IMG/VR virus record: IMGVR_UViG_3300020119_000062
Location: 1 to 47,346 of that record
Source of the DNA: a virus
Strand: one strand, 5' to 3'
Length of the DNA stretch: 47,346 nucleotides
Each line of letters opens with the position of its first letter. Position 1 is the stretch's first letter. Below, piece by piece: positions 1 through 47,346 of this stretch. The notes beneath the pieces were generated by a model that made no database searches, was not told the origin of the DNA, and worked only from the letters and a program-made list of their open reading frames with translations. A program made the position numbers and the translations under genes.

Positions 1-580
<580 letters not shown>

Positions 581-614
581 TTTTGAGGGTTTTAAAGTCC
601 TATAATGTTTAAGT

Positions 615-722
615 TCAAATCCTGATTTTTTTGGACGTAATCCGAAGCAATTTAATGCTAAAAATTATTGAGCCAATTATAGCCCCTAGTGCAAGTACCA
701 AAATTGATATGTCAAAAATCAT
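615..722 (-). CDS. Small single-pass membrane protein (35 residues)
   Basis: An ATG at the complement of 720-722 opens a 35-residue frame beginning MIFDISILVLALGAIIGSII, one hydrophobic helix followed by a basic tail (SIKLLRITSKKIRI). It fills the gap between two genes of the leftward operon and starts five bases after the stop of the upstream gene. No function is recognised; the topology suggests a small inner-membrane protein. It is short enough to be a chance frame, so confidence is moderate. Confidence 0.45.
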   Translation of the reverse strand: MIFDISILVLALGAIIGSIIFSIKLLRITSKKIRI

Positions 723-727
723 AAAAT

Positions 728-1021
728 CTAAATTACCAGTTGAAGTTTCAAATCCTTCCGAGATAAAAAGCCACGATTAAAACGCAATTCGATGCTATCT
801 AATAAATCCCTGCGCAGGTCACCTAATTTCTCATCCTTGAGCAAAGAGCAATCAACGGTGAATTCAATTCCGTCAGCTTCATAGTGCAAATGACATTCTA
901 ACTCTGTGCCATCCTCTCTGTAAAATACCGCAGGTAATAGCCCCCGATCTTCGAAAAGATTCTCTGGCATATCTCTAAAGAGTGCAGGGTTGCGTTCGTA
1001 GCGGTTATCTAGGGGGTTCAT
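728..1021 (-). CDS. Conserved-type hypothetical protein (97 residues)
   Basis: A soluble, acidic protein beginning MNPLDNRYERNPALF. It has no recognised domain, signal peptide or membrane segment. The middle, rich in charged and hydrophobic alternation (DGTELECHLHYEADGIEF), looks like beta-strands. Its ATG overlaps the stop of the upstream gene by four bases, so it is translationally coupled in the leftward operon. Confidence 0.75.
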   Translation of the reverse strand: MNPLDNRYERNPALFRDMPENLFEDRGLLPAVFYREDGTELECHLHYEADGIEFTVDCSLLKDEKLGDLRRDLLDSIELRFNRGFLSRKDLKLQLVI

Positions 1022-1431
1022 AAATTCTTTGTATTAAACCATTTAATAAACTCAACGACCGCTTTGTAGATTGCTGAAATTTTAGAATCCTCGGTTATAT
1101 TTGTAAGACATTTTCCAAAATAATAAATCTCACAAGCGACTGGATATATTGCTATTTGAATACCCTTTTCTTTTTCAATTTTTTCCACTACTGGTATGAG
1201 CCAATCCCAAGAAGAATCGTATTTTAGTGGCCCTTCTTTTAATATTTGTCCTTCAATAAGTCCTTCTCTATTCACATAAACTTGATCACCGTAATCATCA
1301 ACAGGAATTGGATGATAGCTATAATAGGTCACTTTTTCATAAATACCCCCGCAATCTGATCTGTCCTCATCAACTTCTTTGGAATATTTCATCCCCATAA
1401 ATTCTGCGATTAGCCAGTTATCGGTTTTCAT
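1018..1431 (-). CDS. Phage hypothetical protein, 'IAEFMG...WDWLIPVVEKIE' family
   Basis: A 137-residue soluble protein. The N-terminus NWLIAEFMGMK, the central SSWDWLIPVVEKIEKEKG and the C-terminal AVVEFIKWFN mark a small-protein family I know from Bacteroidota phages and prophages, with no established function. Two relatives exist in this window: the cassette gene at 39834-40262 (LIADFMGWE, RWDWLMPVIEKIS) and a broken gene start at 41261-41317 whose first 11 residues are identical. Soluble; probably an early-expressed accessory protein. Confidence 0.8.
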   Translation of the reverse strand: MKTDNWLIAEFMGMKYSKEVDEDRSDCGGIYEKVTYYSYHPIPVDDYGDQVYVNREGLIEGQILKEGPLKYDSSWDWLIPVVEKIEKEKGIQIAIYPVACEIYYFGKCLTNITEDSKISAIYKAVVEFIKWFNTKNL

Positions 1432-1457
1432 TCTTCTATTGGGTTAACGGTCAAACT

Positions 1458-1715
1458 TTATTGTTCTTGTAAGTAGAGTTCATGCATTAGTAAAACTATG
1501 GTCTGGCGAAGGGGATTGAATTTATATTGAATATCATCAAGCGTAAAGAAATTATTCCAACCAGTAAACGCCCAATATCCACAACGATCAGCATGGAATA
1601 ATTTTAATAAACGGTCATTATTAAAATTATGACAAAGCCCATCTTTTGGCATCCTGCCAGTTTTCATGCATTCTTTATAGAACTCAAGATATTTTGATGA
1701 TTTGCGCCTTTTCAT
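1458..1715 (-). CDS. Hypothetical protein, 'YLEFYKECM' family (85 residues)
   Basis: A small protein starting with a basic MKRRKSSK stretch, then KYLEFYKECMKTGRMP, GLCHNF, and a C-terminal RQTIVLLMHELYLQEQ helix. This pattern recurs in small proteins of Bacteroidota phages; no biochemical role is known to me. The paired Cys and His in the middle do not form a clear zinc site. It belongs to the leftward operon, with a short gap on each side. Confidence 0.75.
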   Translation of the reverse strand: MKRRKSSKYLEFYKECMKTGRMPKDGLCHNFNNDRLLKLFHADRCGYWAFTGWNNFFTLDDIQYKFNPLRQTIVLLMHELYLQEQ

Positions 1716-1739
1716 TTTTGTTTATGGTTAAGAGTTAAA

Positions 1740-2009
1740 CTATAATGTATGATAAAGTCGGCTCATCCAATCATATTCAGAGCTATCCAATAATTGATAT
1801 GATAAATCTTCATAAGCATTGATGATTCTCGATTTGTCCATTGGTAAAATGAAACGTAATTCATTAAAGCAACGCACCTTTATTTCATCGGCCTTATACT
1901 CCACCCCGTTGAATTTTATTATTTGATGCACTTCAGAATAACCCGGAGTAGTGATAATATGTACCCAAAATTGATTCCAAGTATCAAATTTTAATGGTAG
2001 TAATTCCAT
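1740..2009 (-). CDS. Hypothetical protein (89 residues)
   Basis: An 89-residue soluble protein beginning MELLPLKFDTWNQFWVH. It has no recognisable domain, signal or membrane segment. Mixed beta and alpha composition. It lies in the leftward operon between the HNH endonuclease and the YLEFYKECM-type protein, with gaps of about 25-30 bases, and has no promoter of its own that I can see. Confidence 0.7.
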   Translation of the reverse strand: MELLPLKFDTWNQFWVHIITTPGYSEVHQIIKFNGVEYKADEIKVRCFNELRFILPMDKSRIINAYEDLSYQLLDSSEYDWMSRLYHTL

Positions 2010-2041
2010 AGTCGTTTTTGTTTATTAGTCACTGATAACGT

Positions 2042-2389
2042 TTATCGGTAAATTGGTTTTTTCTCTTTCGGATGATGTTTGTAGTAATCTCTAAACTTGC
2101 CGCGCCCCTTAGCTATCATATCTCTTGTGTTGTCTTTGGCGGTTCCTAAAAATAAATGATCAGGATTAACACATTTTCTATTGTCACATTTGTGGCATAC
2201 CTGCATTTCACGATTCTTTATTTCGCCATTAACTAACATATAAGCGACTCTATGAGCATTAGTTACCTTACCATTGAATCCACAAACTCCATAACCATAT
2301 CTACTTATACATCCAGTAAAATTCCAACATCCATTTTTTGCCTTTTTTATTTTCTTAAAAAATGTTTGCGCGTTTTGTCTGTGACTCAT
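2042..2389 (-). CDS. HNH endonuclease
   Basis: A 115-residue HNH nuclease. GCWNFTG and [19 protein letters not shown] lead into a [20 protein letters not shown] core, where CxxC and the later Cys and His can bind zinc and catalytic metal, as in small HNH homing-type enzymes. The open frame runs upstream to 2563, but I chose the ATG at 2387-2389 because a consensus promoter (TTTG, 20 bases, TACTTTTG) ends five bases before it and lies inside the longer frame. First gene of the leftward unit. Probably a selfish free-standing nuclease, or a DNA-processing enzyme. Confidence 0.85.
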
Positions 2390-2394
2390 GGTAT

Positions 2395-2426
2395 CAAAAG
2401 TAGTACCCGTAGTAATACTATCCAAA
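2395..2426 (-). promoter_or_regulatory. Leftward promoter, Bacteroidota type
   Basis: On the minus strand TTTG (2423-2426) is followed after 20 bases by TACTTTTG (2395-2402), matching TTTG-N19/20-TAnnTTTG. It ends five bases before the ATG of the HNH gene, so the transcript would be almost leaderless. It is placed to drive the whole leftward operon. Confidence 0.65.
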
Positions 2427-2459
2427 CAAATCGAGAAAAATATTTTTTTAATCTTGGGG

Positions 2460-2498
2460 TTGTTTGGTAATACTAAAAGGTATACTTTAGCGGTATGA
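2460..2498 (+). promoter_or_regulatory. Rightward promoter with near-leaderless start (copy 1)
   Basis: GGGTTG (2457-2462), 20 bases, then TACTTTAGCGGTATGA (2483-2498). TACTTTAG differs from TAnnTTTG at one base. The ATG at 2495 is four bases after the -7 box, so transcription should begin at or next to the start codon. The same TTG-N20 and 16-base arrangement recurs at 3848-3886. Confidence 0.6.
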
Positions 2499-2647
2499 AT
2501 AGCAAACCAATGTCTTTCAAGGCTACTGACGAATTCAGGCAACATCTTGAGAAACAGGCACATAAGAAGGGTTTTAAGAAAACAGGAACCTACATCAAAG
2601 CAATCCTAAAGAAATATACGAAGTTCAAAGAAAAAGAATTAGTATGA
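2495..2647 (+). CDS. Ribbon-helix-helix-like small DNA-binding protein (50 residues)
   Basis: A 50-residue protein. Residues about 6-12 (MSFKATD) can form the DNA-contacting strand, followed by two helices ([14 protein letters not shown] and [15 protein letters not shown]), the size and layout of the MetJ/Arc/CopG fold. The family known for this fold represses transcription as a dimer. First gene of the rightward unit, directly behind its promoter, so it could act on the divergent promoter region. Family assignment is by pattern only. Confidence 0.6.
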
Positions 2648-2769
2648 AAGGACAAGATCATTTTAACGATGCGTTCAATGCAAACGGTCATGGAACCGCA
2701 TCAGGAGATCAACAATTAGAGCGTTATTGCAGCGTTCAATTAGAAAGAATTTACGGGCTTTTAGTTTAA
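2644..2769 (+). CDS. Small hypothetical protein (41 residues)
   Basis: An ATG overlapping the stop of the RHH-like gene (ATGA) opens a 41-residue frame starting [17 protein letters not shown]. It is hydrophilic, with no membrane segment or motif. The four-base overlap with its neighbour is the main evidence that it is translated. Confidence 0.5.
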   Translation: MKGQDHFNDAFNANGHGTASGDQQLERYCSVQLERIYGLLV

Positions 2770-2774
2770 ATTTT

Positions 2775-2966
2775 ATGGACTTAAAGCAGCAGATAGACCA
2801 GTTAGATGAGGTAATAAAGAACTTCGATTCTAATATCCAAACAATGAAGCAAAGCCGGAAATTTGCATTTAAAAAGCGAGCGCAATTTTTGAGATTATTA
2901 TCGGCTGCTGAGGCTTTGGAGGAACAGAAATCAGAAAAGGCTAAAGATATTGGCGTAAAAGCCTAA
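2775..2966 (+). CDS. Small coiled-coil protein (63 residues)
   Basis: MDLKQQIDQLDEVIKNFD is the start of a heptad-like, highly charged helix that continues through most of the protein; the tail is KAKDIGVKA. I prefer the ATG at 2775 over one at 2727, because the longer form begins inside the preceding gene. It likely forms a coiled coil. Role unknown. Confidence 0.55.
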   Translation: MDLKQQIDQLDEVIKNFDSNIQTMKQSRKFAFKKRAQFLRLLSAAEALEEQKSEKAKDIGVKA

Positions 2967-3126
2967 AGAAGCGGCTCCATTCATTATGGAGGAGGACATG
3001 GTATAAAGCTAGTTGAAAGCCATGTATGCGAACAGGATAGAGCTATCGATAACCGCAATCACAAGTCCTGAAGCGGTGGCAGATCGGAAAGACGGTCACT
3101 TTTTAAAAGGAGAAACCAGAAAAGAA

Positions 3127-3411
3127 ATGAAGGCTAACGAACTACGAATAGGTAATTTTGTTTCTTTTAAAGAAGGCTTGATAAGAATTGAAGCCGGAAT
3201 AGACCAATTTGATATTAGTCATTTTTATTGGTGGGAAGAATGTAACTCAGGAGAAGAGATTTGTGATTCAATTCCGTTAACCGAAGAATGGCTATTGAGA
3301 TTCGGATGGGAAGAACAAACAAAATCTTGGGATAATGCTAGATGGTTTCAATTTCATTCATGCGTTACTTGGACTTTCTGGATGGATACAATGGCTATTT
3401 ATTCAAGCTGA
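3127..3411 (+). CDS. 'KANELRIGNFV' family phage protein, C-terminus disrupted
   Basis: MKANELRIGNFVSF and IPLTEEWLLRFGW mark a small-protein family I know from Bacteroidota phages; function unknown. I chose the ATG at 3127, with AAAAGGAG upstream, over one at 3013. Full members end in a YVHQLQNLYFALTG-type motif. Here the frame stops at 3411, yet that motif follows in the same frame at about 3430-3480. The stretch just before the stop reads unlike the family, while frame 0 (about 3357-3425) gives a more family-like LDFLDGYNGYLFKL. A pair of compensating indels, real or from sequencing, would explain this. Confidence 0.6.
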   Translation: MKANELRIGNFVSFKEGLIRIEAGIDQFDISHFYWWEECNSGEEICDSIPLTEEWLLRFGWEEQTKSWDNARWFQFHSCVTWTFWMDTMAIYSS

Positions 3412-3522
3412 GATCATTGGATAGCTAAATGCATTTACGTTCATCAGCTTCAGAACTTATATTTCTGCTTAACTGGAAGTGAGTTAGAATTAAAGTATTT
3501 GCCTGAAACTACAATAAAATGA
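3412..3522 (+). pseudogene. Detached C-terminal part of the KANELRIGN-family gene
   Basis: In the same frame as the gene before it, after the TGA at 3409-3411, the sequence encodes CIYVHQLQNLYFCLTGSE and ends at 3522. That is the conserved C-terminus of the family. The stop overlaps the ATG of the next gene by four bases (ATGA at 3519-3522), which is the usual coupling here and shows that 3522 is the ancestral gene end. Confidence 0.6.
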
Positions 3523-3713
3523 AAGCATTCATAGTTTGGTTTGTTTATGGTAGAAGGTGCGCATTAATTGGGTGCGCCCTTCTTTTACTTTCTTGTTCTA
3601 GTCATTGTATAGGCTATCAGAACAACCCATTAGCACCGGCTTATTACCCTAAGCGTACTTATATTCACATCGGCCCATTATCAATTTTGGATATTCAAAT
3701 AGCGAAAAAATGA
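3519..3713 (+). CDS. Putative small lipoprotein (64 residues)
   Basis: The N-terminus is basic, then hydrophobic (IGCALLLLSCSSH). LLLLSC fits a lipobox with Cys at about residue 26, so the protein may be lipidated by the host. The rest is short and rich in Pro and Tyr. Its start overlaps the ancestral stop of the preceding gene and its stop overlaps the next start, consistent with an operon. Function unknown; lipidation is inferred. Confidence 0.55.
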   Translation: MKAFIVWFVYGRRCALIGCALLLLSCSSHCIGYQNNPLAPAYYPKRTYIHIGPLSILDIQIAKK

Positions 3714-3886
3714 GAATACCAAGGAAACAAACTTTTGTCATGCTTAATATGGTAAGAGCACAGGCCGCAATGATTCAATCACAGATGGTTAATCCACAAA
3801 TAAAAGCCCTTCAATTAGATACTTTGGGCATCGACACAATACGTGGGTTGCAAAATATCTACAAAAAACCTACTTTAGCGGTATGA
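3710..3886 (+). CDS. Small hypothetical protein (58 residues)
   Basis: A 58-residue protein starting MRIPRKQTFVMLNMVRAQAA, soluble and helical, with no recognised domain. It starts by an ATGA overlap with the lipoprotein-like gene and ends at the ATG of the next small frame (GTATGA). Its last codons coincide with the second copy of the promoter-like 16-mer. Confidence 0.5.
   Translation: MRIPRKQTFVMLNMVRAQAAMIQSQMVNPQIKALQLDTLGIDTIRGLQNIYKKPTLAV
3848..3886 (+). promoter_or_regulatory. Rightward promoter with near-leaderless start (copy 2)
   Basis: GGGTTG (3845-3850), 20 bases, then TACTTTAGCGGTATGA (3871-3886), the same spacing and 16-mer as at 2460-2498. It lies in the end of a small gene and just before the terminase genes, so it may start a separate packaging and virion transcript with ATG at 3883. 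Confidence 0.55.
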
Positions 3887-4032
3887 TCATCCAATCGATA
3901 GGACAAACCATGACGAATCCGGTGCAAGGACGGGTAGATTACAAGGAGGCCAGCGTGAATGCGTTGGCTTCCCGCGTTTTACAAACAGGCGAAAAACAGG
4001 ATCGAAATGGGCAAAAAGGTAACAGGTGGTGA
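3883..4032 (+). CDS. Small hypothetical protein (49 residues)
   Basis: An ATG directly behind the second promoter-like element opens 49 codons starting MIIQSIGQTMTNPVQGRVDY. No domain is seen. It overlaps the terminase small subunit start by 26 bases. Existence is supported by the element upstream and by the ATGA overlap with the preceding gene. Confidence 0.45.
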   Translation: MIIQSIGQTMTNPVQGRVDYKEASVNALASRVLQTGEKQDRNGQKGNRW

Positions 4033-4303
4033 GAAAACACAATTTCAACCAGGTCAATCAGGTAATCCCAACGGAAGACCTAAAAAACTGCCCTCTTTAG
4101 ATAAGCTATTGCCTGAAGTCTTGGGTGATGAGGCTGATGATGAATCCCTAATTAAGCAAATCCTTGTGGCTACAGCAAAACGCGCCCTTACCAAAGGTGG
4201 AGATAGGGCGGCTGAAATAATCCTTGCACGTGCATTCGGTTCGCCTAAACAAACCATTTCAAGCGATAGTGAATTGACAATTACTGTCAAACACGAATCA
4301 TAA
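4007..4303 (+). CDS. DUF5681-type protein, putative terminase small subunit
   Basis: A 98-residue protein. Residues about 10-27 hold FQPGQSGNPNGRPKKLPS, the signature of the DUF5681 domain often encoded beside the large terminase. A helical middle (ADDESLIKQILVATAKRAL) follows, then a short beta-rich tail. The start at 4007 puts the signature near the N-terminus; an upstream start at 3959 would add unrelated residues. Placed 49 bases before the large subunit. I infer DNA recognition for packaging. Confidence 0.75.
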   Translation: MGKKVTGGEKTQFQPGQSGNPNGRPKKLPSLDKLLPEVLGDEADDESLIKQILVATAKRALTKGGDRAAEIILARAFGSPKQTISSDSELTITVKHES

Positions 4304-4352
4304 TCCAAATATTATTTCGATGCATGCCACGAAAACAAAAATTTAATTTGGT

Positions 4353-5591
4353 GTGAATCTTGAAATAACCCTCAAAAAGCCACACCCCGCCCAAAAACGA
4401 ATATTATCGGAAGCTAAACGGTTTAATCATCTTAGATGCGGGCGGAGGATGGGTAAAACATCACTAATTGAAGAACTTTGTATGCCAGCTATTGAAGGAT
4501 GGCCGGTGGGCGTTTGGTTTCCCACCTACAAAGATTTATCCGAGGTTTGGAAGGATCTGAAATATACCTATCGAAACATAATCCAAAAGAAAGATGAACA
4601 ACTGCACCAAATTCAGCTTTATGGCAAGGGAATTATCGATTTTTGGTCGTTGGATAATCCAGATTCCGGTCAGGGACGGAAATACAAACGAGCTATCATT
4701 GATGAAGCTGCCAAAACAAATAACCTTTACGAAGGATGGGAGAACACTATCCGACCGACCCTTACCGACTACCAAGGAGATGCCTTCATACTTTCGCGTC
4801 CAAAAGGCAAAAACAATGATTTTCATAGGCTTGAATTAAAGCACCGGAAGTTTGAAAATTGGGCCTTCTTTCATTTCACTACCTACGATAACCCATATAT
4901 CGCCAAAGAAGAAATAGAGGAAGCAAAGCACCAATTAGATGATCTTACCTTTCGCCAGGAATACATGGCTGAATATGTAGACGCCAACGATAAACCATAT
5001 CTCTATTCATTCGATCAGGGCAAGCACATTTGCACTAACTATATCCCTAATATTCACCTTCCCATTTTAGGCAGTTTTGATTTTAATAAGGAGCCAATGA
5101 CCTTTTTACTTGGTCAAAAGCCAGATTATAAGTCATTAAGAATATTTGATGAAATCCGGCTGAATAATGGATCCACTCCCGAAATTTGCGATCTGATTTT
5201 AGCTAAATACCCTCAGTTTCTTTTTAAGACTGACATTACAGGGGATGCCACAGGCCGTAACCGGACGGCAATGGTGCGCGGGAATATCAATCATTACCAG
5301 ATCATTAAGGATAAACTTCAGCTTCAGGAAAAGAATCTATTAGTGCCTACTCAGAATCAGAGCCATATAAACAGCCGTATTCTTTGTAACTCAGTCCTTC
5401 AGAATGCCGATATTAAAATAACCGAGAACTGTGAGGAAACGATTAAGGATTGTATTTATGCTGCGGTTGATGAATTTGGAGATTTGATTAAGACCCAAGC
5501 CGAAGGCCGTCACTTCTTTGATAACTTTCGGTATTTAACCGAAGCCGCATTCCCTGATTTTATTTCGAAACCGCATAAATATGTCGAATAA
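4353..5591 (+). CDS. terL: Terminase large subunit
   Basis: The 412-residue packaging motor: an ATPase that pumps DNA through the portal and a nuclease that cuts concatemers. Walker A is CGRRMGKT (residues 29-36); Walker B with the catalytic Glu is RAIIDEAA (about 113-120). The RNase H-like nuclease half has GSFDFNK (Asp about 243), TDITGDATG (about 294 and 298) and VDEFGD (about 373) as metal-binding acidic positions. The start is GTG at 4353; no ATG lies nearby in frame. Works with the small subunit upstream and the portal at 24421. Confidence 0.95.
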   Translation: MNLEITLKKPHPAQKRILSEAKRFNHLRCGRRMGKTSLIEELCMPAIEGWPVGVWFPTYKDLSEVWKDLKYTYRNIIQKKDEQLHQIQLYGKGIIDFWSLDNPDSGQGRKYKRAIIDEAAKTNNLYEGWENTIRPTLTDYQGDAFILSRPKGKNNDFHRLELKHRKFENWAFFHFTTYDNPYIAKEEIEEAKHQLDDLTFRQEYMAEYVDANDKPYLYSFDQGKHICTNYIPNIHLPILGSFDFNKEPMTFLLGQKPDYKSLRIFDEIRLNNGSTPEICDLILAKYPQFLFKTDITGDATGRNRTAMVRGNINHYQIIKDKLQLQEKNLLVPTQNQSHINSRILCNSVLQNADIKITENCEETIKDCIYAAVDEFGDLIKTQAEGRHFFDNFRYLTEAAFPDFISKPHKYVE

Positions 5592-5617
5592 ATTTTTTAA
5601 GTTCGCGTAACAATTCT

Positions 5618-5824
5618 ATGCAAGTCTTCATTTGTACCGAATGTAAAGCACCAATTTTCAGATTGGATGAAAGATTTCAAGAAAATCCATTCTGTCCAAT
5701 TAAACTACAAATCGAAGCAGCCTTTAAGCAACATCAAAGAGAAACTTATCAAGCTAATCCTCACAGTGATTGCGCAAAAAATTATTATATGAATAATTGG
5801 AATTCCTTAATCCCAGAATTATGA
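5618..5824 (+). CDS. Small Cys-rich hypothetical protein (68 residues)
   Basis: Starts MQVFICTECKAPIF, with a CxxC pair at residues 6-9, and further Cys at NPFCPIK and DCAKNY, so a single zinc site is possible. No family is recognised. The stop overlaps the start of the next gene (ATGA). Confidence 0.65.
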   Translation: MQVFICTECKAPIFRLDERFQENPFCPIKLQIEAAFKQHQRETYQANPHSDCAKNYYMNNWNSLIPEL

Positions 5825-5991
5825 AACCAAAATTAGGAACGGGCGCAAGATTTGCTAAACTCGAAAGCAAACTAGCCGCCAAAGGAGCTACAAATCCAGG
5901 CGCACTTGCGGCCTACATTGGTCGTAAGAAATTCGGGATTAAGAAGTTCGCTAAACTTTCACATCACACGAAACATATTCACGGGAAATAA
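5821..5991 (+). CDS. Small basic phage protein, 'AAYIGRKKFG' type
   Basis: A 56-residue, very basic protein: KLGTGARFAKLESKLAAKG, then ALAAYIGRKKFGIKKFAKL. This pattern recurs in small proteins next to phage packaging and structural genes, possibly DNA-binding or virion-associated; the function is not established. The start at 5821 overlaps the preceding stop (ATGA); an ATG at 5797 is too far inside the neighbour. Confidence 0.65.
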   Translation: MKPKLGTGARFAKLESKLAAKGATNPGALAAYIGRKKFGIKKFAKLSHHTKHIHGK

Positions 5992-5992
5992 G

Positions 5993-6127
5993 ATGCCATT
6001 CAAGTCTAAAGCCCAAGCTCGTTATCTATTCGCCACCAATTCTAAAGTAGCAAAAGAGTTTGCGTCAAAGACAAAGAGTATTAAGAAATTACCTAACCAT
6101 ATTAAACAAATCCACAAAAAGAAATGA
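5993..6127 (+). CDS. Small basic phage protein, 'MPFKSKAQARYLFA' type
   Basis: A 44-residue protein beginning MPFKSKAQARYLFATNSKVA, a widespread small phage protein whose function I do not know. It is Lys-rich and ends in KKK. The ATG at 5993 follows the preceding stop directly; an upstream ATG at 5906 would lie in the preceding gene. The stop overlaps the next start. Confidence 0.7.
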   Translation: MPFKSKAQARYLFATNSKVAKEFASKTKSIKKLPNHIKQIHKKK

Positions 6128-6693
6128 CGGTTAATATTATAGCCTGTGGTGATTCCGCATCTAAGTGGGATGGCTCAGGAGATTCGATAGGAGTGAATGA
6201 TGCCGCTAAGTGGGGGCATCAGATTCAAAGATTAGTTCTACTGAATGATCCTATTGAATTTGAATCTGAGCATAATCGCATTGATACTATACGCAAGACC
6301 AAAGCTGAATTAGTTTATACCTGTTACCGCGAATGGCAGAAACCGCAATACTCGATCAACAATGTAGTTTTCTTTAATTACAATGTTTGGCAAGGCAAAC
6401 TTCTAATTAAAGGCAATGGCTATCAGACTTCTAAAACCTCTCCTTTCGCAGCTATTTCTATAGCCTATAATCTTGGTTATGATGAAATTGTTTTGTGGGG
6501 AGTGGATTTTAAGAATCACAAAGTATGGCATGCTGGAAACCACAATTTCCATCAGGAGATTAAGAACTACCAACAGATTTCAGAACAACTAAAGGCTCGC
6601 GGAGTTACGGTTTATTCGAGCGAACCAAGTATATTGAAATTGCCTGTTTATGAATATTCACAAGAAAAATATTCACTAAAAATCAATGACTGA
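6124..6693 (+). CDS. Rossmann-like protein of the glycan block (MAF/DUF115-like)
   Basis: A 189-residue protein opening with a strand-loop IIACGDSASKWDG, then SIGVNDAAKWG, and later SPFAAISIAYNLGYDEIVLWGVDF. This resembles the Rossmann-like core of MAF/DUF115-type and sialic-acid or pterin kinase-like proteins linked to glycan transfer. Catalysis is not proven. It opens the glycan block directly after the packaging genes, joined by ATGA and an 8-base overlap to its neighbours. Confidence 0.5.
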   Translation: MTVNIIACGDSASKWDGSGDSIGVNDAAKWGHQIQRLVLLNDPIEFESEHNRIDTIRKTKAELVYTCYREWQKPQYSINNVVFFNYNVWQGKLLIKGNGYQTSKTSPFAAISIAYNLGYDEIVLWGVDFKNHKVWHAGNHNFHQEIKNYQQISEQLKARGVTVYSSEPSILKLPVYEYSQEKYSLKIND

Positions 6694-7330
6694 ATACTGC
6701 GCCATAATTCCTGATCGGGGAGACCGACCAGAATTTACCGAACATTGCCTCTATCAACTATCTAAGATCGATTGGATAACGTCACTTCATATCAACTATA
6801 GCCCTGACACGCAAGGATTTGATTTGGTTGAGCGTATCAAATGGGGCGTTCAATCTGCAAAGCTACAGGGATTTAAAAAGGCTTTCATTGTCGAGAATGA
6901 TGATTGGTATTCACCTGATTATTTCCAACCATTTGATGAGGATTTTGTAGGCTATCAGGATACCATTTACTACCACATCAAATCAAAGACATGGGAGCAA
7001 ACCTTTCACGTTAACCATTCGAGCCTATTCACCACAGCTTTTAAACTAAGTGCTTTAGATGATTTCCGTTGGCCGCGACCAGACACAGTTTTCCTAGACA
7101 TAGAACTATGGAAACACGCCAAGAAGAAAGGTTGGAAACTGAAGAAAGGAAATCCGTGTATCGGTATTAAACACGGCATCGGCCTTTGCGGTGGGATGGG
7201 ACACAGACAAACATTCCCTTATAAGGATTACGAAATGAAATGGCTTGCTGATAAAGTGGATGAAAAGAGTTTAGGGCTTTACAAACGATTAGGACAAACT
7301 TTTAAGGTTGAAGAATTGGTAAGAAAATGA
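6686..7330 (+). CDS. Putative glycosyltransferase (GT-A-like)
   Basis: A 214-residue protein. IIPDRGDRPEFTEHCLYQL at the N-terminus resembles the nucleotide-sugar loop of GT-A enzymes, and KKAFIVENDDWY at about residues 68-79 carries an acidic END/DD motif fit for metal and nucleotide-sugar binding. DIELWKHAKKKGWK follows. The acceptor is unknown. It overlaps both neighbours in the glycan block. Family assignment is moderate. Confidence 0.6.
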   Translation: MTEYCAIIPDRGDRPEFTEHCLYQLSKIDWITSLHINYSPDTQGFDLVERIKWGVQSAKLQGFKKAFIVENDDWYSPDYFQPFDEDFVGYQDTIYYHIKSKTWEQTFHVNHSSLFTTAFKLSALDDFRWPRPDTVFLDIELWKHAKKKGWKLKKGNPCIGIKHGIGLCGGMGHRQTFPYKDYEMKWLADKVDEKSLGLYKRLGQTFKVEELVRK

Positions 7331-7551
7331 AGCATTTTGAATTAGAAATATCCCCCTGGCATTGTTGCAATAGTTATCTAAAATTTGATGGATATATTAG
7401 GGCAAACATTTGGCTTTTACCAAAAATCAAATTAGAATATCGAAGGTTGATAAAAAAAACAGACAAAGAAGTAAGCGGTTACTATTTTGAAATCGAAATA
7501 ACATGGTTATGTTTTTTATCAACAGAAATTTCATTAAGACTTGCTAAATGA
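7327..7551 (+). CDS. Hypothetical protein (74 residues)
   Basis: A 74-residue protein with a beta-rich, aromatic composition (ISPWHCCNSYLKFDGYIRA). No domain, signal or membrane helix. ATGA overlaps on both sides keep it in the glycan operon. Function unknown. Confidence 0.6.
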   Translation: MKHFELEISPWHCCNSYLKFDGYIRANIWLLPKIKLEYRRLIKKTDKEVSGYYFEIEITWLCFLSTEISLRLAK

Positions 7552-7832
7552 TTTGCGGTAAAGAAATATATCCTTCTCAGAGAGGCGCAATAGAAGCCAT
7601 TAAATGCATGTTGGGCGATGCTGACGGACGAAGCAATAAACAACCTTCAAGGGCTTATTTCTGTGAGCCTTGCAATGGCTGGCATGTTCATACCGAGAAT
7701 TACAGGAAGGGTAAAAAGAACAAACAACGCTACAAGAAAGAAACCGACTCTAAGCCCGAAAGCATGAAGGTAAACGATCGGAAGTTTAGAGAACTTATCA
7801 TCCATGATCCACGAAAATTCAAAGTGAAATGA
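7548..7832 (+). CDS. Small Cys-containing basic protein (94 residues)
   Basis: Residues about 35-50 read AYFCEPCNGWHVHTE, a CxxC followed by two His, which may hold one zinc in a treble-clef-like fold. The rest is Lys/Arg-rich. This pattern occurs in small phage proteins without known function. It is joined by ATGA overlaps to its neighbours. Confidence 0.6.
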   Translation: MICGKEIYPSQRGAIEAIKCMLGDADGRSNKQPSRAYFCEPCNGWHVHTENYRKGKKNKQRYKKETDSKPESMKVNDRKFRELIIHDPRKFKVK

Positions 7833-8653
7833 GTAACCAGATTATAAACTTCGGAGTTACTTGTGACTTCTTGGGGCGATTGGGTAATAATTTATTCCAG
7901 GCGGCTGCTGTAGTGGGATACGCTGAGAAACACGGAGTAGATTATGCCCTGCCTCTAGGTTACCATCATCAGAACATTTACAGATTCTTTCCTAAATTTA
8001 AATACCAATATATGCGAAGTCGCGGAGGCGGTCGTAATGGAAAGGAATTAAGTGTTTTTGGAAATGAGAAATATGAGGAACAAGAATGTAAGTATTTTGA
8101 AATTTCTGCTAACCCCGCTGGGGTTCATCTTCGCGGTTTCTTCCAGACAGAACGTTATTTCGAGCATTGCAGAGATAAGATATTGGATCTTCTCAATTTC
8201 AATTATACTCCGATACCTTATGTATCAATCCATGTTAGGCGTACTGACTATCTAGAGCATCCGGCCAATTTCCCGACTGTGACCGAAAGCTATCTTAACA
8301 CCGCTATGGATCATTTTAAAGACAAAACATTTTTAGTATTCAGCGATGACATTCCTTGGTGTAAAGAAACGTTTCCAATTACTTTCTCAGGACGCAAATT
8401 TGAATTTGTGGGGAATGATAAAGTTGAATTTAGCGGTAACGGAAACGAATTTAATGAGCTATCTTTGATGGCTAGTTGTGAGCATAATATAATTGCAAAT
8501 TCATCCTTTAGCTGGTGGGCGGGTTGGGCAAATCGGAATCCAGACAAAATAGTAATAAGTCCCAGTAAGGAAACATGGTTTGGAATAAACGCACAACAGC
8601 TTGAAACAAAATATCTCATTCCTGAAAGATGGATTCAAATACACACACGATGA
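7829..8653 (+). CDS. GT11 family alpha-1,2-fucosyltransferase-like enzyme
   Basis: A 274-residue GT-B enzyme. GRLGNNLFQAAAVVGYA near residue 15 is the GT11 acceptor-side motif; HVRRTDYLEHP at 135-145 is the HxRRxDY motif that binds GDP-fucose; ANSSFSWWAGW (about 223-233) is the conserved C-terminal motif. The family moves L-fucose from GDP-fucose to a terminal sugar. GDP-L-galactose is a close structural analogue, and an epimerase that can make it is encoded at 10165, so L-galactose is a plausible donor sugar. Acts in the cytoplasm, as no signal is seen. Confidence 0.85.
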   Translation: MSNQIINFGVTCDFLGRLGNNLFQAAAVVGYAEKHGVDYALPLGYHHQNIYRFFPKFKYQYMRSRGGGRNGKELSVFGNEKYEEQECKYFEISANPAGVHLRGFFQTERYFEHCRDKILDLLNFNYTPIPYVSIHVRRTDYLEHPANFPTVTESYLNTAMDHFKDKTFLVFSDDIPWCKETFPITFSGRKFEFVGNDKVEFSGNGNEFNELSLMASCEHNIIANSSFSWWAGWANRNPDKIVISPSKETWFGINAQQLETKYLIPERWIQIHTR

Positions 8654-8979
8654 ATGACATTAAAGAAATTTGGCTACCAGTAAATGGATGGGAAACATTG
8701 TATGAAGTTTCTAATTTTGGACAAGTTAGAAGCATAACAAAAATGCGGAAACATTGGCGTGGCCATGATAATAATAGATTATGCGCGAATGTTCATAGAT
8801 TGGTTTGTCAGGCATTCATTCCTAATCATCAGAATTTATCAGTTATTAATCATAAAGATTGTAATCCATTAAATAATAATTTAGAAAATCTTGAATGGTG
8901 TACAATAAGCCATAACACAAAACACGCTTGGGATAACGGAGCGTTTATTCGCAGTAAATTATTTAAACATAATAGATGA
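8650..8979 (+). CDS. NUMOD4/HNH homing-type endonuclease
   Basis: The N-terminus KEIWLPVNGWETLYEVSNF is a NUMOD4 DNA-binding motif; VHRLVCQAFIPNHQN and INHKDCNPLNNNLENLEW form the HNH_3 nuclease core with conserved His, Asn and Asn. It is a 109-residue free-standing homing-type nuclease. The start at 8650 overlaps the fucosyltransferase stop (ATGA) and its own stop overlaps the next start, so it entered the operon without breaking coupling. Confidence 0.85.
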   Translation: MNDIKEIWLPVNGWETLYEVSNFGQVRSITKMRKHWRGHDNNRLCANVHRLVCQAFIPNHQNLSVINHKDCNPLNNNLENLEWCTISHNTKHAWDNGAFIRSKLFKHNR

Positions 8980-9707
8980 TGATGCCGCAATCCATTTCAT
9001 TATGCTTTACTTCATATAATCGCGCAGAGCTTTTATTTCAAGCCTTCGAACAGATACTAAACGATGATCGAATTTCGGAAATCGTTATAAGCGATGACAA
9101 TTCGCGGCCTGATGTTCTAGAAAAAATCTACTTCCATTTCAAGGATGTTTCTAAGGTTAAGATATTTAAGAATGATAGAACACACGACTGCTATTTCAAT
9201 AAGAAACTAGCTATTGAACGCGCTACAAACGAATGGGTTTGCATCCTCGACTCTGATAATATTTTCGGAATGGATTATCTTAATCGAATTGAGAACATCA
9301 TCAGGGGCGGGTTAAATCCTAAAACAATCTATCAGCCCGACTTCGCCAAGCCTCATTTCAATTTCACCCATCTCTCAGGGCAATTATTGAACAAAGGAAA
9401 TATAGCGCAGCACATGCACAATCGTAGTACTGACACGATGCTAAACGCTATGAACTATTTTGTTAACCGCGATGAATATTTAAGAGTGTTCGATGCAAAT
9501 ACGAATCCAGTAACGAGCGATTCTATTTACCAAAACTATCGATGGCTTGAGGCTGGAAATTATATCTATGTCGTACCTTCGTTTGAATATTTACATACTG
9601 TTGATAATCATGGTAATGAGGAAAAAGGACATTATTCTCAAAACAATAATCGTACACCTCGTGGATTCCATGAATCAATAATTTCGAAATTAAAACAAAT
9701 GAGATAA
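8976..9707 (+). CDS. Glycosyltransferase family 2
   Basis: A 243-residue GT-A enzyme. SLCFTSYNRAELLFQAF begins the nucleotide-sugar fold; EIVISDDNSRPDV is the first acidic loop; WVCILDSDNIFG at about residue 90 carries the DxD metal-binding motif. Probably transfers a sugar from an NDP donor to a growing glycan. Three ATG codons follow each other at 8976-8984; the first overlaps the preceding stop and was chosen. Confidence 0.8.
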   Translation: MMMPQSISLCFTSYNRAELLFQAFEQILNDDRISEIVISDDNSRPDVLEKIYFHFKDVSKVKIFKNDRTHDCYFNKKLAIERATNEWVCILDSDNIFGMDYLNRIENIIRGGLNPKTIYQPDFAKPHFNFTHLSGQLLNKGNIAQHMHNRSTDTMLNAMNYFVNRDEYLRVFDANTNPVTSDSIYQNYRWLEAGNYIYVVPSFEYLHTVDNHGNEEKGHYSQNNNRTPRGFHESIISKLKQMR

Positions 9708-10168
9708 TGCATCATAATGCGACACATGGAGAGGGCACCAAGCGAAATCTAACCCCAGAATATAAAACTTGGTGTGATATAAAATATCGATGTAAGAACC
9801 CAAACTATCCAGAATTTCATTTATATGGAGGACGGGGAATAAAAATGTGTAAAAGATGGGATGATAATTATATTAATTTTCTTGAGGATATGGGTAGAAA
9901 GCCCACGTTAAAACATTCCATCGATAGGATTAACTCTAATGGTGATTATGAACCTGGGAATTGTCGATGGGCTACAGCATTGGAACAAAGTCATAACAGA
10001 AGATCAAATCGGTGGATAGAATTTGGTGGGCAAAAAATGATTTTAAAACAATGGGCTGATTATTTGAATACCACTTCTGTTAATTTATCAACAATGATGA
10101 AATCAAAACCATTTGATAAAGTTGTTGACTATTATCAAAATCATAGACGTAAATCACCATCAAGATGA
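9707..10168 (+). CDS. HNH-type homing endonuclease variant
   Basis: A 153-residue protein. TPEYKTWCDIKYRCKNPNY, YGGRGIKMCKRW and then HSIDRINSNGDYEPGNCRWA are the signature of a phage nuclease family usually annotated HNH or AP2-associated, where the H, DRI-N and GNCRWAT positions form the active site. The C-terminal region (EFGGQKMILKQWADYLN) is likely a helical DNA-reading domain. It overlaps both neighbours by 1-4 bases and interrupts the sugar genes. Confidence 0.75.
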   Translation: MHHNATHGEGTKRNLTPEYKTWCDIKYRCKNPNYPEFHLYGGRGIKMCKRWDDNYINFLEDMGRKPTLKHSIDRINSNGDYEPGNCRWATALEQSHNRRSNRWIEFGGQKMILKQWADYLNTTSVNLSTMMKSKPFDKVVDYYQNHRRKSPSR

Positions 10169-11229
10169 AGACTGCATGGATCGGAGGGGGCCTCGGATTT
10201 ATTGGACACCATTTAGCTAGAAGGCTTAAACAAGAAGGCTACTGGGTGCGTGTTGTTGATATTAAGCCTTACGAATATGGTTCGACTGATTTTGCTGATG
10301 ATGTCGTGATTGGAGATTTGCGCGATCCTAAAATAGTTCAATCAACATTACTACTTTGTGACGGTCAATCATGGTCATACTACGAAAAACCGTTCGCTCA
10401 ATACTCTAATTTCGATTTTGTTGCTAATCTGGCTTGTCAAATGGGCGGGGCTCAGTATGTTTTCACTGGAGAGAATGATGCTAATATCATGCACGACTCT
10501 GCTTTGATAAACTTAAATGTTTGCAATGTTTTACGAGAACAAGAATTTAAAGGAGTTGTTTTTTATAGCTCATCAGCTTGCATCTATCCAGAACATATCC
10601 AAGCTGAAACGGATAATAAGGGATTGAAAGAAAAAGACGCGATTCCAGCTGCGCCAGACTCTTGCTATGGTTGGGAGAAACTATTCAGCGAACGTCTTTA
10701 CCTAGCCTATGCACGAAACTATGGATTGAATGTGAGGGTCGCTCGCTTTCATAACATATACGGCCCTGAAGGAACGTACAAAGGAGGTAGGGAGAAGGCT
10801 CCAGCAGCTATGTGTCGCAAGGTGATTGAATGTAAAGATCCAATTAGCATTTCATCAATACACGATGAAGCATTTCCTAAAATAGAGGTCTTTGGCGATG
10901 GCCAACAAACGCGTTCTTTTCTTTACATAGATGATTGCATTGATGCCGTTCGATTACTTATGGAATCGGATTTTAAAGAACCAATTAATATCGGCAGCGA
11001 AGAAATGGTAAGCATAAACCAACTTGCACAAATGGCGATTGATATTTCAGGTAAACAAATAGCGATTAAAAATATTCCTTCGAATGCTTTGGGTGTGAGG
11101 GGCCGAAACAGCGATAATACTTTGATCGAAAAGACGCTCGGATGGAAACCAAAATATAGTTTGAAAGAAGGATTGACGCGCACATATTCATGGATCAACC
11201 AACAAATCAATGGGCTTCACACTAAATAA
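10165..11229 (+). CDS. GDP-mannose 3,5-epimerase-like SDR enzyme
   Basis: A 354-residue extended short-chain dehydrogenase. The NAD-binding GGGLGFIGHHLARRL sits at residues 7-21; SSSACIYPE and the YxxxK pair (Tyr168, Lys172 in YGWEK) are catalytic. RFHNIYGPEGTYKGGREKAP, GDGQQTRSF and VRGRNSDN closely follow plant GDP-mannose 3,5-epimerases, which make GDP-L-galactose. The length also fits that family. It supplies an activated sugar to the neighbouring transferases. Overlaps the next gene by 20 bases. The exact sugar product is inferred from the motifs. Confidence 0.8.
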   Translation: MKTAWIGGGLGFIGHHLARRLKQEGYWVRVVDIKPYEYGSTDFADDVVIGDLRDPKIVQSTLLLCDGQSWSYYEKPFAQYSNFDFVANLACQMGGAQYVFTGENDANIMHDSALINLNVCNVLREQEFKGVVFYSSSACIYPEHIQAETDNKGLKEKDAIPAAPDSCYGWEKLFSERLYLAYARNYGLNVRVARFHNIYGPEGTYKGGREKAPAAMCRKVIECKDPISISSIHDEAFPKIEVFGDGQQTRSFLYIDDCIDAVRLLMESDFKEPINIGSEEMVSINQLAQMAIDISGKQIAIKNIPSNALGVRGRNSDNTLIEKTLGWKPKYSLKEGLTRTYSWINQQINGLHTK

Positions 11230-11902
11230 CATCTACACTGGAATGAGCATACCGCGCGACTTTGTTTTGCGTATTCAGGACATTGCTAATATTCCATACT
11301 TTATCGAGACGGGAACGGCAGGAGGTGAATCGGTCGCTTGGGCTAAAGATTATTTTACAGAATGTTGGACTATAGAGGCCGATCAAACCAGGGAGATAAA
11401 CAAACTTGAAGGAATTAATTATCATGCAGGGAATACAGTCGAAGTTTTGCCAGACATTCTTTTGAATGAGAAACTGAAGAATAAAGAAACACCTATTTTC
11501 TTCTGGCTTGATGCCCATTGGTGTGAACCTTATCCTAATAACACCGGACGCAAAGAATGTTATCTCATCGAAGAAATTGAAGCAATCAGAGACAGGCCTA
11601 ATTCAGTCGTTATGGTTGACGATGCGCGTTTGTTCGCTGGCCCACCGCCTTACCCTAATGACCCCCGCGATTGGCCACGCCTAGATGCTATTTTCTTCAA
11701 GCTACGCGAATGCTTTCCTTATCATACGATTACTATAGTGGATGACTTCATAATCGCTGTGCCGCAAAGTTTAGTACCTGTGGTAGATCAGGAGTGGGTC
11801 GACAACTACAAGAAACGTTATCGGGGCGAAGATCAGCTTCTTTGGGAGTCGGTGAATATTACTTACAATGCTTTCATTAAATACGTTGAATCAAGATCAT
11901 GA
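11210..11902 (+). CDS. Class I methyltransferase-like protein (230 residues)
   Basis: PYFIETGTAGGESVAWA (about residues 28-44) is a SAM-binding loop of the type seen in FkbM-related and TylF-like methyltransferases; TIEAD marks the second strand, and FFWLDAHWCE and VVMVDDARLF mark acidic metal or active-site positions. Likely methylates a sugar hydroxyl. It starts inside the epimerase gene end and overlaps the next gene by four bases. Confidence 0.65.
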   Translation: MGFTLNNIYTGMSIPRDFVLRIQDIANIPYFIETGTAGGESVAWAKDYFTECWTIEADQTREINKLEGINYHAGNTVEVLPDILLNEKLKNKETPIFFWLDAHWCEPYPNNTGRKECYLIEEIEAIRDRPNSVVMVDDARLFAGPPPYPNDPRDWPRLDAIFFKLRECFPYHTITIVDDFIIAVPQSLVPVVDQEWVDNYKKRYRGEDQLLWESVNITYNAFIKYVESRS

Positions 11903-12531
11903 ATTGGATTGAGAGACTTTATGAGATAAAAGGAAAGGATTTATATTCCCAGAATGGCGAGGGGCTTATTTTAGAATACATAATTTCAAAACTTAAAATC
12001 AAAAAAGGGACATTAGATATAATTGATATTGGAGGTGGCGACGGATTTTATCTGAGCAACACGAGGCATTTAGCCCAAATTTTGGAATTAAAAACTCTAA
12101 TAATAGATAAAGAAAATGGTCATTTCATAACGGCTGAAAACATACTTCGCTATTTTGGTGAACTAAAGAACAATTTAGTTATTAGTATAGATATTGATGG
12201 TAATGATTATTGGGTATTGCAAACAATTTTAAGATCATGCAAACCAGAAATTATTTGCGCTGAGTTCAATCCCACCTTTGGAGATTCACGAACCATTAAA
12301 TACAATCCTGATCATGTTTGGGATGGAACCGATTACTATGGATTCTCTTTTCATGCGGGGGTGAAATTAGCTGAAGCAAATGGCTACAAAGTTATTTTCC
12401 AAATCGCGGATATGAATATGATAATGGTTAGAGAGGACTTAATTAAAGTTCCAATCCCGCCCGTTACGTTCAAGTTAAACAATTTCTTTAAACAGAGTGA
12501 ACGCCCAGAATCAGATTGGGTATTTGTATGA
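11899..12531 (+). CDS. Putative methyltransferase (210 residues)
   Basis: QNGEGLILEYII, IIDIGGGDGFYLSN (a glycine-rich motif I, about residues 42-55), then VISIDIDGNDYWVLQTI and AEFNPTFGD resemble FkbM-like enzymes, as does DYYGFSFHAGVKLAEANGY. The likely reaction is O-methylation of a sugar. Coupled to both neighbours by ATGA overlaps. Confidence 0.6.
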   Translation: MNWIERLYEIKGKDLYSQNGEGLILEYIISKLKIKKGTLDIIDIGGGDGFYLSNTRHLAQILELKTLIIDKENGHFITAENILRYFGELKNNLVISIDIDGNDYWVLQTILRSCKPEIICAEFNPTFGDSRTIKYNPDHVWDGTDYYGFSFHAGVKLAEANGYKVIFQIADMNMIMVREDLIKVPIPPVTFKLNNFFKQSERPESDWVFV

Positions 12532-12668
12532 AAGCACAAAAATTCAAACCTCCTAAGTCATCAGAATGGCCAAAGGACAAAATCAAAGAAGATGTGAAAG
12601 AATTAAGGACTCACATGGATAATATTATAATTGAAAAACTAGCTAATAAATTAGGCGCAAAGAAATGA
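12528..12668 (+). CDS. Small hypothetical protein (46 residues)
   Basis: MKAQKFKPPKSSEWPKDKIK opens a basic, helical 46-residue protein. Its ATG overlaps the preceding stop (ATGA), and the next gene begins two bases after its stop. No domain; tight packing supports translation. Confidence 0.5.
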   Translation: MKAQKFKPPKSSEWPKDKIKEDVKELRTHMDNIIIEKLANKLGAKK

Positions 12669-12669
12669 A

Positions 12670-13398
12670 ATGAACATACTTCAGGAATCGTATATAGCCT
12701 ATATTAATCTCGATTCGCGCCCTGACCGTGATGAACACATGCAAAAGGAATTGGAGCGAATGGGAATAAAGGCTAAGAGACGTAAGGCGTTTTTACCAGA
12801 TCAATTTACAAGCCCGAAATATGAAGTGATGAGAAGGCGCACACCAGGTGCCATTGGCTGTCATTTGTCACAACGCGCTCTCATGGTTCAGGCTAACTTC
12901 ATGGATAAACATGCGATGATTTTAGAGGACGACCTTGTTTTTTGTGATGATTTCAAAGAGCGATTAATAATCATTGAAGATTATTTAGCTCATAATGATT
13001 GGGATATTTTCTGGTTTGGCGGGACTTATCACAAAGAGCCAACATGGCACAAAAGCCCACATCCTCAAGATATGAAGCACTGTCATTGCAACTTAAATCG
13101 AGATTATGAAGAAACAGGAAACCCCCGAATCGTCCGAACCTATGGCGCATTCTCTACTCATTGCTATCTTATTAATCGCGATAGCGTTGCTAAAGTTATT
13201 GGGCTCTTAGATGAGAACGTGCATCTATCGCAAGGCATAGACCATAACTTTATCTTTCTTCAACCAAATCTAAAAACATTCGCCTTTGTGCCCGGGTGCG
13301 TTAAACAGATTGATAACCAGAGCAATATCGGTAATGGCATGACTTACTTCAGTGGTTTTTCAAAATTAGGCGATCATTGGTTTCAAAATAAAATGTGA
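12670..13398 (+). CDS. GT25-like glycosyltransferase
   Basis: A 242-residue protein. AYINLDSRPDRDEHMQKEL is the typical N-terminus of GT25 enzymes; GAIGCHLSQRALM and AMILEDDLVF (about residues 84-93) are the acceptor and metal-binding motifs of that family, whose members add galactose to lipo-oligosaccharide or collagen. YGAFSTHCYLINRDS follows. Donor and acceptor here are unknown. Confidence 0.8.
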   Translation: MNILQESYIAYINLDSRPDRDEHMQKELERMGIKAKRRKAFLPDQFTSPKYEVMRRRTPGAIGCHLSQRALMVQANFMDKHAMILEDDLVFCDDFKERLIIIEDYLAHNDWDIFWFGGTYHKEPTWHKSPHPQDMKHCHCNLNRDYEETGNPRIVRTYGAFSTHCYLINRDSVAKVIGLLDENVHLSQGIDHNFIFLQPNLKTFAFVPGCVKQIDNQSNIGNGMTYFSGFSKLGDHWFQNKM

Positions 13399-13399
13399 T

Positions 13400-13600
13400 A
13401 TGAAAACTATTCAAAACAAATTCAAATGCTATTCAGGACTTTGGAATAAAATGACTGAAGCACAAAAGAAAACTTACAATTCTATTCGCGCTCATAAGGT
13501 TGGATTTGTGGCGCATCCGAAAATGAATATCCCAAAAGAGCAATTCGAAACATTGTCTCATAATTTTGCATGGTTGGCCTCACAAGAAATTAAATACTAA
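13400..13600 (+). CDS. Hypothetical protein (66 residues)
   Basis: A basic protein starting MKTIQNKFKCYSGLWNKMTE; no recognised domain. GLWNKMTEAQKKTYNSI looks like a helix. It begins two bases after the GT25-like gene and lies between transferase and methyltransferase genes. Confidence 0.6.
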   Translation: MKTIQNKFKCYSGLWNKMTEAQKKTYNSIRAHKVGFVAHPKMNIPKEQFETLSHNFAWLASQEIKY

Positions 13601-13604
13601 AATT

Positions 13605-13676
13605 ATGAGGTCATTAAATTTCACAAACGCCAATATAAAAATTGGGGGTAAGCAAAATGATCCAAAATTGAATTGA
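13605..13676 (+). CDS. Possible 23-residue peptide
   Basis: A short frame starting MRSLNFTNANIKIGGKQ fills the gap before the FkbM gene and ends one base before its ATG. The tight spacing on both sides is the only support. Confidence 0.2.
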   Translation: MRSLNFTNANIKIGGKQNDPKLN

Positions 13677-13677
13677 T

Positions 13678-14304
13678 ATGTTAATCCCATTCTCACAACT
13701 ATTCCCACGCCATCAGATTAGATCTAAAGGCGTTTTACATATCGGTGCAAGCGAAGGTCAAGAAGCCCCAGAGTATGCCCGACAAGGAATACAAGAAATG
13801 CTTTTCATAGAGGCCATTCCTTCGGTCTATAACACACTAAAAGAGAAGATAGCTCAATACCCCAGAGCTATAGCAGTAAACGCTTGTATCGGTGATGAGG
13901 ACGGGAAAGAAGTACAATTTCATATCGCTAACAATGGAGGGCAGAGTAGCTCCTATCTTGAGTTTGGAACACATAAGGAACAACACCCTACTGTGGAGTT
14001 TGTGGAAACAGTAACGATGTTCACCAAGCGGATAGACACAATCTATAACGAACTTTTAATTCCGAAAGATAAATACGATTTTCTAAACATCGACTTGCAG
14101 GGCTGTGAGATGTTCGCGCTTCGCGGAATGGGTGATTTGCTTTGGAATTTCCAATGGGCTTATCTTGAAATAAATACAGCAGAAGTTTATAAGGGATGTG
14201 CGCAAGTTGGTGAAGTGGATGCCTTTATGGCCAAGTTTGGATTTAGGAGATTCGACACTAAGATGATAGGAAATTGGGGAGACGCTTGTTATTGTAGAAA
14301 ATGA
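13678..14304 (+). CDS. FkbM family methyltransferase
   Basis: A 208-residue SAM-dependent enzyme. VLHIGASEGQEAPEYA (about residues 19-34) is motif I; LFIEAIPSVYNTLKEKI, VNACIGDED and DFLNIDLQGCEMFALRG are further signatures of the FkbM family, which O-methylates sugars and polyketides. It fits decoration of the glycan made by neighbouring transferases. Its stop overlaps the exostosin-like start. Confidence 0.85.
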   Translation: MLIPFSQLFPRHQIRSKGVLHIGASEGQEAPEYARQGIQEMLFIEAIPSVYNTLKEKIAQYPRAIAVNACIGDEDGKEVQFHIANNGGQSSSYLEFGTHKEQHPTVEFVETVTMFTKRIDTIYNELLIPKDKYDFLNIDLQGCEMFALRGMGDLLWNFQWAYLEINTAEVYKGCAQVGEVDAFMAKFGFRRFDTKMIGNWGDACYCRK

Positions 14305-15113
14305 TAGAAGTTCATCCAGACTTTAGACCACCAATCAAAGAGGAATATCCTTTAGGGAATAAACCTATCTTCGAAGAATGGTTCTTTGAAACTTTTGACC
14401 AATCAATAAAAACAGAGCGCGAATATCTTCCTGTTTGGTGGACTTCATTTTACGTGAATAACCGCTATGGTAAAAACATTCAGGCCATTAACATGCTTCA
14501 GCGAATGATTGATGGATTGGACAAGAAAAAGAAGTATTACACTATCCTCCAATATGATGATGGCATTCTGAATAATATTTCAGGATTAGATATTAAGATT
14601 TTCGGCTCAGGGGGGGGGCGAATAGATTACCCCTTACCGCTTCTTTGTAAACCCCATGCTCACTTCTCTAATTATGATAGGACTTTCTTCGCTAACTTCA
14701 TGGGTGTTCCAAATCACTCCATTAGAAAGCGAATGAAGGAGACTTTGAAGATGCCCAAATACTTTATTCGAGATAAAGAGTTTAGTATTGACGACTATTG
14801 CCGGATAATGGCGCAATCTACTTTTACTCTTTGCCCTCGCGGTTACGGAGCTACCTCTTTTCGAATCATGGAAGCCTTACAGCAAGGATCTATTCCAGTT
14901 TATATCAGTGATCGATTTATCATCCCACATAATCGAGACTTTCAGGATTATGGGGTTTTGATTGGCTCAAATGACGTTGATCGAATAGATGAAATACTTT
15001 CGGCCATTACTCAGGAAGAGATTCAGCGAAAGAGAGAGTTAGGGAAATTGGCTTATGATACTACTTTCAATTGGGATGAGAATAGAAGACTAATTTATGA
15101 GAATGCGTATTAG
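14301..15113 (+). CDS. Exostosin-like glycosyltransferase (GT47 type)
   Basis: A 270-residue protein. FTLCPRGYGATSFRIMEAL and QGSIPVYISDRFIIP (about residues 173-207) are the C-terminal nucleotide-sugar-binding motifs of exostosin-type GT-B enzymes. The N-terminal half is shorter than in eukaryotic members. Acceptor unknown. ATGA overlap with the FkbM gene. The run GGGGGGG at 14611-14617 lies within it. Confidence 0.75.
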   Translation: MIEVHPDFRPPIKEEYPLGNKPIFEEWFFETFDQSIKTEREYLPVWWTSFYVNNRYGKNIQAINMLQRMIDGLDKKKKYYTILQYDDGILNNISGLDIKIFGSGGGRIDYPLPLLCKPHAHFSNYDRTFFANFMGVPNHSIRKRMKETLKMPKYFIRDKEFSIDDYCRIMAQSTFTLCPRGYGATSFRIMEALQQGSIPVYISDRFIIPHNRDFQDYGVLIGSNDVDRIDEILSAITQEEIQRKRELGKLAYDTTFNWDENRRLIYENAY

Positions 15114-15143
15114 GATATTATGCCTTTTTAGTATCTTTCAGTT

Positions 15144-15662
15144 ATGGAAACATGGAAAAATATACCCAATGCCGAAAATTATATGGTTAGCAATTTAGGC
15201 AGAATAAAATCACTTGATAGATTTGTTCCTCCGGGCAGAGGCGGAAAAACAAAAAGACATAGAAAGGGACAATTAATAAGATATTCAATTGATGGTAGTG
15301 GATACGCGCAATGTAGATTAGGATTTTATCACATTGAGGGGTTGAGTAGAAAAGTGCATAGATTAGTTTTATTGGCATTCATTGGTGAATCTGATTTAGA
15401 TGTGAATCATAAGGATGGCAATAAGCTCAATAATGCTTTAGATAATTTGGAATATGTAACTAAATCAGAAAATCATATTCATTGCAGAACAATTCTAAAA
15501 AAATTATCAGGAGATAATCATTGGAATTGTAGATTTAAAAAAATAGAAAGAGACAAAGTAAAATCGGATTGGATAACAGGTAAATTCACAATTAATAAGC
15601 TAAGCGTTAAATATGGTTGCAGATGGGAAACTATAAATCGAATATTGAATAATGAAAATTAG
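15144..15662 (+). CDS. NUMOD4/HNH homing-type endonuclease with HTH tail
   Basis: METWKNIPNAENYMVSNLGR is a NUMOD4 module; VHRLVLLAFIGESDLD and VNHKDGNKLNNALDNLEY form the HNH_3 core. The C-terminal TGKFTINKLSVKYGCRWETI looks like a helix-turn-helix that reads the target. 172 residues. It overlaps the next gene by 11 bases and lies 30 bases after the exostosin-like gene. Its base composition looks more AT-rich than the sugar genes, consistent with recent entry. Confidence 0.85.
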   Translation: METWKNIPNAENYMVSNLGRIKSLDRFVPPGRGGKTKRHRKGQLIRYSIDGSGYAQCRLGFYHIEGLSRKVHRLVLLAFIGESDLDVNHKDGNKLNNALDNLEYVTKSENHIHCRTILKKLSGDNHWNCRFKKIERDKVKSDWITGKFTINKLSVKYGCRWETINRILNNEN

Positions 15663-16335
15663 TTGTAATCTGATGGCGTACAACGAATCTGACATTATTG
15701 CTTTCACGATTAAGCACTATCAAAAATTCTGTGATCGGATAACGCTTTGGGATAATCATTCAACTGATAATACACCAGCAATAGCTTTATCGATGGGTTG
15801 CGAAGTTCATAAATTCGGTATCGATGGTCAATTACATGATGGGCTTTATCTCACTCTAAAAAACAATTGCTGGAAGACACAGGATGCTGATTTAATTATC
15901 ATGTGTGATGCTGATGAGATACTCATTGCGCCTCCCAATGAAATCGGTAACTTTACGATATGGCCGATGGAGGGCTTTAATATGTTCTCAGAAACGTTAC
16001 CTGAAGAAGATTGGAATGAAATAAACATGGGTATTCCAGATGGTAACTATGCCAAGCATTTAATTTTCTCCCCACGAATAAAGGATATTAATTTTCTTCC
16101 AGGTTGTCATCAGGCGCGGCCACGTTTTCCGATTTGGGGTAGAGAGACTTTGAGAGTTTGCCACTATAAACACGTTGGCGGAGTGCATAGAGTTTTAGAT
16201 AAGAATCACATTTACGAAAATAGGAAGTCTAAATATAATCGCGATCATCAGTTTGGTATTCAATATGGGTTTCCAGATCAACAAGTTATAGATTATTACA
16301 ATAGTTCACTTAAAAACTCGAAAGCATTATGGTAA
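15652..16335 (+). CDS. Glycosyltransferase family 2-like (227 residues)
   Basis: CNLMAYNESDIIAFTIKHYQ is the usual start of GT2/GT92-like enzymes; ITLWDNHSTDNTPAIA and LIIMCDADEILIAP (with the DAD metal motif near residue 88) complete the GT-A core. VCHYKHVGGVHRVLD near the C-terminus may contact the acceptor. Last enzyme of the glycan block. Confidence 0.8.
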   Translation: MKISCNLMAYNESDIIAFTIKHYQKFCDRITLWDNHSTDNTPAIALSMGCEVHKFGIDGQLHDGLYLTLKNNCWKTQDADLIIMCDADEILIAPPNEIGNFTIWPMEGFNMFSETLPEEDWNEINMGIPDGNYAKHLIFSPRIKDINFLPGCHQARPRFPIWGRETLRVCHYKHVGGVHRVLDKNHIYENRKSKYNRDHQFGIQYGFPDQQVIDYYNSSLKNSKALW

Positions 16336-16610
16336 CATTCTTACTTCATATTATACTTACCTCAATTTGCATTTGGGGGGTTCATGGATTCTTTCAACTA
16401 ACTGGGTTAGCAGATGGATTGGATTGGTTGCCTTCATGGATTCGAAAGCCATTGTTTGACTGCCCGCCCTGTATGGGATCTGTCTATGGAACATTTTCAT
16501 TTTTCATTATCGGAAATTACAATCTCGATTTTACAGTTTCGCTTTGGGTTGCCTTTTGTTTTTGTGTCTGTGGTTTGAATTACATCATTAAAGAAGCACT
16601 TTATGTTTGA
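16329..16610 (+). CDS. Small membrane protein with CPPCMGS motif
   Basis: 93 residues with two or three hydrophobic segments (FLLHIILTSICIWGVHGF; FSFFIIGN; VSLWVAFCFCVCGLNYII). LFDCPPCMGSVYGT in the loop has a CxxC that could bind metal or be redox-active. Similar small proteins appear in phages next to tail genes. It overlaps both neighbours (7 and 8 bases). Confidence 0.65.
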   Translation: MVTFLLHIILTSICIWGVHGFFQLTGLADGLDWLPSWIRKPLFDCPPCMGSVYGTFSFFIIGNYNLDFTVSLWVAFCFCVCGLNYIIKEALYV

Positions 16611-17181
16611 TTTCCTGAAACGAAAGCCAAAAATTAATAACGAGTTTCATAACATATACCATCCGGTATTTTCCGATCAGATAGAGCCAGCCTTCAAATC
16701 TAAAGGAGGGATTCAATATTACCGTTTCGCCAAAGAGATAACAATGCCTTATGGCCGCTATCAAATGGTGCAGACTTATTTTTTAGAATACGAACTTAGG
16801 CTTGATCATAAACTTTTCAAACAATATATCGCAGCGATAAAAGGCTTTCTGGATGGCAGCGCGGGACAAGTGAACATAGGAAAGGCATTTGAGACTATTT
16901 CCAAAATGGAGGCGCGCGCAGAGCTTGCTTTTACTCCTGATCAGGCATATAATCTTGCTTCGATTATTTATTTTGATGAGACAGAAAATCTTTACAAATA
17001 TGATTTAGCACACAACAGAACCAAAATTGCGCGTTGGAAGGAGGACAACGACATCGATTTTTTTTACATGAAGCCGCTGGACGACTTACTAGGCTTGAAA
17101 AATTTCTCGCAACAAGATTTAGCCGATTATATCAGAACAGCGGATCAAATCCTAACAGACCTGATCTCAGACACCCCTTGA
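16603..17181 (+). CDS. Putative tail assembly chaperone (G-like, 192 residues)
   Basis: A 192-residue soluble protein directly before the tape measure gene, where long-tailed phages encode tail assembly chaperones. It starts MFDFLKRKPK, is mainly helical, and ends NFSQQDLADYIRTADQILTD. The protein itself is not in a family I can name; role by position. A T_TTT_TTT slippery heptamer in the correct frame at 17058-17064 could give a minus-one fusion into the following frame, as in lambda G/GT. Confidence 0.6.
   Translation: MFDFLKRKPKINNEFHNIYHPVFSDQIEPAFKSKGGIQYYRFAKEITMPYGRYQMVQTYFLEYELRLDHKLFKQYIAAIKGFLDGSAGQVNIGKAFETISKMEARAELAFTPDQAYNLASIIYFDETENLYKYDLAHNRTKIARWKEDNDIDFFYMKPLDDLLGLKNFSQQDLADYIRTADQILTDLISDTP
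17058..17064 (+). promoter_or_regulatory. Candidate minus-one frameshift slippery site
   Basis: The chaperone gene reads GAT TTT TTT TAC here, giving T_TTT_TTT in the zero frame. A minus-one slip enters a frame that is open from here through the next gene to 17330. Position just before the tape measure gene is where phage frameshifts are conserved. No downstream pseudoknot was worked out. Confidence 0.35.
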
Positions 17182-17186
17182 GCATA

Positions 17187-17330
17187 ATGCAGGACTTTGC
17201 GGATGAATCGAGGGAACAGATAAAAAAAATAGCTAAATTAGACCCCGAAAAGGAAGAATATTTTAAAAGGATGGGAGTAGAAGACTTCATGTTTCACTTA
17301 CTGATACTAAGTGAAAGCAAAGAGGAATAG
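17187..17330 (+). CDS. Putative tail chaperone extension (T-like, 47 residues)
   Basis: An ATG at 17187 opens MQDFADESREQIKKIA, ending ESKEE directly before the tape measure start. The frame is also open upstream to 17034, so it can be either a separate 47-residue protein or the C-terminal part of a minus-one frameshift product of the preceding gene. The acidic helical nature fits a tape measure-binding chaperone part. Confidence 0.55.
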   Translation: MQDFADESREQIKKIAKLDPEKEEYFKRMGVEDFMFHLLILSESKEE

Positions 17331-19757
17331 ATGGGCCAGAAAACAATCAACATTGTTTATAATGTTGATACCCAACAAATAGTTGCTGCTAAGGCTCCAG
17401 TAGATGCCGCAAAGCAAGCCACAGATCAATTAAATCAATCTACTCAAAGATTAGCAACTCAAGGCGGGGCTGCAATAAAAGACTATGCAGTAACCATTAC
17501 CGCACTCAAAGACAAAATACAGATTCAGAAAGACCTTATCGAAGATACCGCCAGATCTGACGTTAAGTTAATGTCCGATAGGATAGCCAAATACAAAGAG
17601 CTTCAAGCAGAATTAGACAAGTATAACCAAAGTCTTCAATCTTCAAACAAGCAGATTCAAGATACTGGTGTTTCTTTTATTTCGCTTGGTAACACAATAC
17701 GGACAGTAATAACTGCTGGGCTTATTAAAGAAACAATTTCAGCCACTTTAGAAATTGCTAAATTGGCCGGACAAGTCGATGGCGTTAAACGGGCTTTCGA
17801 TAAACTCCCAAACTCTGTTTTATTAATGGCTGAGTTAAAAGAAAAAACTCATGGGACTTTAGATGAACTTACTTTAATGCAAAAGGCTGTACAAGCCCAA
17901 AATTTCAAAATACCGTTAGAGCAATTAGGTAATCTATTGGAGTTCGCAGCGGTCAAAGCCCAGCAAACCGGTTTAGATATTAATTATTTGACAGATTCAC
18001 TTATCACTGGCTTAGGGCGTGGATCACTTAAAATTCTTGATAATCTTCAATTCTCAATAACTGAATTAAAGGAAAAGACTAAAGAGCTTGGATCTCAACA
18101 AGCGGCTGTTTTTTTCTTAGTGAATGAGCAGATGCAGAAAATGGGAGGATATATTGAGAACAGTGCTACGGGAGTTAAGCAATTAGAAGCAAATTGGAAA
18201 GAATTAGGGCAAACTATAGCCACCTCAGGCACGAATGAAACTGGATTTTTTGTCTCATTATTTAATGAAGCAGTAAAGGGGGCAAAAGATTTTGTTAAGA
18301 CCCTCGACATAATGCAAAAAACAGGAATGGGATTTAATGAAGCATTATCTGCAATAAATAGACAAGAATTTATAAATCAACAGGCGACTAAAAATGCACT
18401 CGATTTTAAAAAAGCACATGAAGGAAATGCAGAGGCTATTGATAAAGAAATAAAAAGACTTGATGAATTAAATACTAAAGAAAGACTTTCAATAATACAG
18501 GCACAATCAGAAGGTAAAACAGGTGAGTCCGGTCAAATGGAAGGCATGGAGAGAGGTATAGATATACGTAAACAGACAATTCAATTACTTAAAGATTATA
18601 AAAATCAACTTGAGCTTAATAAAATTGCAGAGATTGGAATAATTGAAGGGATTGATAAGCAGATACAACAACTGAACGAAGATTTGATTAAGGCAAAATC
18701 ATTTGATGCGATTGAATCTATTAAAGCACAATTGAATAGCCTTGATATTTATAAAAAATCTTTATTGTCAGGTCATTCAACACCAGAAACAGAAGATCAG
18801 CGCGCAGAACGAGAACAAAAAGTATTGGATCAGATTGCTTCGGAAGATCAAAAAGCCGATGATGAAGGAACTAAGCGAGAAAAAGAATATGGCGATAAAT
18901 TAAATAAAGAAGCTGAAAAATATCTTGATGATTATTTAGCTCTAAAAGCAGGGAAGAAAAAGGAAGAAATGCAAGAATGGACTCAGGCATATAAACAAGA
19001 AGAAAAAGACGAACAAGACCATCAACAAAGAATGAATAGACTCTTGCATTTTGCCGGCCAACAAATATTTACGAATGCAAGACAGATAGCCAATGAATTA
19101 GTGCAAATGGAGGTTAGCAAATATGACGATAGAATTCAAGCCCTTCAAGATTATTACTCGAATCAAGAAACACTTGCTGGCACTAACCAAAAACAAGTGG
19201 ACAGATTACGCAAGGAAGAGGCAGTAAAACAAAAGAAATTAGAACAAGAACGAAAGCAAGCGCAAAAGAAGGCAAATATTCAACGGATAGAGATAGACAC
19301 TGCCGCTAATGTTATTCGCTCTATCATGGAAAATGGCGGTATCCCATACGGATTACCAGAGGGCGCAGTGGCCGCAGCGATGGGATTAGCGCAGATAGCC
19401 CTAGTTAATAGCTACGCTAAAGGGGTGATTGATTTAAAGGGGCCAGGGACAACTACTAGCGATTCCATCCCCTCTATGCTATCACGCGGCGAAAGTGTCA
19501 TGACGGCAGAGGAAACACGTAATAGTGGCAATATTTTACGAAACATAAGGGCCAAGAAATTAAATGATCAAGTTTTAGATAAGTTGACCATAACAGCGGA
19601 TGGCATAATTGTAAAATCCGATAATTCGGATGTTGTTAACGCTATTGATCGCAATAAATCCCCTGATTATGCGCGTCAATTCTCAGTACTTTATGAGACC
19701 AAGGAAACAAGAAAAGGATTGAAGAGGATCATTCGCTCTAAATCATTTAATGATTGA
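17331..19757 (+). CDS. Tape measure protein
   Basis: The 808-residue tail-length ruler. Long helical and coiled-coil stretches (residues about 50-110 and 560-660, Lys/Glu/Gln-rich), a hydrophobic region around 120-150, and a C-terminal YAKGVIDLKGPGTTTSDSIP, then MLSRGESVMTAEET, a motif frequent in tape measure proteins. It threads the tail tube and is probably ejected with DNA. With about 0.15 nm per residue the tail would be near 120 nm. Overlaps the next gene by four bases. Confidence 0.85.
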   Translation: MGQKTINIVYNVDTQQIVAAKAPVDAAKQATDQLNQSTQRLATQGGAAIKDYAVTITALKDKIQIQKDLIEDTARSDVKLMSDRIAKYKELQAELDKYNQSLQSSNKQIQDTGVSFISLGNTIRTVITAGLIKETISATLEIAKLAGQVDGVKRAFDKLPNSVLLMAELKEKTHGTLDELTLMQKAVQAQNFKIPLEQLGNLLEFAAVKAQQTGLDINYLTDSLITGLGRGSLKILDNLQFSITELKEKTKELGSQQAAVFFLVNEQMQKMGGYIENSATGVKQLEANWKELGQTIATSGTNETGFFVSLFNEAVKGAKDFVKTLDIMQKTGMGFNEALSAINRQEFINQQATKNALDFKKAHEGNAEAIDKEIKRLDELNTKERLSIIQAQSEGKTGESGQMEGMERGIDIRKQTIQLLKDYKNQLELNKIAEIGIIEGIDKQIQQLNEDLIKAKSFDAIESIKAQLNSLDIYKKSLLSGHSTPETEDQRAEREQKVLDQIASEDQKADDEGTKREKEYGDKLNKEAEKYLDDYLALKAGKKKEEMQEWTQAYKQEEKDEQDHQQRMNRLLHFAGQQIFTNARQIANELVQMEVSKYDDRIQALQDYYSNQETLAGTNQKQVDRLRKEEAVKQKKLEQERKQAQKKANIQRIEIDTAANVIRSIMENGGIPYGLPEGAVAAAMGLAQIALVNSYAKGVIDLKGPGTTTSDSIPSMLSRGESVMTAEETRNSGNILRNIRAKKLNDQVLDKLTITADGIIVKSDNSDVVNAIDRNKSPDYARQFSVLYETKETRKGLKRIIRSKSFND

Positions 19758-22090
19758 CACCAAAATTTCTTTTTACACTTGGGGGTGATTTGGGATCACA
19801 AATAATATCTGAACCGGAAGGTTGGGCTAAAATAATTTTTAACCTTGAACGGGATTTAACTTATTGGTCACTTATAGAAAATTTTGAAGTACCTCTTATT
19901 TTCTATGGCAAAGCCGAAGGCAAAGATGGGGGATACACTTATTTATCTAATGCAAAAAATAATGGCATTGATACAGTTGTCACTATTGACATTCAAATAT
20001 CCTTTGATGAAGGAAGTACTTACGAGACTTGTTTTGATGGCCGCATAGATTTAAGTACGGCAAAAGAAACAGTTTATCGAGGCAAAATAGAGGCGGCCAT
20101 AGTCAGGAATGACTTATGGGCGGTCTTTATGGCTAAAAAGAGTACTCCAATTGATTTGCTTTCAGCAACCGATATTTATGGGAATGCCAGATTAGGCATT
20201 CCGTACCAAGAATTAAATCTACCGAGTCAGAAAATAATTCAAAAGTATCAGGGTGATATGTCGGTTGGAGGTAGTCTCGTTCAAATAGGCGATACTGAAA
20301 GTGTAAATAATTATTATGGTCAGATTGATTTTGATGAAGAAATATTAAGTGAAGTAAAAGAAAAATTTACCCTTCCAATTGGTGTTAATATTTCTAAGCC
20401 GGCCAGTTTATTCACCCTTGATTTTGATGGAACATATTACATAGATTGTAGAATTGAGGTTAGTCTATTTGTCACTGATTTCCAGGATGTGTCATGTGAT
20501 GTTGAGTCGAACTCTCCAGTTTACTGGGGATGTTTTGGAGCGTCATCTACTTATGGAATTGATATTGATTATTTCATTTCCATTAATGGAGTTGAATATG
20601 CTTTTGATAAATCAAACGATCTTTTAGGAGCCAGTGTTGATATTATGTCAACGGTATTTCAATTTGATCAATCATTCACTTTATCGAAAGGAGATGAAAT
20701 TTTCATTTACGCCAAATTCACAGGTAATCTATTTATAAGTGGCAGCCCTGTTAAAAAACCAGTATGGGTATATTATGGTAAAAATGGAACTCAAAATGAG
20801 GTTTTGCTTCCAGTTATTCTAACTCTCTCAGGAGGTATTTGTTATGCAGATTATAATGAAGGATGGCAAACATACCACTTTGATTTCCCTTCACCCCCAT
20901 CTGCCAATCCAAACCCAAGTTATTTAAATATCATCGCCAATACTACGATGATTCCTACCCAAGCCAATACGGTATTATTACATGATGCCGGACTTTCTAT
21001 CTGCGATCGAATTCTAGGTAAAAATGATTCTTTCTATAGTGAGTTTTTAGGAGGGTCTAATACTGCTATTCACTATGCAGCAAATGGATGTGGTTATTTA
21101 AATGCGCTTACACGAGGACTTAATTTAAGGGGGTATACTTTTTCTGAGAAACCATTTACGCTTTCTTTTGATGATTGGTGGGCTGGGGCTAATCCAGTTT
21201 TTAATCTAGGGTTAGGATATGAAGAACTTTCTACTAATAGTCCTGGATCTAAGGTTATAAGAGTCGAAAACAAAAGTGCATTTTTTAATACTACACCATC
21301 TGTTTATTTTACCGCTATAAATGACATTCAAATTGAATTTGATCCCAACCTTTTCACTAAAACTATAGAGATAGGATTTGAACAATGGGCAGCAGAAAGC
21401 GCAAGTGGTATAGATGATCCCCAGACAAAACATATTTACAATTTACGCTTTCAACTTTTTGGTAAGGATGAAAAACAACTTTCAAAATTTGTTGCCGCCT
21501 CTCTAGCTATTGAACAGGGTCGAAGATTAACTAAAATACAAAGCAATGACTGGCGTTTGGATGAGAATGTTTTTTTAATCGCATTACAAGAACAAGATAC
21601 TCCGATTTATCCGCAGACAAGTCCACCAACGAATACAGAACAGCCAGAAGTATTTGGATCAGGAATAAGTAATCTGAACAATCCAGAGACGAGATATAAT
21701 GTTCGTCATACGCCAGCGCGTATTTTAGAAAGATGGATTAATTTCTATTCTGGCCAGATGCAAAGTTATTTAACAGATTTCTTTAAGTATGCTTCGGGTG
21801 AAGGTAACGTTTTGATGAGTTGGACTGGTGATGCCTGTGATACCGGAACATTAACAGAAAATCAAAATCAATCAGTATCTTCTAATTATTTATTTCTACC
21901 TATAGTTTATTCCTTCACGCACCCTTTAACTTGGGATGAATATACAACCATCCGAGACAATAGAAAAAATGCAATCTCTATTTCATGGATTTTAGCAGGA
22001 GTGACTTATAGTAAGATAGCTTTCATTAAAAAATTAGGCTATGATATTAATAAATCAAAGGGTACTTTTGAAGTATGGATAAGAAGTTAA
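19754..22090 (+). CDS. Large tail or baseplate protein (778 residues)
   Basis: Starts with TTG at 19754, overlapping the tape measure stop (TTGA), the only start that joins the two genes. Beta-rich, with few charged helices; position after the tape measure suits a distal tail or tail-hub protein. The C-terminal part (KNAISISWILAGVTYSKIAF) resembles tail proteins of similar phages only in general character. No catalytic motif seen. Confidence 0.6.
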   Translation: MTPKFLFTLGGDLGSQIISEPEGWAKIIFNLERDLTYWSLIENFEVPLIFYGKAEGKDGGYTYLSNAKNNGIDTVVTIDIQISFDEGSTYETCFDGRIDLSTAKETVYRGKIEAAIVRNDLWAVFMAKKSTPIDLLSATDIYGNARLGIPYQELNLPSQKIIQKYQGDMSVGGSLVQIGDTESVNNYYGQIDFDEEILSEVKEKFTLPIGVNISKPASLFTLDFDGTYYIDCRIEVSLFVTDFQDVSCDVESNSPVYWGCFGASSTYGIDIDYFISINGVEYAFDKSNDLLGASVDIMSTVFQFDQSFTLSKGDEIFIYAKFTGNLFISGSPVKKPVWVYYGKNGTQNEVLLPVILTLSGGICYADYNEGWQTYHFDFPSPPSANPNPSYLNIIANTTMIPTQANTVLLHDAGLSICDRILGKNDSFYSEFLGGSNTAIHYAANGCGYLNALTRGLNLRGYTFSEKPFTLSFDDWWAGANPVFNLGLGYEELSTNSPGSKVIRVENKSAFFNTTPSVYFTAINDIQIEFDPNLFTKTIEIGFEQWAAESASGIDDPQTKHIYNLRFQLFGKDEKQLSKFVAASLAIEQGRRLTKIQSNDWRLDENVFLIALQEQDTPIYPQTSPPTNTEQPEVFGSGISNLNNPETRYNVRHTPARILERWINFYSGQMQSYLTDFFKYASGEGNVLMSWTGDACDTGTLTENQNQSVSSNYLFLPIVYSFTHPLTWDEYTTIRDNRKNAISISWILAGVTYSKIAFIKKLGYDINKSKGTFEVWIRS

Positions 22091-22152
22091 TTTTTTTGCT
22101 TATTTTCGCATTCATAAAGGATTGTAATCCATCTATATATGGTAATCAGTGA
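22075..22152 (+). CDS. Possible 25-residue hydrophobic peptide
   Basis: MDKKLIFLLIFAFIKDC followed by a short tail. It begins in the end of the preceding gene and its stop overlaps the GTG start of the next by four bases. A leader that couples translation is possible. Confidence 0.25.
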   Translation: MDKKLIFLLIFAFIKDCNPSIYGNQ

Positions 22153-23819
22153 GCTTATCCATCTCTAGCGCAAATCCTATACAATTCTGGCTTACTGGAG
22201 AAGAATCCTTTAATAATAAGGAAGAATGTAGTATTTATCCTGTTTGTTTTTGTCAACCTTCTGATCCTTCCGACCCAATTAGATTGGAAATTACCGATCC
22301 ATTAGATGGGCAAAACAATCTAGCGGTTTACTCGAACGATAATCAAATACTTAAATATTCATCATTTAAGCAAATTGGGACAACGCATAATCAGTATACT
22401 TATCTTAGCGATCTTTTAGATGCCGAGAATAAAAAAGTAATACTTAAGATTTTTAAAAATATTTCTTCTTCACCTAAGATACTTCCTTTAACTTCATGGA
22501 CAAATGGTAGCTGTTATGGTGATCCTTATACATCAGTAATAGGTAATGAATTTATATTAAATTCTTCATCGCCACCAAATTTATCAGGTTCTGCGTATCA
22601 ATTATTAACACCTAATATTTCTAGCGGAAATACTATCATATTTAATTTAGTTATAACGACTACTAATGTCATTAACAATTTTGTTGTCCGTTTTTATGAT
22701 AACAATGATCCATGCGCCGGTAGTTCTGTAGGATTTCAACAATTTACTAATTTGCCCAGCGGGACATATACTAAAACGATAAACATCCATTTATCTGGTA
22801 TCGCTAAATCAATGGATATCACAGCTGTTTCAACTATTTCTCCGGCTAATATCACCATAACAGTACCAGTTAATCAATTACTACTAATAGCTGATACTGA
22901 TATTCTAGCTGCCTCCGATTGTATAGATATAGTGGAAGATGAATGCACCAAATTAATTACCTATTCTAACTCTTCCGATTTTGCAGGACTTACTTTCGAG
23001 GGTTGTGATGGGCCAATAGATTTCCAAAATGACACATTTATTACTTCCTTAAGTCCATGGCTACAAAATAGTCTTGGTAATGATGTGGCATCATGGGTGT
23101 GGCAATCGAATGGGTCGATACTTGCTGATGGTTCATCTCCCACAAAATTAGCGTCCAAACTTATTTACCAACAATCAAATTGCCAAGGATGGCCAATAGG
23201 TGTTTATTCAATACGAGTCAATGGAAATAATCAATCTTCGGCATCACCTCCGTTTGGAATAGAATGTATTTTTCTAGGCAGCAATGACGGATTTACTACT
23301 TATGATCTTATAGGAGGGGGATTAACTAATGAAATAACGGCTACTGGAGTTTTTTCAAAAACTTATACTATTACTACTCTTACTAATTATGATGCTATCG
23401 GTTTTTATATGGCATTCGACAATTCATCTAGCCCAAATTACTTTAAGGTTTACCTTAATTCAATAACTATTTTATCTGGCCCAGATCCGTCAGTTACATA
23501 TAATCTAAGAATTCCGGCAGTTTTTTTTGATGAACAATTCCCCCAGGAACAGGAAGACTTAGAGCTTTCGGATGATACTATTATAACTCTTTGGAGCAAA
23601 ATAGAAGGTAAAAAATTATTAGATATTGGATTTATGCCATTCTATATGCACAAAAAATTACAGATGGTTTTGATGATGGATACTGTTAGTATTGATGGTA
23701 TAGAATATCGCATGCGTGATCCATATCAAATTACTTCTCCTGCCAGTAAACGGTCTGCTATAAGACGCGCATCTATTTTACTTTCAGAGAAAGACTTTAT
23801 TAACAGGAACTTACTATAA
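22149..23819 (+). CDS. Tail-associated structural protein (556 residues)
   Basis: Starts with GTG at 22149. Ser/Thr/Asn-rich and beta-strand-rich throughout, with a loop of paired Cys (CSIYPVCFCQPSDPSDP) near residue 30. The C-terminal IDGIEYRMRDPYQI looks like a compact domain. Position between the tail protein and the putative tail tube suggests a baseplate or fiber part. No family recognised. Confidence 0.55.
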   Translation: MSLSISSANPIQFWLTGEESFNNKEECSIYPVCFCQPSDPSDPIRLEITDPLDGQNNLAVYSNDNQILKYSSFKQIGTTHNQYTYLSDLLDAENKKVILKIFKNISSSPKILPLTSWTNGSCYGDPYTSVIGNEFILNSSSPPNLSGSAYQLLTPNISSGNTIIFNLVITTTNVINNFVVRFYDNNDPCAGSSVGFQQFTNLPSGTYTKTINIHLSGIAKSMDITAVSTISPANITITVPVNQLLLIADTDILAASDCIDIVEDECTKLITYSNSSDFAGLTFEGCDGPIDFQNDTFITSLSPWLQNSLGNDVASWVWQSNGSILADGSSPTKLASKLIYQQSNCQGWPIGVYSIRVNGNNQSSASPPFGIECIFLGSNDGFTTYDLIGGGLTNEITATGVFSKTYTITTLTNYDAIGFYMAFDNSSSPNYFKVYLNSITILSGPDPSVTYNLRIPAVFFDEQFPQEQEDLELSDDTIITLWSKIEGKKLLDIGFMPFYMHKKLQMVLMMDTVSIDGIEYRMRDPYQITSPASKRSAIRRASILLSEKDFINRNLL

Positions 23820-23860
23820 AGGACAAAGGAATGGTTCAAAAAATTAAAAATTAAAAAACG

Positions 23861-24421
23861 ATGGCAGATGTATTTTGCTATGATAACAATACCCCTGACT
23901 ACGTCGCTAAAGATTGCGGCATGGAAAGGGCTGGTATTATAGGCATAGCGTTATTCGACAAGAGCCAGAATCCAACTACTGCCCAGTTAGTAGATGTTCC
24001 GGCACAAACCTATTGGTTAAGCACACAAAGCACTTCACCAAGGTATGTTCATATCATTAAAAGCACACGCGGAGATTATACCGGAGGTGCGCCAGTGGAA
24101 GAGGATGGTTTCGGTATAGAGGATAAACAAACCGTTGATGCCGAACATACCTGTAATATTGAGGTAGAAGGCTTGCTTGATAATTGGGCCTTCTGGGAGA
24201 CAGTTAATCGCAGAAAATGGAAAGTGGCACTTATAACAAATGCTAACTTCCTTTTGTGGATTAATAAGCCAGTTAATGTATATGCCAAGATTAATAATCC
24301 TAAGAGCATTAAAGCTAATGCTTTTTGGATGGTTCAATTAAAATGGGCAGATATTAGCAATCCTCAAGTTTTGGATGGTAGTAATTTAACTTCACTATTC
24401 GTTTCAGGAACATTTAGCTAA
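23861..24421 (+). CDS. Putative major tail protein (186 residues)
   Basis: A 186-residue beta-rich protein without signal or membrane helix. GMERAGIIGIALFDKSQNP and NPQVLDGSNLTSLFVSG mark its ends. Size and position fit a tail tube subunit, but the family is not certain. The 41-base gap before it is A-rich without a clear promoter. Its stop codon shares one base with the portal start (TAATG). Confidence 0.5.
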   Translation: MADVFCYDNNTPDYVAKDCGMERAGIIGIALFDKSQNPTTAQLVDVPAQTYWLSTQSTSPRYVHIIKSTRGDYTGGAPVEEDGFGIEDKQTVDAEHTCNIEVEGLLDNWAFWETVNRRKWKVALITNANFLLWINKPVNVYAKINNPKSIKANAFWMVQLKWADISNPQVLDGSNLTSLFVSGTFS

Positions 24422-26388
24422 TGGTATACGGGTCGCCTGATTTTAAGATACGGCTGCTTGGAATGCTATTGAATAGCGGTGAGTACTATCAATCTGAACA
24501 AAAAACAGATAAGGAACCATCCATTTATAGCGATCCATATAAGCATTTTGCCTATCGTATTGCATGCAGTCATGCGGATGATATGGCCGTGCATTTATAT
24601 GGCGATCTACCTTACAAGATTCTAAACCGAGTCCGGCCACGCGAAGACCCAGAGACAAAAGCATATCGTCTTCAGTCTTATGAGACAATAACTAAATCCA
24701 CAGCCGATAAGGCTCTTAGTATCGTCGCTAAGATTTTCAATCCTTCGCTTTATTCTATACGATTCGAAGAGAACAATGAGAAGGCAGATATGCTTGAGGA
24801 TTACGCAATGGAAGATTATCCTTATTGTGGATCGGTGATTAATTATGTCCATGAAGTCGGACTTAGAAAGATGATCGCAGATCCGAACGGTGTTTTTGTG
24901 GTCAAGCCTTCAGTATACCCGACCGATCAGAGTACTAGGATAGAGCCAATCATTAAAATCTTCGGTTCAAAAAATGTATGGTTCAAAGACAAAGATTCAT
25001 ATCTCATTTTCCTGCGCTGCCAGAATGTTAAAAACACGCTTATTTTTTATTTCGAATGGTATGATAAGGAACAGATTATAGAATTTTTCGCCTATGTGAC
25101 CAATCCCGAAACGTTAGTAATCCAAGAAACTTTAAGCTACAAAACTGGCTTTCTTCCTGTCTGGGAACTTAAAGGAAATACTGAGGTACAGGATGATGGA
25201 ACCGAGCTGCATAAATCTTTCTTTGAGCCAGCTATAAGTTTTTGGAATAAAGCAATTAATCACGAATCTGATCTTGATGGGGCATATATAAATCACATGC
25301 ACCCCATCCGTACTGAGCTTACGACTGAGTGTGATTTTGTAATGGATAGGCAGCGATGTAAGGGAGGGTTTATTATCAATCCTGATACTGGATCTCAAAT
25401 TTCGTGTCCGATGTGTAACGGATCTGGTTATAAATCTGTAAAAAGCCCTTATGGGGTTTATCGGATTGACCCATCAACTATGACTAATCCAAATGGCAGC
25501 ACAAGCGGAGGACTAAAACCAGTTGAGTATATCACTGTTCCAGTGGAACCCACTAAGATGTTAGAACAGCGTATTGAAAGCCTTCTCGAAAAGGGTCTTT
25601 ATGCGTTAAATATGGATGTAGTTAACAAGATAGGAGAGAATCAATCCGGTAAGGCGAAAGTTATTGACCGAGGGGAGCTTTACGACTTCCTTTATAAAAT
25701 CGCTTCAGTAGTTTTTGAAACTCATTTAACTAATATCTTTCATTATTTTAATCTTTATATGTTCGGAGTGGAGGCACTTAATCCAGGTCAGGGAGATATT
25801 AACACAAACGAGCCAGAGATTGCTAAACCCACGATGTTCGACATTACTACAGCGGTGGAGATGATTCAGGAGTATAAGAATTCTAAGGAGGCAGGAATCA
25901 ATCCTACCTATCTTAAGGTTAAACAAATTCAAATTAACTCTAAGGAGTTTGCAAGTGATGCTGATTTGAAAGACTATTTGAATCTTGTTCTTGAATGTGA
26001 CCCGCTTCCACAGATTTCCGAAGATCAGATTATCGCTAACGCTTTAGAGGGATGGTACAGAAAATATGATCCTATCATCCATGCCAATATCGAAAGTTTT
26101 GTTAAACGTGCAGTCGTGGAAAATCCTACCTCAGGCAAAGATGAGCAGGGTGGATTTGCGAATATGGAGGATAAAGAACGTTATGATATTCTAGTGAAAT
26201 ACGCTAAAGAAGTAGAGGACGATAATAAGCAGACCATTCAAGCCCCACAGCAATTTGATGCTAACGGTAAACCAATTACGCCTACAATTGATCCAAATAA
26301 TCCACAAGGAACACAACAAGCAGAAGTTAAAATTCTTGATAATGCTATTGCTACTCACGCGGCTCGCGGGGCTGTATCTGGTAAATGA
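24421..26388 (+). CDS. Portal protein
   Basis: The 655-residue DNA gate of the capsid vertex. The size, helix-rich ends, VVKPSVYPTDQSTRIEPI and EPTKMLEQRIESLLEKGLYA, and the position before a MuF-like protein, scaffold and capsid genes, fit a siphophage portal. Unusual: Cys304, Cys313, Cys329 and Cys332 (CDFVMDRQRC then CPMCNGSG) could hold a zinc ion in an inserted loop. The acidic Pro/Gln-rich tail is probably flexible. Overlaps the next gene by four bases. Confidence 0.8.
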   Translation: MVYGSPDFKIRLLGMLLNSGEYYQSEQKTDKEPSIYSDPYKHFAYRIACSHADDMAVHLYGDLPYKILNRVRPREDPETKAYRLQSYETITKSTADKALSIVAKIFNPSLYSIRFEENNEKADMLEDYAMEDYPYCGSVINYVHEVGLRKMIADPNGVFVVKPSVYPTDQSTRIEPIIKIFGSKNVWFKDKDSYLIFLRCQNVKNTLIFYFEWYDKEQIIEFFAYVTNPETLVIQETLSYKTGFLPVWELKGNTEVQDDGTELHKSFFEPAISFWNKAINHESDLDGAYINHMHPIRTELTTECDFVMDRQRCKGGFIINPDTGSQISCPMCNGSGYKSVKSPYGVYRIDPSTMTNPNGSTSGGLKPVEYITVPVEPTKMLEQRIESLLEKGLYALNMDVVNKIGENQSGKAKVIDRGELYDFLYKIASVVFETHLTNIFHYFNLYMFGVEALNPGQGDINTNEPEIAKPTMFDITTAVEMIQEYKNSKEAGINPTYLKVKQIQINSKEFASDADLKDYLNLVLECDPLPQISEDQIIANALEGWYRKYDPIIHANIESFVKRAVVENPTSGKDEQGGFANMEDKERYDILVKYAKEVEDDNKQTIQAPQQFDANGKPITPTIDPNNPQGTQQAEVKILDNAIATHAARGAVSGK

Positions 26389-27251
26389 ATTTAGGTGAGA
26401 AAATAGAATCCATAATAGAAGCGGCTGACAATAAATTCCTTGCAGCCGCTCGAGTTACTCAACAAGACCTTTATGAAAACTTAGTTAATCTATTTAAAAA
26501 GTTAGAGGTTGACTCGAATGGATATATTTTTAACAATGCCGCGAATAGAAAATTACTTACCCAATCATCACAGGTCTTTAACCAGACGATAAATAATTCC
26601 GGTTATAACGAAGCAGTAAATGAATTCGTTGGAACATTCTCGCAAATCGATTTAGCCAATCAGGATTATTTTTCAACCATATCGGATTTATTCAAACCGA
26701 ACCGAGTATTTATTACCTCACTTCAAAATCAAACAATCAAATCTTTAGAGAGTGCTATCTTAAACGAAGGATTGGCCGCGAATATTAAGGCTCCTTTGAT
26801 CAATATTATTTCACAGAACATAAACTCAGGGGGTAGCTATTCGGGATTCTTAGAACAACTACGATCGAATATTATAGGGATGAAAAACGAAGGCAAACTA
26901 CTTCGCTATTCGAGGGGGATTCTTAATGATGCTTTGTTTAATTATTCACGGGCTTATCAGCAATCGGTTACTGAAGATTTAGGGCTAGAGTTTTATCTTT
27001 ACTCAGGTGGAGTTACGAAAGATTCACGCGAATTCTGTGTTGAACATTCAGACCAATTCTACCATCAAAAAGAAGTCGAGGCATGGGCTGACGAAACTTG
27101 GCAAGGACAAATTCCAGGTACCACAGCAAGTTCTGTTTTCATTTATGCTGGAGGCTACTCTTGTAAGCATTCTATCATTCCAGTAGATATTTCAATAGTT
27201 CCACAAGAAATTATTCAAAAAAATATTGAATCTGGGAATTATATACCATAA
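26385..27251 (+). CDS. MuF / SPP1 gp7-like head morphogenesis protein
   Basis: A 288-residue protein. The N-terminal two thirds are helical; the C-terminus has SGGVTKDSREFCVEHSDQFY, then GQIPGTT and GYSCKHSIIPVD, the Cys/His-bearing MuF-like domain of minor head proteins that sit beside the portal and may act during assembly or ejection. ATGA overlap with the portal gene supports the role. Confidence 0.8.
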   Translation: MNLGEKIESIIEAADNKFLAAARVTQQDLYENLVNLFKKLEVDSNGYIFNNAANRKLLTQSSQVFNQTINNSGYNEAVNEFVGTFSQIDLANQDYFSTISDLFKPNRVFITSLQNQTIKSLESAILNEGLAANIKAPLINIISQNINSGGSYSGFLEQLRSNIIGMKNEGKLLRYSRGILNDALFNYSRAYQQSVTEDLGLEFYLYSGGVTKDSREFCVEHSDQFYHQKEVEAWADETWQGQIPGTTASSVFIYAGGYSCKHSIIPVDISIVPQEIIQKNIESGNYIP

Positions 27252-27259
27252 TAAACTAA

Positions 27260-27290
27260 TTTGCTATTTTGGTAAACTTTATTAATTTTG
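27260..27290 (+). promoter_or_regulatory. Promoter for the capsid genes
   Basis: TTTG (27260-27263), exactly 19 bases, then TAATTTTG (27283-27290), a full match to the Bacteroidota consensus TTTG-N19-TAnnTTTG. It lies in the only sizeable gap of the late operon and begins 62 bases before the next gene, so scaffold and capsid genes can be transcribed separately at high level. Confidence 0.75.
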
Positions 27291-27321
27291 GGAAACGATT
27301 CCAAATTTAAAATCAAAGGAT

Positions 27322-27648
27322 ATGTCAAAACAAATGGATGTTCGCGCAAGGATTAGAAAGACAGGAGAAGAAAGAATTTACCCCGAAAAAGTTTTTGAAG
27401 TCAATTGCGATGATCCAGACAACCCACTAGATTTTCTTGAATACGTAGAAATTCCCAGCGATGGCGCACCGGTTACACAACCCGCTGTGCCACAAGTAGC
27501 ACACCAACAGATTTTAATTGACGAACTGATTAAGACAAGAAACGAAAAACTTGCCTTAGAAAATCAATTGAAGGAATTAAAAGCCGCGATGGCTCCCGAA
27601 GAAGAAGGTAAAAAATCAGTAGGTAGACCTAAAAAGGAATTAGCATGA
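27322..27648 (+). CDS. Small head-region protein (108 residues)
   Basis: The N-terminal half looks beta-rich (DVRARIRKTGEERIYPEKVF); the second half is a charged helix (IDELIKTRNEKLALENQLKE) ending in a basic GRPKKELA tail. Located behind the capsid-gene promoter and overlapping the scaffold-like gene by four bases. Possible assembly helper; no family named. Confidence 0.65.
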   Translation: MSKQMDVRARIRKTGEERIYPEKVFEVNCDDPDNPLDFLEYVEIPSDGAPVTQPAVPQVAHQQILIDELIKTRNEKLALENQLKELKAAMAPEEEGKKSVGRPKKELA

Positions 27649-28508
27649 AAACAAAGGATTTTTTCAAACAATTAGCCTTGGCGGCCGGAATCACAAACCC
27701 AGATTTAGAACTTTTCCTAGCCGCTTCAGCCATCCCTGAGGACTTACCAGATTCTTTCAATGCCGAAGTACAGAATAAATACCTTACCCGCGAAAGAGCT
27801 TTAAACGATGCTAATATCGTGGCAGAACTTCAAAAGAAATCGAATAAGTCAGCTTATGATACTTTCGACAAAAAAACAGAGGATTTCCTTCCTTTCATTT
27901 CCGATCAGGAGTTAATCAACAAAATCAAAGCAGAAACTCAATCATTCCAGAAGTGGGATTTGATTAAGGCTGGCTTAAAGTCAACCTTTGATGGTATCGA
28001 AGAAAAGACCAAGGGCAAAGTAAATCAGGATGCCAATAAGATTTTGGAGGAAAAATCCAATGAAATAAAGGCTTTAGTTGCCAAGCATGATGCCGAAATG
28101 AAGGATCAAAATGCAAAATTGAACGATATTTTCATCACAAGCAAACTCAAAGAAAAGACACTCTCTTATAACTTCGCTGACTCATTCAAACCACTTAAGG
28201 AAAGCATTGCTGATTTAGTAGTGGGGAATGTGAAGAAGAGTTATAAAGTAGATTTAGACGAAAAAGGAGCCATCAAGCTACTCCAACAAGCCGGAGAATC
28301 ATGGGTTGAGGCATTTGAAGGTAATGAGAAACTGACCATTGACAAGTTACTCGAAAAGGAAACCAAGCAGTTTGTGGCTGTATCTAATGCAGCAGATAAA
28401 AAGGACACAAAGGATACGTACACACCACAATCAACCGACCCTTCAAAAATGACGCTAGCACAGCGTAGAGAGGCTTTGATGAATGGAGTGTCGACACTTC
28501 CTAACTAA
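27645..28508 (+). CDS. Putative capsid scaffolding protein
   Basis: A 287-residue, highly charged, mostly helical protein with a long coiled-coil stretch (about residues 120-170). The C-terminal MTLAQRREALMNGVSTLPN is a short terminal module like those that scaffolds use to touch the capsid. It lies directly before the major capsid gene, six bases away, where scaffolds are encoded. Call by position and composition. Confidence 0.7.
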   Translation: MKTKDFFKQLALAAGITNPDLELFLAASAIPEDLPDSFNAEVQNKYLTRERALNDANIVAELQKKSNKSAYDTFDKKTEDFLPFISDQELINKIKAETQSFQKWDLIKAGLKSTFDGIEEKTKGKVNQDANKILEEKSNEIKALVAKHDAEMKDQNAKLNDIFITSKLKEKTLSYNFADSFKPLKESIADLVVGNVKKSYKVDLDEKGAIKLLQQAGESWVEAFEGNEKLTIDKLLEKETKQFVAVSNAADKKDTKDTYTPQSTDPSKMTLAQRREALMNGVSTLPN

Positions 28509-28514
28509 AAATCA

Positions 28515-29615
28515 ATGGCAAATTTCAACCTCGACATAGGGGGCGCATGTGAAAAAATCATCGCTCAGGCAAAAGACTATGCAAAAAAGAACTATCCTGG
28601 CCCTGGTGGTCTTGAAAAACAAAATGGAACATTAGATTTCCTTACCGATCCTTCAAATGGAGGAATTACCTCAGAATTGATTGGAACCGGAAACGGTAAA
28701 ATGCGCAAGGCGCGCGTGCTTTATAAGCAACGTACAAAGACATGCGAAATCCTGACAGGAACGGCAGCCCTTAATTCGGCCCTTTGCGATAGTGCAGAGA
28801 TGAGTGATGTTAAAGAAGTAGTTATAACTGTTAACAAGCGTATTGCAACAACCCCTCGGAAATTCACCAATGAAAGAATGGTAGCTATCTGTCAAGATAC
28901 CCAGTCTTTCGTGAATGAGTTTTTGATGAGTGATCAACGTGCCGGACGCGAACAGTTAGATGCTCAGTTTTTAGCTCTTTTGGCTGGGAATGTGGGGCAG
29001 AATCACCGTCAAGACGGTACAACCGTAGGTGGTGGGGTTTATCAAGATGTTGCTCTTTTGAAATCTGATTCAAATGGTCAAAATATTCCATTGAGTGGTA
29101 ATTTCAACAATATTAAGATGGACTACCAGAACATGGAATTCTCCGGAAATCCTTATCTGATTGGCCAAGGCAATCTTCAGACTTTCTTCTCACTTGCTAA
29201 ATGGGCGTGTTGCAATCAAGCAACTCCATACGCTTCAGCTATTGCCGATAGTGGTACAGCTTTCATGTTGGATCAATCTGTAAACTCTACTTTGGCGGCT
29301 AACCGCTTCCTGATGGTAGCCCCAGGAATTGAACATGCAATGTTCTTCAATGAGAATACGAATATTAACATCTCGTCTGAGATTATCAAGCACGTAGTAA
29401 TTCCTGATTCTGTTTACCCTCAGATTAAATGGGATCTTGATTTCAAATGGGATGAGTGTGCAAAAGCATGGATTTATCAACAATCACTTTACTATGGATT
29501 GTTCAATGTGATCCAAGCTGATTCATTCTCAACTGATTCCAGTTCACCATCTTCTTGTACTGATGAATTGGCAGGAGTTACTGGCGTTTGGGGATTCAGA
29601 GCAACCGCTTCTTAA
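28515..29615 (+). CDS. Major capsid protein
   Basis: A 366-residue protein directly after the scaffold-like gene. It starts MANFNLDIGGACEKIIAQAK and has a balanced alpha/beta composition, strongly expressed-type codons, and an abundant-protein context behind a consensus promoter. DQRAGREQLDAQFLALLAG looks like a spine helix of an HK97-type fold. I assign it by position, size and pattern; no motif alone is decisive. Confidence 0.75.
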   Translation: MANFNLDIGGACEKIIAQAKDYAKKNYPGPGGLEKQNGTLDFLTDPSNGGITSELIGTGNGKMRKARVLYKQRTKTCEILTGTAALNSALCDSAEMSDVKEVVITVNKRIATTPRKFTNERMVAICQDTQSFVNEFLMSDQRAGREQLDAQFLALLAGNVGQNHRQDGTTVGGGVYQDVALLKSDSNGQNIPLSGNFNNIKMDYQNMEFSGNPYLIGQGNLQTFFSLAKWACCNQATPYASAIADSGTAFMLDQSVNSTLAANRFLMVAPGIEHAMFFNENTNINISSEIIKHVVIPDSVYPQIKWDLDFKWDECAKAWIYQQSLYYGLFNVIQADSFSTDSSSPSSCTDELAGVTGVWGFRATAS

Positions 29616-29618
29616 TTT

Positions 29619-30596
29619 ATGGGATGCCTCGATGGCATTGTAAGTCCTGATAAAACAATCTCAAGCAGGGGTGGGCTTTATGCCAACCTCCTGCCTGGGG
29701 TTACGCTATCTCTTTTAGATGATCTCACCAAAGATGAGCAAGTTGATTATTTAGAATGCTGGGATGATATTTATTCACGGGCGAAGCTAAACTTCGTTAA
29801 TGAGATTCAAACTAAGTTGGCCGATCGATTTCATATAGATCAAAAATTGATTTCACGTGAAACATCTCAGTTCACCGACACTACTAATACAGGAAGTAAC
29901 CCAGGCATTCAGATTTATTTCTATGCCTCTAAGTATTCACGGTTTTATGTTACCTCTATTCAAGTATATTCATTAACTGCGGTTTCGGGAGCGGTCTTTA
30001 CGTTTTACGATACTGACGTTAATGGTAAAGTACAGGGGACTAAAACAGCCGATCTTTCAATAGGGCTTAATACGATTTACGTAGATCAGGAATTTGAAGT
30101 AGCAGATAGGCTTTTTATCGGTTATAATTCAAGTTTGGTGAGTTTGAGGCAAACCGAAAATCGCTATTTTAATAACTACTCTTATTTTGCCTTCAATAAA
30201 CTAGAATGCTCTTATCCTTGCTTCTTTTCGGGTTACCGTTTCGGGGTTGAGGGTGGAGAGTATTCTTGTTCTGTTTTTCAAATTAATGGAGGTGGTTTAA
30301 ATGTGGTTTTCAACATTGTTTGCTCTATTGAGAAATTTATTTGCCAGAATATTAATATCTTTAAGGTAGCTTTCTGGTGGAGGATAGGAGTAGAGTTGAT
30401 GATGGAAAGGATTATGTCAGACCGTTTTAACCGATGGACAACCTTAACCACTGAGAGGGCCAAAGAACTTATGGATATGTATAAGTCAAATTACGATGAA
30501 CACCTTAAAATGAGTTGTGGCAATCTAAAAATGACTGAAGACAATATTTGTTTTGAGTGTAAGAGTGCAGTATCAGCTAAACCAATGTTACCATGA
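29619..30596 (+). CDS. Head-tail connector region protein (325 residues)
   Basis: Located right after the capsid gene. The N-terminal part (LLDDLTKDEQVDYLECWDD) is helical; the central part is beta-rich; the C-terminal KMTEDNICFECKS carries a CxxC. It may be a connector or a capsid decoration protein. No named family. ATGA overlap links it to a 20-residue peptide gene. Confidence 0.5.
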   Translation: MGCLDGIVSPDKTISSRGGLYANLLPGVTLSLLDDLTKDEQVDYLECWDDIYSRAKLNFVNEIQTKLADRFHIDQKLISRETSQFTDTTNTGSNPGIQIYFYASKYSRFYVTSIQVYSLTAVSGAVFTFYDTDVNGKVQGTKTADLSIGLNTIYVDQEFEVADRLFIGYNSSLVSLRQTENRYFNNYSYFAFNKLECSYPCFFSGYRFGVEGGEYSCSVFQINGGGLNVVFNIVCSIEKFICQNINIFKVAFWWRIGVELMMERIMSDRFNRWTTLTTERAKELMDMYKSNYDEHLKMSCGNLKMTEDNICFECKSAVSAKPMLP

Positions 30597-30655
30597 AAGA
30601 ACAAAGAGGATGCGACTGCGGCGGCAAAAAAGGCCGTCGCGGTACTAAGAAATGA
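30593..30655 (+). CDS. 20-residue Cys/Gly/Lys-rich peptide
   Basis: MKEQRGCDCGGKKGRRGTKK is encoded in a frame whose ATG overlaps the upstream stop (ATGA) and whose TGA overlaps the downstream ATG (ATGA). Such double coupling in the head-tail region is hard to get by chance. The CDC pair and the basic tail suggest binding of nucleic acid or a metal. Far below usual gene-calling size. Confidence 0.5.
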   Translation: MKEQRGCDCGGKKGRRGTKK

Positions 30656-31128
30656 CTTGGGACGATGAGATAAACTCATTGAATAAACTTTTATCTTCGG
30701 ATAAAGGTATGCGAACGGCATTGACTACCATTTTGGCTTTGCAGAAGAGACGTATTTTCCAGAATGGACAAGCGGCTGACAATTCGAAGATAGGAACTTA
30801 CGGAACGAACCCAGCTAGTATTTCTAAAAAGCAGCAAGCGCAATCGACAGGGAAGACCTATTTTAAAGGTGGATATGCTGAGTATAAAACATTGATAGGA
30901 AAGAATCCTGGATTTGTGATTCTAAGGAATACAGATCAAATGATGATGGACTATAATATGTTCGTCTTAGGGAACAATCAATGGGGACTAGGATTTTCTA
31001 ATGACCTTAATCACGACAAATCGGAATGGATGGAAGATAAATACAAAAAGGAAATTTTTGACGATTCACAGGAGGAAGACACGGTTATAGAAAATATACT
31101 AACGAATTTTCTTGACGGATATTTGTGA
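30652..31128 (+). CDS. Neck / head-tail joining protein (158 residues)
   Basis: LQKRRIFQNGQAADNSKIGTY (start about residue 30) is a pattern seen in virion morphogenesis (Mu gpG-like) and neck proteins of phages from this group; the C-terminus is acidic. Position after the connector region suits a head-completion or tail-joining role. It overlaps the next gene by 17 bases. Confidence 0.6.
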   Translation: MTWDDEINSLNKLLSSDKGMRTALTTILALQKRRIFQNGQAADNSKIGTYGTNPASISKKQQAQSTGKTYFKGGYAEYKTLIGKNPGFVILRNTDQMMMDYNMFVLGNNQWGLGFSNDLNHDKSEWMEDKYKKEIFDDSQEEDTVIENILTNFLDGYL

Positions 31129-31615
31129 AAATATTGATGCATCTATTGTAAACACATTACCATGCCCAGGAATCAAATTCTTCGGACTTGCTGAATTAGC
31201 TATAAAATCTAATCAACCTCATCCAGTTACTATAAATGATCGCAAGCAAATAGCAATCAATGATCGTTATGATGGCATAGCATACTATCGTCTCTTAAGT
31301 TCTGCCGCCCCACAGCCTGCAGAATGGCAGTGGGGAAATAAATTGAATAATATTTTTAAATCACGGATTAGAAATATTCTCGTTTTTAAAGTCAATAAAC
31401 TAGCTGAAGAGTTTATCTATGATTATGTGAATGCTATTCCTAATTGGCTAGACCTACAAGGATATAAATTAGTGGATGTTGAAAACAATGTTTCAATCAT
31501 TGCAGATCAGGAGGCCGTTTACAAAACAGAATTTGGAACTGGTGATTATGAAAAGCATATTTTGACTTGGAATATTTACGCGATTGAATATGATATTGAT
31601 TTCATAAAATGCTAA
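31112..31615 (+). CDS. Neck or tail-terminator-like protein (167 residues)
   Basis: The start is TTG at 31112; the protein has no internal Met, so no ATG alternative exists. Alpha/beta composition, size and position between neck protein and baseplate-like protein suit a tail-completion protein. No family named. Confidence 0.55.
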   Translation: MTDICENIDASIVNTLPCPGIKFFGLAELAIKSNQPHPVTINDRKQIAINDRYDGIAYYRLLSSAAPQPAEWQWGNKLNNIFKSRIRNILVFKVNKLAEEFIYDYVNAIPNWLDLQGYKLVDVENNVSIIADQEAVYKTEFGTGDYEKHILTWNIYAIEYDIDFIKC

Positions 31616-31616
31616 T

Positions 31617-31964
31617 ATGGCACTGATTAAAGTTTATACCGGAGCGCGTTTGGATCTTGAATTTTACAAGGGATATGCTATTGCTAATTATGAATTCACT
31701 GTTTATAATGATGATGACACCGATTATGATTTTACAAATTCAACTGGAGTTTATTTTAAACTTCTGGCTAAGAAAAACGGAACTGTTTTAACAACTATTC
31801 AGATGACGTTTGATAATCCAAAGACGAATAATATTTATTTAAGTGATGCGGGAAATTCACCTAGTTTTATTTTAACAACTAGAACGCCACGCATGGCATG
31901 GTATGAGGTTTATTCGATTGAGGGGAATAATAAATTACTCTTTGAGGGAGTAGCTGAGTTATGA
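31617..31964 (+). CDS. Beta-rich tail or baseplate protein (115 residues)
   Basis: MALIKVYTGARLDLEF begins a beta-sandwich-like protein with many aromatic and Asp/Asn loops, resembling N-terminal domains of BppU-type baseplate proteins in layout only. One base after the preceding stop; ATGA overlap with the next gene. Confidence 0.5.
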   Translation: MALIKVYTGARLDLEFYKGYAIANYEFTVYNDDDTDYDFTNSTGVYFKLLAKKNGTVLTTIQMTFDNPKTNNIYLSDAGNSPSFILTTRTPRMAWYEVYSIEGNNKLLFEGVAEL

Positions 31965-32221
31965 CAAAAGTAACAGTAAACTCGAATAGGAATAGTTGTG
32001 TGAGTATTAGAAAAAGCAATCCTAATATTATTGGTGCTGTTATTTTAAAAGGCAATTGGGATCCTAGCGGAGGCACCTTACCAGGAATAGGGAAACAAGG
32101 ATGGCTTTATAAAGCATCTGCAAATGGGACGGTAGGCGGATTTGATATTAATCAAGGAATGCAGATACTTTTTTTAACAGATGATCCGGGACAAACACTA
32201 TCGAATTATGACATACGTTAA
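31961..32221 (+). CDS. Small tail-fiber-associated protein (86 residues)
   Basis: ILKGNWDPSGGTLPGIGKQG, then GWLYKASANGTVGGFD, recalls short trimeric fiber or spike tip motifs. Its end overlaps the large fiber gene by 14 bases. Probably attaches to or lies beside the fiber. Confidence 0.5.
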   Translation: MTKVTVNSNRNSCVSIRKSNPNIIGAVILKGNWDPSGGTLPGIGKQGWLYKASANGTVGGFDINQGMQILFLTDDPGQTLSNYDIR

Positions 32222-35165
32222 AATACTTTGCCTTTTGTTGATCAGTTTTTCACTGTCAGCGCAGACAGTGGATCAATACAAAACTACGACTGCGGGAGGA
32301 TCGGTTAATGCCTATACTATTCCTAATTCAGATTTTGGGGCGTATAGAACAAATGAAAAATGGCTTATTGATTTTACCGGAGTTACTACGAATTCAGGGG
32401 CCGCAACATTAAATAGAAATTCTTATGGGGCTATTTCTATTAAGATGCCAGATGGCACCGACCCGACTTCTGGAATATTAAAGGGACGGGTTCAACTTAG
32501 CTATAATGGGACTTATTTTTATATCGTTGGTGGGTCTGGGTCTAGTGGATCATCTACATTCACTGGATTAACAGATGGCCCCGGTTCTTTTTCAGGTAAG
32601 ACATTAAATTTTACACGAGTAAATTCGGGTGAAACAGCTTTAGAATATCGTACTCCTTCTCAGGTATTTTCAGATATTGGATTTCCAACCATAGGATCAT
32701 CTAATACCATTTTAGGAGTAAATAATACTGGAGATGGATTAGAATATAAAACTGTAAGCAATGGATTAACATCCGCAGGCGGTACTTTAAAATTAGGAGG
32801 AACAATTATTCAAGATATTAATCTTGATGGCCATTTTAATTTTGTATATGGTAATACCACTCCGGCAAGTACATTGTCATTTAATGCTGGTGTCTCTACG
32901 ACAACGTCTAAATCATCTATATTAATGAATTTGAATGGCTTTACAACATTTACAATAAATTCATCAGGACTTAGTACGGCACAGATGGTATCAAATGTTA
33001 ATGGGGTAAGCCTTAATTCTTATAAATCTACAGGTGCTGCTTCTTTTCAATTTGATATGCTTCAATCGGCTATGAGAATAACTGATTTTAATACATCTAA
33101 AACAGGTATTCAATATGCCGCTACTGGATATGTAACCCAATTGCATTCTTTAGTAGATAAAGAATATGCTGATACAAAACAAACTGCTGGTAATTATATC
33201 ACTGCATTGATTGGAGATGTGACCGCATCGGGGCCTGGGTCTGTCTCTGCGACAGTCACACAAATAAATGGAACTTCTTTAGCTGGTCTTGCTACAGGTA
33301 TTTTAAAAAATACAACCTCGACAGGGGTTCCATCAATAGCGATTGCAGGGGACTTCCCAACACTTAATCAAAATACTACTGGAAGCGCGGCTACTTTAAC
33401 AACTACTCGAAACATAGCTCTTACTGGTGATGCTGCTTGGAATGTAAATTTTAATGGCTCTGCTGATGTAACAGCAGCATTAACCCTTGCTACCGTAAAT
33501 AGTAATGTGGGAACTTTTGGAAGTGCCACTAAAAGCACGACGATTACGGTAAATGGTAAAGGATTAATCACCGCTATTTCAGAACAAACATTAACTCCCG
33601 CAGTTGGATCAATTACCGGATTAGCGTCGGGAATAGCAACTTGGTTAGCTACTCCCTCAAGCGCAAATCTTTCATCGGCTATAACTGATGAAACGGGTAG
33701 TGGAGCTTTAGTATTTGCCTCAAGCCCCGCCTTTACCGGAACACCAACTTATGGAACCTTAGGATACTCAGATACCGATATTGCATTCTCATTTCAAAAA
33801 TCAGTCAATTCTTATTTTCAAATTCCTATTCAAAATACAAGTAATGGAGGAACTGCGAGTACTGATATTATAATCTCAAGCGATAATGGAACAGCCACTA
33901 CGCACTATTTAGACTTAGGAAAAAATTCAAGCGGATTCACTGGTTCGGGCTCTTTGAATCAGCCTGGATATTCTTATCTCACAAGTACAACGGATGATCT
34001 TGTTATAGGGACAACGACTGCAAACGCAGTTAGGTTTATTATTAATAGCGGCACGACTGATGTGATGACTATTTCCTCTGGTGGAAACATTTCAATCACA
34101 CAGCCTTCTCAAAGCAGTGGATGGGCAAGCGCTCTTTCTATAACTCCTGGGACTCAAACAGCATTGACTACTGCTACAGAATTTAAGTCAAATGATTTTA
34201 AAGGTGGGACATGGACTTGGGTTGATGGCACTGTAGCCACGCAAAGATTTAATCACTTTGAAGGATGGACTATAAACAGAACAACTACAAGTGCTACTTT
34301 TTCAGCAGCTTATAATGTTTTTATTGAAGCCTTAACTCCTGGAACAGGAGTAACTCTTACTAATAGTGGGTATTCTTTAGGATTGGCAGGTAACCTATAT
34401 TTAGGTGCGGGAACTGTAAATTTTAATACTTCACTAACTTTTGGAGCGACAGCACAAAGTCAGAGTTTTACAATTCAACCCGGAGTAACCCCAGCCAATA
34501 CAATTGATTTTGAAATGAATGGCAATTATACGGCGGCCGGAACATCCCATAATTTCATAAGTGTCTTATCTAGTCATGGAACTGCATTTGCCTCAGGTAC
34601 TCAAAGCGTAACGTTGATAAACTCTACTCCTACTTATAATAATTCAGGAGGAACAACAACTATTAGATTATTGGATTATAACCCTACAGAAACAACGATG
34701 ACGGGAACTACCCATTATTTTATTACCAATAGATCAACAACAGCCTTGAGTGGATTTGGAACTGGTACTCCTACTTCTGCTATGGTTCAAATTAATGCAG
34801 CCGGTTCAAATGCTGCATTGAAAACTGTTGGTGTTGGAACTGGGACTAACAAGTCTCTTGACTCATATCAATCTGATGGTACAACAAACATTCTTTTTCT
34901 AAAAGATAATGGAGATTTTCAGGTTGGGCTTTCTGGAAGCAAGTGGGGAATGTTTGGCACGGCTGCTGTAGCTAATCAATCGGTGCTTGGAATACTTGTT
35001 AATAATGTAACGAGTGGAGGAAGCACATCTACCATTGCGGATTTCTCTAGTCTCACTGTCTATGCCACAGATGCAGCAACGATAAGAAACAATGATTATC
35101 AATTAGCTAAGAAGGTGTTAGCCATTGAAACGGCACTTAGAAACTACGGAATACTTAAAGACTAA
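32208..35165 (+). CDS. Large tail fiber-like protein with an N-terminal signal peptide
   Basis: A 985-residue protein. Repeated Thr/Ser/Gly-rich units such as NIALTGDAAWNVNFNGSADV, TTITVNGKGLITAIS and ASSPAFTGTPTYG are characteristic of phage fibers that trimerise and bind receptors. The start I chose (32208) gives MTYVKILCLLLISFSLSAQ, a clear signal peptide with a likely cut before or after AQ. That is unusual for a virion protein assembled in the cytoplasm. A start at 32181 would add nine residues and keep the signal. Confidence 0.75.
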   Translation: MTYVKILCLLLISFSLSAQTVDQYKTTTAGGSVNAYTIPNSDFGAYRTNEKWLIDFTGVTTNSGAATLNRNSYGAISIKMPDGTDPTSGILKGRVQLSYNGTYFYIVGGSGSSGSSTFTGLTDGPGSFSGKTLNFTRVNSGETALEYRTPSQVFSDIGFPTIGSSNTILGVNNTGDGLEYKTVSNGLTSAGGTLKLGGTIIQDINLDGHFNFVYGNTTPASTLSFNAGVSTTTSKSSILMNLNGFTTFTINSSGLSTAQMVSNVNGVSLNSYKSTGAASFQFDMLQSAMRITDFNTSKTGIQYAATGYVTQLHSLVDKEYADTKQTAGNYITALIGDVTASGPGSVSATVTQINGTSLAGLATGILKNTTSTGVPSIAIAGDFPTLNQNTTGSAATLTTTRNIALTGDAAWNVNFNGSADVTAALTLATVNSNVGTFGSATKSTTITVNGKGLITAISEQTLTPAVGSITGLASGIATWLATPSSANLSSAITDETGSGALVFASSPAFTGTPTYGTLGYSDTDIAFSFQKSVNSYFQIPIQNTSNGGTASTDIIISSDNGTATTHYLDLGKNSSGFTGSGSLNQPGYSYLTSTTDDLVIGTTTANAVRFIINSGTTDVMTISSGGNISITQPSQSSGWASALSITPGTQTALTTATEFKSNDFKGGTWTWVDGTVATQRFNHFEGWTINRTTTSATFSAAYNVFIEALTPGTGVTLTNSGYSLGLAGNLYLGAGTVNFNTSLTFGATAQSQSFTIQPGVTPANTIDFEMNGNYTAAGTSHNFISVLSSHGTAFASGTQSVTLINSTPTYNNSGGTTTIRLLDYNPTETTMTGTTHYFITNRSTTALSGFGTGTPTSAMVQINAAGSNAALKTVGVGTGTNKSLDSYQSDGTTNILFLKDNGDFQVGLSGSKWGMFGTAAVANQSVLGILVNNVTSGGSTSTIADFSSLTVYATDAATIRNNDYQLAKKVLAIETALRNYGILKD

Positions 35166-35176
35166 ACTAAAACACA

Positions 35177-35602
35177 ATGAAAAAACAAATTTTAATTTTC
35201 GTATTTGGCTTAATCTCCTTCATAGGATATGGACAAGCACTTACCGGTGATCAGGTTGCAGTGATAAAGCAAAACACTGATTATTTGAATCGGGTTAAAT
35301 CAACCCTTCTTTTAAAAGCAGAATATTGGAAAGAAGCCGCAACTCCGAATAGGTCAGATGTAAATCGTAGAATGCAGAAACGAAAGCAACTTGCAAGAAC
35401 AATTTTAACGACAAGTTGGATCGATACAAATTATCAACAGGTTGGTGCTTACTGGCTGGCATATTATCAAACTTCAAATCCGGTGCTTGATGGTAATGGT
35501 ATTCCTACTTATGTGACCATCTTTAATAACTTCGATGCCACGTATGATTCCTTTGCTGGCTATTTGATTGGCGATGAAAATGAAACTGAAATTTATTGGT
35601 GA
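35177..35602 (+). CDS. Exported hypothetical protein (141 residues)
   Basis: MKKQILIFVFGLISFIGYGQ is a classic signal peptide of Bacteroidota type ending GYGQ. The mature part is mixed, with KAEYWKEAATPNRSDVNRRM and many aromatic residues. It follows the fiber gene by 11 bases and shares stop/start bases with the next gene (TGATG). Periplasmic or surface role; no domain recognised. Confidence 0.65.
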   Translation: MKKQILIFVFGLISFIGYGQALTGDQVAVIKQNTDYLNRVKSTLLLKAEYWKEAATPNRSDVNRRMQKRKQLARTILTTSWIDTNYQQVGAYWLAYYQTSNPVLDGNGIPTYVTIFNNFDATYDSFAGYLIGDENETEIYW

Positions 35603-35871
35603 TGAGAAAGCTACTCATCATCATTTTCATTTCAATATCAGTTATGTGCTTAGGTCAATCACCAAAGAAAGAATCTAAGGATACACTTTCAACACCGGCC
35701 AATGCCATTCAACTAGAAAGGCTCAATGCTATTCAGGAAAAAATCAATTCCTCACAAAAAGAGTTTGCAGACTTACTCGAATTAATCTTCGGAGTTAAAA
35801 TCGAAGAAGTGGAATGGTGGGGATTCAAACAAGGAAAATTTCAATTCATACTTAAACCAAAAAAGAAATAA
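35602..35871 (+). CDS. Exported small protein (89 residues)
   Basis: MRKLLIIIFISISVMCLGQ is a signal peptide (or a lipobox around VMCLGQ), followed by a Lys/Glu-rich helix with NAIQEKINSSQKEFADLLE. I chose the ATG at 35602, which overlaps the preceding stop; another ATG at 35596 adds two residues. The mature part is a probable helical periplasmic protein. Confidence 0.6.
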   Translation: MRKLLIIIFISISVMCLGQSPKKESKDTLSTPANAIQLERLNAIQEKINSSQKEFADLLELIFGVKIEEVEWWGFKQGKFQFILKPKKK

Positions 35872-35885
35872 TAAACCAAAATAAT

Positions 35886-36110
35886 ATGGTAGAAAACATG
35901 ATCAAAGGATGGTTTACCTCATTGCTGGGAGCGGCTTTAATGGTAATGGCTGTTGTGGAGTGGTGGACAACAGAGAATAAACAAATTTATGAATGGGATA
36001 TTTTAGCTCCCTTCATCGCTGGCTTTGCTCTTCTATATATGAAAGATAAAATCAGTGAATGGATTGGAACTTTCTTTCAGGCATTGGTAGACAAATTTAA
36101 AAGCAAATAA
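35886..36110 (+). CDS. Putative holin (74 residues)
   Basis: Two hydrophobic segments (WFTSLLGAALMVMAVVEWW and ILAPFIAGFALLYM), a short turn between them and a Lys-rich C-terminus (DKFKSK) fit a class II-type holin. It lies in the lysis-like block before a lysin candidate. No other holin candidate is stronger, but small membrane proteins follow, so the assignment is not certain. Confidence 0.6.
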   Translation: MVENMIKGWFTSLLGAALMVMAVVEWWTTENKQIYEWDILAPFIAGFALLYMKDKISEWIGTFFQALVDKFKSK

Positions 36111-36113
36111 AAA

Positions 36114-36320
36114 ATGGAAAATTTACAACCTGGATATTATTGGGTAAAGAGAGGAAACAATTTATTACCTCTTCTGTATAATGGGCAATTCTGGATTCAA
36201 CATGGAATAGAATTCCCAACCGAACATTTTAAAGTAGTTAGCACAGCCACCGATCCGACTTGTCAAACTGGCTGTGTTTGTACTAAGAATGCGGATGGTT
36301 CATGGAGTATCAGTTGTTAG
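36114..36320 (+). CDS. Small hypothetical protein (68 residues)
   Basis: MENLQPGYYWVKRGNNLLP and CQTGCVCTKNADGSWSISC, the latter with four Cys. Soluble. Begins four bases after the holin-like gene. The N-terminus YYWVK pattern resembles small beta-barrels. Function unknown. Confidence 0.55.
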   Translation: MENLQPGYYWVKRGNNLLPLLYNGQFWIQHGIEFPTEHFKVVSTATDPTCQTGCVCTKNADGSWSISC

Positions 36321-36689
36321 ATGAAAAGGCTTTGGATCATATTCCTTTGTTCGCTTGTCTGGGCCGCTTTCAGTAAGGTTCAGTGTGAGCATTGTTTTGA
36401 ATATCATCTATTTCCTTTTTCTAATTTGACAATGACATGGCCTATTTATCTTTGGAACATCTGTATTAACATCGTTCCGGTTGCTTATTTATGGACTCTT
36501 CTTTCTTTGGAGAAAGAGAAACCCAAAGAACTAAGATTGGCCGCGTGGATAATAGCGGGTCACGGTATTGATTTTGTGTTAAGGTGTAACCAGAGTTTTG
36601 GACACATAGGAGTTTATGCTATTAGTTACGATACCATTATGTTTCTTTTGTTAGGTTTGGTCGTTTTAAAGGCCATGCTCAATGAATGA
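36321..36689 (+). CDS. Polytopic membrane protein (122 residues)
   Basis: About four hydrophobic stretches (IIFLCSLVWAAFSK; YLWNICINIVPVAYLWTLL; LAAWIIAGHGI; FLLLGLVVLKAML). No family recognised. Starts directly at the preceding stop and overlaps the next small membrane gene by eight bases. Lies in the lysis-like block, where it may modulate the holin. Confidence 0.6.
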   Translation: MKRLWIIFLCSLVWAAFSKVQCEHCFEYHLFPFSNLTMTWPIYLWNICINIVPVAYLWTLLSLEKEKPKELRLAAWIIAGHGIDFVLRCNQSFGHIGVYAISYDTIMFLLLGLVVLKAMLNE

Positions 36690-36855
36690 TTTTGGTTTCG
36701 GGCTCATAGTAATTTTATTGGTTCTGATTATCGCTTTCTTGTGGACGTTGATTGTCCATTTAAAGGTGGTTATCAAGATACTTAAGATTGAAGTTAAGAG
36801 ACTGAAAAAACAAGTTTATGAGCTTATCAATTCTACTGGCCGAGGCGATAACTAA
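36682..36855 (+). CDS. Single-pass membrane protein with basic/coiled tail (57 residues)
   Basis: MNDFGFGLIVILLVLIIAFL is one membrane helix; the following HLKVVIKILKIEVKRLKKQ is a charged helical tail. The frame overlaps the gene before it by eight bases and the next by 38. The layout looks like a small membrane anchor of the lysis block. Confidence 0.55.
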   Translation: MNDFGFGLIVILLVLIIAFLWTLIVHLKVVIKILKIEVKRLKKQVYELINSTGRGDN

Positions 36856-37060
36856 AGATGGGGGAATATCCGCCGATTATGCTTTAGTTGCAGTGGTGGC
36901 CCTTGTTGGCGTTTTAATAAGCGTCATTTTCGGATTCATCCTTAGTCAGATCAATTCAATTAAGGATGATGTGAAGGTCATCCGAAATGATTTTCATTCC
37001 TTTGTCAATGAACAGAAAGGATTGAATGCTACTTTTCACGAAAGGACAAAAGATTTATGA
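36818..37060 (+). CDS. Single-pass membrane protein (80 residues)
   Basis: One membrane helix (ALVAVVALVGVLISVIFGFI, about residues 22-41), then a helical tail NSIKDDVKVIRNDFHSFVNE. It overlaps the previous small membrane gene by 38 bases and the lysin candidate by four. The two nested genes might form a membrane pair, or one may be a holin or its antagonist. Confidence 0.6.
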   Translation: MSLSILLAEAITKDGGISADYALVAVVALVGVLISVIFGFILSQINSIKDDVKVIRNDFHSFVNEQKGLNATFHERTKDL

Positions 37061-37566
37061 ATTTTATCTTACAACGATATTCCAATGTTGCGGCTAACGG
37101 TGGATCTACGCAAGGTATTTTCCTAGAGAAAACATTAGACAATCCATTTATCAGTCATTGCATCGAAGATGAGAAACGAGACGTTAAAGTTTCAGGGGAA
37201 ACCAGAATACCTGCCGGCTTTTATGAACTGAAAATCTGGAATGATGGACAAAATCCGAATCAATGGGTTTTAGATCACCGAGCTAAGTATAATTTGAATG
37301 GCGATAATTGGTTTGAGTTTCCTATTGAAGTAACCAAAGTACCTGGATTTTCTGGGGTTTTAATCCATACCGGAATTGATCAATCCCATACGGATGGTTG
37401 TTTGCTTCTCGATGACACAATAGGAAATAATACGGTCGATGCAGCTAATCAGGGCGCGCGCACCCTTCAAGCTGTTAAAAGATTCTATCAAAAAGTCTAC
37501 CCTTATTTAAAAACAGGTGGTAAAGCATTTATTGAGGTCAGAGACGAAGATTACTTGCTCAAATGA
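37057..37566 (+). CDS. DUF5675 family protein, lysin candidate
   Basis: A 169-residue protein of DUF5675 type: FILQRYSNVAANGGSTQGIF, SGETRIPAGFYELKI, and VLIHTGIDQSHTDGCLLL at about residues 105-122. The last motif, His, Ser or Thr, and Cys within HTG-x5-HTDGC, resembles L,D-transpeptidase-like active sites, and this family sits in phage lysis loci. Muralytic activity is inferred. It is located between small membrane proteins and a spanin-like protein, joined by overlaps. Confidence 0.65.
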   Translation: MNFILQRYSNVAANGGSTQGIFLEKTLDNPFISHCIEDEKRDVKVSGETRIPAGFYELKIWNDGQNPNQWVLDHRAKYNLNGDNWFEFPIEVTKVPGFSGVLIHTGIDQSHTDGCLLLDDTIGNNTVDAANQGARTLQAVKRFYQKVYPYLKTGGKAFIEVRDEDYLLK

Positions 37567-38135
37567 TTAAATGGTACCATCTCATATTAACCCTTCTATT
37601 TGGAATAGGAATAGGCTACTTCATTTCCAAAGATGCTCAAAGCATCACTATTGACCCGCAAATTTACCGGCTCAAGGCAGAAATAGGATGGCGCGACTTG
37701 AAAGAATCCAAGATAAAAGATACCCTCAAATTTGAACGTCAGGAGAAAATGACACTAGCCAAAGAGAATATAGAACTTCGAACTATTGCCGACAAAGCCC
37801 TAAGCCGATATAAAGAGGTCGCTAAGGCCATTCCTTTGACCCGTAAGGACACGATTATTTTTCTGATGCGAGACACGCTAATATGCGATAGCGCGTTGCT
37901 AAGGTCACAGGATTTAGTCCAAGGGCTAACCAAAGAGATAGTAAACGATAATAAAGAGATCGAAACACTGGATTCATTGAATATCAATCTTGTGTCGGAT
38001 AAAAGAGACTTGCAGAAAATTGATACGCTCCATCAGAAGAAAGAAAAGAGGCTCATCAAATCAGGCCGGAAGAAATTTTTAAGGGGTTTGGGTATTGGGG
38101 GAATCTTAGGGGTGATTCTAGCTCTATTGCTTTAA
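37563..38135 (+). CDS. Spanin-like protein with membrane segments at both ends (190 residues)
   Basis: LILTLLFGIGIGYFIS at the N-terminus and LGIGGILGVILALLL at the C-terminus are membrane helices. Between them lie long charged helices (KEIVNDNKEIETLDSLN, KRDLQKIDTLHQKKEKRL) typical of Rz-like coiled coils. Last gene of the rightward unit and overlapping the lysin candidate, as spanins do. No lipobox is seen. It may span the periplasm as a single-component spanin, or be an inner-membrane component only. Confidence 0.55.
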   Translation: MIKWYHLILTLLFGIGIGYFISKDAQSITIDPQIYRLKAEIGWRDLKESKIKDTLKFERQEKMTLAKENIELRTIADKALSRYKEVAKAIPLTRKDTIIFLMRDTLICDSALLRSQDLVQGLTKEIVNDNKEIETLDSLNINLVSDKRDLQKIDTLHQKKEKRLIKSGRKKFLRGLGIGGILGVILALLL

Positions 38136-38159
38136 AATAGCCGTTTAAAACGGATAAAT

Positions 38160-38302
38160 GGCGTATATCGAGCTATTATGTGCAATAGTCTGCCCCAATT
38201 GTGTTTGTTGCCGTAACCCCACATCCCCCGCTACACGTGCCACCGCGCACACAAACACACCCACGCTTCGCAGCCTACTGCCCATAACACCGTGTATATG
38301 CC
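38160..38302. repeat. GC-rich palindromic element A (cassette boundary)
   Basis: Imperfect palindrome bounded by GGCGTATA (38160-38167) and TATATGCC (38295-38302), with an inner pair TTATGTG (38176-38182) and CATAA (38283-38287). The interior is much more GC-rich than its neighbours and has no gene. CCCACGCTTCG (38260-38270) recurs in element B. A short perfect hairpin CCGTTTAAAACGG (38141-38153) precedes it. Confidence 0.7.
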
Positions 38303-39041
38303 AGTTTAAATGCGTCATAGTTCTGCATTCCATAGTGAAGTTTGTAGTTCTTTCGTATTTGTTTTAAAAGCCCCCACCGCACAGTTTAATACATGAAGTC
38401 CAAGTTCTGGATTAACCATGTTACGGAGAATAACGTCCTTTCTTTGTTTCAATTTATGACCTCTGAGATTTACACCATAATGGGTTGAGCCTCTCGAAAT
38501 ATCATTTATGTTTCCGTGGTCACGTTCTAAATTGAATCGTGTTATTTTAAAGTTGCTCCAGAAGTAGTGCCGGTCAAGTTCAATAGTTGGTCTTACAAAA
38601 GTCTCATAGTATGGTATTACGTTTTCAACTACAAATTTGGTTTTACAAAATTGTTGAAGGAATATTATTTCTTGCCACAGTTTCATATCCGGGTATCTTA
38701 CAATTCCCTGGGCATTTAGAAATTTATTGTTACCTGAATGACTTTGGCATGGTGGAGAACTCCAAATAAAATCAAACTCTTTGTAATGGTCTAAAAGGTA
38801 TTGGTGAGCATCGGTGACAATTACTATATCATTTGGATAAAACTCTTTGTAAACATTTGCTATTTCCTCACTGTATTCAATGGCAGTAACTTCGACATCT
38901 TTCCACAGTTGACGATTGCCACCAATTCCAGAGTAAAGATTTAATATTTTCATACCCTTGCCGCCCTCCGGCTTTTAAAACAAATACTTAGTGTGCATTT
39001 CATAGCTTCGTTCGTGTTCGCATTTAAACCGTCATATACAC
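38292..39041 (-). mobile_element. Gene cassette 1 (C5 methyltransferase)
   Basis: Bounded by a 23-base inverted repeat at 38292-38314 and 39019-39041, 21 of 23 matching (GTGTATATG, three bases, GTTTAAATGCG). The gene's TGA directly abuts the left half. The two mismatches flank a shared C; the left has A and the right (read as complement) G at the second. Mobility is inferred from structure only. Confidence 0.5.
38315..38953 (-). CDS. DNA cytosine-5 methyltransferase-like protein (212 residues)
   Basis: MKILNLYSGIGGNRQLW is motif I (SAM binding); TAIEYSEEIANVY is motif II; IWSSPPCQSHSG (about residues 88-99) is motif IV with the PPC catalytic Cys; FVVENVIPYY is motif VI with the ENV residues. 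It is shorter than usual C5 enzymes (over 300), with little target-recognition region and no clear motif X, a compact form I have seen in phages and islands. Target sequence unknown. It is the gene of cassette 1. Confidence 0.8.
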   Translation of the reverse strand: MKILNLYSGIGGNRQLWKDVEVTAIEYSEEIANVYKEFYPNDIVIVTDAHQYLLDHYKEFDFIWSSPPCQSHSGNNKFLNAQGIVRYPDMKLWQEIIFLQQFCKTKFVVENVIPYYETFVRPTIELDRHYFWSNFKITRFNLERDHGNINDISRGSTHYGVNLRGHKLKQRKDVILRNMVNPELGLHVLNCAVGAFKTNTKELQTSLWNAEL

Positions 39042-39049
39042 TTGATACA

Positions 39050-39157
39050 TTCTAAGCAATGCCGCTCCCGCCACAATCAGCCCCGCCCCTCACGGAGTTC
39101 CGCACATGCCATCGCTCTGCGGGTCTGCCCACGCTTCGGTCGGGACACTGCTTAGAA
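39050..39157. repeat. GC-rich palindromic element B (cassette boundary)
   Basis: Bounded by a perfect 9-base inverted repeat, TTCTAAGCA (39050-39058) and TGCTTAGAA (39149-39157). The GC-rich interior shares CACATGCCATCGC (39103-39115) and CCACAATCA (39071-39079) with element D and CCCACGCTTCG (39128-39138) with element A. No gene seen between 38954 and 39224. Confidence 0.7.
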
Positions 39158-39161
39158 TAGC

Positions 39162-39624
39162 CGCTATAATCAATTGGCGCAAGCATAGTTCTGTTTTTCA
39201 TGGTTTAGTCTGTGGAAGAAAATTTTAAACTTTTTCTCCCACCGCACGATATTGGTCATTGATGGATTTTACTTTATCATAAATTTCTTTTGGAACTCTT
39301 ACATATTTGGTTTCAACTCCTGATAATATTCCCATTCCCTGGCGCATGAAGAATCTTTCTAAATCAAATTTCATCGCAAGTTTATTTGTCGCATTGGCTT
39401 TCTGACCATATACGTTTATTCCAAAATCAATCAATGGTTTAAAAAGTATCTTCATATCCTGTCCTACAATTTCCTCTCCTTTGGTTAGGAGAAATTCTTC
39501 AATAACATGGAATCCATCAATGTTAATTTTAGTGTAAGGTTTGTTCATCGCTCAAAAAGTTTAAAATTTTAGTGTGTACTTCTAATTTCGTTCATATCGT
39601 TTTTTGCGCCAACTGCTTATAGCG
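39162..39624 (-). mobile_element. Gene cassette 2 (107-residue unknown protein)
   Basis: Bounded by a 21-base inverted repeat at 39162-39182 and 39604-39624, 19 of 21 matching (CGCTATAA, then TTGGCGCAA). The left half has T..A where the right half, read as complement, has G..G around CA. CATAGTTCTG (39184-39193) beside the left half is identical to 38316-38325 of cassette 1. Confidence 0.5.
39225..39548 (-). CDS. Hypothetical protein (107 residues), cassette 2
   Basis: Starts MNKPYTKINIDGFHVIEEF; basic, alpha/beta, with no signal peptide, membrane helix or named domain. DLERFFMRQGMGILSGVE lies centrally. No similarity to other proteins in this window. The upstream region shares a GAACGAA and CACACTAA arrangement with cassette 1, which may be a promoter or a cassette-end motif. 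Confidence 0.65.
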   Translation of the reverse strand: MNKPYTKINIDGFHVIEEFLLTKGEEIVGQDMKILFKPLIDFGINVYGQKANATNKLAMKFDLERFFMRQGMGILSGVETKYVRVPKEIYDKVKSINDQYRAVGEKV

Positions 39625-39632
39625 ATTGCTCA

Positions 39633-39765
39633 TTGTATGCCATTTGGCTGCTTACGATAATGCCCTTCCGCTGATGCTTTCGCTCGAAGGCCAACGCTCA
39701 CGGGCATTGCCAGCACACACGCCAAACGTTCGCCTCCATCACACGTGCGACCGCTGCTCATACAA
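39633..39765. repeat. GC-rich palindromic element C (cassette boundary)
   Basis: Bounded by TTGTATG (39633-39639) and CATACAA (39759-39765). The GC-rich interior has several nested short inverted repeats (for example TGCCC and GGGCA around 39661 and 39701). No gene in 39549-39833. Confidence 0.65.
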
Positions 39766-39768
39766 CAG

Positions 39769-40303
39769 AGGCTATAAAACATAGGGCAACTCGAAGTGTG
39801 CTTTTCATAGTCAGTTCGTGGACGGAAAATGAATTAATTACCGCCATCGCTCATGAATGCAATGAAATCAACACAAGCAGCGAAAGCAGCGTCAATCAGA
39901 AAATCAGATTCAAATAATTGTTGCCTATTAAACCTGAACATGAATTTTCCTTCATGACTGATCATTCCAAAAGTTGTAGGATATGCCCTATGTTTTATCA
40001 TTCGTTTTTCAATTCCATTATCTTCCTCCTGTTCATCATAAACATATTGGCTAATTTTTTCAATGACAGGCATCAACCAATCCCATCTATCATGAAAGTT
40101 CATCTTATCTGATTCAGTTTCAGTTTCACCGGTTGAGTATCCAGTAAAAGGATAAAGGTTAGGAATCATGTGATTACCCGATTTGGTTTTTTCCCATCCC
40201 ATAAAGTCAGCAATTAAAGCCGACCCTTCGGTAATTAATTCATTTTCTGTTTTGCTTTCCATAATTAGTTATTTACGTTTAGTTGCCCTACGATTTATAG
40301 CCT
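39769..40303 (-). mobile_element. Gene cassette 3 (phage-family protein)
   Basis: Bounded by a 23-base inverted repeat at 39769-39791 and 40281-40303, 21 of 23 matching (AGGCTATAAA, three bases, TAGGGCAACT). The mismatches are A and A at left versus T and G at right (as complement), flanking a shared C. Confidence 0.5.
39834..40262 (-). CDS. Phage hypothetical protein of the 'IADFMGW...WDWLMPVIEKI' family
   Basis: 142 residues. ALIADFMGWEKTKSG near the N-terminus, HDRWDWLMPVIEKISQYV centrally, and DAAFAACVDFIAFM at the end align with the backbone gene at 1018-1431, which has IAEFMG, WDWLIPVVEKIE and AVVEFIKW. Divergent enough to be a different lineage. Function unknown. It is the gene of cassette 3. 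Confidence 0.75.
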   Translation of the reverse strand: MESKTENELITEGSALIADFMGWEKTKSGNHMIPNLYPFTGYSTGETETESDKMNFHDRWDWLMPVIEKISQYVYDEQEEDNGIEKRMIKHRAYPTTFGMISHEGKFMFRFNRQQLFESDFLIDAAFAACVDFIAFMSDGGN

Positions 40304-40309
40304 TCCACA

Positions 40310-40413
40310 TTATGTGCCATTGCTTGCCCCACAATCAAAAGCACTCCGGCTGGAACTTCACATGCCATCGCGCATGTGCTTTTGCCCGCCCTTCTGCAAT
40401 CAACGTCACATAA
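40310..40413. repeat. GC-rich palindromic element D (cassette boundary)
   Basis: Bounded by TTATGTG (40310-40316) and CACATAA (40407-40413). Contains CACATGCCATCGC (40359-40371) and CCACAATCA (40329-40337), both shared with element B, and the internal pair GCACATGCG / CGCATGTGC region near 40355-40380. No gene in 40263-40507. Confidence 0.7.
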
Positions 40414-40450
40414 CAGCAGGTATATGCAATGCAGCCCCGCAGGCGCGGCA

Positions 40451-40495
40451 CTTGCATAAGTCGCACATCCTTCCCGCTTCCAAAACTTATGCAAG
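40451..40495. terminator. Stem-loop downstream of the cassette 4 gene
   Basis: CTTGCATAAG (40451-40460) and CTTATGCAAG (40486-40495) form a perfect 10-base stem with a 25-base loop, 12 bases beyond the gene's stop. It may end the transcript or be part of the cassette-end structure; there is no clear T-run. Confidence 0.4.
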
Positions 40496-40507
40496 AGCCA
40501 CGAGTAT

Positions 40508-41092
40508 TTAATTCCAGTAAGCATTGACGTTTTCCCAATCTGGATAATTTTGATTTAACCATTCGTGAGCAACTTTGTAAGCCGCATCGTATCCGTCAAA
40601 GAAGTGTTTTTCTCCACTGAAAATTACTTTATCAGTTGCAGTGTCAATGACATTTACAATTCGGGCATGATCAAAATCTTTTGCTGGATTTTTTTCTGAT
40701 TCAAAATGCTCTGACCTGGTTTGGTATCTCTTACAAAAATCAATATGTGTACTTCGATCGTAGAAAGCAGCCTTATAGAAAATCATTGCACGAGTCCTTC
40801 CTTTATCATCAATTAATTTACTCCACATAGAATGATCGGTGCCAACTTTTTTCCATCCATCAGGTAGTTGAACATCATAAAAAATGTCATCGCCTTTCGT
40901 TTTGCCCAAAACCTTTATTCCCATTAGTGTGTATTGAGCTTCAGCTTCATTTCTATTATAATCGCATTTGACAGGTAGCTGCGAAGAGATGACTAATTGC
41001 TTTTGACCTTCTGATTCTTGTCTAAGAATTGCATTTGGATTGCCGCCTAATAACCATTCATGATTAGGTGTGGTGGACGTGTTTTTTATCAT
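40508..41092 (-). CDS. Hypothetical protein (194 residues), cassette 4
   Basis: Starts MIKNTSTTPNHEWLLGGNPN. Soluble, alpha/beta, with LPDGWKKVGTDHSMWSKLID and RTRAMIFYKAAFYDRSTHID centrally and GYDAAYKVAHEWLNQNYPDW at the end. I recognise no named domain; the pattern suggests a conserved accessory protein. No signal peptide or membrane helix. Upstream is A- and T-rich with a repeated TTTCGGTTTCA (41111 and 41134 regions). Confidence 0.65.
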   Translation of the reverse strand: MIKNTSTTPNHEWLLGGNPNAILRQESEGQKQLVISSQLPVKCDYNRNEAEAQYTLMGIKVLGKTKGDDIFYDVQLPDGWKKVGTDHSMWSKLIDDKGRTRAMIFYKAAFYDRSTHIDFCKRYQTRSEHFESEKNPAKDFDHARIVNVIDTATDKVIFSGEKHFFDGYDAAYKVAHEWLNQNYPDWENVNAYWN

Positions 41093-41193
41093 AATTGTAA
41101 AGTTAAAAGTTTCGGTTTCATTTTAGTTCGTTTCGGTTTCAAAGCTCACAGAGCCAAGCTGCGCAAGGCACTGTGGCTCATTAAAATTCTCAA

Positions 41194-41250
41194 GGGCTGC
41201 ACTGCATATACCCATGCACATTGTCTCGGTTGTAGAATACGATGAAAGGA
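41194..41250. repeat. Incomplete boundary element at the right edge of the array
   Basis: The right half of cassette 4's inverted repeat (41194-41212) is followed by ATGCACATTGTCTCGG, resembling the left side of elements C and D, but no matching right side is found before 41260. The array therefore seems to end in half an element. Confidence 0.35.
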
Positions 41251-41260
41251 TTAATCATTG

Positions 41261-41317
41261 TCATTTAAAGCATATTCGCCCTATAAATTCTGCGATTAGC
41301 CAGTTATCTGTTTTCAT
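41261..41317 (-). pseudogene. Relic of the start of an 'IAEFMG' family gene
   Basis: MKTDNWLIAEF is identical to the first 11 residues of the gene at 1018-1431 and the DNA is almost identical (one difference over about 37 bases), but the frame then diverges and stops after 18 codons. It lies directly beside the end of the cassette array and before the HNH gene, as if insertion or deletion removed the rest. Confidence 0.65.
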
Positions 41318-41320
41318 ATT

Positions 41321-41722
41321 TTAGGGTTTTTGAGTTAGGTTAACCTTCCATTTTTCTTGACTTCTTCTATATTTTTCTTTGGCATCGTATCGCAAATGAC
41401 AAAGCTGGCAAAGTGCTTTCAGTCGGTGTAATTCTACTTCGTGATTTAGTTCGTCATGGTCTAAATGCGCGATAGTCAAAACAACTTTCTTGTAAGTGAA
41501 TCCTTGTCCTTGACTTTCTCTTATTGCATCTTGGACGTTCCTAAACCAAAGCGTTTGAAGTTTATATCTTCCAGTGAAATCCTTAATCCAAAGTTTTATA
41601 GCGTGAACAATGCTTTTATTTTCAAGGCCGCAGAACTCACAACAATTATTTGCGCGGTCTAAAACAGCCGGAACTATTTCAGTTTTCCAGTTCGGAGGAT
41701 ATTTTGAATAGTCAATCGGCAT
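41321..41722 (-). CDS. HNH endonuclease (133 residues)
   Basis: CCEFCGLENKSIVHAI and, later, IAHLDHDELNHEVELHRL and CQLCHLRYDAKEK form an HNH core: two CxxC zinc pairs, HLDHD as the catalytic HD, and the final His-x3-D. Soluble. In phages such enzymes can act near packaging or as selfish nucleases; here it follows replication genes by three bases, so a DNA-processing role is possible. Confidence 0.8.
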   Translation of the reverse strand: MPIDYSKYPPNWKTEIVPAVLDRANNCCEFCGLENKSIVHAIKLWIKDFTGRYKLQTLWFRNVQDAIRESQGQGFTYKKVVLTIAHLDHDELNHEVELHRLKALCQLCHLRYDAKEKYRRSQEKWKVNLTQKP

Positions 41723-41725
41723 TTT

Positions 41726-42388
41726 TTATTTAGTTAAGGTGTTAAGCCAGGTAATTTCGTCCAAGTAATTAGGGAGAGGCTTACCAGTGATTAAATCATG
41801 ATTTTCTTTAATCCATTGAAGATGAAGTTGGCGCTCTCTGACTTTTTCGGCTGATGGCGGCACGTAGGCCATTTTCTTGCGCTCTGTTTCGTTTGCCTTG
41901 GCATTATTGGCTTCTTGCGGCTTATAGCCGATGCTTTCCATCCATAATTTTAACCATGAATCGGCATTTTTTGAGGTTTCGGTGGCTTCATATCCATGCT
42001 TATCCTTTTCCTGCATGAGCTTGGTTTCGACTGCCTGATATTTCTCATCCAAGTAGGCTTGCATCCAGTCTGCAATCACGGCCCCATCTAATCGGAATAA
42101 TTTGCCCCCTGAATAACGCCCCATTGCCCCACGTTGAAAGCAAATCTTGAAGTCGGCCAAAGACTCATTCGAATACAAATCAAGCAGGGAGGCCGCTATA
42201 ACCGGAATTTGATGGCTTTGAAGGTTCAACCTCTCATCAATATTTATCATACTTTGAAGCTTATTCAATTCAATGGCGATATAATATTCAATAGTTCGTA
42301 AAGGCACATGGCGAGCGATCTCACAAACAGGAGGTATATTCAATGCATCCTCAATTTTTGAAGGTAAGCAATCCGAAACCTCACTCAT
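41726..42388 (-). CDS. Putative replication accessory protein (220 residues)
   Basis: Helical protein with ARHVPLRTIEYYIAIELNKL, a PVIAASLLDLYSNESLADFK region and a KCFQRG-like ICFQRGAMGRYSGGKLFRLD, then a C-terminal Lys/Glu-rich segment. This pattern follows replication initiators in Bacteroidota phages, possibly as a helicase loader; not proven. The start at 42388 overlaps the upstream stop by eight bases; frames opening at 42478 or 42517 would overlap the upstream gene by about 100 bases or more. Confidence 0.6.
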   Translation of the reverse strand: MSEVSDCLPSKIEDALNIPPVCEIARHVPLRTIEYYIAIELNKLQSMINIDERLNLQSHQIPVIAASLLDLYSNESLADFKICFQRGAMGRYSGGKLFRLDGAVIADWMQAYLDEKYQAVETKLMQEKDKHGYEATETSKNADSWLKLWMESIGYKPQEANNAKANETERKKMAYVPPSAEKVRERQLHLQWIKENHDLITGKPLPNYLDEITWLNTLTK

Positions 42389-43106
42389 TTTTCCTTGTTC
42401 CAATAACGTCAGAATAGTGTTCAATTGTGGATTTTGCGAGATTGATGTTTTTTTGCTGTTGTTTGCCGATAGTTCCATTTGTGTTATTTTTTGGTTCGAA
42501 TAATCCAGTCCAGCCATTTGAAATGGATTTGTTTATCATTTCAATGGCTTCAATTTCAGTCCGCGCCCCAAGTTTGCGAAGCTGCATTTCCTTTGTTTTT
42601 GAAGTCAGTTTTTGCTTTTTCTCTTTACGATAATCAATCCAGTCATTCCAAACTTTTCTAAAAGAATCAGTTTCAAAAGGAAGACTATCAATAACAACCG
42701 CGTTAGCGGCCTTCGTATTCTTCTTCGTATTCTCTTCTTCTTCGTATTCTAATTCAGGCCGCGCTTTGCCGTCAATTGTCCGTGAGTTGTCGTCAGGTTG
42801 CGGGAACTTGCTGACCATGTTACGCAGACGTTGGCCGAAATCATAAATTTTCAAGTATCTACGGCCTTCATGCTCGTAAATTTTGACTATTTCAAGGTAT
42901 GCAAGTTCATCAAGGCAAGACTCGATAGTAATTTCAGAATAATTTTTAAGGGGAAATAGGGCTGCCTTCAAAAGTTTAGGATGAGCGTGGAAGCAGCCAT
43001 GATCGTCTGCCTTCATTATCAATCGGACAAAGAATAGTTCGGCCTTTTCGGTCAGCTTATCAATCTTCTCACTAGTTGTCCAATCGCGTAACATTCTAAT
43101 TGGCAT
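42381..43106 (-). CDS. Replication initiation protein (DnaD/winged-helix type)
   Basis: 241 residues from the ATG at 43106 (the longer frame would need a TTG start). The N-terminus MPIRMLRDWTTSEKIDKLT then ELFFVRLIMKADDHGCFHAH is the winged-helix region of phage initiator proteins of the DnaD/O-like class; YLEIVKIYEHEGRRYLKIYD follows. The C-terminal half is charged and helical. It probably binds the origin and recruits the host helicase with the next gene's product. Confidence 0.75.
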   Translation of the reverse strand: MPIRMLRDWTTSEKIDKLTEKAELFFVRLIMKADDHGCFHAHPKLLKAALFPLKNYSEITIESCLDELAYLEIVKIYEHEGRRYLKIYDFGQRLRNMVSKFPQPDDNSRTIDGKARPELEYEEEENTKKNTKAANAVVIDSLPFETDSFRKVWNDWIDYRKEKKQKLTSKTKEMQLRKLGARTEIEAIEMINKSISNGWTGLFEPKNNTNGTIGKQQQKNINLAKSTIEHYSDVIGTRKNE

Positions 43107-43219
43107 AAAAAAAGTACCCAACCCCTACAATGGCGACCCAGTCGAACCTTTAGAAAGCTCTTTTTGGCATTGCAGAAAGTTGGGATATTTTTGATGTTTT
43201 CATAACTGAGTCGCTGAGG

Positions 43220-43250
43220 TAAAAATACTTCAAACTTTCCACTTCACAAA
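43220..43250 (-). promoter_or_regulatory. Leftward promoter before the replication genes
   Basis: On the minus strand TTTG (43247-43250), exactly 19 bases, then TATTTTTA (43220-43227), one base off TAnnTTTG. It lies in the 194-base gap before the initiator, the largest leftward gap outside the cassette array. The rest of this gap shows no gene. Confidence 0.45.
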
Positions 43251-43300
43251 GTACTTTTTTAAAAATCAATGATTTCAATCACGGAAGGAGACAAAATTTT

Positions 43301-43915
43301 TTATCCCCACTGCTCTGCCATTGCTCGTGCTATAGCCGGAAATGTCTTTGATCGATCTTTTGCATTTGTCATACGACCCATAAAATATTTATTCTTCATT
43401 TTGCCATCACTTCCAATTCTTGATTTTTCTGGCTTAGGTTTAAATTTCATTGGATTTTCAGCCACTTCAATAAGACCTTGAAGTTTTGGCAATCCTTTTA
43501 ACCAAAAACATGTTTCCTTCATTTCATTATCTCCAAAATACCAAGGGTGTATTTTTTGATTTGGCTTTCTCCAATTTGTATTTAACCAACCTACTGGATT
43601 TTCTATTGCAATTAAGGGTATTTCTGCATTCCATAAATCACGAACAAATTGAAATGATTTTAAAAGTTTATCCATTCTATCCGGTTGTTTATGAATAAAT
43701 TGTATTCCTGCTCTAGAAAAATAAGTACATGGCGGGTGCGCAATCAAAATATCCCATCGTTTCAATTGAATGGCATCCAACGCATCCATTTTCAAATGCC
43801 ATTCTGGATGACCTCCGGAGCAATCTTGAAGATCACAGGAATACGCCTCATGACCTCGCGCCCGAAACGCTTTACAAACTTCTTGACTTTCCTCACACGC
43901 AATTAAAACTTTCAT
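43301..43915 (-). CDS. DNA cytosine methyltransferase-like protein (204 residues)
   Basis: MKVLIACEESQEVCKAFRAR (from 43915) is motif I; EAYSCDLQDCSGG is motif II; ILIAHPPCTYFSRAGIQF is motif IV with the PPC Cys; IAIENPVGWLN is motif VI. The C-terminal third has no standard target-recognition domain. Such compact proteins are frequent in phages and may be modification enzymes. The upstream 23 residues of the longer frame are a hydrophobic run from the neighbouring gene, so I reject them. Confidence 0.75.
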   Translation of the reverse strand: MKVLIACEESQEVCKAFRARGHEAYSCDLQDCSGGHPEWHLKMDALDAIQLKRWDILIAHPPCTYFSRAGIQFIHKQPDRMDKLLKSFQFVRDLWNAEIPLIAIENPVGWLNTNWRKPNQKIHPWYFGDNEMKETCFWLKGLPKLQGLIEVAENPMKFKPKPEKSRIGSDGKMKNKYFMGRMTNAKDRSKTFPAIARAMAEQWG

Positions 43916-44166
43916 TTCAAAAAAGTTACTGTGAACAAATACCAAAGGAAAACAAGGATAGAAGAAAGCAAGATTAAAAGACACATTCCCCCATCCATGA
44001 TAATGATTAACTTTCTAGCCTTCATGATAAAATCGAGGCCAAAATAAATAGTGCCAAGAAAATGAAAATCAGGGTCAGCAACATTTTTGTGTAAGGCAGC
44101 CTCATAATCATTAATTTTATTTGTGTTAAAAAAATCAGGGTCATACGAAGAAACTTCAAATACCAC
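43912..44166 (-). CDS. Small protein with C-terminal membrane helix (84 residues)
   Basis: Soluble N-terminus (VSSYDPDFFNTNKINDYEAA) and a C-terminal helix GMCLLILLSSILVFLWYLF, so likely tail-anchored in the inner membrane. ATGA overlap with the methyltransferase gene. Function unknown. Confidence 0.55.
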   Translation of the reverse strand: MVFEVSSYDPDFFNTNKINDYEAALHKNVADPDFHFLGTIYFGLDFIMKARKLIIIMDGGMCLLILLSSILVFLWYLFTVTFLK

Positions 44167-44181
44167 TCCAAAAGTGTGCTT

Positions 44182-44460
44182 TCATTCTACTTTTGATTTA
44201 AACCTCAATCGTTTTTCAAGTGTATTAAATTCTTTATCCTCTTGTCTGTGTCTTTTTCGTTCCCATTCCATGAGTTGAAGAAAGCCTAACTGTGAGATCA
44301 TCGCCATTATACAAACAATCGCAAACCACTCCCATGAAGTTATCGACATTAATGCTCCAATCACTGAACAAAACCAAATAAGAAATACAATCAATGCCAC
44401 AATAATATTTTGTTTATGGTCTTCTCTTGCGTATTCCTCGGATTCTCTATTTCGCATCAT
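44182..44460 (-). CDS. Small membrane protein (92 residues)
   Basis: Two helices (IIVALIVFLIWFCSVIGALM and WFAIVCIMAMISQLGFLQL) between charged ends (RNRESEEYAREDHKQ; ERKRHRQEDKEFNTLEKRL). Unknown role. ATGA overlap with the MerR-like gene. Confidence 0.6.
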   Translation of the reverse strand: MMRNRESEEYAREDHKQNIIVALIVFLIWFCSVIGALMSITSWEWFAIVCIMAMISQLGFLQLMEWERKRHRQEDKEFNTLEKRLRFKSKVE

Positions 44461-44756
44461 TTGGGGATTAGTTTAAGTTTTTCTTTTGCTCCTTCAATCG
44501 TGTATTTATCTTCTCTTAATAATCTTTTAATGTGATGAAAGATGGCTACTGAACTTCTGGGGTAACTCCAATGACGGCCAATCTTTTTACGACTAACTTC
44601 AAAAACCTCTGCCCAGTAATTGATGTTGTATTTCATTTCATGCAGGGCTTCAGCAATTTCAGAAGATGAAAAATACATCATAACAATTGGCTCTTCGCTT
44701 TTTATTCTCCTGTAGCGAATCTTCCCATCAGAGTATGAATATAACTTTTCAGTCAT
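44457..44756 (-). CDS. MerR-like transcriptional regulator (99 residues)
   Basis: YFSSSEIAEALHEMKYNINY and WAEVFEVSRKKIGRHWSYPR form a MerR-type winged helix-turn-helix (helices, then the W-x3-F recognition region), followed by FHHIKRLLREDKYTIEGAKE, the typical second wing and helix. No effector domain, so a DNA-binding-only regulator. Encoded with another HTH protein; it may control the leftward operon. Confidence 0.8.
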   Translation of the reverse strand: MTEKLYSYSDGKIRYRRIKSEEPIVMMYFSSSEIAEALHEMKYNINYWAEVFEVSRKKIGRHWSYPRSSVAIFHHIKRLLREDKYTIEGAKEKLKLIPK

Positions 44757-44953
44757 AATAAACTGTACTTGGCGTAAGTCTTTTTCGTTCTCTTATCGTA
44801 AACAAACTCGGTACTGATTTTATGGCCCGCATCTTTCAGATTACTTATTCTTGAGGATAAAGACCAACAACCAAATTTGTTTAAGGCTTGCATTGACGTG
44901 ATGGTTCGGCCAGGAGGCTTAAGCCATTTTAAAATAGCCTCACAATGTGTCAT
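44753..44953 (-). CDS. HTH_39-like DNA-binding protein (66 residues)
   Basis: HCEAILKWLKPPGRTITSMQ then ALNKFGCWSLSSRISNLKDA is a winged helix-turn-helix of the HTH_39 type, common in phages; residues HKISTEFVYDKRTKKTYAKY form the wing. ATGA overlaps with the MerR-like gene and the next small gene. Probably a regulator. Confidence 0.75.
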   Translation of the reverse strand: MTHCEAILKWLKPPGRTITSMQALNKFGCWSLSSRISNLKDAGHKISTEFVYDKRTKKTYAKYSLL

Positions 44954-45105
44954 AGCTTCACAGTTTTGATTTTCACTTTTACTTCGCCCGTCTTAGGGTT
45001 CCGTTTAATAACAGACGTTTGCCATCCATCGGTGCCGTATAGTTTAATACCATCGGCTACATACTGATGCAAACCGCTGCTACTTCCAGAAGATGATCGT
45101 GCCAT
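44950..45105 (-). CDS. Small basic protein (51 residues)
   Basis: MARSSSGSSSGLHQYVADGI opens with a Ser/Gly stretch and continues into a Lys-rich tail (NPKTGEVKVKIKTVKL). The stop overlaps the start of the HTH_39-like gene (ATGA). No domain recognised. Short, but coupling supports it. Confidence 0.5.
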   Translation of the reverse strand: MARSSSGSSSGLHQYVADGIKLYGTDGWQTSVIKRNPKTGEVKVKIKTVKL

Positions 45106-45116
45106 AAGATTTAATG

Positions 45117-45374
45117 TTAATCGTTGTTTGCTCTGTAATATCCGGGTTCGTTTGGTGCATCCATCATTCTAGCCATATGGATTGCTTCTTTTATTTTGAA
45201 TTTAGCTTTTTCAATTCCATGAGCTTCAATCAAAAGAAAAACATCATTTGCCCATGATTCTTTAAAATCACAAAAGGCGTGGTGATTCTTTAATGCTATT
45301 TCATAAGAATCCCATTCTTCTTTTGTTGTTTGTCTCCCATTTAAATCTTTGGGAAGCGGATTTGGTCTTATCAT
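45117..45374 (-). CDS. Hypothetical protein (85 residues)
   Basis: RPNPLPKDLNGRQTTKEEWD and SYEIALKNHHAFCDFKESWA; helical, charged, no membrane segment. Adjoins the NinG-like gene with a four-base overlap. Unknown function, probably in DNA metabolism by context. Confidence 0.6.
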   Translation of the reverse strand: MIRPNPLPKDLNGRQTTKEEWDSYEIALKNHHAFCDFKESWANDVFLLIEAHGIEKAKFKIKEAIHMARMMDAPNEPGYYRANND

Positions 45375-45757
45375 AATCTCTTTTGTTGTTTAAGTGTCAA
45401 TACCTCTTTCTTGTAGTATTCAGTCATCGTTTCGATTTCGAATTTGCCTCTTTTGCAGATTTGCCGCGAGGCGATTTCCATTTTCGCCCATGTGCCTTCC
45501 CCGTATTGTTTGTCCATTTCTTCTTTGTAGACTTCCCTTTTCCCTCCTTCGAATCCGTTGCAATGTTTGCATTGAAGATGAGAATTGATTTCGTTGAATT
45601 TGGTAGCTTTATGCTGACGGCCAATACCGTGTCCTGCGTCTCCGTTTCTCCAGAAAATAATCCGTGGGCACGTATAGCATTTTCCAAAGCCTTCTTCATT
45701 CGTGTCTCTGAGGCGGATAAATTCTGAGAAGACTTTCCAAAGTTTCGCATCGCTCAT
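45371..45757 (-). CDS. ninG: NinG/Rap-like recombination protein
   Basis: LWKVFSEFIRLRDTNEEG, FGKCYTCPRIIFW, GDAGHGIGRQHKATKF and HLQCKHCNGFEGGKREVY match the lambda NinG (Rap) family, which cleaves Holliday junctions and boosts recombination. CxxC pairs bind zinc and the AGHGIGR His is near the active site. It lies in the same operon as RecT, consistent with a phage recombination set. Confidence 0.85.
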   Translation of the reverse strand: MSDAKLWKVFSEFIRLRDTNEEGFGKCYTCPRIIFWRNGDAGHGIGRQHKATKFNEINSHLQCKHCNGFEGGKREVYKEEMDKQYGEGTWAKMEIASRQICKRGKFEIETMTEYYKKEVLTLKQQKRL

Positions 45758-46116
45758 GGGTTAATTTTTGATTTCAGATGTTCAATATACATTTCTGTCT
45801 TCGAATGATAAAAACTATCGAAGTCTTTAAACCCCTCAGATGATTGTTTGAAAAGAATAAATAATACATCCCTGATTCTTTGGCTTTGCGTTTTTTTGTT
45901 TGGTAAATCGGGGTCAAGCTGATCGACTTGGTTTATCTCTTTAGAATCTATCGTTTCTTTAGGACTAAGATAAACCGCCATTAGCTTTTTTCTATATCCG
46001 TATAGTTCACCAACCACTGAAGGAGAAAGCTCAGGCGTTCCTAAACCTATTGAAATAGTACCATCAACACGGGTGCTGATCTTCTCAACCTCACATGAAA
46101 GTAGCGTGCCTATCAT
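45754..46116 (-). CDS. Hypothetical protein between recT and ninG (120 residues)
   Basis: MIGTLLSCEVEKISTRVDGT starts a beta-rich N-terminal half; the C-terminal half (SQRIRDVLFILFKQSSEGFK) is helical. No named domain. It is coupled by four-base overlaps to both recombination genes, so a helper role in recombination is likely. Confidence 0.65.
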   Translation of the reverse strand: MIGTLLSCEVEKISTRVDGTISIGLGTPELSPSVVGELYGYRKKLMAVYLSPKETIDSKEINQVDQLDPDLPNKKTQSQRIRDVLFILFKQSSEGFKDFDSFYHSKTEMYIEHLKSKINP

Positions 46117-47093
46117 TTCTTACGTTCTTTAAAATCTTCTCTATCCATTGCGTTGCGTATTGCTTCGCCTTGTTCTTTGACCGTGTGAGGCGTTGCCATC
46201 GTTCCCATAAGCGGCATAGATTCGCCAAGCTCTTTCATAAGTTCATAAGCATCAGATTTGAATTCCCATTTGCTCATCTCAGCTTTTAATTTTGCTTTAC
46301 GGTCGTGATCAATAGTTGATCGGTCGATTGAAGTTTCAAGAAATTGCAGCATCCCGAAATCCATAGGCTCTTTGAATCCGTTAGTTTCATTATCGAGGTC
46401 GATAGCTCTTTCTAATTTAACGGTCTTCTCGGATTTGGGCAAATATTTGGAATGTCTTTTGATAACTGTTTTGCGGCACATTTCGCCTTCATCACTCACC
46501 CACGTAGTGGATTTTATTTTACCATCTTTGAAAGCCTTGTAGGATTCGCTACGGTCACGTATTTCATTCAGTTCAACAAAGGACATCATCTCAACATGCT
46601 TAGAACCATCAGGCAAAATCCCAATGGAGTAAACACCAAGTATGCCGCCCTTCTCTTTCCCGTTTAAGAAATAAGGAACATGATTGATGATCTTTTGTTC
46701 GCTTGCCATATCGACTTTAATCAAATCGCCTTGATAAATTAAATGGCATTCGATTGAAGTAACGGAGCCTGAATCAGTCAAGAGTTTCGCAAGGCCGATG
46801 TATGAAGGTTCTAAAACGCATTCAAGTTCTTTGCTTTGTCCGTTGAATCTTGGAATCAGGTAAGCATATTTTGAAACAGGATTCAATGTCAGTCCTATTT
46901 GCGCCACATTCATAACAGCGCGTAGAACAGAATTCGAAGTACACTTTTGCAGGTATGGATTTTTAATAGCGTGCTGAACCGCAAAAGAAATTTCCCTGGA
47001 AAACGCTGATTCATCTAAGCCAGACTGTTCTATCCACATCGGCCGGATGGTGTTGTAAAATTCTTTTTGCGTTATCGTTAATTGCGTTTCCAT
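46113..47093 (-). CDS. recT: RecT family single-strand annealing protein
   Basis: 326 residues. TITQKEFYNTIRPMWIEQSG at the N-terminus, RAVMNVAQIGLTLNPVSKYA and YLIPRFNGQSKELECVLEPS, then KGGILGVYSIGILPDGSKHV and WVSDEGEMCRKTVIKRHSKY are the central motifs of RecT/Redbeta-type annealers. No RecE-like or exonuclease partner was seen next to it. Acts with the NinG-like nuclease in replication-linked recombination. Confidence 0.9.
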   Translation of the reverse strand: METQLTITQKEFYNTIRPMWIEQSGLDESAFSREISFAVQHAIKNPYLQKCTSNSVLRAVMNVAQIGLTLNPVSKYAYLIPRFNGQSKELECVLEPSYIGLAKLLTDSGSVTSIECHLIYQGDLIKVDMASEQKIINHVPYFLNGKEKGGILGVYSIGILPDGSKHVEMMSFVELNEIRDRSESYKAFKDGKIKSTTWVSDEGEMCRKTVIKRHSKYLPKSEKTVKLERAIDLDNETNGFKEPMDFGMLQFLETSIDRSTIDHDRKAKLKAEMSKWEFKSDAYELMKELGESMPLMGTMATPHTVKEQGEAIRNAMDREDFKERKK

Positions 47094-47107
47094 AGTCGTT
47101 TAAATTT

Positions 47108-47236
47108 TTACTTTCCAATAAGCGTTTCTTTCTCGGCCTCGATTCTCATTTCAATAAGCCTTTCCATGTGTGTTTTTATTTCTCTTAGCTCTTCTAATTT
47201 TAGAGCAAACAAATAGAGAATGATCTCGTCTTTCAT
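47108..47236 (-). CDS. Small charged protein (42 residues)
   Basis: MKDEIILYLFALKLEELREI and a charged helical tail RLIEMRIEAEKETLIGK. The start (complement of 47234-47236) overlaps the stop of the alanine-repeat gene, which is repeated beyond it in the circular overlap. It precedes recT by 15 bases. Confidence 0.55.
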   Translation of the reverse strand: MKDEIILYLFALKLEELREIKTHMERLIEMRIEAEKETLIGK

Positions 47237-47346
47237 AAGTTCCAAAGTTCAATAGGGAGATACTTGCGGCAAATGTCGGCTGTGGCTTTCTGGTTTTTAA
47301 CCCGAGCATAAGCAGCAGCAGCATCATCAGCAGCAGCAGCATAAGC
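47220..47346. repeat. Direct terminal repeat, right copy
   Basis: Identical to bases 1-127 (see the left copy). It includes the first 17 bases of the 42-residue gene and the 3' end of the alanine-repeat gene (complement of 47233-47346). Confidence 0.9.
47233..47346 (-). CDS. Copied 3' end of the alanine-repeat gene (partial)
   Basis: The last codons of the gene at 14-580 are repeated because of the circular overlap. It stops at the contig end inside the trinucleotide repeat. Confidence 0.8.
   Translation of the reverse strand, partial: AYAAAADDAAAAYARVKNQKATADICRKYLPIELWNL

Follow-up and report, generated by a model that had tools for sequence, protein, structure and literature searches.

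A probable orphan array of integron-like gene cassettes in a phage genome

The region at positions 38136 to 41260 of the window, the whole 47,346-base virus record analyzed here, is, at a probability of about 0.8, an orphan array of cassettes that belong to a site-specific recombination system resembling integrons and present in Bacteroidota and their phages. This reading rests on inverted repeats private to each gene unit, a G/A rule obeyed by these repeats, linkage of a recombinase and an attI-like site to such arrays in relatives, and a clean one-unit difference between the contigs designated L021 and L025. The array looks like a little-recognized relative of integrons through which phages can trade genes against host defences. 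The original prediction had proposed a system of cassettes, driven from elsewhere, that is either related to integrons or distinct from them, and this proposal is supported by relatives in which the array is linked to a recombinase.

Anatomy of the array in the window

To characterize the repeats, the window was searched for inverted repeats with 200–3000 bp between arms and a score at least equal to that of the array pairs. The four outer pairs that had been predicted were exactly recovered, with matches at 21/23, 19/21, 21/23 and 18/19 positions. Nine inverted repeats passed the threshold in the 47 kb window as against 0–2 per shuffle, a number far above chance, and eight of the nine lie within the array. 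The repeats had been described as private to each cassette, and indeed the own arms of the four pairs match at 78 of 92 positions, whereas the remaining 23 pairings reach at most 61. Each pair frames one main open reading frame on the minus strand, in agreement with the predicted presence of a single gene alone in each frame, and the array thus consists of four tandem single-gene units in one orientation, with the genes directed towards the attI-like end. The features are as follows.

38136..38175, minus strand: attI-like array end, TAGCCGTTTA...GGCGTATA-TCGAGCTA, then the first TTATGTGC core
38176..38288, minus strand: hairpin module 1, end boxes GTTATGGGC...GCACATAA; pattern match
38292..39041, minus strand: gene unit 1, outer private repeat 38292-38314/39019-39041 (21/23), A/G mismatch at position 12
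38355..38987, no strand assigned: inner private repeat of gene unit 1, 38355-38372/38970-38987 (18/18)
38315..38953, minus strand: 212-aa C5 DNA methyltransferase-related protein (PF00145, 4.6e-9; phrog_363, 7.6e-18; TIGR00675 below cut-off)
39050..39158, minus strand: hairpin module 2, boxes of ATTCTAAGCAG...CATTGCTTAGAAT type
39162..39624, minus strand: gene unit 2, outer private repeat 39162-39182/39604-39624 (19/21), A/G at position 12
39219-39235/39554-39570: inner repeat of gene unit 2 (17/17)
39225..39548, minus strand: 107-aa protein of no recognized family
39633..39766, minus strand: hairpin module 3, boxes GTTGTATGAGC...GGCATACAAT
39769..40303, minus strand: gene unit 3, outer private repeat 39769-39791/40281-40303 (21/23), with the A/G feature
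39822-39843/40229-40250: inner repeat of gene unit 3 (about 21/22)
39834..40262, minus strand: 142-aa protein of no recognized family, with short BLASTP similarities in related phage contigs G008 and G409
40310..40414, minus strand: hairpin module 4, boxes GTTATGTGACG...GGCACATAAT; pattern match
40419..41212, minus strand: gene unit 4, outer private repeat 40419-40437/41194-41212 (18/19)
40508..41092, minus strand: 194-aa protein of no recognized family
41213..41260, minus strand: distal array end, without a complete hairpin

A second, nested private repeat is therefore present in cassettes 1–3. The nested repeats, the constant A/G mismatch, the four inter-gene hairpins and the attI-like left end had all been overlooked in the original prediction.

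The mismatch between repeat arms falls at one fixed position in all 16 gene units of the window phage and its relatives, and its polarity is also fixed, with G in the gene-start copy and A in the gene-end copy, corresponding to a G.T wobble on the gene strand. The same feature was observed in a wider set of units located beside viral recombinases (described below), where G/A occupies position 11 in 65 of 70 units whose detection ignored that position.

The inter-gene modules are four hairpins of approximately 105–135 nt with end boxes GTTATGTGC/GCACATAA or a variant thereof. With folding as single-stranded DNA, the gene strand gave a more stable structure than its complement in all four (module 1, -21.2 against -13.1 kcal/mol; module 2, -22.9 against -17.2; module 3, -24.8 against -19.0; module 4, -22.9 against -14.5), with z below -3 in two of them (-3.1 for module 1 and -3.5 for module 4) and a weak z of -1.4 for module 3. 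By inspection, the A/G feature is present in the end boxes of three of the four modules, module 3 being a poor fit to the G/A rule.

The left end of the array is common to the related phage G410 (TAGCCGTTTA...GGCGTATAGCCAATTG, then TTATGTGC) and similar in contig L026, and its spacing of TAA-N6/7-ATAT on the gene strand matches that of the site adjacent to the recombinase in G407, L101 and L102. At the opposite end, the G410 counterpart retains a truncated copy of a hairpin arm. As predicted, the window record encodes no PF00589 tyrosine recombinase, and the classical RYYYAAC/GTTRRRY core boxes are absent from the boxes of the window.

The C-terminal part of the 212-aa protein belongs to no recognized family, and the 107-, 142- and 194-aa proteins gave no matches in Pfam, PHROGs, NCBIfam or PADLOC; the 194-aa protein partly matches hypothetical proteins of Gordonia, Mycobacterium and Brevundimonas phages. 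The recognizable cargo in arrays of relatives consists mostly of DNA methyltransferases, which, together with the methyltransferase-like protein and three proteins of no recognized family in the window, suggests that the cargo comprises counter-defence genes.

Related arrays and differences between them

This type of array is not unique to the window phage, and comparable arrays, built on different private repeats, are present in at least 10 other phage contigs. A search for the pattern of hairpin and gene boxes identified real copies in seven IMG/VR contigs, while the 17 loci that it matched among 85,000 species genomes were all judged by inspection to be due to chance. Of the seven contigs, five show the same private-repeat logic built on other repeat sequences, two of these five being the same phage; further scans added contigs, and the full contigs display the arrays. 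The junction motif TATACACTTGATACNTTA was not above its reversed control in 395 Bacteroidota genomes, and the exact box type of the window therefore looks phage-specific. No match was obtained by blastn of one L024 cassette with its flanks against named phages or of the array against plasmids, and no Rfam family was matched. Neighbours of the HNH gene (L002–L020) were not syntenic and contained nothing array-related, and the neighbouring DUF5675 gene yielded no relatives.

Comparison of relatives, proposed as a check in the original prediction, revealed both different genes at the same site and a clean presence or absence of a unit, and the proposal withstood this comparison, which the prediction had named as able to refute it. 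The window phage and its relative G410 (IMGVR_UViG_3300020000_000042) are 69% identical in the lysis region and 78% identical in the RecT region. G410 has an array at the same site, and its left flank is also the same (TAGCCGTTTA...GGCGTATA), but this array holds other genes. Cassette 4 of the window and positions 6799-7847 of G410 have an identical repeat enclosing unrelated genes, that of G410 encoding a C5 methyltransferase, and G407 and G408 likewise have the same repeat frame with different genes. The same frames holding unrelated genes indicate that frames and genes can part, and retention of a frame while the gene differs indicates that gene replacement by homologous recombination also happens. 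Contigs L021 and L025 share 98.6% identity over 2 kb and differ by one extra 227-bp unit in L025, cleanly inserted within ATAAC. G407 and G408 have a common cassette up to TATACACTTGATACATTA, after which they diverge, placing their breakpoint at the same core as the L021/L025 insertion. The one-cassette difference between L021 and L025 fits the predicted movement of each cassette as a unit, but such movement would be only part of the picture, given the frames with different genes in the window and G410 and in G407 and G408.

These comparisons also bear on the possibility that the repeats are fixed in place around accessory genes, as terminators or regulatory structures, with gene differences produced by ordinary homologous recombination in a variable locus. 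Gene changes inside retained frames fit this explanation, as do hairpins 95–97% identical across unrelated contexts, and the partial hairpin copies at array ends could act as homology. However, static structures leave unexplained the private covarying arms and the invariant G/A mismatch, as well as the array-adjacent recombinase with its attI-like site and the clean 227-bp unit difference at the core, and we regard this explanation as highly improbable.

Recombinases linked to related arrays

The tyrosine recombinase that had been sought near related arrays was found both in phages and on Bacteroidota chromosomes. In G407 (IMGVR_UViG_3300020045_007699) a methyltransferase cassette is followed by a hairpin and, 53 bp further on and in the same orientation, by a gene for a tyrosine recombinase of 268 aa. 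This protein is XerA-like, scoring 185 bits against NF040815, below the cut-off of 220, and 144 bits against the integron integrase model TIGR02249, for which the cut-off is 265. The linked recombinase matched Xer-type structures (PDB 4a8e, 5hxy) with an E value of 3.5e-31. The distance from the K to the HxxRH motif is 62–65 aa in linked recombinases but 105 aa in Shewanella IntI2, and relative to IntI the linked recombinase is without approximately 40 residues, the IntI4 alignment breaking at this insert.

Relatives of the G407 recombinase are encoded at 31 viral loci. In a search for units extending within 6 kb upstream of the recombinase, distinct GTT-cored private units at these loci numbered 70 upstream, with 4 downstream and none in shuffles. 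A motif of TAACTAkNATATA type lies directly before the recombinase, between array and gene, in 23 of the 31 loci, and was found elsewhere once in 288 kb. In the phage loci the recombinase and cassette genes are on the same strand. The combination of array, attI-like site and recombinase is, as judged from sequence, the pattern of a platform. The contigs are metagenomic and some of the 31 viral loci may represent host DNA, although a terminase scored above cut-off in 2 of 16 records and the phages Leef_1 and P12002L, described below, are cultured.

Recombinase relatives were also present in 67 of 198 Bacteroidota genomes (E<=1e-40). Units following the G/A rule adjoin the recombinase gene in eight or nine of approximately 30 chromosomal loci examined, a small group in which the units were found by a wider GTT-core scan and scoring of GTTA repeats alone had suggested none. 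Genome G321 has ten units in 20 kb, in one orientation, beside the recombinase, and G352 has five. The chromosomal spacers contain a second box type, GTGTATAAAACATAGC/GCTACGTTTCATACAC, also with A/G and resembling the boxes that flank the window genes; by analogy, the window genes would sit in what would be the terminal loop of an attC site. Among cultured Polaribacter phages, Leef_1 has three units before an annotated integrase, and P12002L has one full repeat pair and a variant, in an array at a genome position equivalent to that of the window array. In a recombinase tree the viral proteins group into a single branch (support 92) that also includes one chromosomal row, and the array-linked chromosomal proteins are scattered. 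The window has gene boxes of GTGTATA type, whereas those beside viral recombinases are GTTA boxes, so that a functional tie between the window array and this recombinase would run through architecture and the shared G/A rule rather than through identical sites.

Host Xer recombination at dif could in principle move the units, as in pdif modules, which consist of single genes between alternating short XerC and XerD sites. Membership of the linked recombinases in the XerA/Xer family and the lack of an enzyme in the window are consistent with this, and the junction TTGCACATAATGTATCAAGTGTATATG resembles a dif core by eye. Nevertheless, pdif modules are not known to contain hairpins or private repeats, dedicated recombinases adjoin the arrays elsewhere, and the central spacers differ between junctions, making this route quite unlikely.

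The array might instead be a fragment of a canonical integron (CALIN), with phage-borne attC sites recognized by an ordinary IntI. Phage CALINs with methyltransferases have been published, including that of P12002L, for which recombination of attC2 with IntI1 was reported in E. coli (PMC9892861). The P12002L array, at the place equivalent to that of the window array, has repeat pairs of the kind described here, and the overall architecture of R/L boxes, the attI-like end and the strand bias in folding match as well. Set against this, GTTRRRY occurs in 3 of 60 units of related phage arrays in addition to its absence from the window boxes, the linked recombinases have neither the IntI segment nor an adequate integrase score, and a canonical Shewanella integron pairs approximately 9–12 nt at its cassette ends without the G/A rule. 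We therefore consider a CALIN unlikely and favour an orphan array of a separate integron-like system.

Proposed working and comparison with known systems

In such a system the mobile unit would comprise one gene, the private inverted repeat that frames it and a single hairpin module. The two arms of a repeat would act as recombinase-binding boxes of approximately 15 nt, each made up of 10 paired bases, the fixed G/A mismatch and at least 4 further paired bases. The arms would pair on single-stranded DNA of the gene strand, where the fixed mismatch would become a G.T wobble, and an XerA-like tyrosine recombinase would exchange strands at the GTTA/TAAC core, allowing units to be excised, captured at the attI-like end (38136-38175) and shuffled. 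Since the window phage is without such a recombinase the enzyme would have to come from outside, presumably supplied in trans by a host, a prophage or a co-infecting phage. We lean towards the broader view that this is a non-IntI platform found across Bacteroidota, on chromosomes and in phages, with an XerA-like recombinase, a conserved attI-like site and private boxes of approximately 15 nt carrying the invariant G/A, in which window-type genes occupy the would-be attC terminal loop, and that it has been missed by integron-finding software.

If this working is correct, Bacteroidota and their phages own a gene-cassette platform whose cargo includes methyltransferases and small proteins of unknown function, and the G/A box rule offers an easy means of detecting and annotating this platform. 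The exchange of individual anti-restriction genes between phages at exact boundaries would then have an explanation, and the platform would provide a test of whether folded single-strand recombination needs the extra domain of IntI.

Almost no complete integrons were reported in Bacteroidetes with IntegronFinder 2.0 (PMC9024848), and no paper describing the pair of recombinase and array was found in the open-access literature. The system resembles integrons in its tandem single-gene units, two-box folded and strand-biased sites, attI-like site, GTTA/TAAC core and, in relatives, a tyrosine recombinase. By the features compared here it is not a canonical integron, having neither GTTRRRY nor the IntI segment, and the direction of the genes towards the attI-like end would exclude a classical Pc. 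Known XerA/Xer recombinases resolve chromosome dimers at dif. This is the best family for the linked recombinase (NF040815; PDB 4a8e, 5hxy), whose gene, unlike those of known members, occurs together with cassette arrays and an attI-like site. The array also resembles pdif modules in having single genes between inverted short recombination sites without a recombinase of its own.

Integron arrays without an integrase have already been reported in phages (Qi et al. 2023, PMC9892861). The window array is similar to these phage CALINs in its tandem single-gene units, hairpin sites, methyltransferase cargo and lack of a phage-encoded integrase, but differs in its extended, private boxes of at least 15 nt with a fixed G/A mismatch and no GTTRRRY, and in the non-IntI recombinase that accompanies related arrays. 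In the chromosomal integrons of Treponema, intI is transcribed towards attI (PMC3607928), an altered layout comparable to that of the phage loci, where recombinase and cassette genes share a strand in place of the usual divergent arrangement. Unlike the Treponema integrons, the system described here has an XerA-like enzyme without the IntI segment, genes directed towards the attI-like site and other boxes, and belongs to Bacteroidota and their phages.

Repeat organization of the gene units

Inner and outer repeats are modular, since two gene units of a single array in the phage contig G007 (L024 7734-9530, equal to G007 29409-31205) carry an identical 20-bp inner repeat, GTTTTTGAATTTAAAATAAC, within outer repeats that differ from each other. 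Between the outer and inner repeats, at both ends of gene units, lies a motif, AGTGTGC-TTTCATAG-nn-AGTTCGT, whose copies are in direct rather than inverted orientation and which occupies the equivalent position in relatives. This motif may serve as a promoter, or else as a third binding site.

Copies of the direct motif in the window
38316-38345 and 39184-39213, direct motif
38990-39005 and 39795-39810, direct motif

Array ends and a second recombinase

In the relative G410 (IMGVR_UViG_3300020000_000042; L098, 6799-9482), the distal array end carries a truncated hairpin-arm copy of approximately 65-70 bp, identical to the arm at the attI-like end. Given these identical copies at both ends, homologous recombination could provide an additional route for array loss or exchange. 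The 16.6-kb cassette-bearing contig G407 (IMGVR_UViG_3300020045_007699; L093) encodes, distant from its cassette, a second tyrosine recombinase (1240-2340; 366 aa counted from ATG; PF00589, 1.4e-12), possibly the prophage integrase.

Methyltransferase genes and genome ends

A second window DNA methyltransferase gene (43301-43984; phrog_757, 8.6e-57) lies inside the replication module without cassette repeats. The methyltransferase of one cassette in the related contig G008 (L092, 14448-15099) is split over two reading frames of 88 and 126 aa, indicating a broken or frameshifted copy. Sequence starting at approximately base 28 of the window start (1-100) is repeated at its end (47247-47346), which gives the record a terminal direct repeat, and it is therefore probably a complete phage genome.
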